From positions 1-64,000 of the forward strand of contig ML769444.1 of assembly GCA_009733575.1 (NCBI GenBank): a DNA stretch of 64,000 nt, read 5' to 3'. The DNA is from Gymnopus androsaceus JB14. Taxonomy: Eukaryota; Basidiomycota; Agaricomycetes; Agaricales; Omphalotaceae. A program made the position numbers and the translations under genes. This document shows, piece after piece, positions 1-64,000 of the stretch (positions are counted from its first letter, which is position 1; the number at the start of each line of letters is the position of its first letter). The notes under the pieces were generated by a model. The model was not told where the DNA came from. It saw only the letters and a program-made list of their open reading frames with translations, and made no database searches.

Positions 1-2445
1 TCTCTTCCTCTTCGTGCAACGCGGCGACCTGTTGATACTGAGCTTGGAATTGTCTATCTCTGCGCCGTTTCCACCATATTCTACATAAATCACGGAATTC
101 AGCTCAAAAAGGAACCGTCAAACGAAGAAATGCACTCACAGTCCCCCAACCAAAAGCACAATGAACACAACAAGACCCACAACTCCACCAATCAGCTTGG
201 TTTCATTTTCTTCTAAAAAGTCCACCAGACCCGTTGGATCTGGGTCGACAAATGTTTGTTGGCGATTGGGGACCTCGGATAGACTGGGAGGGTTTTCAGG
301 ATCAAAGCAATACTGCGTAAAGCAAGTTTGGCAAAAGTCGGAGCGATTCAGTGTTGGTGGGAACACCGTCGGCGAGAGCTTGTATCGTGCACGATCAACA
401 GCAGCACATTGTAAGCATTTACCGAAATTGGGATCCGCGTCGTTTGTGTTGGGGACGAAGCCGGATATGGTGTTGTTGTATACTGGTCGAATATCACTTG
501 TTGCTGGATCGGGGTGTACTGTAGCTGGAAAGTACCAGTGCTACAAAAATAGGTTATCAATCCGGTATCAGAAAAAGATACTGCGCTGTTCAACTCACTT
601 TGCGGCTGGGGCATCACCGTTGAATGGAGGCATATTAGGTATGTATATCACCAGGGGGTATTCTGGAGGATTCTGTGTGGGATCGCATCCAAAGAAGGTG
701 GCGCGTTCACGAGTACCGGTAGCAATAAAAGCCTGTGCATTTTGAGGCAGAGGCGGGAATTGCTGATGGGATGCTTCCAAAAGGGTTGACTGACGCAGGG
801 CGCTGACCAGCATTCCAGTTCCACTGCGACGAGATGACTTGTCAATCACCGCGGTTACTGGCAAAATGGGAACACGTACTTTGGCCAGTTATTGGGATCA
901 TCCGCACTGCCATCCAGAGGCACTATGACATCCAACGCTCTTTCCCTCACGAAAAGCGGGCCCAAGGGGATGTTCTCTCCATTTGAAGCACCATCAATCA
1001 AGGACAGCCAAGTAGAGTTGGTGTCATCATAGGTCGAGGTTTTGACTTGTTGGAAAGGATTAGGCCAATTGGCAACGTCGTCCGCTCGGGTACGAACTTC
1101 GGACAGTTGCTGGGATAACACATACAACAGCCCATTACTATCTGATGAATCAAACCCTTGCAGTGTGTTGTGCGCAAAGTCGAGGATTTGCTGAAAAGGG
1201 AAATGAATATACGCGACCGCTGCATTGAAAGGTCACTCACATTAAAGAGACTGGCACTGGTGCCCATCATGAATCCTGCCTGGTCAAAGCCAATGACACA
1301 GGCCGAGGCATTGATAGGGAGCTTGTCTGACATTGGCGTACCAGCGAAGCGTGATGTTAACGCCTGCTGATAGGTCGGGATCATACGAGGCGAACTCGAA
1401 AGGTGTGATCTACACGTGTAGACGGTTAGGAGACACAACGGAGACGGCAAGTAAGAACATACCTCATATACTGTAGGATCAAGGGTCAAGGAGGTCGTCG
1501 CATTCAAGCTTTGTGGCCGAGAGTCTGTTACGAGAATTGGAAACGGCGTCAGATGCTGCTGCCATGCAGGAATTGTCGGAATATTGTGCCAAAGTTGTCC
1601 AGCACCATGCGCAGAATCGTTCGTGAAAAAGTTGCTACGACTGGTCTGGTTGAGGAAATGATAGGATATCATTCGTGCCCAAGGATCAGTAATAGATGTG
1701 TCACTACGCAAAACATTAGTGCACTGCAGTGGTCGCGAGTCACATAAAGTATCACTGACATCCCTGTATTAGCCTTTGCCATAATACTGTACAGAATACT
1801 TCCGAAAAAGTATTGATTGTATTCCGAGAATACGTCGTCGCCGTCAGGCAAGGCAAAGTCAAGGTCCAGAAGCCATCCAGTAAGGTTGCCCCCGTTGCCA
1901 AAAACGAGATCACCGAGGGGAGGAAAGTCGTTAAAAAGTAGTGAACCTGTTATCCAGGATCCTCCTACATACAGTTAGCGGTATAAAGCAAAGAAAATGC
2001 ATCGCGGCGTACCAGATAATCCAGACAGATACGACGAGACCTGCAGTAAGCCGCCAGTACCCGCAGATTTAGCCGACTCGTTTCTCGCGTCAATTCCGCT
2101 CAACGCAGCAGCGCCAAACTGAGCAGCTCGAAGACCACCCCCAGGGATAGCAAGTCCGATTTTAGGAAAAATACCAGTGAAGGAAGAAGCATTATAGCCA
2201 ATCTGTGAACCGTCGCCAATCCAATCGATCCACGCAGCTGCGATAGTGGTATTTATGCGTGTGTCCACGTATTCTTGTTCGTTTGGGTTTACAGTCTGGT
2301 TCGTAGCAGTCCATTCACGAACAAATTCTGTAGTAGAGAAATCGGGACAGTCTATGTTGACTATAGGTGCGTAGTCTGTTATAGAGTTTTCAAAGGCAGC
2401 GGATGCTACAAGGAGCCCGAGAAGGGTCCCGATTAGGAGCTGCAT
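1..2445 (-). CDS. Lysophospholipase (phospholipase B, cPLA2-type), membrane anchored, 3' end outside window
   Basis: The enzyme hydrolyses acyl ester bonds of lysophospholipids at the cell surface or in the secretory pathway. The start at 2445 gives a signal peptide (MQLLIGTLLGLLVASAAF). The oxyanion loop AIPGGGLRAAQF lies near residues 99-110. The nucleophile motif GLSGGSW (Ser about 144) is rebuilt across the first intron. Later come FAGTPMSDK, GFDQAGFMMGTSASLFN and SLIDGASNGENIPLGPL, which holds the catalytic Asp. Unlike most secreted PLBs it ends with a hydrophobic helix (KLIGGVVGLVVFIVLLVGGL). After an intron at 81-139 a basic tail (WWKRRRDRQ) runs off the window, so this is a type I membrane protein with a cytosolic tail. 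One frame break is needed near 1349, where dropping one base restores VNITFAGTPM. The gene is divergent from the ELL-like gene. Confidence 0.88.
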
Positions 2446-2683
2446 GGTGGTGGTAGTAGGAAAAGAAGAATACAATGGTCAAGTTACTATGAGAAACATT
2501 CATCATGCTGTTGACTTTGAGGCAGGGCTCGGTGATGCCGGTTGTCCGAATTCGGAACAATAAAGTTAAATTAGCAGTGTCCGTAAACAAAGCAGAGCCC
2601 AGGCGCCAATCTCCGGCGCTAGCGAAACCACGTGGATTGCCTAGCTTGTCCATTCCGGGATTTATTCTTGCTTTCGTTCAGAC

Positions 2684-5501
2684 ATGCCTCTGCCCGATGC
2701 AACCTACGCTCTCCAAGGCCAGTCGAGGCCTGGAGAGCCCATGTACTCCAAGCCAAAGCATGGAATGCTTCTTCGGTTGTCAATGGAGGCCGCTAATGCT
2801 CTTCAGAATAGTGGAAAACCATCTGTAGAGTTTGTAGTCGCTGAAGATGGCTCGGTGCGCCAATTCTCCTTCTATTTATTCCTTTTTGACCATTATTCTG
2901 CAGAGTCGCATTGTAATCGGAGACTCCTCATTCTCTCTTCAGAGCCAGACCGAGGAAATACCCCACGATCTATACTTGCGCTCGGCTTCAGCGGCCAAGC
3001 CTTTTGTCCCACTCAAGTTTTACGCTAATGTCGTCGGCAAACTCACCATATCAGACCGTGAACTTGATGCAGAATTTGCCAGCAGGATACACCAAAAGAC
3101 CGCTGATGCGAAGAAGTCGCAGTCCAGTCGTCAGACTATATTCCTCGATGCGCCCCCTCCAACGACTAAACCAGCCAAGAAGAAATCGGACCCTTTCAGA
3201 AAGCCTCTCCGGCCCAGTGATCAGCCTAAGCCTATTGCTCTGGCTGCTTCCACGTCGTCTAATCCTCCAACCGCATTGCCACCGCGTCCATCTCATACTC
3301 CGAAGCCATCGCAGGATGGAATCACACCTGTGCAGAAACGGCTGATTCAATATCTTGCTCTTGCTTCTGGAGAGCGCTCGGCCGAGGACGCTGTCAAAAG
3401 ACTGGCTCCAAATTGCGATTCCAAGACAAAACAGGATATACTGGAAGCTCTGAGTGTGGTAAGTAGTAATCTTTCTGGCAACGTCGACCCTCGTCCTCAT
3501 ATCTTGCAGGTTGCTGAACAAGTTTCGACTACTAATGGGCCTCAGCGATGGCGCTTAAAGACCGAGTCTTGGCTCGAGGTACGGCCATATGAATGGCCTA
3601 GGCTATCAGAAGCAGAGCGTACCAACTTGAGCCGTGGCGCACGTCTGGCTCTTCAATCTCTAGGGATACCGGAAAGTGATCCCAGATGGGAACACGTAAA
3701 GTATCGCCCGCCAGCCAATCTCACTCGAACCAATTCACCCGCTCCCCCGGCTTCCGTGTCTACATCTGCATCTGCATCTGCATCTGCTGCGGCGCCCAAA
3801 CGTGGAATATCTTCTCAAGAAATGAGAGAGAAGAAAGTAAAGAAGGCAGGCCCAAAGGTGGAGATCATGATCAAGGATGAAACCAAGCCTCGACCGAGCA
3901 CTATTCCTTCACCTTCGACATCTGGAAGTAGCAGCATGAAGAATAGTAAAGCTCCGGCTAACGCTACTTCCTCCTCTTCTTCCTCTTCTTCCTCTTCTCA
4001 TCCTCCACCTACTATGCGCAGACCGGGCTCTGGGTACAAGCTGCCTCCGAAACCTGTTGAACTCTCCCGCTCGGAGAATAAATCCAAGGAAGGAGTCCCT
4101 ACCGCTAATTCGTCCTTGTCTGCGTCGAAAGATGTCGATGTGACTATGAAGGACGGTACACGGCGGCCGAACGAAGTCAAGCCCAAGAATGAGCACCGAG
4201 CTTCCACCGCTCGGGCTGAATCTCGGATGAAGAAGGAAGAAGGGGAATTGTCGGCTTCATCTAGTGGGGTAGGAGATGCTGATAAGCCTGCCCCGGTCAA
4301 GCGAGTCCAACACCTGAAGGAAGAGGCAGTTGACTCCGATCGAGAATCGGATAGAGGCAGAGAAAAGTCGAAGGATAAAGCTAGAGTGAAACGGGAAGAT
4401 ACGAGAGAGATGGAGAGGGATAGAGGCAGGGCAAAGGACGATAGATCTCTGGAGAGAGAGAATCACAGCAGGGATCGCGATTCCGCGCGTCGACAAAGTG
4501 ATGTGTCTTCCCTGAAACGGAAGAAGGTCAAGGACGAGGATGAAGAACACGACGACAGGGTTGCTGTAGGGAAGAGGCGGAAAACTGAAGATGGCATGCA
4601 ACTTTTGTCTGCTGCAGGCTCTTCTCGAGATCGTGACAGAGACAGAGACCGTGAAGAGAGAGGAGACCGTGGAAGAGACCGTGAAAGAGGTGACAGAGAA
4701 CGCGAACGTGACAGAGGGGACAGAGAGCGCGAGCGCGAACGGACCGGAGAACGAGCAGAGAGAGACAGAGTCAGAGACAGATTCAGAGACAGAGACAGAG
4801 AGCGCGAACGAGACAGAGAAAGAGAGAGGCCAATCAAAACAGAACGGGAAACGCGGCCAAGCAAATCTGGGAGTGAACCTACTTCTGAGAGGAAGTCTTC
4901 TGGCAACTCGCTGTCGGTGAAAAACAAAGCCAACAAGAAAGAACCATCTCCGTTGTCACTTCCGCAAAAGAAAGTGAAGAAGGAACCATCCCCAGTACCG
5001 CCACCACCACGACTCGGTACAAGTACTTCGAATTCGTCTTCTTCTGTTAGAGGCTCGTCGAAAGGCAGTAGTAGTAAAGTTCGACGAAAGTCGCCAATCT
5101 ACACTTCGTCCGAAGATGAAGATGATCGTCGTCACTCTAGTCCTCCGCTTCACACTCCGCCCACTGCTTCCTCTTCTTCATCCTCCAGCTCTCATCATTC
5201 GCGTTCATATAGCAACACTACAAACGATGGTGCTCAATCCAACGGTCTCGACACTGATCACAGTACTCTTCGAAGCAGGTACACGTCGATGTACGTGAAA
5301 TACTTGGGCAGCTTGCAAACTCTACTTTCGCAGAAGAGCGAGGTTGAACGTTTGCTGGCGAAGGAAAGCCGTTCGGGATCGAGGAGTGATTCCGACGGCG
5401 AGGTTGAATTATTCGAACTCGAAGCCTTGACCAAGGTGGTTAACGAGAACAAACGGCAGTGGGAGGAACTGAACAGTATTATGACTGCGCATGGAGGCTG
5501 A
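2684..5501 (+). CDS. RNA polymerase II elongation factor ELL-like
   Basis: This is the fungal relative of ELL/Ell1, which suppresses Pol II pausing. I read exons 2684-2854, 2904-3458 and 3510-5501, giving about 905 aa. The N-terminus (YALQGQSRPGEPMYSKPKHG...LLRLSMEAANALQ) resembles the ELL N-terminal domain. A winged-helix-like block follows (TPVQKRLIQYLALASGERS, then VAEQVSTTNGPQRWRLKTES and EVRPYEWPRLSEAERTNLSR). The middle is very low complexity: Ser runs, then an Arg/Asp/Glu repeat tract. The C-terminus (YVKYLGSLQTLLSQKSEVER...ELEALTKVVNENKRQWEEL) looks like a short occludin/ELL-type coiled coil. The second intron is 51 nt and in frame, so the reading frame stays open either way. Assignment is by family pattern, not by search. 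Confidence 0.72.
4610..4835 (+). repeat. Low-complexity RD/RE/RER repeat tract inside the ELL-like gene
   Basis: Imperfect repeats of gaGA(c/g)aGAg-type hexamers encode alternating Arg and Asp/Glu (RDRDRDRDREERGDRGRDRERGD and similar). The opposite strand reads as an Arg/Ser run, which creates a spurious long minus-strand frame. Mixed-charge RD/RE tracts are known from nuclear speckle and transcription or splicing factors. Confidence 0.85.
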
Positions 5502-5643
5502 TTGAAGTGGAAACTGGATTCCGGACATGTATTATTATAGGTAGAAACCGCAGTACTGTACTTCGAGGCAAAAATCAACTTGTTGTCCCACGCTCGCGTC
5601 TTTCCTTCTAACTACCACACTCTTTCAGTAACGCGTCACGACT

Positions 5644-6781
5644 ATGCCTTTTATCAACCAGCTATCCGCCGCCACTTCTAGTTCGTATTGAAAGGGTTGA
5701 ATAAAAAATCTCCTGCTAATCGTTTGAATAGGAAATGCCCAACGCGCTATTCCTACTCAAGGTTCCATCGACTTGAGGGCTCCAAATTCTCCAGTCAATT
5801 CTACTCGATTCAGCAGTGAAGATATCGCTCTTATAACTCTTACCGCGATCCTCATCCTTGTCAGCGGTGCAGCAGCTATTCGTTTTGTTCAACTTTTATG
5901 TTTCAAACCTCGCCCAGTCCCAAGAATCTTTATTCAAAGCCCTAGCTCTGTTCCGCTTACCGTCGCAAGCCCACCTCAATTGTCGTCCAAGTTGACAATA
6001 CCTGACGAATCGTACTTTTCCGACGAGTCGGAGAAAATCGAAAGAGACATCACGTTTTCCTTTCCTTTCGTTCACCCAGAGTCTCCGCCCAGCTCGCCCA
6101 AGCGTGTTCCAGCGTTCCTACGCGAAGAAGAGGAAGACATCGCCGCTATGCTTTCCCTTAGAGCTGGCGAGGAAAGTGTCTGTAGGAGAGGTCACAGGGA
6201 GAAGAAGCAATCCGAGTCTTCGCTTACGACCACGTCTACGGTCCTAGACAGTCTTTGTCCCAGCGAGCAGAGATCTTCGGTAACCTCTATCTACTCTATT
6301 TCGATCGAGAGCGAGGCCGAAGAAGAGGAAGAGCTGGATGAAGAGTTCGAGGAGGTTGAAATATACGAAGTAAAGCGTGCCCAGACACAAAGCATGGAGG
6401 TCAAGAGAGGCGTTTTGATGGCTTGGAGAACGTCGCAGCCACCTAGTCCAATTCCAGAGATGCCTACGGTCGTCATTTCAGAATCCACCTCTTTTACGAG
6501 CGTTCTCAATCAAAGTTCAATCGATGATTCGCTGCTTCAGGCTATTCCCTCACTGCTGGTCACGCATCCAAGCGACATCCAGCCTTGTATCGACTGCAAG
6601 CAGTGTATCTGTAGATCTCGACGAATTTCCGCTGCCTCCTACTCTTCCCCCACTTCCAAAGACCGACTACGGAGATTTCCCGCTGCTGCTAATCGTTCCG
6701 GACGGTGTTGGACCTGTGATTCAAATGAGCAGGGAGGAGAAGAGGTCAACGGTTGAGCAGGTGATTACCATGTACGAGTAG
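5644..6781 (+). CDS. Single-pass membrane protein of unknown function
   Basis: I do not recognise a named family. Exon 1 (5644-5680) gives MPFINQLSAATS. After a 51-nt intron (5681-5731) the frame runs through a membrane helix (IALITLTAILILVSGAAAIRFVQLL, about residues 45-70). A long acidic, Ser-rich cytosolic region follows (EEEEELDEEFEEVE). The C-terminus is ambiguous. The main frame stops at 6756, but the +1 frame from about 6600 reads DLDEFPLPPTLPPLPKTDYG and PLLLIVPDGVGPVIQ before stopping at 6781, and this looks far more protein-like. The switch would need a 28-nt intron (6587-6614), another intron of length 1 mod 3, or a one-base assembly error. Confidence 0.7.
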
Positions 6782-7159
6782 AGATGAACAGGACAAATAG
6801 ATATATAACAAGACCAAGGAATGTACCATAGTATACAACAAAGCTCAAGAGATCAAGACTTTATACTTTTGGAGTTTTAGCGCTCAACTATCTTAAATAG
6901 GGATAGGCGGAGCGCGCGGATGTTTGAGTGCTCCAAAACAAGCTCCACCGTCGATCAGGCCGTCTGCCATGCGTCTGCCATGGTAAAGAATTTTTATTTA
7001 AAATTTATCCCCTTCCATCTCAAACACAAACCACTTTGATCCCTTTACGCTCCTTCAAACACCAAGCTTTGTTCGATGATTCTAATAGTATGAGCATTCT
7101 GTCCAGTATTCTCGGTTTGTTCCTTTCTCTCATCTTCTATTCCTCTCTAATTTCCATAC

Positions 7160-8712
7160 ATGGCAGACCCTGGAGGTTCTACAACCGCCTTGTAATAGTT
7201 TTTCGATCTCTTTTAAATCGGGTTTCCGCTGAATTTCCCTTGTGCAGGACCTCCGCTAGTACATCTACAGACGCATCATCTACTAGTACTACTCCAGCAA
7301 CAACTACAGTTCCCACTACATCTGCTACCACAACTTCAACTTCGTCTTCTCCTTCTTTGACCTCTACTTCTACTTCATCTAGTACCAGCCCCACATCCAC
7401 TTCTTCAACCACCACTTCAAGTTCGTCCTCCTCCTTAACGACTTCGGCCCCACTACCACTACCTCTGCATCTTCTGTCACTACTACCTCGAGCTCCAGCC
7501 TCATCCCAATCACCTCAGTCCTTACATCTACCAATGGTGGAGGAACTGAAACGGTCACAGTTGTCAACAGTGTCACTCCAACCGAGTCAGCAAGTCCTTC
7601 ATCGACTTCTGCAGCCTCCGGAAGCGGCAGCTCTAGTTCGTAAGTACATTTCTTCAAATCCACCTAATTCTTCATCTTATCACTGTTTAGTTTTCTCCAG
7701 AACAAGGGCGCCGTCGCAGGCACTTTTACCGTGGTCGGTATAGTTGGAGCTGTCATTATTATCTGGGCAATAACCTATCTCGTCCGACGTCGTCGTGCTA
7801 ATAAATACGACCGAGAGAGCGAAGAGGCTGCTGCGGAGGCTGCAAATGCTACCGCTCCTGTCTTTTTGGATGACGACGACCGTCCGACATACGGAAACAG
7901 ATACTTGGATGCGGGTGGGGGATACGGCGGATATGAAGGAGGAGGAAATTATACTGGACCTGTGCCCAGTGCTAGCTCGCATGGTACCTACGCTCAACCA
8001 GCTATGGCTGTTGGATCCAACGAAAATTATCCTATGGCCGAGTTTGGTTCTTCGCAGTATCCCGGCAACTCCCCCTATCCTGCTTTCATGACTCCTGGAG
8101 CGGCACCTCAGCATAACAACTATTTTGATTACGGCTATGCTGGTGCCGAAGGGCACTCTTCTCCTCCGATGAACGCCACGAGACCTTTGTCGGGAGCTCA
8201 TAGTATTCCTGAGATACCAGAGCATTACGATGGCGGCGATGGCGCAGGTGCAGTGGGTATGAGTATGGCTTATGGGGGAATGCATCCCTCTTTGGGCCGT
8301 GGTTATTCTACCGTGCCCGCCTCACAATCACAGACGGATCTCTCTCGAAACAAGTCTCAGGGCTCTCGAAGTCTTGTTGACGGGTATAACACTAACCATC
8401 CCCCGTCCTATGAGCGGACACGACTTTGTCGCTCCCACTCACAACGAATCGTACGCTGCTCATTACCAGCCCGGTTTCAGTGGTATGAGAAGCTCCGCTG
8501 CACCGTCCAGACGGAGCACAATTGCGTATGACGAGGCTCCCGCGCTTCCCAATCCGTTTACCAGGAATATTGAAACTGAGGATGGCACGGATGATGAGAG
8601 TGATGAAGGGGAGCACCCCCAGAAGAAGGTTCTGAAGGTTTGTTCTCCTGATTGATGTTTTCCTTTTGAGATGGGCTAACAGGTTTGGGATTACTAGGTT
8701 GCGAATGAGTAG
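7160..8712 (+). CDS. Ser/Thr-rich Mid2-like single-pass plasma membrane protein
   Basis: This is a common Agaricomycete architecture. A Ser/Thr-rich ectodomain (likely O-mannosylated) is followed by a membrane helix (GTFTVVGIVGAVIIIWAITYLVRRRR) and a Gly/Tyr-rich cytosolic tail that ends KKVLKVANE. Such proteins resemble the yeast Mid2/Wsc wall-stress sensors; the sensor role is inference. Exon 1 is 7160-7191 (MADPGGSTTAL). Introns are 7192-7247, 7640-7690 and 8638-8697; the last leaves only GTT GCG AAT GAG TAG (VANE). Two unexplained frame changes lie inside: about 7425-7446 in the Ser/Thr tract and about 8384-8414 in the tail. A 31-nt GT..AG segment could explain the second but is unusually short. 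Confidence 0.75.
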
Positions 8713-8945
8713 TAATATGTATGCTTGCTTGATTGGCTCGCTTCCTCGGACCTTTGTAGGATTAGAGAAAGACGAATCTACATGAACTTTTGTTCACTTG
8801 TTTATACATAAGTAAACCAAGTAAAATTATTCGAATACTTTGTAAATATTGTCTGCTTGCATGATGCGCGCGGCGCCTTTTTGATGGTGCACCTCTTGGC
8901 AATAACGAGAATGCCTCCTTTGTCTCTCTGCCACTCACTGCCAGG

Positions 8946-10048
8946 ATGTCAGCGATAATAAAAGTTATCCAGTCCTTGATCAATATCTTTTGCGGTAGTT
9001 CGACGCAGACCGAGCAACAACCACAGCAACCACAGCAGCAGCAATGGTATCCACAACAGCAGCAGCAGCAACAAGCTCAATATCCTCCTCCTCAACATCA
9101 GGCCCCTCAATACCCGCAGCCACAACCGCAACCGCATCATAAACCTCATTCACCCTCGCATGGTCACAGTCCTGGACCTCATTCACCGCGTCCTGTTTGT
9201 ATTATCCTGAATCTTTTTTCCCTTTCGAATTCGTTTACTGACTTTCGGCTCTGTCGTGTATACTTAGGACCAAAACCAAGCGAACCAGCATGACTCGCAT
9301 TACATGGACCTCCGTAAACGAGCAAATGAGGAGGGAGATGCAATGGCAAGGGCTTTCCAGGAAAGCCACGAGGCATATGCTCGCGGTGACGGTGCGGGGG
9401 CCAAGGAGCTTTCGAATCAAGGCAAGGATCATCAGCGTAAGATGGAGCAGCTGAACAAGCAGGCTAGTGATTGGATTTTCGTCGGTTAGTACTTTTTTGG
9501 TATGCTCGTAGCCACTTTGTTAACTGAAATAAATGCGTGTGTAGAAAATAACAAGGTATGTAAATTATTAGGTTGGTTCTTGTATTTCATCCTAAATACA
9601 GTAATCCACAGGATAGTAATCCCGGAGAAATCGACTTGCATGGACTTTATGTCAAGGAGGCCATTGCACACACTGACGACGCCATTGAGCAAGCTAAACG
9701 CAAAGGAGACTCTGAGATTCATCTCATCGTTGGTACGTTAATGCTCCGTGTACATAAAAGTTTTACTGAGATCCGTCCGGTAGGCAAAGGTCTACACTCT
9801 CAAGGAGGGGTCGCTAAAATTAAACCAGCCATCGAGTCACTGATGCAAAAGTCAGTACATACTTAATCTTGTTTGAGAAAATAATATTGAACTTGGGTCA
9901 CAGACATCAGCTTGTTGCGGAACTCGATCCGCACAATGCAGGGGTTCTCATTGTATACCTCGGTGGAGGCGGCCGGGACAGAGCAGTCGGACCAGACGAG
10001 ATTGCTCGTCGCTTGGATCGCAATGACGAGGGATGTATCATTATGTAG
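8946..10048 (+). CDS. Smr (MutS2-related) domain protein with DUF1771 and a C-terminal CaaX-like motif
   Basis: Smr domains bind or cut nucleic acids; several eukaryotic members act on RNA or in mRNA quality control. I read six exons: 8946-9194, 9268-9484, 9545-9555 (11 nt), 9612-9733, 9784-9850 and 9904-10048. A Gln/Pro-rich N-terminus is followed by the DUF1771 helix (DLRKRANEEGDAMARAFQES and AYARGDGAGAKELSNQGK). The Smr core reads EIDLHGLYVKEAIAH, then IHLIVGKGLHSQGGVAKIKP. All junction phases agree. The protein ends DEGCIIM, a plausible CaaX box for prenylation and membrane attachment (inference). Confidence 0.9.
9010..9170 (+). repeat. CAG/CAA and CCx low-complexity tract
   Basis: A run of CAR codons (about 9016-9080) and then mixed Pro/Gln/His codons encodes the disordered N-terminus of the Smr protein. 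The opposite strand gives spurious Leu-rich and Val-rich frames. Confidence 0.85.
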
Positions 10049-10192
10049 ATGCTAAGGTTCGCTTTGACATCACACGTTCAAGGAACTGAAAGAACAACAT
10101 GGTATTATTTTAAAAGTGATACTCCAATCCACGTAGCAAGAACCTAGCTATGGTCGAATAACTTTAAAACTTTTGAAAAGAAGCATAATTGT

Positions 10193-11217
10193 TTAAATCT
10201 CGATTCCAACGAGCACAAATGCGCTGTGAACGGGGAAAGGAGGTTTGCTGACAACAGAGCCACCCACATATAAAAGAGAGTGCAATATTTCACCAAGAGA
10301 GGGCGAAGAACGTTCCAGAACAATCACGAGAGCAGAGCATTCTAGGTGATCGTCCGCAAGATCCAAAAGTGCGACAATGCTATATGATAAGAGGGATTGA
10401 ATTAACAAACACACGAGGCGCGACATATGACCATGGAAGAAGATAAGCATACCTTTCTCTGAGGCTGACGCTCTCTGCACTTTTTGCGTCGACGTAGAGC
10501 GTTCTGGGTTTGCCGGGCAGTTCGAGGACCATTCCGTCGAAAGCTGAGCCCATGTTAGGAGAAGAGATGGAAATACTCTTCGCATAAGGAAGAGCTCCAA
10601 GCCCAGTTGGGAAAAGCGTCATGAGAAAGTCCAGAGCGTCCTTTTGCTGCCTCGAGGCCGGGGAAATGCTCCGGTCACTATCACAATCGCTGCTGCCATC
10701 TGGAGTCAACGGAGGAGTGGCTATATCAGAGCCACCGCGAGCCGGGATAGGGCAAGAACTGATTGAAGATTTGGGGAAAAAATAAGAATCGAGTCTAGGT
10801 ACTTGCTGTTTGGGATATGGAGAGTAGATGGAATCGGGAGAAGAGGAAAAGGAAGTTGGCGCCGGGATGCCTGTCACACATTCCGACGACCCTCGGTCAG
10901 GAGGGCATTTGGCTTTGGGGGTGTCAAAAGCGCCACTAGAAGCAAGGATATGAGCGAAAGCAAGCGTAGAGAATATTATACTCACCCCGGGCCCGCCAGA
11001 GAAGGTAGTAGAATAATAGTACATATCGTCAGTGCCCTGCAACTGGCACACAGCAAGCACACTAGGAGTGTCGAGAGTTACAGCCCCATCTCCAACGGTT
11101 TGACGACCGTTGCTAGAAGAAGATGAGATAGAGAGAAGCGAAAGCCGAAATGAAAACCTACGCGGGGCAAAGACTAGATATTTGATTGGTTAAATTGGTA
11201 TTGGATTTCAGCGACAT
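10193..11217 (-). CDS. Ornithine decarboxylase antizyme, made by +1 ribosomal frameshifting
   Basis: Antizyme binds ornithine decarboxylase, sends it to the proteasome and limits polyamine uptake. Its own translation needs a polyamine-stimulated +1 frameshift. Exons on the minus strand are 11217-11162, 11112-10986, 10935-10453 and 10379-10193. ORF1 (MSLKSNTNLTNQ...FSGGPGWRF, 64 codons) ends at TGA 10926-10924. The +1 frame continues DTPKAKCPPDRG and reaches the conserved antizyme core: ELPGKPRTLYVDAKS, then SLRESIVALLDLADDHLE and GGSVVSKPPFP, stop at 10193. Total about 283 aa. ORF1 length matches known antizymes. A longer upstream in-frame start exists, but 11217 sits just after a likely 5'UTR intron. 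Identity is by motif, not by search. Confidence 0.9.
10890..10935 (-). other. Programmed +1 frameshift site of antizyme with downstream hairpin
   Basis: Read on the minus strand the site is TGG CGC TTT TGA CAC CCC. The ORF1 stop TGA is 10926-10924; skipping one T gives GAC ACC CCC. In animals the site is usually TGG TGC TCC TGA T, so the TGG-(T/C)GC-NNN-TGA arrangement is kept, with TTT as the shift codon. Eighteen bases after the TGA, CCCTC (10905-10901) can pair with GAGGG (10894-10890) across a 6-nt loop. The site is created by splicing: the 50-nt intron 10936-10985 ends directly before TGG. Confidence 0.85.
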
Positions 11218-11260
11218 AGGCCAACTTGATACGGGATGAAGTTTCAAAAATAAAAGAGGT

Positions 11261-11309
11261 CTGTACGAATGGTCAGAAAGGTCAAAGATTGAGAAACAAG
11301 ACGGCTCAC
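11261..11309 (-). other. Probable 5'UTR intron of the antizyme gene
   Basis: On the minus strand the segment begins GTGAGC and ends CGTACAG, 49 nt, the local intron size. Splicing it would close the longer upstream frame, which is why I prefer the start at 11217, 43 nt downstream. Confidence 0.45.
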
Positions 11310-11615
11310 TGGGAGTTTGGAGCAAAGGAGAATTGAAATTCGGCATCTTTGTCATCCGGATTTTTGTGGCAGTGTCGGCCGAATTTCCACATCGGGACAA
11401 AGATAAGTAAGTTTTCAAGACCGTCAAGACACCTCCAGTACCTCCCCGTTGATTCTGTGAGTATCTACGCCTCTACTCTGTCTGAAATGGTTCTTCAGGC
11501 ATCTATCGAGCATTTCTGACCATATTTTGCCGTTGAATTTGCTAAAAATCGATGGATTCCTCGTCTCTATCTGGATGACTTGCTGACATTGGTCTTCCAC
11601 ACAGAAACAACTAAA

Positions 11616-12494
11616 ATGGCTGACGCAGCTCCCCGTGGACGTGGTGGATTCGGACGAGGACGTGGTGATCGTGGAAGGGGCCGCAGGGGTCCTCGTCGTG
11701 GAGCTCGCAAGGACGATGAGAAGGAGTGGTACGTCGCATCGAGAATTGCTGGAAAAAATGTCGATTAATGCTATTCTAGGGTTCCCGTCACCAAAGCTCG
11801 GTCGTCTCGTAAAAGACGGTAAAATCAAGTCAATGGAGGAAATCTACCTCTTCTCTCTCCCCGTCAAGGAATACCAAATCGTCGACTTTTTCCTGCCCAA
11901 ACTCAAGGATGAAGTTATGAAAATCATGCCCGTTCAGAAACAGACTCGTGCTGGTCAGCGTACCCGTTTCAAGGCTTTCGTTGCCATCGGTGACTTTGAC
12001 GGTCACGTCGGTCTCGGTGTGAAGTGCGCAAAAGAAGTAGCGACCGCTATTCGTGGCGCTATTATCCTTGCCAAACTCTCTGTTATCCCTGTGCGAAGAG
12101 GTTACTGGGGTACTGCGCTCGGTGAACCCCACACTGTGCCGTCCAAAGTCAGTGGAAAAGTCGGTTCAGTCATGTGTAGGCTTATCCCAGCACCTCGTGG
12201 AACTGGTATCGTCGCTGCACCTGCTTCCAAGCGTCTTTTGGAGCTGGCTGGTGTCCAGGATGTATACACACAATCCAAGGGTTCGACTGCTACCATGGGT
12301 AACTTCTTAAAAGCAACCTTTGCCGCTGTAAGTGGATCGTTTCTGTTCTCTATCACTGTTCTTACCATTCGTTCTAGATCACCAAAACATACGCATTCCT
12401 GACCCCGGATCTATGGCGCGAGATCCCAGTGTCAACGCTTCCCTTCGACGAGTACAGCGCGCATCTCGCGCTTTCAAAGAAGGCGGCTCACTAG
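11616..12494 (+). CDS. rps2: 40S ribosomal protein S2 (uS5)
   Basis: This is a core small-subunit protein. Exon 1 (11616-11728) encodes the Gly/Arg-rich N-terminus ([19 protein letters not shown]), probably arginine-methylated. Introns are 11729-11779 and 12328-12377. The body matches eukaryotic S2 almost throughout: [40 protein letters not shown] and [19 protein letters not shown], ending [14 protein letters not shown]...KKAAH. Just after intron 1, WVPVTK is in one frame and LGRLV in the next (+1). Dropping one base of ACCAAAGCTC near 11793-11796 rejoins WVPVTKLGRLV. Because the gene is essential and otherwise intact, an assembly insertion is the simplest explanation. Confidence 0.95.
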
Positions 12495-13584
12495 AATCTG
12501 TACTTTTTTTACATTTCGAATATACATCCTGCGGGTTCATTTTCAAACCATTCTTGTTGAGATCGCGAGTTTTGTTTACTTGAAAGATACGTCCAGCGAT
12601 GAACAGCGTGTTATGAAGGTATTTCGGCGTATGCATCCTACTCCACTGCGAGGCTCCTTATAGGACAGAAGGAAAACGGTTCATAGACTCGAGAACACAA
12701 CCGAGAAAATGAGGGTGACAAACTTGAACGCAGCAAGTCAAAATGCGCTTAGTATAAACGGAGGAGGAAACAATGACAGAGATTTAGAATATTGCTACAC
12801 CGTAAGACCACGATCTAAAGACTGAAACTGAGGACTACCGTTGTCGGAACTACCGTTGTCGAGATAGTCGTATAGTACGAGGTCAAGAAAGATATCATTA
12901 AGCGCCGAAATGCAGAGTTACTACTAAAATAGGTAATTTACCATGTATACGTCTAATGCCATCTTCACCACCCCACTCTCTTCAACACTGTCTCAACTTT
13001 CGTACGCTGAGCACTAAACCCCATCCCTATCCACTTCGCCACCATCTTCCTCCCCAACTCCTGCCCCGTTGGTTGGCGTATGGATTAATTCTCGCTCGGA
13101 CTGCCCGGGCTTGCGAATGTTCTATGCTTCTGACACGAACATGGTCGAGTGTATAGTTCCGGTCCCGGCTGCAGATCACTTTTCTTCTTCAGGATACTTG
13201 AAGAACGGTAAAGCTTTTATAAACTAAAAAAAAACTACGGACTGCATACAGTTTATAGTATATACTTGATTCCGAACACATAAGCTCCCGGATTGTTTTC
13301 TGTTCATGCTTCACTTTCGATGATCGTTGAGATATCCAGCATCTATCCAACAGGAGGGCACAAGAAATCCACGGGAAATCCTAATAATCTGTATCGGAAA
13401 TGTAGAGTGAGATTGTAAATACGTTTGGTAAGTAGCATACTCACTGGACAACATAGGCATCCTGCGGACCGAAACACTCTCCCGAAAGGGTATGACTAGA
13501 GGTAACGCATGTCGTTAGGACAAGATTACCCCAACTTTCCTGAAATTCCCTCAAGGGAGAAAACGATTGGAATAGAGCATGATA
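12495..13584. other. Intergenic, no gene supported
   Basis: Only short unsupported frames are present. A 13-nt unit, actaccgttgtcg, occurs twice in close tandem near 12835-12860. Nothing else was recognised. Confidence 0.6.
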
Positions 13585-14271
13585 CTATGCTTTGGTACGA
13601 ACCAACGCAAGAGGGCAGACATCATATTCCAACCCGACTTCACTGTCATTGAAGAATGCGAGAGCACAAGTCCCGACAGAGAAGACAGTCTGACTCTTAG
13701 GGGGAACAGCGAAGCTCAGGGTATCAGCCCCGGGAACTAGAGGAAGGTATGGTGGACGCTTTAGTAAGTTCATAGCCTTACTTACTAGTGTTACTACTGA
13801 GTAAACTCAGTTGCTCTATCACAACATTGCAATCTTCCACATCGGCGAATGTTCCCGTAGTGCCAATTTGTCCACAATCCGTGAACGCACCTGGGAGCCA
13901 ATCATATAGTCAGCCAGATCTTTTATATTAGACTAATGGAAAATTCGAATCCAAACATGAAGAGCCAAGCAACACATACAAGCATCGGAGGAAAGGTCAC
14001 ATAGAAATTCTCTAGAATTGACTTGACGTTGTTCGATGCCTGAAAGAGAACGACTGGAAGTGGTGTTATGTTTCATGCTATGGCCGTCTGGACAAGTCAT
14101 GGTAGTGATTGAGAGCTGTTTCCCCTCGGGCAGAGACATCGTCTTGGATTCAAGGATGGTCGCATTTAAGCCACAGAAGGAGCTCAATTGTGATAAGGTA
14201 TGGCCTGCAATTCCCAGTGCAGTGTATAACGCAAGGATATGGAACCCTAGACACAGTGCATTACCCTTCAT
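13585..14271 (-). CDS. Small secreted cysteine-containing protein of unknown function
   Basis: No named family recognised. Exons on the minus strand are 14271-13980, 13890-13786 and 13736-13585; phases agree and give about 182 aa. The N-terminus has a signal peptide (ALCLGFHILALYTALGIAG). Conserved-looking blocks are CAFTDCGQIGTTGTFADVED, then FSVGTCALAFFNDSEVGLEY and DVCPLALV. Size, signal peptide and Cys spacing fit the small secreted proteins common in Agaricomycetes, sometimes considered effectors. That role is not shown here. Confidence 0.65.
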
Positions 14272-15084
14272 ATTCGAGATGAGGCTTCAGGGGATTTGGT
14301 CTGCTCTTGCAAATGATGGGTTGGCATCTTTATGACTGGGACAGCAAAAACATTCATTAGTAAAGTTCCACGATGTTGTCGCAAAGACTGAGGAAGCAAG
14401 GGGAAACGCCAAGCAAAGGAGAACATCAAACCATGGATTAAAAGAGATAATAGTGGGAATGCATAGAGTTCTGGCATTAGATTCTGAATGAAATACAGGT
14501 ACTCCTAGCACACTGATAGATAGATAGATGTCACGTCTTCGAGCCCAGAGATGATGGTGCTTGACTTGGACCATGCCGTGTAATAAACCTTCCTTCCAGT
14601 GGGTATTCAGGAGACAGAAGCGTCGCCCTCGAAGCAGGGCACGGTTAATCATGGGATTGCAGGTGAGGCACGTTAATACAAGTCGCGCAACATGTTTTTG
14701 TTGATTTTGTCAAGTAAGGTCCATGGCCAAGGCAAGAAAACGGCCTTCTTCAATCCGGAGCTTTTGAATGTGCTGACGAGTAGGTACCAGGTACGAGATA
14801 CTGGAAAGACATGTCATGTCGCGCATAGAGAGTCAGCTGACCGAGCTCTGAGGTCAACGCGTCACAAAAAAACCTCTCATTCAGGATTGACTTCAAGTTA
14901 ACTCATAGGCCTCAATCTTAACAAGCTATCATTATTCCTGCAGAATATTCTTCTCTACTAAGAGCAACATCCATTTAACGGAGCGGAATTATGTTTAGTG
15001 TGAGAATCGAAGATCGTAGACTCTTTCCCCTAAAGCCGGATAGAAAAGGACGCAAATTTTTAGACCTCTTAGCTTCCTACTAAC
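14272..15084. other. Intergenic, no gene supported
   Basis: The region separates the divergent secreted-protein and Ser/Pro-rich genes. A 121-codon minus-strand frame (14287-14652) lacks family similarity or splice support and is not called. Confidence 0.55.
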
Positions 15085-16551
15085 ATGTCTACTCGCCAGT
15101 CAGCCTATGCTGAACTCGCCAGGTCTGTATTTCTGCTATCTTTCCGTTCTCGCTGTTGACGAAATTTGGGTTCTAGTTCTACCTCGTCTCCGTTCCCTGG
15201 ACCTCCATCGGAGCCAATCCCTCCATTGCCTACTCGCTCATATACAGACCCTTTGAAACCCAAACCTCTTCCGCCTGCCCTTCCTCACTCTTCCGTCTCC
15301 TTGTCAGATTTATCTTGTGCGCAGAGAGAGCCTTCAGTCGACCCTCGCAAAGCGCGCCGACATTGCGCACACTTTGGATTCAGAAGGGAGCCCCTGAACC
15401 TGGCTGCTCTTACCATCGCAACTTCGGTGTCCTCTGAAGACAGCCTTACAAGTCCTGGCCCAACTCCTCCTGGCACATTCACCAGCACTGAATCTGACGC
15501 TTCTTCCTTCAATGACTTGCCGTTTGACTTTCCACAGCCGCCGCCAATCAGTCCGATGCTACGTCGTATGAAGAGCTCGCCGCTGTTTACATTGGCAGAT
15601 ACTGGGTCTATTCGCGATTTGTCGACTAGAAAGCGATGGGGAGCAATTCCAGCAGTGCCCGCTGGCCAGTTGTGGAAGAACACACACGCAGTGGATAGTT
15701 TGACAGATCTCGAGGCAGAGTTGGACTTCTCACCGCCATTTGGTCAATCCGAGTCTTATCGAGGCAGAATCGATGGTCTGACGAAAGAGCTTCAGTCCGT
15801 CATTCAAGATGATACTCTGTTCGACGATGTGGACCCTCCTCTTCCTCCATGGATTGCTCATGGAAATAGTGACACACTAGTTCCGTTTCTCTTCCCTGCT
15901 GCATCTAAATCTTCATTGGTATTAGAATCTCGCCACTTGCCCACTACTCCGGAAACAACCACTCCGAAAAACGTCGCTAGACCTATCCTACCCCGTCAAA
16001 TATCCAAAATGCGTTCTCTAAAGTTTGCACCGGAATGCAGCTCTTCCTTAGAACGCCTCGACGTCAGTATCCAACCCTCCAAACCCTCCTCCAAATCTCT
16101 CTTCCGCGGTCGTTCAATCTCGATGGATTTCCACAAAAGTCGTCCGCGTCCGGTGTCAGCAGTCGTTGGAGGAGGCGATCTCCATAGTTCGAATCCACCA
16201 TCGTCTTACCTCCCGAATATGGGTCGCCTCCGCGGTCCTCAGCGAGTATCGACCGATCCAGTTATCAATAAACATCACACCATGCTCAATGTCAACCGAG
16301 AACGCAACTATAGCCTCTCGACGCCTTTTCTTCACCGTCCAGTGAACCACAGCACTCCTACCAGACCACACCGTCATCCTCACGCGTCCATGTCCGCACC
16401 TTCCCCCGGGCTCAAGTCGTTCATTGACATTACCCCAGAGCAGGTTCGGCGCAAAGGCTCACTTGGTGGGCGGGACAGGATGAAGAAACTCTTGAGCAGG
16501 GCGAGTCAGGTGTTTGATTGGAAGAAGAAGAGGACGAATTTGGCTCATTGA
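15085..16551 (+). CDS. Ser/Pro-rich, probably disordered protein of unknown function
   Basis: Exon 1 (15085-15122) gives MSTRQSAYAELAR and intron 15123-15176 is 54 nt; exon 2 stays open to 16551, about 470 aa. The sequence is rich in Ser, Pro and basic residues and has several Arg-x-x-Ser phosphosite-like motifs (for example FRGRSISMDFH). It ends in a basic helix (GGRDRMKKLLSRASQVFDWK). No enzymatic domain or membrane helix is visible. It could be a signalling or cytoskeletal adaptor, but nothing in the sequence decides this. Confidence 0.75.
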
Positions 16552-16972
16552 ATACAAAATGGAGACAAATTCTTTTTGGTATTGGTCCGGTACATCTTGT
16601 CGAATCTCAGTTTGCAGCATCTCGGATTTCCCTAGTTTTGTCGCGTTTTGCATCCTCTTTTATGTGTCGCTCAACAACCATTGCAAGCATTTAGTTGTAC
16701 ATTTTTTCTGGTCTGTATACTTATACATATGTACATACATACTGTGAGTATAGGTATTATTGCTCCGTCTCAAAGATTTTTTGTATCGTATCCTGTACTC
16801 TTTACATACATATGTGTCGAAGATATGACTATCGTCCAAAATCACAACGTCCCGGGCGTACGAAGGATTCAAAAGTTAGGCAAGCTTGGATGATTGCCTG
16901 GTGATATATAAGCTCTGAGGAGATGAATGGAAGCGAACTGTGTGCTCATGCGAGACCGGCAACGGTTTCTTC
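16552..16972. other. Convergent intergenic region
   Basis: AT-rich 3' flanks of the genes on either side, with repeated acatac/tatgtaca-like words. No gene seen. Confidence 0.55.
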
Positions 16973-17718
16973 TTAGTTGGAGAGGTTGTACGGAGCCTGA
17001 GCTACAGAATGTGCCACAGATAATAGTTCAGCATGTAAACGTCCTTGCATTTGGGGATTTGCGCCAAGGTGAAGTATCCAGGAAGCGGTGAGGGAGAAAA
17101 TATAAACCGTAGCATTGTAATTGAGACGCTGCAGTAAAACAAGAATTCGCTGAGAGAATCGTACACAACTGAGTTAGTATATCTTTACCTGTTCTTTGTT
17201 TCTTTTCAGCCATGATATTGCTAGTCTCTCGATGAATGATGGTCTGACATTCCTCGATTTTTCGGGTTCATTTGGTTGGTCTGTAAGGATAAATGCGAAA
17301 TAGATCATATTTATAGCAAGGGTGCCTACGAGGATCTTGTTAACTGTAGGAGGCAAATACTAGATGCCAGAAACAACTCGTTAGGGTCATCTTGTATGCG
17401 AGTTGAAATTATGATCAAGTCCTAATGGTTCGTCAGGATAGTAATGCGGAAGAGTAATAATAATAAAACAAAAATACCATCCAAATCGAGTATACAGACA
17501 TCGGGCTGTATGTGTCGTTTTTCTTCGTTGCCCCATCCACGAACCTTCAATTGATTTCCTTGGTGGGGTACCAAAGGTCGGGAATGAGAATGTGCGTGTT
17601 TTGGATTGAGAAAGCCGGAGCGGTGGTATGTTGTTGACGCTATGCAATTGGACTTGAAAGCTGAGTTGAAGCATGCCACAATGCACATCGATGAGAAGAG
17701 TCCGAGTCGGGTTGCCAT
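16973..17718 (-). CDS. Small predicted membrane protein, unknown function
   Basis: The best-supported parts are the last two exons. Exon 17343-17189 (VNKILVGTLAINMIYFAFIL, then RPSFIERLAISWLKRNKEQ) joins 17128-16973 (RLNYNATVYIFSLTASWILH, then PYNLSN stop) through a textbook intron with donor GTAAAG, branch CTAAC and acceptor CTGCAG. A first exon 17718-17478 beginning MATRLGLFSSMCIVACFNSA fits in phase through a 134-nt intron, but this junction is less certain. The result is about 183 aa with a signal-like start and one or two hydrophobic helices. No family recognised. Confidence 0.5.
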
Positions 17719-18812
17719 CGCTTCTCGTAGAGCCTGAGTCGTGTTCATTAGCATCCCAATGAAAAGCAATGAAAGAAGAAAATCTTCAATCGAACCTACT
17801 TCTAATGAACGACCATGTTTCTTGACCAGACTTGCGAATTTTTGGAGATCTCCTGAGGACTTTAGGCCATAAGTACAGGTAGAATCAAATTCAGCACTTC
17901 AAAGCTAGCCAAAACTGATTTCCGAATAGTTTGGAATTGAAGGATCTAGACGTCCAGCTTCGGGGCTCGCTTTGATAAAAAAAAATCCCAGTTAACTGCC
18001 ATTAACGCAGTGACCAGTCGAATCCAATCCATCAGTGCCCCGGGTGCGATGTCAATTCGGAATGCAATACATTCTCTGAGCTTACTACTTGCCTTTTTGT
18101 CAAGTTCCTAGTACTTAGTAAACTTCGGCGAAAGTGAGCAATCTACTCTATACTATACCCAAAGAAGCTCACTCAAATCCCGTCGGCTTTCTGGCGGAAG
18201 AAGCGAACAGTCAACCAGAGTCCATTTATCGCGCTCTTCAGCTTTCCACTAGTTAGTAATAGATGCAGTGGAAAGGTTGTGTCATGGCGTGTGTTATAAG
18301 ACTGTAATGCACTGGAGATTAGTGTCATCGTCCCGTCGGATATCCCGAATTTCCGTTGTGTGTCCGTGTCAGCTTTGCTAAAAGGTTGAAGACATACTCC
18401 AAAACTTCTGGCTTGGAATGAACGATAGACGCGTATGGCTAGGGTAGCAGTGTGCTTGTAGTTACTTGCCGGTTTAATCCGTTCTCACAAGTATGATTGT
18501 CGAAGGAATACGCAACACACATGTAAATCAATAAGATTATCAATAATGTTATATTTATCCGTGATCCGCTTCCGCTACTCTCTTTCCACTTCATCCACTT
18601 CATCCTTCAGCTATGCTTACGGCTCTCATTCTGATCATGCTTATTATGCTTATCATTTCGACCCTACAGAGATCTCACGTTGCGTGTACATTCGGCACAG
18701 TAGTATGCCCAAGAGATTCCTCTGGGGATAAAGCATGCGCATATATCCAAACAATGTCTCACGAACACCACTTAACAGATAAAACGCCGCAATAAGCTCT
18801 CCTTGACCTATC
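17719..18812. other. Intergenic, no gene supported
   Basis: About 1.1 kb between divergent genes. Only short frames without splice or family support. It presumably holds the P450 promoter, but no specific site was recognised. Confidence 0.55.
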
Positions 18813-21505
18813 ATGGCGCCTCCAGGAGTAGCGTATCTTTTTCATCTCATCCTTCCTCAAATTTTGTCAGTGCTCACAGTCTATGGAGCTCTGAACGTTC
18901 TCAGTGGTTCAAAGCCCGTGTTTTCGACGTATTTGACATGGATATACCTTCTCGGAGCATTCTTTGCTCGGCCTTTATACCTGCTGCTACGCTCATGGTT
19001 TGCGAACATTCTAGATTCTCGGCGAGCGGTAGAGATGGGCGCCGTGCAACCTCCACTTAGTGAAGGAGAGCAGCTATGACACGGTTTCTGCAATTGTCAA
19101 TAGTTTCCGTAGTGGCTACATCGGTACAAATGCCCTTTTTTCGCGCCACAGCAGAAGCTGAATTTTTTTTCCCCTCCACTTAGGTGATTGTTTCGTCGAA
19201 TGGATCAAGCAATATGGATATACTTTTCGAATGAATATCTTTGGGGAAGCTCGTGTAGGTCGTTGAATATTCCGATGTTGGATTCACTCATTAATCGGAC
19301 ACTAGATAATGACGGTAGAGCCTCTACATATCAAAGTAACGCTATTCCTTTCAGTGGTTGCTCCTCATTCAACTTTCATTTCATTTCTTTTTTTCGTTTG
19401 AAGGCTATCCTGGCCACACAATTTGATCACTTCGAAAAAGGTGAGGTTTATAGCTTGTGCTTTAACGAGCAATGCTCACCTGTCCTTAGGCCCTTTTACT
19501 TTCAGCGTCCTGCATTCTTTGCTTGGTGAGCTTGCTCCTTCACAACCGGATTGCAAACGCTGCTGATCGATCTATCCTCTACAGGCCTAGGCGTATTTAA
19601 CTCGGATGGTTTGTCTCTCACTGTATTAAGCTTCTCCAGTGCTAACACCCCAATACGACTGTCAGATGAAAGATGGAAGTAGGTGTTCTGCATGATTTCA
19701 TGTCCTAGCCCTCATTCTCGTCGTTCCCCAGGTTCCATCGGAACATGGCTCGCCCATTTTTCACTAAAAACAGAATCAGCGACTTTGACAACTTTGAACG
19801 CCACGCTGAGGATACCATTTCTGTTATAAAGGCTCGTTTGGCGCAAGGATATCCTATTGATTTCCAGGTCGGGATTTTAAGCTTCATCAATGGCAGACTT
19901 TCTTACACATTGGTATAGGACGTTGTGGCTCGTTTCACCCTCGACTCTGCAACCGAATTTCTTTTCGGCAAAAGCGTCGGATCTCTTGGAGCCAATTTGC
20001 CTTACCCAGAAGGTTCACCCCTCGCTAAAGATCCGTCCATCCTGAATCACCCTTCAAACGTCTTTGTCCGCGCGTTCATGCAAGGTCAAATGCAAACAGC
20101 ATTCCGGGGAAGATTTGGGAAGATGTGGCCTCTAACGGAATTTTGGTCGGATAAAGTACTACCACATCGTGAACAGGTGGATGAGTTTGTGAATCCGATT
20201 CTGATGGAAAGGCAGAAGAAGCATCTGGCGAAGGCAACTACGGAGAAAGCTGGGGACGATGGAGAGGAAGAGACGTTTTTGGATCATTTGATCAAGTTCA
20301 CGGAAGGTAGGTACCGTTTTTTTGACCACAAACGGAGCTGGAGCTGAAAGATTTCCTATTCTTTCCACACAGACAAACAAACTATCAAGGACCAACTCGT
20401 TAACATCTTGGTCGCTGGAAGAGATACGGTACGATAGCTATCTTGTCTTTCGTGAACCGTAGCTGAACATCTTTCATAGACGGCGTCCCTCCTTACATTT
20501 TGCATCTATGTCCTCACTCAACGGCCAGAGATCACCGATAAACTTAGGCAGGAGGTTTTGGAAAAAGTTGGGGCCAACGCTCGTCCTACATACAAGGATC
20601 ATCTCCGAGATGCAATATCTGCGCGCTTTTATCAATGGTATGGATTTCCGCTGTATTGGAGCATTCTATTCTGACCTTTGGACGCAATTAGAAACCCTTC
20701 GATTGTACCCAGCAGTACCTATAAATGGAAGGTCAGTCGGTTGGACATCTGCGATCTAGTCATGCTCATCCATATCATCGTAGAACGACCAGAGTGCCCG
20801 TCGTGTTTCCAAGTACGAATGGCCAGCCAGCATACTACATCCCGCAGGTGTCGAGTAAGGCATTGAGTTTTGACCGTTATATGTTCTTATCTGATATGTT
20901 CTATTCACTTTAGGTGCATGTATAGTGTGTTTTTAATGCATCGCCGAGAAGACCTTTGGGGACCAGATGGTAGATATCTACTACTGACCATCCATTTCAA
21001 TGAATGTTCCTCTGACTTGCTCTTTATTGTAGCATTGGAATTCGACCCTGATCGCTTCCTTGACGAACGGCTTCACACCTACTTGACACCCAACCCGTTT
21101 CATCTTCCTCCCATTCAACGCTGGACCACGGATATGTCTGGGTCAACAGGTAAACCATTCAAATTGACCCTTGAGGCGTATTGTAATTGACTATCTTTCG
21201 TGTTCAGTTTGCGTATAATGAAACAGTCGTACTTCCTCATCAAATTCTTGCAATCATTCACCGACTTGCAGATGGCCTGGGATGTGCAACCCGAGTCTTC
21301 CAAGCCTCCTGCAGAATGGAGACCCTCACCTGGGACGACCAAGGGGCGAGACAAGGTTTCGCTGACGTCGCATCTGACAATGAGCGTGAAGGTAACTTTT
21401 CAAACTTGGCACCCTCTCAGCTTTCCGGATGCGCTGACGTTCGTTTCTTCATAGGAAGCGTTGTGGGTGAGGATGAAGGACTCAAGTCTAGTTGAAGCGG
21501 CCTGA
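18813..21505 (+). CDS. Cytochrome P450, CYP63-like, with several frame breaks
   Basis: A membrane-bound haem monooxygenase of the type expanded in wood-decay fungi, with many short introns. It starts [20 protein letters not shown] with an N-terminal anchor. Diagnostic motifs are [15 protein letters not shown] (C-helix), [18 protein letters not shown] (I-helix, AGRDT), ETLRLYP (K-helix ExxR), [12 protein letters not shown], and the haem loop [12 protein letters not shown], split by an intron. It ends [16 protein letters not shown] at 21505. The frame must shift at about 19059, 20609, 20841-20845, 21101 and 21223. Four of the five are repaired by skipping one base; 20841-20845 needs one base added. 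All catalytic motifs are present. Either assembly indels or a recent pseudogene fits. Confidence 0.85.
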
Positions 21506-22102
21506 TGAACGGGCCTCAATCGGTATCCGACTCCTACATCTTTGTTCCTTCGGTAAGACGGCACCCGACATGTACAGAGTTGGAGGGCCGTAGACTCGTG
21601 ATTTGTAAAGCCGCATTGGACTGTTTGGGTCGTACAAGTCAGTGTTCATGTTCTAGAAAGAGCCCAAATTAAGTTGAATTCCATGTACATCCTTCATCTT
21701 TAACCTCGTATGTGAACTGAGTTAAAGAATAAGAAACACACCTGTTCTTTCTCATCCACGCTCACAGACGCTCACAGCCTCAGTCTGCCTAAGTATGACT
21801 TCCCCAAGTTTCTTGCTGTGTAGGAATATTTATTCAAAAAAGGAAACGTGCACGAGTCGCACTTGAGGATGATTTTGTTCATATATCCTGTATTGGGTGG
21901 TAACGAAGAAGAGTTGGGTAGAGGGAAATTCATAGAGTTAGTAGTATCGAGTATTTGAGTATATCCGGTCATATCGATTTGATAGATGTAACGGTACCAC
22001 CAAGACAGAGCCGCGAAAAATCCAGCGAGAGAAAGATGGAGATAGTATGACTAGAAGTCTAAGCGCCCAGCAGTTTCCGGCCCAGACCTCCGCGAAACAT
22101 CT
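21506..22102. other. Intergenic, no gene supported
   Basis: 3' flank of the P450 and 5' flank of the J-protein gene. No feature recognised. Confidence 0.55.
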
Positions 22103-22815
22103 ATGTTCAAACGTTCATGCTGGAAAACAGCAAATCGGCTTGCAAGCTTAAATTACTCAACCAAGCCTGCATCTTTTCCTTTTCCCAGACAATCTAATCC
22201 AAGTCCTCACCAGATATTTCATTTACCGACAAATGCATCGCAGGAGGACATAAAGAACAGATGTGCGCATGAACACAATAGTGTACAGCTTCTCTCATTT
22301 ATTCTTTCCCTTCAGACTACGAGCTTGTACGGATATACCACCCAGATAAAGTAGGAGGCTCGATATCTTCCGAAGAAGCCCACGCTCGTTTTCAATCCAT
22401 CGGTCATGCCTACAATGTCCTACGTGGAAAGTCAGCTACAAAAGAGTCCAGTTCTTCGCCTCGGGACGGACGGCATGAAGCTACCACAGCGGCTAGACGC
22501 GCTGCTTATATACGACGACATCGAGAACTCTATGAGGGGGGTGCTGTAGATGACAGATGGAAAGACCGAATCATCTTTTTTGGTCTGTTAGGAGTGAGCA
22601 TGCTATTTTCATCCATTGGGCCACTAAAACCTTTTGATCAGGCTGCAATCTTGTTCGTAGCTCAGGCGGCTATGACTAGGCAAGTGGCTTTGGAAGAAGT
22701 CATGGACCGTACTCGAGTGTATCGCAATCACGTAGACGCGGAAATCAATAGCAGAAAACAAAAATTCAGAACTTCTGAAGATCCTCGCCTCTCTGAAGAG
22801 GAATCCAAGCGATAG
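22103..22815 (+). CDS. J-domain (DnaJ-like) protein, probably mitochondrial and membrane-bound
   Basis: A J-domain co-chaperone stimulates Hsp70 ATPase through its HPD motif. Exons 22103-22262 and 22316-22815 join as IKNRYYELVRIYHPDKVGG, keeping HPD, and the domain ends FQSIGHAYNVLRGK. The N-terminus (MFKRSCWKTANRLASLNYST) is basic, Ser-rich and lacks acidic residues, as expected for a mitochondrial presequence. A hydrophobic segment (RIIFFGLLGVSMLFSSIG) lies C-terminal to the J domain. About 219 aa, a class C J-protein without Zn or client-binding domains. The partner Hsp70 is not known. Confidence 0.82.
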
Positions 22816-22951
22816 AAACCTTATTATGAGCGACTACAAATCCACTAATATGTATATTATACCTATATCCAAGGGATTAGAGACTTGATAGACACAAATA
22901 CAACCAACATTCGAAGCGCCACCCAAGTAAGTTAGGTATGTCCATAATCAA

Positions 22952-24393
22952 CTAAAAGTATAAGCCCGTCCAGCCTTTTGACTTGACAATAATTTCATCC
23001 TTTCCATCCGTGTCTCCCACCCAATGTGTCCACGAGCCTCCGGCTGAGTATGGTTTGGCTCCTGTAGCAGTGAACGACGAGGAACCAAGGTTTATATTAC
23101 CGTCAAACTCGGCAGCCTTATAATGCAAATACACATCGGCGCGCATTGCAGAAGTGTGAAGGCTCTTGATAGGACGATGGGCGAATACTTTGTCATTTTC
23201 AAAGAACAGGTCTGTGCGACCTGCACCTGAGTAAGTCTGGAGAGTGACCTGTGAAGGATTTTCTGGGTCGGCGGGAGCGGTCGGATGAACATGAACGTTC
23301 ATGACACCGTCACCGCGCTGGGTAGCGATGCTAGTCCGATTCACAATCGAGGCTTGCCCTACGAGCCATCCTCGATAAACTTCCAAAGACAGACTTGTGG
23401 AGCGGAGGTTCTGGGATGACTCGAGAATATTCATTTGGCTCATGGCGTAAAGGGTAACATACGTTTCCTCCAGATCGAGGTGGGCCTCGGGATCGAATTT
23501 GACATGTGCAGGCAGCATGGGAAGCGACATGAAGTTTCTTCAACGCTCTGGGGATGTACATAACTACATCGTAGCGCACGCATGAAGACGAGTCGCGTGG
23601 ATAACGGGGTGTACCAATGACGAGACGGCTGGTCGAATCAGGGCCTGGCTTTAGTCCGGGATACGTCAAATCAATCTGGTCTACCATAGACATGTCGTTT
23701 GATCTGATGGTAAACTTGTACTGGACTTCATCAATATCGGCGGCTGCTTCAGTTACTGTAATAGTTCCAACAGCGCTGCCGCCAATGTCAATGGAATGAT
23801 CTTTCCTCTGGCCAATAGGAATGGAAAGGGTTGTTTCACCGCCATTGTAGAGATAGGAGGCATCATCCATGCATCCAAGTGATTCGCTGAAGACAGGCAT
23901 TCCCTCCAGCCCAGTAATTGCCGGCTGCAAATATGGGTTACTTTGGCAGATAGTAGATCAAGGGAGAATGACATACGCCGATGGCCCACATTATGAGCTT
24001 TCCTGCGGATATAATGAAGAAAATGGCGACAACAATTGCAATAGCTTTGCAGAACAGACCGCAGCTGAGAATATATGCGTGAGAGCCCGAGTTGTCGAAA
24101 TCGTACTACACTCACTTTAACCAACGCCGTTTTATCGTCCGCTTCATCGTCCGGGTATTAAGCAAGCCCTCCTCCTCTTCAAGGTCTTTGTCTTGATATC
24201 CGGAGGGAGTATGCACTGGCAGCGTCACTCTTCCTTCCTCGGTGGAAACTTTGTTATCTGGCGGCTGTTTAGCACAGAGCAGTACGATTCCTGAAGGTAA
24301 CTCACAGCCAGCAAGGTGCCCCTTCTTTAAAGCACCCATGGTTGCCCCAACCATCCCCGTGAATGAAAATCCGCTATTTGATTGAGGAGCCAT
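22952..24393 (-). CDS. Single-pass membrane protein of unknown function
   Basis: Minus-strand exons are 24393-24116, 24064-23977 and 23924-22952, about 445 aa once one frame break is bridged. The layout is a cytosolic N-terminus with acidic and basic clusters (DLEEEEGLLN, MKRTIKRRW), one membrane helix (AIAIVVAIFFIISAGKLIMW) and a large beta-rich region (YKFTIRSNDMSMVDQIDLTY, then GVMNVHVHPTAPADPENPSQ and KGWTGLYF). This resembles adhesin-like ectodomains of Agaricomycete membrane proteins of unknown role. The frame changes at about 23510 between LKKLHVASHAA and HVKFDPEAHLDLEETYV; skipping one base rejoins them. Confidence 0.68.
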
Positions 24394-24894
24394 TGTGAAA
24401 GGGGAAGAGTACCGGGTCTAAGGAGAAGGATGGGAAAGGATGGAGGGAATGTGAGAGCCTTACTTGAAGTAAGCGCGTCCTTGAGACAGGGAGATTTAGT
24501 GAAACCAAGGAGTATGATTTATATACTCCCTATTCAGGCACTCTCTCCAGGTCCGTATCGAGCAATGTACGACGATGATCGGGGTCCTGCGAAAAAACCC
24601 ACGTAGCTGGGTAGTTGTCCACTGTCTGAGAGTGAAATTGAAGTTCAGTCCGAATCAGGTAAGTCCATTAAGCCGCCCACACTGCATTCTAGACAGCTGT
24701 CGCGACCGCATCGGTTTCTACTTTTTATTGCTCATTAACTGCGGTTTTTTCAGACCTTTCGAGCATCCTTGGTGTAAAATTATGCATTTCATTGGTCGAG
24801 GAGAAGGGAAGGATTTGTGGTACATGTGAAAAACAAATCATTGACTATAACATACTTTCAACTCGATGACCGTGATTGGCTCCTAAATTGACTC
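24394..24894. other. Intergenic region
   Basis: Lies between two minus-strand genes: 5' flank of the 22952-24393 gene and 3' flank of bleomycin hydrolase. No gene recognised. Confidence 0.55.
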
Positions 24895-26831
24895 TCATGC
24901 CAATGTTCCCTAGAAATGCACATTTTGAGCCTCCAATAGCTTGCGCAGGAATAAGAAATTTACCATAGGATCCCATGGTGGCAGAATCTTCGCATTTCCG
25001 CCCTCATAGACGGCAACAAGGTCCTTCGGCGCAAGACTCTTTGGCACGACCACTTGATACACAAATCTAAATTTGACGTGGCCATCAGCATACGTTTATA
25101 CTTTATACGTGGCATACACAGCCACTAGTAGTAAACACTCATTAAACCAGTCATCGGTCATCACAAAATACCCCTTGTTCCCGGGTGTTTCGCCCCAAGA
25201 GTTCTCGACTTTGTACCTGATAGGTTTACCATTCGCGTCAAGATGGACACCGGAGATTACCTGAGATACAATGAAAGGATTTCAGTCTGACAGTAGACTG
25301 TGCGGGTAGCCAGAAATATACCATTGCATGAGTCATGGCCGACTCGTTGATCTCAAGACGCTGAGCCTTTGTGAGGCCGAGAGTAATTGAAAATGTTTGC
25401 TCAAACTCGTAAAGCGTAGTGTCCATGAGCCCAAGGTTCCTTTCGGATGATTTGCCGACATCACATCCAAAGAAAACGGGAACGCCAGCTTTGACCATCT
25501 GAGATATTGTTAGTCATGATCAGTTAAGTACCATGAGCTATATATCTCACCTTTACGACTGCAGCCTTCATGTTCTCAATTTCCGTGTTAACATCTACGC
25601 AAAATACATGGTCAGCGCCTTTCGTTCGAACAAAAAGACAACTTACAAAGTATCGGTCGACCTCCCCAGATGTTGCCCAACTTATCGATGGTGATCAATT
25701 GAGAGTATTCATTTCGGGGGTCATTGATAAGAGAGAACGAGTCTTTTGCCTACAGATCCTGTCAATTTTGGAATGTTAGTGTTGGATAAGCACTTACAGG
25801 ATAAGGCTTTGCTGCAAAAGTCTTGTAGTAGTCGAGGGGCGTTCCTTCCCAGCTTCCGAACTTGCCGTTTTCATCGTAATAGTCCCATGTAAACGATGCA
25901 TTCGGCAAAGGAGGAACACCTAAGCTTGCAGTCATTATTGTGTAGATTTCCTTCATAAGTTTCTCTTTCTCCGCTCGAACAGCTGATACAGCAGCCTGAG
26001 CAGAGACTCCAGCGGCCTTGAGGTCCACAGTCATCTTCCTGAGAATGAGTGCGTTTTCCCTTAACTTTGTCTTCAACAAAGTGTTTAGTGGGGACGAAGA
26101 AGAAGATGAGAAGGATTCTGGGTACACAGTTTGGGGGACAATGCCGTAGGTTTCAATGAGATTGACTGCCATATCCCATTGGCCTCCGTCAGAGATCTGT
26201 GGATAAATGCTCTATCAATCCAAGAAACCTGCCGCTAGCTGTCGAATGCCTTACCAGGTCACCAGAAAGGTGGTTCACTACTCTGTCATCAACAGGAAGT
26301 TCCGCGTTCTCAATCATCAGCTCAAGATAATAGTTGGATTTGTTGAGCTTGTCCCAGAAGAACAAGTAAGACTATTTGGAACATTAAGATGATATTATGA
26401 ACAGAAAACAATTGACTAATCACCTGAGATAGCTGGAATTCCTTGAGCTTGAGTTTCTTCATGATATCGTATCGAAGTACGTTGGTTGTGGCGAACAGCC
26501 AGCAACGACCACTGCTCTTCTGGTTAGTAATGGGACCACTCTTAAAGTCGATCTCATGGTTGAAGATATGAGTGGTCGCGACCGTGGCTTTCCTCGAGAC
26601 GAGTGCATCGCGGATGTCGGAATGAGAAAGGACTGTACGAGCCAGTTGTGCCTTTGGGTCATGGGAAATGTCTGATTCCCATGAGGATACGTTCTGCAAC
26701 GACAGAGAGCCGTTCAATGAAGCGGGAGCCGACAGAGATAAGGTGGAGAAAGCGGAGGTTGCCTCTTGAAGAGTCTGTTTCTCGTTCTCTGCATGCTGAG
26801 GAGCAACTGGCTTTGACTGAGAAGAACCCAT
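24895..26831 (-). CDS. BLH1: Bleomycin hydrolase (C1B cysteine aminopeptidase)
   Basis: A papain-fold aminopeptidase that forms hexameric barrels and inactivates bleomycin and homocysteine thiolactone. The start at 26831 gives MGSSQSKP, a good N-myristoylation signal. Catalytic residues are visible: Cys110 in NQKSSGRCWLFA, His in ESAMTHAMVISGVH and Asn in VENSWGETPGNKGYF. The gene has many short introns (for example 26372-26423). The last exon encodes only GTLA, giving the family-typical end WDPMGTLA. No frame break was found. Confidence 0.95.
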
Positions 26832-27330
26832 GGGTGAGATGGTAGTAGGAGGAGAGACGCAGGAACGCACGAAAGTATCCGTTGTTCGCTTGCCTTATCG
26901 TAGCGGTATGTATAGATTTGGTATACTTAGACGCACAAGCTTGAGAAGTCGTTATCGCAAATAGGTTATAAATTAGTGTTGATTACTTCAACATTGCGCC
27001 ATACTCGTACCAATGAGCTGTATAACCTTAAGGGCTTAGAGCGCGTTAGTTTGGAAGAGATTTCGGAGAACAGGTTCAGTCCGGCAGGCAAAGCTTATCG
27101 ACGGGTTTCAACATCAGCTCATGTGGACCATCTTTCTGCTATTCTACCGCCGAGTACCTGGATAGATTTTTGGTCGTGTCCCAACTTTTCCTTAATATTC
27201 TCACCTCTCATGAAGAAAATGGTCTGCCCTTCGACATCGCTTACTATTCAAATATCCACGTACTTGCTTTTGCCCACTTGTACTTGAATGCAGGCTCAAA
27301 AACTATAGGTGGAAGGACGCGAAAGATATA
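26832..27330. other. Intergenic region upstream of bleomycin hydrolase
   Basis: Contains a 104-codon plus-strand frame (26976-27287) without recognisable domain or start context; not called. Confidence 0.5.
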
Positions 27331-27655
27331 CTAGGTATCAAATGCAGAAATGTCGCCAACGACGTCTGTTTCGCATGTCATTTTCTGTGCATTTGGATAA
27401 TTTGCCGTCGACCTTGCTCTCAACTGTTCGTAAGTAGGCCTCTTCGGTGATTTCAGCACTTCAAGACTTACTACGTATGCTATCTGTATCAGTGGGCTTA
27501 ACCTGGACCAATAAAGGCTTTTGACGCGTTCATCCTTAATGAAGCAGGCGCTTGGTTGCCTCACCAAAAATGCAATATACCTTCAATGGAGATTGATTCT
27601 TGACTTTCTCGTCGAAGTTCATCCCAGATTTCCGGTCGTAGTCTAGCAAGAGGGC
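27331..27655 (-). CDS. C-terminal exons of an unrecognised gene
   Basis: Two minus-strand exons, 27655-27581 (ALLLDYDRKSGMNFDEKVKN then QSPLK) and 27534-27331 (DERVKSLYWSRLSPLIQIAY, then SPKRPTYEQLRARSTA and a stop), join in phase 0 across a 46-nt GT..AG intron. Amino-acid composition looks like real protein. I could not extend the gene upstream with confidence; candidate coding bits lie at 27700-28190, including a hydrophobic MHVYMIILIISLLLLGLRF start at 28189. Family unknown. It may be a complete small gene or a remnant. Confidence 0.35.
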
Positions 27656-28194
27656 CTGTTTTCTGGATAGTGCACTGTTCAATGTCTTCGACAGACCAGC
27701 AACTGAGGTTTAGCCACAGCGCACGATATCAAGAAGGGCTTCTCGCGCTGCATATCCACCTTGCCCTAGCGTTTACATATCGCTCTAGGATCGATTATCA
27801 TTCGCTCGTATTCAATTGTATTTCGTTCTTGTTGATGAAGTCCTTTGCAGATGGTTTTTCCATCCCGTTCTTCTCCTAGTCCCATTCTCTGGATGTAACA
27901 GCATCACTGTATGATGGTTCTCGTCCTACATGGTGGTTACTCTCTCCCTTCCAAAGATTGAGAAGCCCTGGAACCAAGACCTAGCTCTAGGTCGTAGGTT
28001 GTCGAGAGCATTCAACAAGCCCAAGATGCACAGTGGACGAAGGAGGACCCTTCTGAAAATGAAAAGAGGGATTAAGGATAGTTGCTGTTTCATATCTCTA
28101 CATAGAGTCCGTGATGTTCGCAACGTTAACCAGAAGCGCAGTCCGAGCAGCAGTAAACTAATTATGAGGATAATCATATATACGTGCATTCAAA
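27656..28194. other. Unresolved region, possible 5' part of the preceding minus-strand gene
   Basis: Fragments with protein-like composition exist on the minus strand, but no phase-consistent exon chain could be built. Confidence 0.35.
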
Positions 28195-29244
28195 TCATTC
28201 AAATGGGTTCGTTCGTCCGCCCTGGGAAGAAAGATTAGCAGTAGTTTAGGATGAGGTTCAACTCGAGAGCATACCTGATTATCAACGTCACGATCTTCTC
28301 CACAACCACATAACCACTCATGCCACCATCGCACCTCTCTCTCAGGTTCCTCTTGGTGCCGAGGTGCGCCACCAATGGAAGGAGAAGGGACTGCGCCGGG
28401 GGGAACGTCAACAGGCGGCGGGGGAGTTTTCGGAGGAGGGAGATCTAGTGGTTTAGGCGGAGGATGATTTCGAGAAAAGGATAATGATTTGGCAAGTAAG
28501 GTTGGACGTTCTGGGGTGGGAGCAACAACAGAAAGGCCTGGTTCATTCGACAGAGGCTCGGACGGACTCATTACAGCTGTGGCCTGCTGTGAGTCTGCAA
28601 AAGGTGAGACAGGATTGGCGAAAGGGTCCTCTGTCTCGTCCGCATTTGGACGCAGGGGAGAAGCCAACGGAGAGTGTGAAGGGGAAGGGCCCGGTGTTGT
28701 TACAAAATTGTCCATAGGTAGATGCTCAATGGAATCTTCAGAACCAAGAGCTGCATGTTTCCCCAAGTCTCGCTGCCGATGACTTGACGTTTGCCATAAT
28801 GAACCCCAACCTGCGTCTGAAGGGGATGTCTGGGATGGCTTAATAGATTCTCGTGCAGCTTTTCGTTTCTGCATTTCATTGGCCTGCCAGCGCCTTAGAT
28901 TCTGTGCAGAAATTCTATTGAGTATTTTTGTCAATGTGAAAAGTAACTCGTACCTCTTCAATTCGTCGAGTCTCCGCATCTTGGTCAGTAGTTGGCGGGT
29001 AAACACCAGAATCCGGGACTTCAAATTCTGCTTCATCGGACATTTCTCCGTCCAATGAATATCCATTCTCCTGCTGTGTCTGCCTCTGTTTCCCTTTACT
29101 TGACGACGCTCTCGGTGCATGCTCGTCGCCATCTTCCCAAATTCTTCGAGCACCAAGGTCCTCGTCGTCTGATGGAGAAGAAGCAGGAGGATTATCATCT
29201 GGTGTAATAGTATCCATTGAGGATTGGGAAGATATAGAGGTCAT
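28195..29244 (-). CDS. Pro/Ser-rich protein ending in GRTNPFE, unknown function
   Basis: Three exons on the minus strand: 29244-28954, 28901-28275 and 28221-28195, all in phase, about 314 aa. The N-terminus is acidic (SSPSDDEDLGARRIWEDGDE). A helical basic stretch follows (RIEENLRRWQANEMQKRKAA), then Pro-rich segments (PPPKPLDLPPPKTPPPPVDV). The end WWHEWLCGCGEDRDVDNQ joins GGRTNPFE through the last intron. The short final exon looks like a conserved C-terminal tag seen in related basidiomycete proteins. NPF motifs bind EH domains in endocytosis, so an endocytic role is possible but unproven. Confidence 0.75.
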
Positions 29245-29405
29245 CGCAAGGTCAGTCTCGCCACTGAGCGACGGTAGTAGTACAACTCAAGAGAACATCT
29301 GACAGTTCCGTGGTGTGTCGTCATTCTTAGTAATCAGGCAAATATTTTCTACAAGTCCAAAAATTGTCCAAAATTGTCCAAGAATTACAAATAGATTAGT
29401 ATGAG

Positions 29406-30816
29406 CTAAAATCGTCCGTCGTATCGTTGAGACTGAACTGGTTGGTGCATTATGTCCTCAATCTCGTCCAAATTTCCGTCTTCCGCAACGTAGTTCCGTA
29501 GTCCTGACATCCTAGTAGGTGTCGCCGATTGCATAATAGGAACATGAGAATCGTCCGAGTAGTTACCACCATACATCGTGCTGCGAGCACTATTTCCAGC
29601 GGGCAGGGATAGAATTGACGTCCGGGCTGTCTCCCGCATCTGAGATAGATTTTGATGGAAAGAGTTCTGCGAGGATGTTTTGTGAGGTTTGATTGAATCG
29701 AAAGAATTCCGAAAACTTGCCTGTTCGCGCCAGTACTGCAATCGTTTTTCTCGTTCTGCATCGCGTTGTTTACGATGCAAGCAGAAGAGTCCGATGAGTG
29801 TACCGAATATGCCTACGTAAAGTCAAGCTTTTAAGAACCGAAATCAAAAGCTTGGCTACTAACCTCCAAATATCCCTATGGACACGACAGCGTACACCCA
29901 AGTACCGAGATGTTTATCCAAGGCCTGGTCGGGTCCACAAACCCCTGACGCCATGCAATTCCACGTCGAGCATCTATGGTTTCAGCACGTAAACACGGGA
30001 AATAAAAAAGGAGGCTGGAAGGAAACAAACTCTTTATCAGCGTCGCAAGAGTCACCCAAGCGTTTCTCTTGTAAACATTGAAGCGATTGTGAGTCACAGT
30101 AGAGGCCAACCTGACAATTGCCACTGAGGGGTTTAATGAGTATTTGGACGAGTTGCGAGAATCGGTAACGTACCGCGACACAACGTCAATAAACTCGCCA
30201 CCATTAGGTGTGTAACCAATGAATGCCGTGTTTTGGACTATGCAAGGCTGATTCTCCGTTACATTTGTCCACCTGGAAGACGATTATAAGGCGGATACGA
30301 GCAAACAAGGCTGTGGATACCGACATGCAAACGTTGTTGAGGCAAATAGACCCATTAACGTTTAGACCACGATGAGTGGTGTCCCGTAGCTCCATATAGT
30401 TTGGTGGGCCTTGACATTGGTCTGCAGAATGGAACTGAGAATCAGATTATGGTCGCCAAAGTGAAGAAATTGCAGCCCTCACCGTCTCTATTCATTTGAC
30501 AAGCACTTCCGACCGGCATAACATCTTGACAAGCGTCCATTTCGTCTGGACAAAATTGACCAATAGAGCATTTTGGAGGAAAGGTACTTGTATTCTGATA
30601 TCCGAATGGAAAATCGTCCTTTCTGCAGCCTCGATGCGCACAAGTACTGTTCGACGCGCAATAGGTTACTGAATTGCAGTCAGTGTAGAATTGGTACGTT
30701 CCGACTTGAAGGCGATTATCGGCAAGTTTGCAGGAATCTCCAAAGTTAGCGCTTCCTGCGGAGACTACAGAGAGCCATGAGAGGGAAATGATTGTAATTG
30801 GTAGGAGTTCGAGCAT
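29406..30816 (-). CDS. Cys-rich type I membrane protein of unknown function
   Basis: Starts at 30816 with a signal peptide (MLELLPITIISLSWLSVVSA). The ectodomain is divided among several short exons and is rich in Cys: FYTDCNSVTYCASNSTC, GQFCPDEMDACQDV, GLYCDSQSLQC, then CMASGVCG. It resembles EGF-like or dickkopf-like modules. A membrane helix follows (VYAVVSIGIFGGIFGTLIGLF), then a basic cytosolic tail with coiled character (RKQRDAEREKRLQYWREQ), ending QSQRYDGRF. It lies upstream of, and in the same direction as, the 28195-29244 gene, 161 bp away. No family name recognised. Confidence 0.75.
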
Positions 30817-31118
30817 TCCTGGAGGAACAAGTGGTGGTGGTACTGGTTGAAGGATGATTTAGCGTTTTACGTCAACCTCGATCGGCTCGTCGCGTACTAT
30901 GTAATCGCAGGGCCTTGTTCGGGATTCATCTAGTATGTATTCGTAGAAAAGAGATTTAGAAAGGCAATATACAGATATTTGATACAAATAATTCTATGTA
31001 GCATGCAATACGATTAGGAGTAAGGAATGTAAAGTGTCCAATGACTGTTGCGTAAGATGCTATGTATGCGCGAAACATTGAAGCAAAGCATATACTAATA
31101 AATCATGCAAATCGCAGA
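30817..31118. other. Intergenic region between minus-strand genes
   Basis: AT-rich flank, no gene recognised. Confidence 0.55.
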
Positions 31119-33447
31119 TCAATTGCTCGAGTGCTCTTCGGACGTTCTAGGTAACGTGCTATCAAACGGAGGAGAGTGATCTAGGGCCGACGAATCTGTC
31201 GGTGTATGTAGAGGGGTAAAAGACCAGCGACGAGGTAGCACAGAGCCAAATGTTGTTGACTCTGAATCTCGCTGGCGAGTGCTAGAATAGTCTATCGTTG
31301 CTGTAGGTGTTGACGGAGAATACGGCTGATTGATCTCGGGGTCGAGAGGTACATTCCTTTCCGGAGTAGGATTTCTCGGTCGTCCAAACAAATCGCTGTA
31401 AGAGGAATCGTCTGACGGTGAAGTCGCGGTCTTCTCTTCGAACATGGTGTTGGAGGACATTTGGGTAGAAGAGCGTCGAGAGTATCATCACGGCGCTTCC
31501 ATAACCGCTGAATGCCAGAGTGGAGCACCAGGTTAAAGATCACGATGAGGATGGTCACCGAGTAGATGACAGCAATGACCAGGCCTATGGCAAAACGCGG
31601 AATGGGCTTAACGCCGATACTCGTGACAAACGCGATCATTAACCCTGTGCAAACGACGCGAACGATACCCAGGAAGGATGAAAAGACATCAGCGCCACGG
31701 GTTTTGTGAGGGCGCAGCACAAGTACACCGCCAACTAGAGCAATCTCGAGAAGGAGTACGAGAATAGCTTGTGCCATTCCACTCGATTGCGCGAACGATA
31801 TGAAGATTGCTTTGAGGAATACGCCGACAAGCACCAGGAAGGAAAGAATAATATCGCGTTGGACGGTATTGCGCGTAGAGGGGGCCGTAAGAGCCAAGGA
31901 GTACGGGATCAGTGTGCAACACTGAGGGTTCAGATCGTCGGACAGAACGAATGACAACAAAGCATGGGTAAATGATGGCTCCCATGATAGCCAGGAAGGA
32001 AAACACGGAGAAGAGAGTCGAAAGCCAAGAGTCTTTGAGCGTCCACTGGAAAAACGCAAAAATAATAATGGGCGTAGACATTATCAGGCACTAAAAGGAA
32101 ATGTTAGGGAAAAAAAACTCGAGCGAAGAAGTTTCAAGACTTGCCAGGCGAAGGGTCCAAGAACGAATCCAGGAGGGATATGTATGTCTAAGCTGTAAGC
32201 GTTGATCTTCGCGGCCAAGACGATATCGTTCCATGGCAAAAATCGATGCCCATGCCACACCAAAGACGAACAACGCAATAGCAATCAGCATGAGCGTGCA
32301 CAGGAACACGGTCATAAAGGAGTTTGCGGCCGAAATGTTCATCGAGGACACAAAGATGGAAAGGCCTTCTGACAGGACATTGCCTGATTCAGGAGTGACT
32401 ACCACCACATCGCGCTGCTGCAAGGTGGTAGAGTTCAAACTCCTCGAGGCTATGCTGTATAGACTGGAGAGCCCTCCTGAACTCGATGAATCAAGTTGTG
32501 AATTGAAAGGACTAAGTTGACGGTCCACAAAAGCTACTGCAGAGCCGGTGGTGGAGTTGGCAAGGCCACCACCGGTCAGAGCTCGCATATTATTAATAGC
32601 CCCTTGCAGGCGATCTCCACCGGAAGAAAACAGCGACAATGCCCATGCAAAGTTGAGTGCATACGACCTGTAAACCACGGGGTAGTCGAGGTTGAGCATG
32701 GCCGAAGTGGCGATGCTCTGGAATAGTGCTATCATGTCGAGGAAACGGTATGGAAGTATGGCAGTCGGGGAAAGGGACTGCCACATTGACACGAGGAGAG
32801 TGAAAATCGTGATACCTCCGAGAGTCCACTCGACGGATTTTTGATGTGTGGACAGACCGTTGGACAAGGTGGCTTGGACACAGGCTTTGACGTCGCCCGT
32901 GCCAACCTCAACTAGAGTAAGCTGCGCGTAGCCTTCGAGATCGGGAACTTTGAAAGCAATACCAGGGATTTTTACTTTGCTGCTGAAGGCGTCTGGAAGG
33001 GAGATTGAGTCTGAACCAGTAAAGTTGTACTCTGGTAAGGGGCAGAGAGCTCCGCCAAGGATTCCGCAGAGATCAATTGTAATGTTCACTGGGACAAGTC
33101 CAAAGACATTCACGAGCAAACTCGCTGTGACATTGACATTTGCTTCCTGGAAAGACATTAGTTGTGTGTAGAGAAAACATATCACATCACGTACGACGCT
33201 TTCGGCAGATATATTAAAGGATACGGATTGGTTTGCGGCGAAATATTCGAGATCGAACTGTTGAATTAACAGAGTTTCTGGTGGAGCGCAATATGTTACA
33301 GAGGAGGTAACTGCAAGAGTGGTCAGTAAAGCGAGAAGAAGAGAAGAAAGGATATTCACATAGAGAGCCTTCTATTGCATGAGAGAATATAGCTAGAGAG
33401 AAGATCGTGAAAGCAATTGCTCGCAGCCTGGCGAGGATAGAAGACAT
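31119..33447 (-). CDS. TRP-like transmembrane channel (ML-like plus TRP domains, Flc/Pkd2 type)
   Basis: Fungal TRP/Flc proteins act in calcium signalling, wall integrity or FAD transport. Exon 1 (33447-33360) encodes the signal peptide (AIAFTIFSLAIFSHAIEG). Introns 33311-33359 and 33147-33194 precede the ML-like lumenal domain (VTYCAPPETLLIQQFDLEYF, CGILGGALCPLPEYNF). The TRP region has many helices: FFQWTLKDSWLSTLFSVFSF, LLGSYGPLYAQYRPTRYY and GVFLKAIFISFAQSSGMAQ, then RVVCTGLMIAFVTSIGVKPI. The C-terminal tail is Ser/Pro-rich. The frame shifts by +1 near 31838. Exon joins near 32100 and 31450 are ambiguous and need cDNA. Confidence 0.85.
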
Positions 33448-33795
33448 GATGACCGTAATAGAGAGAGACAAGGAGCGTGTGTCCTGAGGGGAGGAGAATA
33501 TTAGTGAAATTAAAAGCATTGTACAAGCGTGCTATTGTTCTGCTTACGGAAAGCTGCTATTGTTCTCGGTCAAAAGTGTCTTTGTCCTGGCCAGAATTCT
33601 ATACAATAAGAACAATGAGGTCTATGTTGGGAGCGGGATCTAAGCCTTATAGTGAACGGAGGACTCCACTGACAGGAAGGAGCGCGAAATATCTGACGCT
33701 GACCGATCCGCTGCGGACAGGTAAAATATCGAATTTGGATGATGTAAGCGCCCGAGCTTTTACAACCGTACACCCGAATTTTACCGACCACCAGA
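33448..33795. other. Divergent promoter region (TRP-like gene and OSCP)
   Basis: 348 bp between opposite start codons; must hold both promoters. No specific motif assigned. Confidence 0.5.
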
Positions 33796-34542
33796 ATGAT
33801 GCTGCTCGCGTCTTCAGCTCGTTCTTCAGCATTTGCCTCTATCTCTGGTCGTCGCGCTGCTTCGGCTATTGCCTCTAAATATTCCAATGCCGTTTACAAT
33901 GCTGCTCTAGCAAAATCACCACAGACTCTGGCCAAGGTCCACGCAGAACTTGCCACCTTTTCCTCCACTCTTAAACAAAGCAAGGACATTGATGCTTTTG
34001 TTCACAACCCAACCCTGTCCGCGAGAGACAGAGCAGCAGGTCTTGCTTCTGTTTTCAAAACTATCGAGGGTGCTGGCTCAAAGAAGGAGCCCGTTTCCGA
34101 CATCACCAAGAACCTGCTCACAGTCTTGTCCGACAATGGAAGACTGGCAGAGGTCAACGGTGTAGTGGAAGGTTTCAACGAGCTCGTTTCTCAGTACAAC
34201 GGAGAGCTTAATGTTACCGTGACTTCTGCCGCTCCGCTTTCCAAGGACATTCTGTCGCGCCTCGAATCGTCTCTGAAGCAATCGCAGACCGCTCAAAAGG
34301 CAAAAACGGTAAAAGTCACCAACAAAGTCTGTCCTTTCATTATTCCGTTTCTTTTGCTGTTCTCATATTCATACTAGGTCAATCCCTCTGTCCTTGCTGG
34401 TATCGTTGTTGACTTTGGTGACAAAACCATCGACCTTAGCGCCCAGTCGCGCGTTACAAAGCTCAACGCCGCTTTGCAACGTATGTCGCTGTTCTTTTTC
34501 TTCTGACTTGTTCTGATATTCCTCTCCACAGTGTCCGTCTGA
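33796..34542 (+). CDS. ATP5: Mitochondrial ATP synthase subunit 5 (OSCP)
   Basis: OSCP links the F1 head to the peripheral stalk of ATP synthase. Exons are 33796-34326, 34378-34480 and 34532-34542, about 214 aa, the usual length. The N-terminus (LLASSARSSAFASISGRRAA) is a typical mitochondrial presequence. The OSCP domain reads SKYSNAVYNAALAKSP, DITKNLLTVLSDNGRLAEV and ELNVTVTSAAPLSKDI, ending NPSVLAGIVVDFGDKTIDLS. The final exon is only 11 nt (LSV stop). Confidence 0.95.
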
Positions 34543-35508
34543 TCGAGAATGTAACGAGGCAAAAGTCTGATACCACTGGATCGTTATAGCGATTGTATTA
34601 AATTACAAAAATCCCTTTTTTAGACAGCAGTCACAGCCCAGTCCCTGCTTTCGCCTCCGTTGTGGCGAATAATGCACCAAATGTCACCCTCATTGTGGCT
34701 GAAAATACGTCTTTACTCCGCCAACTCGTCCACGCGCGCAAGGCACTCCTTCCATTGTTGTGGATCGACGGAGGATCTTGGACAGTAGCAGGTACTTTGA
34801 GGTTTTATTAGGCTACTCCGTGATTGCGCTACTGAATAGCATGAGTCACTTCTTCCGGCTTAGACCTCCTTGAGACCAGGAGGACGCTTCTTGAATTATG
34901 CCAACTCCCTCCCCAGTTCAAGGTTAAATTCTAATTCTAATTAGGTTCGCTCTCAGGCAGGGCGTATGTAGATATGAATGGAGAAGTGATCGGAAGGGTC
35001 TATTCACGAACCTCGGTCAGTGTGCAGGAATCGCCTCCATTTATTAACCGAACAAGAAAAATATCCTTTCAGGCGTATGGTGCTTGGATACAAGCGCGCA
35101 AGATATCCCAGATAGGAATAGAAATCCATATACGTCGCATATACATTGCATATATGGCAATAACGATAACTATGATCTACGAAAAGAGTTCCGAATTCGT
35201 AGGCCTATGTTCGTACCAGCAGAAGCGACCCTTCAAGCCAGCTCATAAGGACGTGTCCTGGGCCCAAGGAGACTTTCTAAAAGAATTTACATTCCCTGGT
35301 TTGGGCAACTGCTGTAAAGGATTTTTTTTCGCGGAGGATGAAAGAAAATCCTACTTGCTTATCAACTAGATCTCGTCACCGCCCGGTTTTCAGCGGAAAT
35401 GTTAGCAGCCTCATGCACTCATATATGAGTGAACCTCGAAATTCCCCACCCACTGACGTACCGTCTTTGTATCCTGTCTTCTTCCATCTCGCTATCCGAC
35501 TCGCCAGG
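34543..35508. other. Intergenic, no gene supported
   Basis: A 131-codon frame (34974-35369) has no domain or codon support. No other feature seen. Confidence 0.55.
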
Positions 35509-36357
35509 ATGGAAGCACTTCTTCCCTTGACTAAAATACCATGCATCCTCCTTGCTACGATCGGTCTGCAGATTACTGCAACACCTCCACATCCACCGCC
35601 GGCCAAGAGCGAAGAGGCACCGTCTACGAGCTGGGAAGTCGTCGTAAAGCAGAGAGGCGGCCCAGTGGTGATCAAGGCAAGTTTAACCCTCGATATGTTG
35701 AACATAAGAAGCAATAGATCTGACCTGGTCGCTTTTTGTAGCTCATCTGTTGGTTCGCTGCCTTGGCAGAAATATTACTCATCTGTGCGCAGACCCTGGG
35801 ATATCAAACGTTCGCGAAGAGTGTTTTGAATGTTCTTGGCTTGCGACAAGCTTCGGACGCCTCATTGTATCCTTCGCCGATGTTTCTTCTAGGGACTTTC
35901 CTTGCCGCTGCGGGAGGTTCCATCCGCTATTGCTGTTATCGGGAGTTGGGCCACCTGTTCACCTTTGAGATGAGCATCATGAAGGAGCATAAACTCATAA
36001 CGACTGGCCCATATGGGATCGTTAGACATCCAGCGTACACAGGGGTTTTATGCACTATCATTGGTATTGTACTCTTGCATGGGTCTTCGGTAGGTTGTTA
36101 GAGACTGTGGTTCGAGTCACTGTATAGACACTGAGTACATTTACCCACAGGGATCTTGGCTGATAGAAGGCGGCGTCCTGGACTTGCTTGTAGGACAAGT
36201 CGCAGCCTTCATTTTCTTCGGGACCACTAGTCTTATTATAGTCGGCCTTTTGAAGCGCATTCCAAAGGAAGAGGAGGCACTAGCGGATAAATTCGGTGCA
36301 GAGTGGAAGGAATGGGCGCAGAGAGTGCCATTCAGGCTGTTCTGGGGTGTCTATTAG
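35509..36357 (+). CDS. Protein-S-isoprenylcysteine O-methyltransferase (ICMT/Ste14 family)
   Basis: This ER membrane enzyme methylates the C-terminal prenylcysteine of CaaX proteins using SAM. Exons are 35509-35676, 35742-36089 and 36151-36357, about 240 aa. Membrane helices flank the family core: FTFEMSIMKEHKLITTGPYG, then VRHPAYTGVLCTIIGIVLLH. The SAM-site end reads RIPKEEEALADKFGAEWKEW, then AQRVPFRLFWGVY. The first intron has a GC donor (AAG|GCAAGT) and ends GTAG; reading across it gives VVIK-LICWFAALAEILLICA with no frame problem, so a GC-AG intron is well supported. Confidence 0.92.
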
Positions 36358-36609
36358 GTATTAGGAGAGTAGCGATGATCAGCTTTGACATCCGAAATAG
36401 GTGTCTGTAAATTTCATTCTTGGTCAAAATACAAATAAACCACACTGTACCTGTGCATAGCATATTATAGCGCATATATTGATGTTCTTGTCGTCGAGGG
36501 AAATAGATCAGTTCTCGGATTGTCGCTTGTCGGAAAGCTTCGAGAACGAAACCATCACGTGCGCGTCATTTAACAGTGCATTTTAAACCGTTCAACTTGA
36601 ACGTCCACC

Positions 36610-37362
36610 ATGGCTGCTCTCACTGCCTCTCCATACTTTTCGCATCCTTGGTTCGACAAACCCACGATGAAAAGAAGACGTTCTTCGTCCTCAGAGGACG
36701 ATGCTCCATTATCACCAGCCAGCAGTAAACGGCGGAGAGTTAAAGCGCTCGAACGAGGATTCTCTAATCTCACTCTGCAACATCTACAGCCTACCTCTTC
36801 GTTAGCTGTCGCTTCTCCTGTCTCCGTTTCGTCTCCTCCCTCTGCTTTCCCATCATCTCCGCCCAACGATTTCGACATAACTGCAATGGAAGTAGATTAT
36901 GATTCATCCTCAATGCTACCATTTATACAGCCTGATTCTGTTGAGGAGCCTCATTCATCTACGCCGCCAGAACAAGTTCCGGAGATACGCATGAAGGGGT
37001 CGTCGTGGTACGAGCCTGAACCAGACCGTGAGTCCTCTTTGGTGTCTTCTCAGCCATCACACCAGGACTCTAAAAAATCTCGGTTCACAGGTATCGTTGT
37101 CACGGATTTGGACTCGTCGGAGGATGAAGAGGAATCCGAACCATTACATCCAGTTATATCACCCGCGTTACTCGAACGTATTCGACGACGCGAGCTGTCG
37201 GTTCCAGTACCTGAACTTTCTCTACAAAATCAGCAGGCGCTCGTCCTGTATCGGCCACTGAACCGGCCTTCAACCACGGCGGAGGAAGAGGAGAAAGAGC
37301 CCAAATTGGATGTCGCAGTTTTGAATTCGGCGGAAGTGGAGATGATGGACATTGAACAATAA
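36610..37362 (+). CDS. Nuclear-looking Ser/Pro-rich protein, unknown function
   Basis: A single-exon frame of 250 aa. It opens MAALTASPYFSHPWFDKPTM, then carries a basic cluster (KRRRSSSSEDD, SSKRRRVK) that would serve as a nuclear localisation signal. The body is Ser/Pro and acidic rich (VVTDLDSSEDEEESEPLHPV), and a short helix RIRRRELSVPVPELS precedes the end. Convergent with NF-YA, 192 bp apart. No domain recognised. Confidence 0.75.
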   Translation: MAALTASPYFSHPWFDKPTMKRRRSSSSEDDAPLSPASSKRRRVKALERGFSNLTLQHLQPTSSLAVASPVSVSSPPSAFPSSPPNDFDITAMEVDYDSSSMLPFIQPDSVEEPHSSTPPEQVPEIRMKGSSWYEPEPDRESSLVSSQPSHQDSKKSRFTGIVVTDLDSSEDEEESEPLHPVISPALLERIRRRELSVPVPELSLQNQQALVLYRPLNRPSTTAEEEEKEPKLDVAVLNSAEVEMMDIEQ

Positions 37363-37554
37363 TAATGTGATATTGTCTTTTGGAAGGAATCATCAATTTC
37401 TAAACCGCAATGTATACACCTATAGTACAATCAAAGCAATAATCATAACTTGTGGAACGCAACGCACAGAGATAAGCCCTGAGAGAAATAGAAGAAACAA
37501 ACATAAGAGTTGCGATAGCGATATACTAAATAAACGAGAAATAAGTCTTTTTTT

Positions 37555-38562
37555 TCATCGAGGTGCGCCGTATTGCACAATGTCTTCTGGACGCCTGGGG
37601 GGCTCTGTAGGGTATAGACCTTCTGTGTAGTTGATCTGGGAATGATGATGCCTCGCATGTGCGTGCGGATGTGGAACATGATGCATCTGTATGCGGGAAG
37701 GATACGGAGATGTAAGGGTAACCGGAGCTGAATTTGTGGTTCCCTTTGATATCTGAACGTGCGACTGAGAGAGAGGGTGCTGGTGTGGGTGTGGGTGTGG
37801 TTGTTGGTGCTGGTGCTGATGTTGGTGCTGATGCTGATGTTGGTGCTGGTGCTGGTGCTGGGAGTGGGGAAGTTGGTGTTGTTGCTGATGATGACGGCGT
37901 TGTTGCTGCTGCTGCTGCTGAATATACATTGCCTGAGGAGAAACAGCAATGGGAACAGGCATATGCTGCATCTGATTTATGGGAGGCGATGGGAGAGGAA
38001 GATGGGAAAGATTTAAGATGCTGATGGGATCGGGAGGGTTATTGGAAGAGGTATCATCGTGGGAATGCATATGCTGAGGTTGCAGCTGGGAGGGAGACTG
38101 TGGCTTGTCTACAGGTGGAGAATGCTCGTCGTCTGGCATTTCTTCGTCATTGTCCGGGACATTTGACGGCCCAGCTTCTCCCTCTTGACCAGCTTTCTGA
38201 GCAGCAATCTCCTCCGCGGTAAGAAATCGGCCACCAGGACCTCTAGGACGCCTCATCGCATGTTTGTGGCGAGATTCATGAAGATAAGGCTATTGGAAAA
38301 GATGAGAGGAAAAGTAGAAAATGGAGTACAGAAAATATACCTTTCGTTGACGTGATAGACGATGAACTTCTTCAAGACGCGCTCTGGCTACGCGACGCTT
38401 CAAGATTCGAAAATATTGCTTTGCATTGACATACAAAGGCTCTTCGTCGACATGAGGTGATGCAGCGGGCTCTGGAGGATTTATAAAAGCCGGTTGTTCA
38501 AAGTTGGGAGTGTAATACTCGTCGAGGTGATAGGAAGGTGAAAAGAGATCAGCTTGCTGCAT
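37555..38562 (-). CDS. HAP2: CCAAT-binding factor subunit NF-YA / HAP2
   Basis: NF-YA joins the NF-YB/NF-YC histone-fold dimer and contacts CCAAT boxes. Exons are 38562-38341 and 38289-37555, about 318 aa. The subunit-association helix EEPLYVNAKQYFRILKRRVA and DNA-binding part YLHESRHKHAMRRPRGPGGR are joined by the 51-nt intron. A Phe replaces the usual His in NAKQYHRI. The C-terminal half is a disordered activation-like region with Gln and His/Gln repeats, ending EDIVQYGAPR. Confidence 0.95.
37785..37925 (-). repeat. His/Gln/Pro codon repeat tract in NF-YA
   Basis: On the minus strand, runs of CAG and alternating CAC/CAG/CAT codons encode poly-Gln and HQHQHQ-type stretches. The opposite strand gives false Gly/Val/Ala and Leu/Val frames. 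Likely length-variable. Confidence 0.85.
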
Positions 38563-38918
38563 CGCGAGTCTTAGCCAATCGCAGCGAGAGACAACAATCC
38601 AAGCCGACACTCGACCCTGATAAGCAAGCCGCCAGAAACTTTTACGTAAGTTTGGGCGCCCATTGCATCTTATCTCTTCAGCGCCAATACGATTCACAGT
38701 GGCAACTCTGAAATGTTGTGTTGAAATATGCCTTCCAAAATCGTCAGTATGCATTGAGATATGATATACTGCAAAGTTAGAATCCGATCCATAAAAGTCT
38801 TTCAGTACCTGCCGAGCACAAGTACTGCATAGCTAAGCCGTCGCCGATGCGTCGGCCGGGACCACGTGGTCAATGCAAATCAGTCAACAATGGCGCACGC
38901 GTTTACTCCTTAGCACTC

Positions 38919-39791
38919 ATGGACGCCAAGTTGAAATCCCTCAAGGTCGTTGACCTCAAGCAGATCCTTTCCAAAGCTGGCGTATCTGCTCCAGCAAAGG
39001 CAAACAAATCCGACCTCATCTCCAAAATTCTTGCTAGCCAAGAGGCTATTGACGCATACAACGCTCAATATCCTTCTGAAACTCCCAACGATGATCTTGT
39101 GCGTTGAATTCTGCTGTTGTCGCCGTATTTTGCTTATCTTTTATGGTAGCTTGCTCCACCAGAAGAGTATGCCTCCTGTTTCTATTCACAGCATTCTCTT
39201 ATTTATCTTTCTCCACTAGCCTTGACTGGAACGCAGATGAAGTTCCCTCTTCTAAAGTAGAAGAGCCTGCAAAACCTGCAGCTGAGCCAGTGCGTGTTTC
39301 TCAGCCTTTCGCCATACCTAGTCTCATATCTTTCAAAGGCTGCACCTACCGCAACGGAGCCGCAGCCTACCATAGAGCCTGAAAAGGCCGCTGACACGAC
39401 CGAGTCTGCAACCACAACAGAGGATGCTGAATTGGAGAAACGCAGGCAACGAGCTGCCAGATTCGGCATCCCGTTAGTCGAATCCAAACCCAAGCGAACT
39501 CCGGCTGCCGCAAAGAAAACTGCTCCGCCGAACGATGTGAGCATCTTCCATATTTTCAGCCTGGCCTTGGACTGATGCTCTTGTTAGAATCCCGATAAAC
39601 TCAAAGCACGGGCTGACCGTTTTGGTACAAAATCTCCAGCAGCAGGAGAAACTTCACCTGGGTCAAAACGGAAACGTGCTTCGCTTCCTGCCGTTGAGGT
39701 TGACCCTGAGGAATTAGAGAGGCGACGGAAAAGAGCAGAGCGGTTTGGAGCGAGTTTGAAACCTGTAGTGAGTTTTGGCTCCTTTTGCTGA
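38919..39791 (+). CDS. SAP-domain Tho1/SARNP-like mRNA export protein
   Basis: Tho1/SARNP (CIP29) binds nucleic acid and the UAP56/Sub2 helicase in mRNA export. Exons are 38919-39098, 39150-39166 (17 nt), 39220-39289, 39339-39536 and 39588-39791, about 222 aa, all in phase. The SAP domain is N-terminal (LKSLKVVDLKQILSKAGVSA, then NKSDLISKILASQEAIDAY). The C-terminal half carries three helicase-binding-type repeats: ELEKRRQRAARFG, KLKARADRFG and ELERRRKRAERFG, separated by basic, Pro-rich linkers (KPKRTPAAAKK, GSKRKR). Confidence 0.88.
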
Positions 39792-40015
39792 AATTCTTCC
39801 TGACATTGTTCTCTAGTCTTAATTGTTTAATTTTATGGAATACTTGTATCAATCCCGACATAAAGTCGTTATTTGTATCTCTGGATTTGTTAGTAGCTGT
39901 AGTGCTATTTCTGATTTGTGTCGGAAGGACTCCGCTTTGATCCCGACTATTGGCCGGTGCGAACAAGATATGAATACCATGCGAGCTCTTTGAGCTCGCT
40001 TGCCTACTCCCACAT

Positions 40016-41333
40016 ATGGAAAAGCAACCATTGCTGCCTCCTCCTGCATCTCCCAGTTCCAAATATGTGCTGGTCATCCATGGAGGCGCTGGAACAATGT
40101 CTAAGAAGAACAGTACCGAAGCCCAACTAAAAGTTTATCATGCCGGTCTGCGCGCAGCTTTGGATACCGGTTACAAGGTTCTGAAGGAAGGGGGAGAGGC
40201 GATGGATGCATCGATTGCTGCTGTCTCTGCTCTTGAAGGTTATCATCAGACTATTCACTAGGCTTATAATGCTAATGCTTTCCAAGATAACATTCTATTC
40301 AACTCTGGGAGAGGTGCAGTGTTCAACACAGCTGGAAAGGTGAATGAATCGTTCCTTGTAAGATGAACAAAGGATTGACCATTCACAGAATGAATTAGAA
40401 GCTTCCTTAATGTTATCAAAGCCTCCTGCCTCGCATCCCGGGATTCCTTCTTCACGCCGGGGATTCGGTCTGACTCTCTTGACACACATCCGCAACCCTT
40501 CACAGCTCGCCCGTCTGCTCTATCTGACACCTTCCGCAGCCCCGCACGCGTTTCTCTCCGGCTCAAACGCGGAAAGTATCGCAGAAGCTTTAGGAATGGA
40601 TCTTGTCGATCCGTCATACTTTTTCTCCGAAGCACGATGGAAGGAACATCGACGTGGAATGGGGCTTCCTGATAAGCCTTATCCGCCCGGTACTACTCCC
40701 GCTGAAGAGGAAGACGATGAGCAAGAAGAGCTTACGTCTCTGGATATGTTTCCTACAGGAACTGTCGGCGCCGTTGCCCTTGATATACGGGGATGTATTT
40801 GTGCAGTGACTTCGACCGGAGGTAAAACAAATAAGTTGGTAGGCCGAATTGGAGATACACCCACCATGTCTGCGGGTTACTGGGCGGAAGAATGGGAAAC
40901 CAGAGGTTGGTTGAGAAAGACATGGAATAAGATTAGGGGCAAGGGAGACAAAATGGCAGTGGGAATTTCGGGCACTGGGGATGGCGATGTATGTGCGCGC
41001 GCGGACAATTTGTATGCGTTCTGACTTTTTTTCAGTACTTTATACGCCAAGCTACTGCGTCGACGATCGCTCGCCGCGTTCAATTGTTGGGCGAGTCTGT
41101 TGGAACTGCCGCGCAGGTTGCTATAGAAGATCTACGTCGAGATGGTGGCCTTGGGGGGGTTATCGTACTTGATAGCAATGGCAATGGTGGGTGATCTGGG
41201 CCGCGCTTCGTTGGAACAATCTGACTCGCTTCTAGTTGCGACACCTTTAAATTGTGAGGGCATGTATCGAGGTCTGATTCGCGACAACGGCGTCCCAAAG
41301 ACCGCCATTTTCGATGACGAGGTTCTGGAATGA
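40016..41333 (+). CDS. Ntn-hydrolase L-asparaginase / isoaspartyl peptidase family (asparaginase_2)
   Basis: These enzymes self-cleave before a Thr that becomes the nucleophile. Exons are 40016-40238, 40287-40339, 40389-40988, 41036-41186 and 41236-41333, about 374 aa. Motifs: YVLVIHGGAGTM at the N-terminus, DNILFNSGRGAVFNTAGK, the autocleavage site FPTGTVGAVALD (Thr about 217), and the beta-subunit STGGKTNKLVGRIGDTPTMS with GISGTGDGDYF. An acidic linker (EEEDDEQEEL) just before the cleavage site is typical of the flexible alpha C-terminus. Taspase-like substrate specificity cannot be excluded. Confidence 0.92.
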
Positions 41334-41380
41334 TAGTGTGTATAATTCGGCAATGATCCATGAAAAAAAACATGCTAGAA

Positions 41381-43064
41381 CTAGATATCAAACTTGACCA
41401 CTTGACCCCCTGCCCCTCGGTCAATTTTCAGCAGTCTTTTAGCCACACATGCATATAGCACTCTGGTGGATTGTGTAGAAACTATCGAGGTACCGGTACC
41501 AGCCTTTTCTCCCAGTAGTTCCTTGGCCTTGCCGAACGACAAGGACAGTGTATCGGAGGAAAGCAGCGCAAGTAAAAGATGTGCAGTGAGTATTTGCTGC
41601 GATGTAGGCGGTGCGTTGCCCTTGGATGCAGTCGAGATCGAATGCGTTGGAGAAGCTGTTGATGGAGTGAGGCTGGATAGCGACTGTAGATGTGAACTGA
41701 AGAGAGAAAAATGTTCAGATGTTATACAAAGAAAGAGATCGGGGCATACATTGTCGCCTTTGCTACAGGTGGCCGATTATTCGTAGTATTGAAGGTATTT
41801 CCGGGCATAATCAGTTCACCGACTGTACTCCATATTTTTGCCTGTGTCTAAGATCAGTATCATGCTCACGTCAAGGGAACCACAACGAACCACTGCCCGT
41901 TCAACTTCCATGTTTACATGTACTCTCCGTTCCTTGTGCGGTGTATTAAGGGCGCGGGGAGTATCTGGTTCAGGCACAGATACAACTTGCTCGTCCGATT
42001 GAGTTTGTTCAGGGGGTGGAACAGGATCTTCTTCAGGCTCAACCTCTTCTTCCGTGACTGGAGGTGACTTGGGCACACTGGGGGACGGTGAATCTAGAGA
42101 GGGTGATGGCAGGCGAGTATTCCCGAATCGAGTCGGAGGTATAGGACTCGAGAAGGATGATGCAATAGACAGATTGCCAAATTCTGCCTCTTCATCAAAA
42201 AGTAGGTTGTCGCTGAAATGAAGAGGTCGAGCTGAAGCACCTGGGGTACTCCAAAACTGCTCCTCTACAGGATCAACTGGTTTGGGAGTCTTTGGTTTCG
42301 GGTTGTCCGGAGGGCGTTTAACGCGTGGCTTTTGCTCCAGCAACGACTCTTTCTAGAGACGAACAGGTATCAACAAAAAAAAAATGGTTTGGATTCTGTG
42401 AACAACACAAACATGTTTGCGACGCGCGGCAATCTGGGCACTGAGATCATCAATCCGTTGCTGTTCCTCATCGGTAGCAGCTTTGAGTGACTGAGCTTCT
42501 GTCGCTTGGGTCTTGGTTCAATTATCATACATGTACAGCCTGTTGGAGGAAGGTCACGCACTCGTTGGAGTAGTTCAGTCAGTGAACGGATTCGTTTATT
42601 CGAAACCTCCAGATTTTGAAGGATCGCAGTAACCTGCTTTCGTGTTTGAGGCATAGGACGAATCTGTTGACTTGAGGAACATTAATTTTTAGATGAAATA
42701 TACGAGATGAAGACACGAACTATCGCTCCATGTATTTTAACGCGGCTTCTGCGTAAACTTCTGGCTGCACTTCTTTTGGCTTCAATTCGTCTTTCCTGCC
42801 TGTGGGTCTACGCAAAGGAGTGGCTCCATGAAATTCAGCACGAGTGATTTCGACGCCAGAGGGATTGCGCGTCTCTTTGTCGGCAGTGATTGTAAAGAGG
42901 CCATATTCTGACGAGTCAATGTCGCGTACAAGATCACCAAGTTGAGTAGTGAGGATAGCACGGGTAAAAGGGCCAGTGCCAGAATTTGCACAGGAGGTAG
43001 CGATAGAATTTATGGAGCGAGTGCTATGAGCCAGACGATCTAGATGATCGGAAAGTGCAGCCAT
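41381..43064 (-). CDS. DASH complex Spc34-like kinetochore protein with long C-terminal extension
   Basis: DASH/Dam1 couples kinetochores to microtubules. The N-terminus (ALSDHLDRLAHSTRSINSIA, then GPFTRAILTTQLGDLVRDID and SSEYGLFTI) matches the Spc34 pattern as I know it. Five introns are readable. Coiled-coil exons follow (QTRKQVTAILQNLEVSNKRI, then DEEQQRIDDLSAQIAARRKH), then a Pro/Glu-rich linker. A folded-looking C-terminal part reads IWSTVGELIMPGNTF, PTSQQILTAHLLLALLSSDT and RVLYACVAKRLLKIDRG, stop at 41381. The whole is longer than usual Spc34. A fusion of two neighbouring genes in my model is possible, but phases agree throughout. Confidence 0.6.
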
Positions 43065-43198
43065 GATGGTTCAGTTTTAAGTACTGTATTATTTTTTGTT
43101 TGGCTGCTTACTATACTTGCATTTATTTCCTCCACTTCTCCTTCTTCTTTCCTCTTCCGAGGTCTACTGTCGGTGAAGACAGCCTCACCGACAGGACA

Positions 43199-46100
43199 AT
43201 GTGGGAAGCATTGCCCCTAATTTGCTACGGCTACGCGGTTCACCCTTTAATTCCTTCAACTCGGCGCGACACTCGCTATTCGACCCGTACTCATCGCACA
43301 AGCGGAGTTACAGATGCCTCAGCCGATGACCTTCACAGAGATATTGTTTCTCTGGAAGTCGGAGACGAAATCTATGCCTTTGAAAAGTATACGCCCAAGG
43401 GGAAAGAGACCGATGGCATATGGTATCGCGGGTTCGCAAACTTTGTCTTTAATCTCTACTTTATTATGCTCAGTCTCATCCTCTAGTTACGTCGTTTGCA
43501 CTACGAGAAGGCCTCCGGTTACTTGGGCTCTTTCAGGGGATGCATCTTCCTCCAAATCAACCCCGAAGATCGAGGAGCCTCAACAGGTTTTCATCGGAAT
43601 ATTCCCTGCTTCTCATGTCTACGTCCGTGACGAGCTTTCCGACGCAGAAGGCCGTCTCCAAACTCTTGCCAGCTCCATGGAAAATGGCAGCCAGACGAAT
43701 GGTCATAGCAGCAGCTCTGTCAGTGACAGTTATTCGCAATGGAGTCGAAGTAATTTCAGTACTGCAATGAGTGTTCTGCGAGAGGAAGATGAAGAATTTG
43801 ATACTGCGTCTATCATGACTGGCGTCAGGCTTCCTCGATTGGATCAGGCCAGTCTGTCTCATGCAGGTATTCCCGTTTATTCCAGCTCTAGATCTGCCAG
43901 AAGTCTACGTTCGTCTTCACCTGCCGAGTCTCAGGTCATGATGAAGCCACTTCCTCCACGTCCGTCTCTCAAGTCCGGAGATGATACCGCATCTGGTGCA
44001 TTACAACCAATTGTCGACGAAATTGCGTCCGCATTACGAGAATGGCACATTTTTCTCTTCCAATATCTCGCAAGACGTGATTACCGCCTTTTTCAGGTTT
44101 TACGAGAACATATAGAGGCATTACATCTCGGTAGACGACAGCTGCTCGCTCAGACTCTGAACGAAGAGGAAACGGTCAGCATGCGGCGCGACTGTGTCGT
44201 TAGATTGGTCAAGGGGAATCTTGTCCAAGGGCTAGATGTAATTGTCCGCCATCCTTCTTGGGGTGGCCTTGTTACAGTTGAAATAGAGGGTGAGATTGAC
44301 TCTCGGACGTGGGTTAGTGCAGTTCGCATGTATTCCATGCAAGTGACATTGGCCTATTTAAATCTCGACGATTTACCACTAGTGGCGCCTACGCCAGCTC
44401 CCCTTCCAACTCCCGCTCACTCCGCCTTCCCCGAATTCACACACAGAGCCCGCATGAAGTCGATAGGCCGTCATGCATCTCCCTCTCTCTCAAAGCCACC
44501 CGCCGCAAAGTTCTATCACATTCTGCTTGACTTGCGGGCGTTTGTCGCGTCATTCTGCTCTCCCGGCGAAACCGCAGAGCTCTTATTCTCGTTGTACAGA
44601 TTAGGTTCCCATGCCCAGTCCATCACCGAAGATTTTTGTGCCACTTTGAACCATAATGGTGTTCTGGCCCGAAATCCAAGTGCTCGTATCCGTACACTCT
44701 TTACAGATCTGTCACTCTCTGACCTCTCAGAGCCTATTTATCTGGTTTGTCGGGTAGTCCGAAACGGCTCCCTGAAAATCGGTACCACGTTCAGCTCGGG
44801 AGTGCCAGCAGAGAACGGGCGAAGAGGATCTGAATCTCGGCTTGAGCCAAACGCAGTCACTCCCTGGACGGATACCTATGCTCCGGTCTCACCAGGTAGT
44901 CCTCGTGTGTACCCATCTAGCGATAATCAGTTCCGTCGACCGTTCGGTTGCGCCGTCCTCGAACTATCTCAGCTGGCACAGATGGCTGCTGATGACTTGG
45001 ATGTGCATGGTCCAAAAGAATACGCTATGCCCATATATGTTCCTACGAATGAGACCACGTTCTCGATGCTTCACCAGAACATCATAGACCATAATATGAA
45101 GGAGTTTGAAAAGTCCTCAAGGTACGTGATCCCTCTAATTCGGAAATTTCACCCCACTAAAGGAAACTCTTACTATAGAGCTGAGATGTTAGCCGTGTCT
45201 ATTAAGGTCTACCGCGGCGATGCTAACACTATCGTCAAGGAGAACACTTCAGTTCTTCTAGATACTCCTCATACCCTTCGACTTGGCTTCCCCGATGTTG
45301 TTTTCCCGGGTGACGTCCGTAACGAGCTCTATATCAAGCTCTGGTCAGGCAGCTTCCAAGCACCTGCGAACCATTCTAGCCGTATCAGTGTCGGCAATAT
45401 CACTCGAGGTGGACCCCCTCCGATGAACATGCAGGTGACAATTGAAGTCAGGGACGAATTGGGACGAACTATGGAAGGTGCTATATCTAAAGGAAGTGGA
45501 GAACCCTTCTTGACATATTTCCATTCCATGGTGTTCCAACGCTGCCACGAGCCGACATTTGGAGAGCTCATCAAGCTTCAGTTACCTCTGGATGGAATTC
45601 CCTCGTGGCATCTATTCTTCACTTTCCGTATACGGTCAGCCCGAGAACGAGCGGGTAGCCGTCCGTCCGAGAAATTAGATCCAGCCTATGCATTTGCATT
45701 CCTTCCCCTTTATCCTGAAAAACGAGCGTTTGTCGAGGACGGTGCTCATAACCTAGTCATGTACCGTGCCGATAAACTATCTCAAGTCACCCCGGAGCAG
45801 TATCTCTCTTCACCCTGTTGCCTGCTCCCGAATCAAAAACCAGAGAGTCTAGCCATCTCGGCGGATATGCAGCGCAATGCACCAGCATTGCGGGACTCGC
45901 TTGTCATTCGTTCGTCTTTGTGCTCAACGAAGTACACCCAAAATCCAGTCTTGCTCAATCTTCTCAATTGGGAAAAGGTTTCCGATAAAGAAATTTTGTC
46001 ACAGGTGCTGACCGCGTTCACATTTGTCGGGGAGGTCGAGATAGTCAAGTTTTTACGTGACATCTTCGACTCTCTCTTTGGTATCCTCGTCTCACCCACC

Positions 46101-49100
46101 AACCAAAACGGCGATATGGATCATCTAGTTTTTAATGCCATTGTCATCGTCCTCGGCATCGTTCAGGACCGTCGTTTCAGCAACTTCAGGCCTGTAATCG
46201 ATCTCTACATTCAGCAGCACTTTACATGGGCCGCTGCATCATCACATATCATCCATTCAATGAATCGTCTTCTTGCGAACCCTGCTACCACGGATAATGC
46301 TACCCAGCTGAGAGAGGCGCTGAAGGTTTGGCACTACATCATCAAGTTCATCGCTCGGTCTCCGTGAACTTCAGAAAGCCAAGGAAATGGGAATGGGTAG
46401 TGGTGCCACCGCGGAGCATCTAGAAGCGACATTCAAGCGCGAACTACGATCCCATCTCACAGAGGTTAATCGTATGATGTCGAGTACAACGCCAGCTTCA
46501 ATTATAGGTACCCAAACTATTGCCCTTCAAAACTTTACCTCTATTCTTCCTGAACTAGCCAAAATCTTCTCGAATGTTGATTTGGTCTCCATCGTCACTA
46601 CCTTTGCCTCAACTGCTGTCGCAGCCAGCAAAGGAAAGATTGTCATCTGGAAGCTCATTATGTATTTGCAAATCGTGAAGGGCTTTTTGTTTGACAACCC
46701 AGAGTCACGGCCATTGTTGGTGGAGGCGGTTGTTTTGTGGATCAAACCTCACTTTGGGAGGTACGATGAGTACGTGCACACCCAATCAACTGATTCCGAG
46801 ACTGCTCGAGATTCTGCACGGATCGGTTGGCTGGAAAACATTCGTCTTTGCGTTACGATTATCGCTGTGATGCTTGACAAGTTACAGACAAACCTTGTAT
46901 CTCCAGAAGTGATACAGGATCGAAGGCGGCTTACACTAGAAAAGGATAACGTGGAATGTCTTTTACCTCTCTTACCAAGGTAAGCACATAACTCTATACG
47001 TGTTCTCTTCACTCTGTTGACCCTCTTCATTAGACTGCTGGACTCATATCGTGAATACATGAGCCCGGAGTCAGCAAGGGCGCTGGAACGTACCCCTGTC
47101 TTGAAGACCACTGTCCCCGTTGTGTTCCCCGAATCGTATCCCTTCTCGCTATTGATCTACCTTCCGAGATCAAGTTCCAACTCTAGACGTGTCGCAGAGG
47201 CGCCACAGATTTTCAACTCCGGGCTCGCTGAGGCAGCGGTTGTTCTACTCGTCTTGATTCTATCATCCCCACCCAAGGCTATTTTAGACTTTTTGGAATC
47301 GAGCCTCGATATTGAGGGTCGCGATAGGTTTATTACTTTGCTCTCCCACTTCTTCAAAGTTTCGACGTCGATCTTGGAAAATGAATGTTTTCCAAAAACT
47401 TGGCTCAATATCAACATACTTGCACACCAAGTACTAGTCAAGATGATGGGTCCGGTGTCAACTTTACTCGTCCAAGAATTTATTCCACCACAGGAGGCGG
47501 AGGCTACATTTGATCCTTCATCTATGGAGAGAAGCTTTTACGATGCTTTTAAAACTTCTTTCATCAGAGCAATTGTGTATCGAAGAGTTTAGCCCTCAAG
47601 TAAGTTCCTGCTCTTGGTTCAAGCTTGATCTTATCTGAATTTTGTATCTTAGAAACGTCGCGCGGTCTGGCGTTTAGCTGGAGACATTCGAGGAGACGGT
47701 GCAAGTATCATGATCACGCTTTGGCAGGCTCTTGGGTGGGGTGAGCATTCCTCAACGACTGGGGAGCCCGCTATGCGCTTCGGAGTGAGTACAGATTCAT
47801 GTCTCGAACCACGGATTCCTTATGTTCCTTTAGGGCTATCAAGTCTACTTGAATACGGTCGTTGGCAGTGTCGTTGCGCTATGCTTGAGCCATCACGAAC
47901 AACTCCGCAATAACGCTGTTCAGATGCTCTATAGCATGATTGTCTCAGAGTACCACCAATCGGGCAATTTCGAAGATATCGAAAACGAGCTTGTCACCCG
48001 TCTAGACTATCTATTCATGTCGGAAAGCTCTAAAGACGATATCTCGGGATTTTTTGTCAGCCATCTGCGGCATCTCTTTGTTACCTCTGAAGTCGATGAA
48101 CAACTTCGAGAACGTGTTTCGAATTTCTTGGATTCGGTTGACCTCTTTCTTGAACTCTTGCTTAGTGTTCGTGCTCTTCCTGAAGGTGATGAGTTTGCCG
48201 ACGAGAGAGTCATAGCTACAGTACGATTTTTCTCCCGTTGATTGTTCTTCACTGACGATTTATCAGCTTCGTCTCATGAATTTTATACGGCGAATAGGAA
48301 GAGATGAGATATATATCAAATACGTTCACCAGCTCGTGAATGTAAGTAAAGCATCTGTCATTTTAATCTAGCTTACCGAACTATATACCCTAGATGCATC
48401 TCCAATCTCAAAACTATGTGGAGGCGGCCCTCACGCTAAAGTTGCATTCAGATCTATATCCTTGGGATCTGAACTCTTTCGTTCCCCCGATGGAAGAGCT
48501 CGGCCTACCTCAACAGTCCAAATTCCATCGGAAAGAAACGTTGTGTCTACTTATCTTAGATTATTTAGGTCAGTGCTACTTGAACTTCTTATTATGCTTT
48601 TCTAACCTTGCAGAGACAGGTAAAGGAAAGGCTTGGGAGCGTGCTATCGACATATGCACAGAACTTGCATCTCAGCATTCTGGAGTTACATTTAATTAGT
48701 ATGTGAACCATCTTTGATGCTGCGCGCGCGCCTAACATGCTTATAGTGGTCGACTTTCCGAAATTTTGCGCCACCAGGCTAACCTTCTCGAGCACATAGT
48801 AACAGATCAAAGATACTATTCTGATTACTATCTAGTTACTTTCTATGGCAACTTTCCAGCGGCTATTAGAGATAAACGATTTATCGTAAGTTGTCCCATT
48901 CCTCCTTAGGGTTGTGACTGAGGAATCACCCAAAGTATCGGGGGTATGAATGGGAAAAATATGCCGCGTTCTGTGAGCGGATGCTCAACAAACATTCTGG
49001 TGCACAGTTATTGAAGATCGTTGGTGATCCTCCGGTGGACATTCGATTTGGGAACGAGCAGTTCATACAATGCACGTCAGTCATTCCAGAGCCCAATCGC

Positions 49101-50329
49101 GACGCTCCAGTTTTTGCAAACCCCGATGTGCCAGTTGCTGTTCGGACATACTATGAACACAGGTAAGTTTTTTTCGAATACTTTATCTCATTGTTGTTCA
49201 CATCGAACAGCGCTATCAACTTGTTTTCCACTTCTCGGCCGGTAAAGCGAATTGCGCGCGACGGCACAGAGGAAGTCTGGATAGAAAAGGTGTATTTTAC
49301 GACAGAGGAAACCTTCCCTACTGTACTTCGACGGTCACAGGTAGTGGATATCGCGGTAATGGATATCTCTCCAATTGAGAATGCATTATCGGAGGTTGCG
49401 GAGAAGACAAAGGAACTATCGGCTCTGAACCTCCGCTATCAGAACCTGGCGAAGACGGCGCAGGAAGTATCCACGAATGCACTCTCGATGGTTTTGAACT
49501 CTGCTGTAGATGCTCCCTTGAACACTGGGATATCTGCCTTCAGACAGATGTTCTTCACTGATGATTGGGCCGCTCGGAATCCTGAACAGGTCGAGCTTGC
49601 TGAAAAATTGAGAGCAGCAATCGATGAGCAAGTACGTTTATTCCCTAGTCACATTGTGTATGATGAACTGACAAATGCGTCGTATAGGCCCGAATCATCG
49701 ACAGCTGTCTCAAACTACATGGATCTCTATGTCCTCCCGAATTCGTTCCTTTCCACGAAACGCTCGAGAGGTTCTTTCGCAAAAACTTTAGGGAAGAGAT
49801 CCATCGGCTCGGCATAGATGATGTCTCCGATACCCTAACTAAATCCCCATCCCTAAAATCGCATGCCACTGCAAATCCACAGTTTCAATACCAGCCATCC
49901 TACAACGCTTCTAGTATAGCGCGGAGCATATCTTTATCATCCTCTAGAAGGCCAGCGCTTCCCCCGCTTCAGTTAGGCCCAACGCTCTCTCCTCCTCCTC
50001 TTTCTCCTAACCAGCTGGAAGCTCCCGCTGGACCCCTGAAGCAAACACCATTACAGCGACATCTGGCTCATCTAACGCGCCATGGTATCAACGGCGTGTC
50101 TTCGGGTCCGAACGATGCGCAGAACGGCAGTGATTCCTTCTCGGTCGAGTCTCCACACGACTCTTTTGTTAATGTCGGCAATGGTATCCACGCATTGCAA
50201 GCTGCACAGACCTCGGGCGCGTCCGTCGCGACGTCTAACTTTGGGGGTAGTTTAGGGTCGCTTAATTCTCTGAAAGGACGGTTTTCGCGCTTTGGTAGCT
50301 TAAACTTTGGCCGACGCAATAACGCCTAA
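43199..50329 (+). CDS. DOCK-family guanine nucleotide exchange factor
   Basis: DOCK proteins activate Rac/Cdc42-type GTPases with an ELMO partner. The SH3 domain is split by intron 43432-43486 (YTPKGKETDGIWYRG joined to YVVCTTRRPPVTW). The DHR-1/C2 region lies around 45100-45700 (RNELYIKLWSG, EPFLTYFHSMVFQRCHEPTF). The DHR-2 catalytic region is near 48750-49800 (YYSDYYLVTFYGNFPAAIRD, VEKVYF-like WIEKVYFTTEETFPTVLRRS, NPEQVELAEKLRAAIDEQ). Ser-rich tail to 50329. Two frame breaks, near 46362 (IIKFIARS to RELQKAKEMGM) and 47521 (FDPS to LWREAFTMLLKLL), are each repaired by skipping one base. Confidence 0.92.
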
Positions 50330-50880
50330 CCCATACTTCCTCTTCCTCCATTTGGGCCTTGATTTGTTGTTATTACTACTTTACTTTACTACTTTTGGGA
50401 CCTTTTTTATTCAATTCGTTCTCCTACTCTGCTTATTTCAAACCTGTAAATGTTCTTCTAATGTGCATATACCTCCGGATCATTCTTCTTATTGTTCTAT
50501 GTAGTCTTTCCCTGTTTATCGCTGCTAGAAAGGCTAAAAGTTTCCCTGAATCACTGCGACTTGTTTCAAGCTGAACGGAGATGCAGTTTGCCTTTTTAAC
50601 CTAGAATTCGAAGATTTATACAATTTAAAGCCTTGTACAACGTAAAGTAAGTAGTAGTATAGTCGGTTACACGCAATTTACAGATAATGATATGTCGACA
50701 ATTCTGTACAAATTTCAAGAGTCGAAGAGGAAGAAAGGATACGCCGTTCGCGCGCGTCGTAAAATAGATATGTGATGTTACAAGATTCCGTGCAGTCCCT
50801 GCAAGTTATTTAACAATAACCGATATAAAAAACCCCAAGTTCTGAAGAGGAAATTTGAAAGTAGGCCGAGAAAAAAAGAT
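50330..50880. other. Convergent intergenic region
   Basis: Pyrimidine-rich 3' flank of the DOCK gene and AT-rich 3' flank of the medusa-like gene; no gene recognised. Confidence 0.55.
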
Positions 50881-52625
50881 CTAGTAGTAAGCTGGCACGA
50901 GAGTGCCTGGGTCGGTCATGATACCAGGAAATGAATACCCAAATCCATTTGGGTAAGATCCATAATCAGGTCCACCACCGTTACTCAGAGCGTGCGCAGG
51001 GTCCCCCGTTTCAGCGAGATGGAAATCAGGCAACTGACGATAGTCGGCAATCCCATGCTCACCCGAGCTCAGGCGTTGGGGAGGTGTCCAGGGGCCGCTC
51101 AAAACTCCCTCGTCTAGCTGCTGCTGATTTCCGGGCGAGCTTCCGGTGCTCGCATACACGAAGTGAGTATCATCGGCAAGAGGGGAGAGCGATTCCAAGC
51201 TGTCGTGGGGCTGAAGAAATAGAAGGCTGTGTTCGTCGTACAAGGGCTCAAATTTCATGGTGGTAGTCGGAGTAGGGTGCACGAGCTCTGGATATTCGTC
51301 CGCCTTGGTGCTGAGGACCACTTGGTGGTCTATGTTAACGTACGGAAGGGCATCATCGGAAGGTTCCTCGGGGAGAGACACGGTCGAATCAGTAGGAGAA
51401 GCTGTGAACACATGCTTTGACAAGAAATTAGTATGACAGACATCGAAGCGCATATAACGACTTACGTATTTCGAGAGAATCTTGTCAAGGGCTTGACCGA
51501 GTAACGACCACTCGAAAACCTTGAGATCCTTTTCGATATTCCTCGGCTTGGGATCTGGGAACTCCATGATACGCTGAAAGAAATCCTCAAAGCCCGCCCT
51601 ATGCTTTGACACGGTGGTCGGGCGAAGACCTTCGAGATTGCGCCTGATCCTGTTCTTCTCTTCAACCGGAAATTCTTCGTTGGCTAGACGTTCGAGAAGA
51701 TAGATGATGTCAACGGAGGTGACATAGAAGGAATCAGTCTCCTCGCGATAAATGCAGGAAATGACACTATCGTTCTCCCGAAAATCTTCTTGAGCAACAG
51801 CCTCGCACGATACGATGAGCTTGCGACCATCTTGGACCTTGGTGAACCGGACTAAGCGACGACCGGCACGCTCCTCTGCAGGCTCCCAAGCTGAACACAT
51901 GGAGTCGAGAGAGGTGACGAGCTGAAGAACAGGAGTCTGAGGGTACAAATCACCGTCTACGTCGTCGGAAATGGGATATTTGGCACGCATGATTGCATTG
52001 ACTCGAATACGACGACTACCCTCTCTTTTATGGCCAGGACTTTCGCATTTGAGTACCATTGGAGAAGTTGTAGAAGTAGAAGCGGCACGTCTGCGACCGA
52101 CGAGGGCAGTTGCCAGGCCTGAGCTATGCTTGGAGCAGTCGGCAGAGATCTGGCGTCTGTGCTGTTTAGATGGTGCGGGAGCTAGGAATAAAGTAACATA
52201 AAAAAAGAGACGAAAGTCACATAGGAAATGAGCTCACGCTTGCTGTTTGAAATCCAATAGGAGAAATCGCCAAAGGTAACAGTGTCGATGACCAGGCTGT
52301 CCTTGTCGAGGGCTTGGACCGATAAAGGAACTTTATCGGAACCAAAGTTGGGCGACTCGAAGGAAGGTGCAGTAGCGTCGAGTTGCCATCTGCCACAGGT
52401 AACGTCGGAGAGCTCGCGAACTCTGGTTGATAACGCTCTTGTACCAACAACGAGACGAAGATAGACGGCTTCGGGAGAACTGTGGTTGAAATCAAGACGA
52501 ACAGTGATAGGAACGCCTTTTTCGCCTTCCTTTGGAGAATATTCGAGTACTTGAATCATGCCCTTATTGGAGGAATGAGAATGAGAGGGTGTAGTAGCTG
52601 TGGCGTGTGGATTTTGAACAGACAT
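50881..52625 (-). CDS. Medusa-like transcriptional regulator (DUF7082)
   Basis: MedA/medusa proteins control development (conidiophore and other programmes) in filamentous fungi. Exons are 52625-52238, 52181-51466 and 51414-50881, about 545 aa. The N-terminal part (MIQVLEYSPKEGEKGVPITV) is an Ig/TIG-like fold. The DUF7082 core has RRLVRFTKVQDGRKLIVSCE, ISCIYREETDSFYVTSVDII and YLLERLANEEFPVEEKNRIR, then RNLEGLRPTTVSKHR and FPDPKPRNIEKDLKVFEW. An in-frame 51-nt intron interrupts KILSKY/HVFTAS. The Pro/Gly-rich C-terminus looks like an activation domain. Role in this organism is inferred from the family. Confidence 0.82.
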
Positions 52626-52827
52626 CTTTCTTTATACAGAAGATGATGATGGTAGAGAAAGAAAAGAAATTGCGCGTTAGCCTGGATAGGAGCTCAGAAC
52701 AACACAATGCGTGCCTAGCGCGCTTATTTTGATCGGCTATTAAGCTTTTGTCGAGACAAAGAAAAATAACAACTGCGCCAAATAATTGCCACACGGTGCA
52801 TACAGCATTAATTCATTGATCTCATAT

Positions 52828-52858
52828 CATATTTCCGTACAAGCAAAGCAGGGTCTAC
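52828..52858. repeat. Degenerate copy of the start of the last Med27-like exon
   Basis: 31 nt here match 53034-53064 with five differences, same orientation, about 206 bp apart. The 53034-53064 copy spans the acceptor and first codons (TLLCSYENM) of the last Med27-like exon; this copy would read TLLCLYGNM before the frame is lost. Looks like a decayed local duplication. Confidence 0.5.
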
Positions 52859-52913
52859 CCTGGTATTCAGAGAATTCATTGAAAAAATACAGTGGATTTG
52901 AACCCACCAACTA

Positions 52914-54034
52914 CTAACAACTAACGTGTCTCGCTTCCCAATATTCTTTATTTTCATTCCATACTCGTTGCACAGCTGCCACATGCCCCTCCGCACAAAG
53001 CACTCGCTGACATTTTTCGCATCGCATTGTGAACATGTTTTCGTACGAGCAAAGCAGCGTCTAGCTCGAATTTAGTGCTCAAAAGACTGGGGAAATTCGC
53101 CAAGACCTACCATAAATCTCTGCAACCCCACTTGCGGGTCAGAGTGAATCATTCGTCCAAACTCTTGTGATAGAGTTCGGTACACCGAATATTCCGACTG
53201 AGAGTGTGGAAGCTTCTGTGGTTCGCCCCGACGTCAGTCTTTTCTGCACAGAACATATCGGGGGGACAAATCTCGATCGCACTCACCCTTTCTCTCGGAC
53301 CAAAGGCAGTCACGCTCTCCACGGAAAGTGTAGGATCGTCAGCTGTGTAGCTCACGGTGAGATACGTGGTGAGCACATCTTTGATTGAAAACCGAAGGAT
53401 CGCTGGATTTTTCAGGTCTTTGCTAGATGATCGTGTCGCCTGCCATATCCCGAGCTTACAAGACGAATGCTCCTTGTTAAACTGTCGTATATACTCGATC
53501 AGTTCCTGACTTTTCAGAGGAGCTACATCGTCTTTGCTTGAGGAAAACAAGGAAGAGCTCTGTTGCTCAGTGGCAGTATATGGCTGAGGTGATTCCGGGG
53601 AGGGAGGCCGTCTAAAGAGTAAGAGCCAATTCAGTTTAACTCTGCGCGTCACCAAAAGGAATTATGGACCTTCTCTTCCTGTTTTCACGACGAACATTGT
53701 TTGTAATATTCTTCCCATCGGCTTTCGCACTATCTTGTGCAGCCCGCAAGGCAGTCTGAACTGCATCCGAACGAAGATTTTGTGCAATATCTTTGAGCTG
53801 CTGAGAATAGAGCGAAAGAGACGGAGAAGTCAAGGGTAACGCATTAGAGACAGTGGCTGTCTTTAGAAGATCTCTGGGAAAGTGTCTTGCATTCTGAATG
53901 CTGTTGTACAGATCCGTTAGTACTTGGACTTGGCTTTCCACTGGTGGAGGGGACATTCCAAGCACTAAGCGCCCACCAGCCACACGGTCACGCATAGTGA
54001 TCATTGATCGATCATCAGGGTCGCATCGAGGCAT
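52914..54034 (-). CDS. Mediator subunit 27-like protein
   Basis: Med27 belongs to the tail/upper module of Mediator. The gene has four or so exons on the minus strand. The N-terminus (VLTDLYNSIQNARHFPRDLL) is helical; the middle reads SQELIEYIRQFNKEHSSCKL, then NPAILRFSIKDVLTTYLTVS. The last exon brings a zinc-binding-like end: LCSYENMFTMRCEKCQRVLC, then EGHVAAVQRVWNENKEYWEA and RHVSC. CxxC followed by a conserved WEARH tail is what I associate with the Med27 C-terminal domain. Junction phases agree. The assignment is by pattern and moderately certain. Confidence 0.6.
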
Positions 54035-54245
54035 GTTCCAAGCTTATACTCAAGTAAGTATGCAGAGTCAGTAAGTATGTAGAGTCAGAGTGAGCTCACC
54101 GATGACCACAGTTTTCCGTCAGCTTTTCGTTAGAAACTCGTCAGTGGTAGGTTATCCAGGATTTTTGTAAGGTATAAATACCCTGTCGATTTTTTAAATC
54201 CCCAACAACTCACACTCGCAACTTACACTCGCAACTTTCATCATC

Positions 54246-54829
54246 ATGTCCTCCAACCAATCTCAAAAAGACCCTAACCGCGTCGCTGCTGGTCTCAAGG
54301 CAACCATTCACAATGATAATATCTCCGAAGAAACTAAAGATCGTGCTGCTGAGCGCCTTCACGAGATGGGTGTTGAAGTCGACGGCAAAACTCGTCCCAG
54401 CGGTCGCTCCGATGTCTCTTACACTGACGAGGATGCAGGTACGTCTTGCCCAGAACGATATGCAAGTATCTACTTACTATCCTCCCAGATGTCGACGACT
54501 ACGAGACGGGTGTTGACGACTACGACGCGGGTGCTAAAATCGACACCAAAGCTAGTCCCGCGGGCGGTTCTGATGATGCCCACACCAACCGGGTCCTAGG
54601 TATGTCTTGCTTCGAACACTATGCAAGTTTCTAATCGTAATGTACAGGGGGATACAAGGCCACCCTGAAGAGTGAATAATAGCCTTCTAGTTTTTCTATT
54701 CCGGATGTACTTATCACTAATCTTGTAGATGACAATGTTTCTGATGAGGCTAAAGCCCACGCCCGCGAAGTCCTCGAGGCGAACGATGCTATGCCCCAGA
54801 CTCAGACTACGCGCAACCGCGACCACTAG
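54246..54829 (+). CDS. con-6: Conidiation-specific protein 6 (CON-6) family
   Basis: Small hydrophilic proteins accumulated in spores. Exons are 54246-54438, 54489-54599, 54648-54671 (24 nt) and 54729-54829, about 142 aa. Two CON-6 repeats are visible: DPNRVAAGLKATIHNDNISE, then ETKDRAAERLHEMG; and GGYKATLKNDNVSDEAKAHA. The second is split by introns within LKN/DNVS. The acidic Tyr/Asp-rich spacer (DVDDYETGVDDYDAGAK) lies between. Stop at 54829. Confidence 0.92.
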
Positions 54830-54973
54830 TAATGGTATACAACCTTTTTGTTTTGCATCCCAAGTCTGACATCTCGTTCTAGTCTCTAATGATGCACGCA
54901 AAGATAAACACAATGTACATATTAATTAGTCGTAATTCGTAACCAAATGCAAATAGTTCTACCGCTCAACCCA

Positions 54974-56394
54974 TCAAGCAAGATTATCCAACCGTTTGAA
55001 CAAGTCATCGACTCGTTTCTCTAGGCCCTCCACGTTTCCGCTGACAATGCTTCTATTCTCCTCGAGACTCTTCTCAACAGTTTCTACAGCATTCTCCAAC
55101 TCACCAAGAGACTCTTTAACTCGAGATTGCTCATCCTCGAGACTCTCCAACGTTTTCTGGAATTCTCCTGCTGATGCATGTAGCGCGGACAACGTTCGCA
55201 GTCGGGTCAGGATGTGGGGTATCTGAGGTAACGCTGGGTTGAGCCGGTGAAGAATAGGGATGATATCGTTGGCAAGTTTTATGTTGGTGGTAGGATCGGA
55301 GGAATTTGCGTTCGATTGTGACTGCCGTCTATGAGTGTGTTGAGCATTGGAGGCGCGGTCAAGGTCCGACATGAGTAGCTTCAGTCGTCGGGAGATATTA
55401 TCGATGTGTCGAGGTGTAGTCAAGGCATGTAATTGATAGTGTATCCTTGATATCTGAGTTACGAGCGGTAAGGGAAGCGGAGAAGTCTACGACAACAATC
55501 AGAATTGTACCAGAAAACATCCCGAGTGCACATACCTCATCGACAGCAGTTGTGGAGGTTCCGACAAGCTTCTCTAATTCGGCGACTCTTTTGTCCATTT
55601 CAACGAGGTCGCGAACATCTCCCGATATCGGTTTATCGTTCACCTCGTTCGCATTTACTAGTGCCTCCCCACCGGAAGGCAACACATTGCCTGACTTTTG
55701 ACCAAGCACAACGCTGACGAGCTTCCCTCGTCCTTCCGTACCCTGTTTGATCTTCTCCAGCCGCCCCCGAACGTCGACCAGCCCACGCAACAATTCTCCG
55801 GGATCAATAGTGGGTTCTTGTAATGAGTGGTTGGATGGATCAGCTAGCTCAGACTCGAGGGATGCCAGCTCAGCCTGCAAGCTCTTTAAACGTCTAGATA
55901 ATGGCATTGGTCGTGAAGACTCTCCATCAACCGATGAATCGGAATGCGTTGGAGATGGAGGATACATATAGTGGGATCGAGGTCGTGCTATTCGGAAAGC
56001 ATTTGAAAGCCGTTTCCAGAGGATTAGAGCAAAATGTGTATACCTCTTTTCTTCTCAGCTTTCCGAAACTTTTTGCTAGCCTCTTCAGCATCCATCAAAT
56101 GGCCAACATCGAGTTCTTGACTGTTGGCAGTCTCTGCACCTTTGTTTCTTATCGCTGAACGAGTAGGTACTGTTTCATCGTCACTGGAATCTCCCTAAAT
56201 GTATATCTGTGTCAGGATCATTCTTGCTGCATGAATTATTGACTGACTTGAGTTTGTGAGGAAGGAAAGACATCTTCTGTTTCATATATATCTTGTGCAG
56301 TGTCCTATTAATGTTTATAAGATGAATCTGCATATTTATTATAGTTTGTAAAACTTACAATATCTGGCAAATTCGCGTACTTGTTCGCGCTCAT
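54974..56394 (-). CDS. Dynactin subunit 2 (dynamitin, p50)
   Basis: Dynamitin forms the shoulder of dynactin, the dynein cofactor. Exon 1 (56394-56359) gives MSANKYANLPDI, then DTAQDIYETEDVFPSSQTQ, the family-typical start (K-Y-A-x-L-P ... VYET). Several short introns follow. Coiled-coil segments dominate: RRLKSLQAELASLESELADP, LVEMDKRVAELEKLVGTSTT and EFQKTLESLEDEQSRVKESL, then LEKRVDDLFKRLDNLA at the stop. Start codon lies 51 bp from that of the divergent Met-tRNA synthetase gene. Confidence 0.9.
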
Positions 56395-56445
56395 CGCGTT
56401 CAGGAGAAAAGAACAAGTGGCGCCCGGGTTCCGCTCTGTTCTCTT
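56395..56445. promoter_or_regulatory. 51-bp bidirectional promoter/5' region between dynamitin and MSM1
   Basis: Both start codons face outward with only 51 bp between them, so transcription signals must overlap this segment or the first exons. No TATA box; GC-rich core (tggcgcccggg). If both starts are right, the 5'UTRs are very short or overlap. Confidence 0.55.
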
Positions 56446-58310
56446 ATGCTGCTTCGCCATTCCGTGCTCTCAAAAGCTTTTTCTGGCAGCTCTCGTCGCT
56501 GGAATAGCACTGGTATCAAGCCATGGTATATTACGACTCCAATATTCTATCCCAACGCCGGTCAGTGAGAGGTCGCGTCCTGGTTGCTCAACGCTTACTT
56601 TGTATCTTTTCAGTGCCTCATATTGGACATTTATATTCCCTAGTAACCGCAGATATATTTGCGCGGTATAATGCACTCAAAAATACATCAAGACCAGTCT
56701 ATTTTATGACTGGAACGGATGAGCATGGTCTCAAAATTCAAAAAGCTGCGCTCGACAAAGGGCTGTCTCCAAAGGAGTTTTGCGATTCAATAAGCCAGCA
56801 ATTCCGTGTGTGTTTCCGTTTTAACGACTGGCTCATTTTAGTGTTAATAATGGAATGTTTTCAGAGACTGGCTACTGAAGCAGACGTCGGCTTTACTCGG
56901 TTTCTAAGGACCAGCGAGGAAGCGCATTATGCTTCTGTCGAACACATTTGGGTATGCCGAGGAGGTTCTTTGTGATAAACCAAGCTGATAATGCATGCAT
57001 ATAGCGCGAACTGGATCAGCAAGGTCTCATTTATAAAGGTTCTTATTCAGGCTGGTACTCAATTACCGACGAGTGCTTTTACACCGAAGGCCAAGTCATA
57101 CATATTCCCGAAGAGGGAAATACCCCAGCTCGATCCATATCCAAAGAGACTGGCGCCAGCGTAGAATTTAGTTGCGAAACAAACTACATGTTCCGTCTGT
57201 CCCAATTTCGCGAAGCTCTTCTAGACCATTACACCTCCAATCCCGACTCTGTCTTCCCGCAGTCTCATCATGCCCATCTCATCAGCACGCTCCAATCACC
57301 TCTAGACGATATATCCATTTCGCGTCCAAAATCGCGTCTATCTTGGGGAATCCCCGTTCCGAACGATCCTGAACATACGGTCTACGTATGGTTTGACGCT
57401 CTCATATCCTACCTTACTGGGATTGGCTATCCGTGGTCTGACTCTGGCACGACTGCAGGTTGGCCTGTCGATATGCAAATCATTGGAAAGGACATTGTCC
57501 GTTTCCATTCTGTATATCTTCCAGCGGTCCTTCTAGCACTCAAACTCCCGCTTCAACGTCAGATCCTGGCTCACGCACACTGGACATCATCTCAGAAGAA
57601 AATGTCAAAATCCCTCGGGAATACGACGGACCCGTTCCAAGCGATTGAGGAGTTTGGCGTCGACTCTATTAGGTATTATCTTGCCAAGGTCGGAGGAAGG
57701 TTTCAGGACGATGTTGGTTAGTGTGATTCACCATATGTGTTCTGTTTACCCGCTCACTCTTTTAACAGACTGGTCGCACGTACAGGTAGCCAAGCACGAC
57801 AAGGAGCTACAAGCTGTACTGGGTAACCTTTTTATGCGAATCACGTCCCCTGCTATTGCATCCCGTATGGCCACGGAATCCTCTCAGTCCGACAAGGAAC
57901 TATTTGTTCCTCTCATCGAAGCCTCCAACGCGCTCCCTGCCGTTGTTTCTAATTATCTGGACAAGATGAACGTAGCGGACGCGTTAGAAGCCATCGTGGA
58001 TGTTCTAAGACTTGTACGTGGCATTATTTACTGGCCTTCTCCCTGTTGATTTCTTTCCGTCTAGGCTAACAAATGCTTGACGGACGCTGCGCCATGGAAG
58101 TCGTCGCCAGAGGTGGCGCGCGCGTCATACGATTCGTGTCTAGAAGCTCTTCGTGTCTCGGGAGTTTGCTTACAGCCATTTATTCCACGAGTTGCGGGAG
58201 AGTTACTAGATGCACTAGGCGTTCCCTCGGAAGAGCGATCATGGCAATATGGACAAGCGGGGTCGTTGGGAAATGTGGCAGTAGGAGTGAGACTGTTTCG
58301 TTCAAAGTAA
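56446..58310 (+). CDS. MSM1: Mitochondrial methionyl-tRNA synthetase
   Basis: Charges mitochondrial tRNA-Met. Exon 1 (56446-56560) encodes a presequence (MLLRHSVLSKAFSGSSRRWN) and the start of the catalytic fold (WYITTPIFYPNA). The HIGH motif (VPHIGH, about residues 41-44) is restored by splicing the 53-nt intron. Further motifs: MTGTDEHGLKIQKAA, VYVWFDALISYLTGIGYPW, IIGKDIVRFHSVYLPAVLLA and the KMSKS loop KKMSKSLGN. C-terminal anticodon-binding helices end LGNVAVGVRLFRSK. It lacks the extra C-terminal tRNA-binding domain, as usual for mitochondrial forms. Confidence 0.95.
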
Positions 58311-58581
58311 TTAGTATTGTAGGTAAAAGAAGAATGCTCTACTCAAAAGTACTTTGCGCTCGCGACTCTTATAAATAAATACATACGCTCGATGAGTCGA
58401 GCCCAACTTTGTAATGAAGTATACATGTGTAATGCATAATAGTGTGTTGTCCGAAGGTGTGTTGTGGATGGATGTACATACCAACTCTAGTTGAGTATAG
58501 GTAAATGCCATATGGGTACAAACTGGAAAGAAAATCAAAAAAGGTACAATGACAAGATTGGGGGAACTTTGGGAAATTGGA

Positions 58582-60416
58582 CTAATCTTCGTCCAAGTCA
58601 ATGTCGGGCATCCTGGTGGCGAGGAAGGGGTCATCATCTTCGTCATCCTCTATATTGAAACGAGATTGCATGCATGCTCTACGTTCTTCCTCGATTTCTG
58701 CCGTAGACTTTCGACGAACCCTCTCCAGAACAAAGTCGAGTTGAGCAAAGTTGGCGTCGTTCCTAGCAAACTTTTTATGTTTGCTGCCTGCAATGTGCTG
58801 AATTGTCGATTGCGTCAAGACGATAATAGTATCATTTCACGATAAATCTTACCTGTTTGAAATGTTCGAATTTCACGCGGCAGCTTTCACAGTAGCCTGG
58901 CTTGGAGCCTTCCTCGCGTTTAGGGAGTTTGAGGTTGTTGGTGCTCTTGGCTCTTCGAAGGCTGGGCCCAACACGCCCTTCAGGAACAGCAGGAGGACCC
59001 ATATCACCCTTGATACTATCACGTCTACCGGCCTTGCGAGAGGTAGGGACCTCGGCATTAGTGAAGGCTCGTAGATTGGAGGGCAATTTCGAGGTGAGAT
59101 TATACCCAGCCGTAGACGTAGTACCGGTAGTGGACGCGATACTGACACTGTTTCCAGAGGCCGCAACGTATCCTACATTGCCGGAGGCTAGATAACCAGA
59201 GGCGCAAGCCGAGTCAGGTTCTCCCATGTCCATACATTCGCCTGCTGCTTCCGCCTCTAGTGACTCTCGTCGCCGAAGGTTGTTCATAGAGACTGAGCGC
59301 CTGAGATCGCGACCATTCCGCAGAGCTTCACGCTCGCGGGATATACGCTCCTGGAGCCGCTTCTGCTCCCTCAGCTCCTTCTCCTGGGCCACATTCTTAT
59401 CGTCTTTCTCCATCTTTTGAGCGGCTTCCCATCGCTTCTGTTCCTTCTCGTCAAAAGGTATGAAGGGTCCTCTAGACTGCGGATGACAATGCAAAACGGG
59501 CCACGGTTTTCTACTGGACCCTTTTCTAGGAGGTACGTACTGATGTGCTGCGATCGTGGCGAGCTCTTGGTGAATGTCTTCGACGAGGACGAAATAGCTA
59601 CCACGCGCAAAGTAGGTAAAGTCGTGTCGTTTCTGAGTCGGATCGCGTTCGGTAGTACCATGTATTTTCTCGGATTTCAGGAGGGATGTGAGATCACGAG
59701 CGGCGCCAGCGTTAGCGTAAGCCGACGACGGGAGATTCAATCTGGCTGGAAGTGGACCAGAAGTAGGCAAGATCACAGGCTGTAATAGACAGCGGGAGAG
59801 GACACTATCGAGTTTACGAACACCCCATTCTTTCATATCAGTCTCCTCGACAGTGCGACGGTAAACTTGTGGGACGTCCGGAATACTGGGACAAGATTAG
59901 ATGTCAGATTTTGTCATTCAAACTAGCACTCACAGTAGGCTCCTGCTGGAATGGGTTTTGCGGTTTTCCTTGTCTGATCCTCTACTCTGCTCGATATCTT
60001 TTACGATCAAATGTGTAACCTCCCCAGAAAAGAAATCTTCGACAGTCTAAGCAGGATGTGAGCGAGATTTAATAGAAAAACGCAGCCAGACATACTGCGC
60101 CCAGTTGCAGGATGCGCTTCTCAAGGATTTTGACATAGTCGGTGTTTTGAATGTCCTCTGAAAAGTGGAATCTCCATCCGCGAATTGCACGGGTATATTT
60201 TTCTCTCCACTCGGTCTCTTGTAGTTCCTTTCGCTTCTGCTTATGAGAAGGAGTATCTGGGGCTGCTTTGGCGCGCTTTGAAGCAACCAGAGTCGGTTCT
60301 TCAACAGAAAGACCTGGTGACCTAGGTCGTTTCAGGCCAGCAGCCGACTTTGTGGGTCGAGGAGAAGCAACAAGAGCAGGACGAGAGCGGTGGATGAGAG
60401 GATTTCGGGTGGCCAT
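58582..60416 (-). CDS. dbf4: Dbf4/Dfp1-like regulatory subunit of DDK (Cdc7 kinase)
   Basis: Dbf4 activates Cdc7 for replication origin firing. The start at 60416 reads MATRNPLIHRSRPALVASPR. Motif N/BRCT-like: VEDFFSGEVTHLIVKDIEQS. Motif M: WGVRKLDSVLSRCLLQPVIL. The Dbf4-type zinc finger (motif C) is split by an intron: GYCESCRVKFEHFKQ joined to HIAGSKHKKFARNDANFAQL, giving the CxxC...H...H ligand set. Between M and C lies a charged region with RKPWPVLHCHPQSRGPFIPF. Acidic end (DDEDDDPFLATRMPDIDLDE). Divergent from ATG5 by 150 bp. Confidence 0.9.
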
Positions 60417-60566
60417 CGAAGTACAAAAAGGCTGTAATAGGTACAAGAAAGAGTGCAGAAGGCGCGTTGACTCTCACGTGATGGTGTGTATACGCTGTGT
60501 CATACGGCGCTCAATGGGCGCTTAGGCTTGTTGGCCAAGTACCACCACTTTGATTCCTGTCCTTAA

Positions 60567-61820
60567 ATGTCTACATATGGCACGACTCGACATCACCATT
60601 CTCCTGCAGCAAACTTTTCCAATAGAGACAAAGTCACCGACTATCATACTACCCTATTTCGCCGACTAATTTGGGATGGCACAATTCCACTCGAAATTCG
60701 TGTAGATCCCAAGGAACTTCCTGCAAATTCGGATCGAAATCTCGAATGCTTCTTCATACAGGCCCCTAGAGTCTCCTACTTGCCTCTATTAATGCCAGAA
60801 ATTCGTAGATTTTTCATGGACTTGGTTTTTGACGAGAATGCAACCAAGGATCTAAAGGAAGAGGAATGGTGGTTCGAAACTGTAGAGGGAACACTGGTAA
60901 AATGGTACACTTGGTCCTCATTTCTCATGGCTATCAACTCATCTGGGTATCAGGCATTGGCCCATAGGACTCATATATGATAATCATACGATATCGACAT
61001 CGTTAAAACCTTCAACGTCCCGCTCGCCTGCCAAAGTGGCTCCCTTACGTCTAACGTTGCACCTTGCTTCCCCTCCAAACGATAAACTTCTTTTATCTCC
61101 GAGTCCCGAGGCTTGTAAGCAGGCATTCATGGGTCAACTGAAAGAAGCCGACTTTATGAGATGGGGAAGCACCAAACGAATGACCGGCCTGAGACAGCAG
61201 GACCAAGATGGATTGTGGGAGGGCATCAAAGAACGTATGCTTTGGTTCTTGTTTTGGAAGGCTCTTTGGTAACACTATCTATTAGACAACTTTGATGATT
61301 ATTGGCGCGTAGCTTCGAAAGTAACGCCGACTACAGCCCCTACACGTGCCCAATCTCCTGCTCCTCCACCGTCTTCTGCCTCTATGGTCAATCGGCCTCC
61401 ATCCGCAGATCCTGCGGGTCCTTCTGAACGCGACGGTGCTTACAATGTCCGTAGCGTTCCTGTCCGTCTGTATCTACCAGATGGACCCGTCATACAGGGT
61501 CTAGTCCCCCCAATGTTGGACGATAGTGGGTGATTTACTTACATCTACTCTCTGCCTATACTGACGCGTTCATTAAAGATACTCCGCGGACGCTTTCGCA
61601 CTATCTAACGGATCATATTCCTCTACTCTTCCCAGCTCAGCCTCCAGCGCCACCTCCATCACGCGCCAATCCACATCCACGCCCGCCTCCCGTAGCTCGT
61701 CCTGCGTATGCGTTAATACAAGGTATTCAGATGCCTTTAGAGTCGGAAATGGCTTGGCTAGGTGGATGCCTTGCCGGTGCCGATGGATGGGTCAACGTTT
61801 GTATAGGAATTAATTCATAA
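60567..61820 (+). CDS. ATG5: Autophagy protein Atg5
   Basis: Atg5 is conjugated to Atg12 and forms the E3-like complex for Atg8 lipidation. Exons are 60567-60904, 60954-61234, 61286-61525 and 61579-61820, about 366 aa, phases consistent. UblA region: IWDGTIPLEIRVDPKELPAN, then CFFIQAPRVSYLPLLMPEIR. The helical region carries the acceptor Lys in FMGQLKEADFMRWG (Lys about 176). C-terminal UblB: VRSVPVRLYLPDGPVIQGLV and RTLSHYLTDHIPLLFPAQPP, ending EMAWLGGCLAGADGWVNVCI. A Pro/Ser-rich insertion separates the last domains. Confidence 0.95.
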
Positions 61821-62004
61821 TACCGATGTATCTTCATAATTCTTATACCCCGCGGTTCTTGTCCGTGTTATATATTAGTGGATATCCTATGGTGCAACAT
61901 ACACTTGTTATTTCCGTAGGAAGGAAGGAAACCAGAAAGGACTGGTTCTAGAAGAATTGGATAACAACGAACGTCGTACGGCTATGACAGAAAAGAACGA
62001 CAGC

Positions 62005-63195
62005 CTAGTCAAAGGAAACAGTCAAGACAGTAACAATACCATCGATCGAGATATCATGGTTGATACTAAGCGTTTGACGTTGTTCATTGCTCAAAAGGCA
62101 TATCCAAGGCTACTCACCCAGTAGAACCAGCAGTGAGGAGTAATGTTCACTGCAGTGGTCGTAGCTAGTGCTTCCGACTGCAGCAGATACCAGATCATCT
62201 CGGCGGTTCAAATCAGCTTCAACAACCCTAGCCTTGGGAGAGTCTAAGCAACTCGTACCGATGTCATATCCGTCAGGGACAATATCATGACTCTCAAATA
62301 CATCCTATTTTTCGATTAGAAAAATCTTCGTCGCCAAGACGCATATGCACATACCTCTTCCTTGGAGACTCTGAAATTATTGAATGTCGATGAGAAGATG
62401 CGGCAATTATCAATAACGACATACGCCCCACTGTCTGCCTCCGATCCGTTCTGAGGGAAAATGCTGGTCTTTAGTCAATACATGTAGGTACACGCACTCA
62501 AACCTCACTTGCCGAAGATGGTTTCCACCTATTAAAGACTCGAGACAAGTGCCTGTTCGCGGGAGACGGGAACGGGAACGAGAGGGTGAGTAAAGAGATT
62601 CATAAGTAGTAAGGAAGGAAGAGTCAGACTAACTAAACACATACCGAGCGCGGCATCCCGTAATCTTCGCGCAGCTCTTCCTTAAAATACCAGGCCAGTC
62701 AGACAAGATTGAAGAGACACTGTACGCACGCTCCGTCTGATTTACCCAGCCATTTCCGTCGCCGAAGTTTGCTGTCTGAGGGGTACCAATATGAAGACCG
62801 AGTCATTCTTCAGAGCTAAATAAAAAACCCGTCGGAATATTGGCTATATACAATGCAGATTGTCCTTGCAATCCTATCGCTCTTGCAAAGTTCAGAAAGC
62901 CGTCATCCGTCAGGACCTCAGCAGAGCTCAGTCCAGAGATGATGACCTATCGAACACAGATTATACTTACGCGGTCTAGGACTCTGGGTAGAAGTTTAAC
63001 TCACGTTCAAAGGCTCTCCCACTAAGGAATTGAGAATGAGTGAGTACAGTTATGAGAACCTCTAAAGCAAAGTACGCACCGTCAGTGAGCATCGATCCTC
63101 CATTGTCGAGAGGATTATAGTATGCAACTGCTCGTTTAGCATTAGGCACTGCAAGGGTGTTTGAGCGACCAAGACATAAGTGCGAATGCGAGCAT
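62005..63195 (-). pseudogene. Secreted protein of the WVNQTE/GGNH family, apparently damaged
   Basis: Pieces of a conserved Agaricomycete secreted family of unknown function appear in order on the minus strand: NAKRAVAYYNPLDNGGSMLT, then VGEPLNVIISGLSSAEVLTD, DDGFLNFARAIG, LGLHIGTPQTANFGDGNGWV, NQTE, TCLESLIGGNHLRQ, QNGSEADSGAYVVIDN, DVFESHDIVPDGYDIG and LSINHDISIDGIVTVLTVSF (stop 62005). A hydrophobic start exists at 63195 (MLAFALMSW). However the frame does not join cleanly after the signal peptide, an in-frame TGA stands where the family has Cys before LGLHIG (about 62803), and two exon joins are out of phase. Pseudogene or sequence errors; I cannot tell which. Confidence 0.6.
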
Positions 63196-64000
63196 AGCGA
63201 CTGGTGTCTGAAAGGAACCTGGCGAATAATTAAGACAGCTTCTTTATATTCTTCCATGGCCAGTATCTCGATAGCCAATATTCTGATATGACGACCAGTC
63301 GCTCAAAGTGAACATGTGAACGGTGTCCTAGGCTGATAAACGTTTGCGTGCCTAGCTTCAGCCCATATAATCCAAAGAAAAATTGCTCTAACAGCCTTGA
63401 AACTGCAGTTGCGAAGGATATAAATTTAGTAAGAGCCTTCTTCGAATTTTTAGAAAGTGAAATGCGATTTTTATGGATCAAGTTATTATATGTATGTATT
63501 AAATAAATGCCTCTGACAGGGCCCGAATCGAGCGCAGCACTTCATAATCTTCATCTTGAATGAGGCCTGCTAGTGACATCTCTTAAACCGAACTCAAAGT
63601 AAACAGTTGAATAGGGTACTTACTAGTTGAATGCCCAACGACGACCAAGTTGTAAATCGAGGTGATTTGATACCTGACTAGAGATCACCAGGACGGTGAG
63701 GACCAGGTGCCGCAGGTTTGCCTTACAAAGCACTTGAGAGTGCGATCCATCGCATCGCTCGGTCCGGTGTCCGGATCAACAACGCTTCCCCGTTTGGGAA
63801 CTCGATTCGAACCTCTATTCAAACCGCCACAGCAAAACCGATTCACGAAGGGATTTCTAGCAAGAAAACTCTATTCAAAAGGTAAAAAGGTGTCAGGCTC
63901 TCGACTGATTGTCTCCTTTTTCGGGCCTGATTTTTTTTGTCTTCCACTTTAGAAAGCAGTGCTTTGAAGTGAAGTTTTGGGCGTCATTTCTCAAGCTGCC
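63196..64000. other. Right-hand end, no gene supported
   Basis: AT-rich flank, then a GC-richer end. An 81-codon frame (63707-63952) has no family support. A gene extending from beyond the right edge cannot be excluded. Confidence 0.5.

Follow-up and report, generated by a model that had tools for sequence, protein, structure and literature searches.

The question raised by this locus of Gymnopus androsaceus JB14 is whether a gene interrupted by an in-frame TGA makes a full-length antizyme by shifting +1 at TTT-TGA, and whether such a shift site is out of the ordinary for a mushroom. The window analysed is a stretch of 64,000 nucleotides (positions 1 to 64,000 of contig ML769444.1, assembly GCA_009733575.1), and all coordinates refer to it. 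On the evidence of its sequence, the gene almost certainly encodes an Agaricomycete ornithine decarboxylase antizyme, is present in a single copy, and uses the published, class-wide UUU-UGA +1 programmed ribosomal frameshift.

Results

Structure and identity of the gene

The gene runs from 11217 to 10193 on the minus strand and consists of four exons separated by three introns of 49, 50 and 73 nt, with splice sites predicted from the DNA (Table 1). After splicing, frame 0 (ORF1) encodes 64 amino acids and terminates in ...MYYYSTTFSGGPGWRF-stop (GGPGWRF-stop), the TGA following directly upon TTT; over 10935-10924 the minus strand reads TGGCGCTTTTGA, which places the UUU-UGA shift site at 10929-10924. 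ORF2, which opens in the +1 frame at GAC as DTPKAKCPPDRG..., comprises 219 amino acids up to the TAA stop. A preliminary description of this DNA had read the junction in the same way: with intron 10985-10936 spliced out, TGG CGC TTT TGA closes frame 0 and GAC opens a +1 frame that runs into the antizyme domain, the predicted intron 2 closing with CTAG immediately before TGG. Joined, the two frames give a product of 283 amino acids from a coding sequence that is intact over 853 nt. In the mRNA, intron 3 lies 471 nt 3′ of the ORF1 stop (10926-10924), so that non-shifting ribosomes would terminate well ahead of that exon junction, an arrangement that might make the mRNA a target of nonsense-mediated decay.

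Table 1. Elements of the antizyme gene and of its frameshift cassette, in window coordinates
Feature	Position	Strand	Remarks
Exon 1	11162..11217	-	ATG 11217-11215; N-terminus like Lentinula proteins (MSLK...NQ)
14-bp 5′ RNA stem (spliced mRNA)	11083..11168	-	Arms 11168-11162 + 11112-11106 / 11099-11092 + 11088-11083
Intron 1 (predicted), 49 nt	11113..11161	-	GTAGGT...CTCAT...CTAG
Exon 2	10986..11112	-	Remainder of 5′ stem, AV dipeptide, nascent peptide signal, GGPG
Nascent peptide signal YYYSTTFSGGP	10989..11021	-	Codons -15 to -5; position and letters as published
Intron 2 (predicted), 50 nt, stop-free	10936..10985	-	GTGAGT...CTCAT...CTAG; TGG directly after its end
TGG CGC (module A), TTT (shift codon), TGA (ORF1 stop)	10924..10935	-	
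Exon 3	10453..10935	-	ORF2 begins, +1 frame, GAC 10925-10923
AAAU and stem-loops 1 and 2	10860..10910	-	AAAU 10910-10907; stem-loop 1 10906-10889; stem-loop 2 10888-10860
Intron 3 (predicted), 73 nt	10380..10452	-	
Exon 4, antizyme core	10193..10379	-	Stop TAA 10195-10193

The fused 283-residue protein matches PF02100 over residues 189-267 (E 2.9e-11; 43.7 bits against a curated cut-off of 24.2), and a profile search with ORF1 alone returned no domain match at E up to 0.1. The locus thus has the two ORFs of an antizyme gene, with the domain in the +1 frame past the UGA, and the spliced two-frame structure together with the PF02100 match argues for the earlier reading of a basidiomycete antizyme gene that shifts +1 at TTT-TGA. 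Across the 83.3 Mb assembly (934 contigs) PF02100 is matched once and the DNA of the antizyme gene occurs once; a second copy or allele was not found there. With the fused protein as query, 570 homologues were recovered, and among the 120 listed the best matches are proteins of Lentinula species, the foremost showing 78% identity across 100% of the query. Because conservation extends to both sides of the site, in frame 0 before it and in the +1 frame after it, the two-frame arrangement is not a product of chance.

Two neighbours were seen on the plus strand. A ribosomal protein S5 family gene, which we take to be RPS2/uS5, lies at 11580-12402 (PF00333, E 3e-28; PF03719, E 5.2e-21), head-to-head with the antizyme gene; a few hundred bases separate their start regions. 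Pieces of a gene for a DUF1771-Smr protein (9304-9866; DUF1771, E 4.9e-25; Smr, E 7.2e-5, under its cut-off) stand tail-to-tail with it.

The shift site and its cassette

The shift site of the animal antizyme OAZ1 is UGC-UCC-UGA. The gene described here resembles it in the +1 shift at UGA and in having module A just before the site; it differs in that OAZ1 has UCC as its shift codon and relies on other stimulators.

The preliminary description had regarded TTT-TGA in this basidiomycete as an unusual shift site, and this part of it is not supported. Within the set of 55 assembled basidiomycete antizyme mRNAs of PMC4505036, that paper gives UUU-UGA for all 34 Agaricomycete mRNAs analysed and for one Dacrymycete; it also describes experimental tests of the Coprinopsis cinerea frameshift signal and reports polyamine-responsive frameshifting on its cassette. 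TTT-TGA is therefore the rule for Agaricomycetes, and the system found here is one that has already been described and studied by experiment in this class of fungi. The peptide-signal finding, with UUU as shift codon, is restated in a review (PMC5009743). The Ganoderma lucidum antizyme GlAZ likewise has two ORFs, and its cDNA carries a TTTGA shift, an AV dipeptide and YYYSTTFSGG (PMC9604110). One listed homologue, P0057 from G. lucidum, shares the GGPGWRFD junction with the gene here and is probably the GlAZ cloned in that study; GlAZ is the longer protein, at 333 residues in PMC9604110 and 332 in P0057, against 283 here.

Each element of the C. cinerea cassette (PMC4505036) has a counterpart in this gene: beside UUU-UGA, the Ala-Val dipeptide, here within LAVCQL of ORF1, the nascent peptide signal, published as codons -15 to -5, and GGG at codon -4 followed by UGG-CGN. 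The third G of codon -4, with the UGG CGC that follows, makes up the 7 nt of module A. The E-site codon is CGC here and CGU in C. cinerea, and its third position is the one that varies most (PMC4505036). In the C. cinerea experiments as reported there, which used two systems, frameshifting fell 9- and 13-fold when the peptide signal was deleted and 18- and 26-fold when it was placed out of frame. Frameshifting was little affected by 11 synonymous changes in the signal and dropped strongly once module A had been exchanged for its complement. Among the 120 listed homologues the peptide signal is present in 93-94 (94 with the pattern YYYST[TA][FL]S[GS]GP[GE], 93 with another).

The two flanking RNA structures were judged by folding alone. 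The end of the 5′ stem lies 103 nt 5′ of TTT, and folded by itself the stem has a predicted energy of -22.2 kcal/mol (z -3.8; 2 of 200 shuffles as good), or -24.1 kcal/mol in context (61-nt stretch; 2 of 500 shuffles as good). The published stem has 14 bp and at least 30 kcal/mol and lies about 106 nt 5′ in C. cinerea (PMC4505036); length and distance agree, but the energy predicted here is the weaker and falls short of 30. Downstream, AAAU and two adjoining stem-loops lie about 19 nt 3′, as in the C. cinerea cassette (PMC4505036), the first with a 6-bp stem and the second following without a gap and closing on a 7-nt loop, GUGACAG; the likeness is one of loop length, and shuffling gives it moderate support (predicted -21.1 kcal/mol, z -2.6; 3 of 200 shuffles as good). 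In four longer stretches 16, 27, 52 and 76 of 300 shuffles folded as well, so folding by itself argues only weakly for the 3′ structure. An Rfam scan of 10100-11400 gave no matches at E up to 1.

Introns within the cassette

Two of the introns interrupt cassette elements. Intron 1 cuts the 5′ arm of the 14-bp stem in half, leaving 7 nt in exon 1 and 7 nt in exon 2. Module A is divided too, its first G lying before intron 2 and UGGCGC after it. A continuous stem and a contiguous module A thus arise by splicing, which supports the splice sites chosen; a fold of the unspliced RNA still has the inner 7-bp hairpin and some of the outer pairs of the stem.

Introns of the fungal relatives had to be deduced from protein models. 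Among the 94 signal-bearing proteins of the 120 listed, GP[GE] is followed by V in 65 and by W in 4. The signal is bridged to GxFD in 32 of the 120 listed models, in P0111 with no inserted residue, and the inserts begin with V in 27 and with VS, VR or VC in 25, as expected from a GT donor after GGPG in those genomes. These patterns suggest that the position of intron 2 is shared among relatives. The main text of PMC4505036 makes no mention of introns, PMC9604110 shows one Ganoderma gene model with a GT-AG intron, and a limited literature search found no earlier report of an intron inside module A or the 5′ stem, nor, judged by titles and abstract openings, a relevant paper on intron retention in antizyme frameshifting.

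Can the frames be joined without a shift?

Intron 2 is stop-free and its 50 nt are of the form 3n+2, so that an unspliced message would read ORF1 into ORF2 without any shift. The preliminary description had named splicing of this intron as the observation that would refute the shift, which inverts the logic: splicing creates the need for a shift, and it is retention that would join the frames. If the working mRNA kept this segment, or if the gene had no intron there, translation would pass directly through ...GGPGVSIIFSTLAFAHILASSGAFDTPK..., a possibility we consider very improbable. Apart from the fusing length and open frame of the segment itself, it can draw on intron-sized inserts (implied 50-80 nt) that 7 models among the 120 listed homologues contain, for example Armillaria P0017, a count that is a lower bound on retention-fusible homologues and neither shows nor excludes an excess. 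The segment nonetheless carries GTGAGT, CTCAT and CTAG, which are good splice signals, and its retention would break module A after the first G and move the rest of it away from the peptide signal. Nor does its open frame call for a special explanation, since the neutral chance of a stop-free, frame-fusing intron is 0.15-0.22: shuffled introns with the same ends and composition are stop-free in 66%, which with one third for length gives 0.22, and uniform codons give 0.15.

Proteins from metagenomes also speak against retention. Ten are found among the 120 listed of the 570 homologues; 8 of them read the +1 frame across a spliced junction (RSLAGPG-GAFD, for example; P0085 was assigned by eye), the other 2 have their start downstream, and a fused protein is not among them; the query behind them was the fused protein. 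A query with the spliced +1 frame, which favours that form, brought 7 more, of which 6 are spliced and the other is P0128. Their short contigs, being spliced, would be transcripts; an intronless gene would look identical. P0128, which resembles Lentinula proteins and is encoded on a contig of 5,347 nt, has 18 +1-frame residues between GPG and GAFD; its implied intron of 54 nt is a multiple of 3, and retention there would lead back to frame 0 and its stop. Judged by the +1-frame residues, this implied intron would begin GTC. GTC is an uncommon splice donor.

That regulated retention of intron 2 makes a second, frameshift-independent full-length antizyme in G. androsaceus is also very improbable; if it were true, antizyme output would be set by splicing as well as by polyamine-driven recoding.

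The reading in which ORF1 and ORF2 are joined by a +1 shift has further to be set against splice variants in which the shift site is bypassed, such as one from a donor at 10981 to an acceptor at 10913 or 10892. The scanned stretch offers 20 GT..AG pairs (35-120 nt) whose removal keeps the fused frame open, in some cases only because intron 2 stays in as well, and 63 of the 120 listed homologue models do join ORF1 downstream of the shift site, with a GGPGVRSS-type join recurring in several species and GGPGV-KCPPDR as another. An automatic gene caller has to introduce joins of this kind to get round the in-frame TGA, and the joins differ between species; UUU-UGA is present in all Agaricomycete mRNAs of the published alignment (PMC4505036), and a shift-skipping join is absent from the 8 informative metagenomic proteins in the list of 120. 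That the protein is made by such splicing is thus extremely improbable. The difficulty for gene callers, which the preliminary description had foreseen, is plain in the same 120 models: an explicit-shift junction (GGPGWRF-D) appears in one, P0057; 12 represent a +1-frame reading of ORF2 (11 assigned by pattern, P0085 by eye); P0020 and P0028 begin downstream; and in the remaining 105 ORF1 and ORF2 are connected differently (63 + 32 assigned by pattern, 10 by eye). Recoding at UUU-UGA explains why these 105 join the frames by other splices.

A TGA introduced erroneously during sequencing or assembly, or a decayed copy of the gene, is a negligible possibility: no evidence for either was found in the one assembly examined, it is the +1 frame and not frame 0 that is conserved past the stop, the gene's 853 nt of coding sequence are intact, and relatives have the same two-frame arrangement.

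Discussion

Gene structure, the two frames, homology and the presence of counterparts to the published cassette elements are established here from the DNA, and together they suggest how the gene would be expressed. Ribosomes translating ORF1 would arrive at its end with YYYSTTFSGGP in the exit tunnel, where the peptide, module A and the 3′ stem-loops, in step with the polyamine level, may raise the chance of a +1 slip. By slipping on UUU_U at the UGA stop, a ribosome would continue into ORF2 and produce full-length antizyme, which would in turn lower ornithine decarboxylase and polyamine uptake. By analogy with the C. cinerea experiments (PMC4505036), the peptide and module A are expected to stimulate the shift in this species and the shift to respond to polyamines, and we infer that the protein functions as an antizyme in G. 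androsaceus.

With this locus, a further mushroom genome would carry a recoding signal that is already well characterised, and the introns predicted inside module A and the 5′ stem would be a small addition to a known system.
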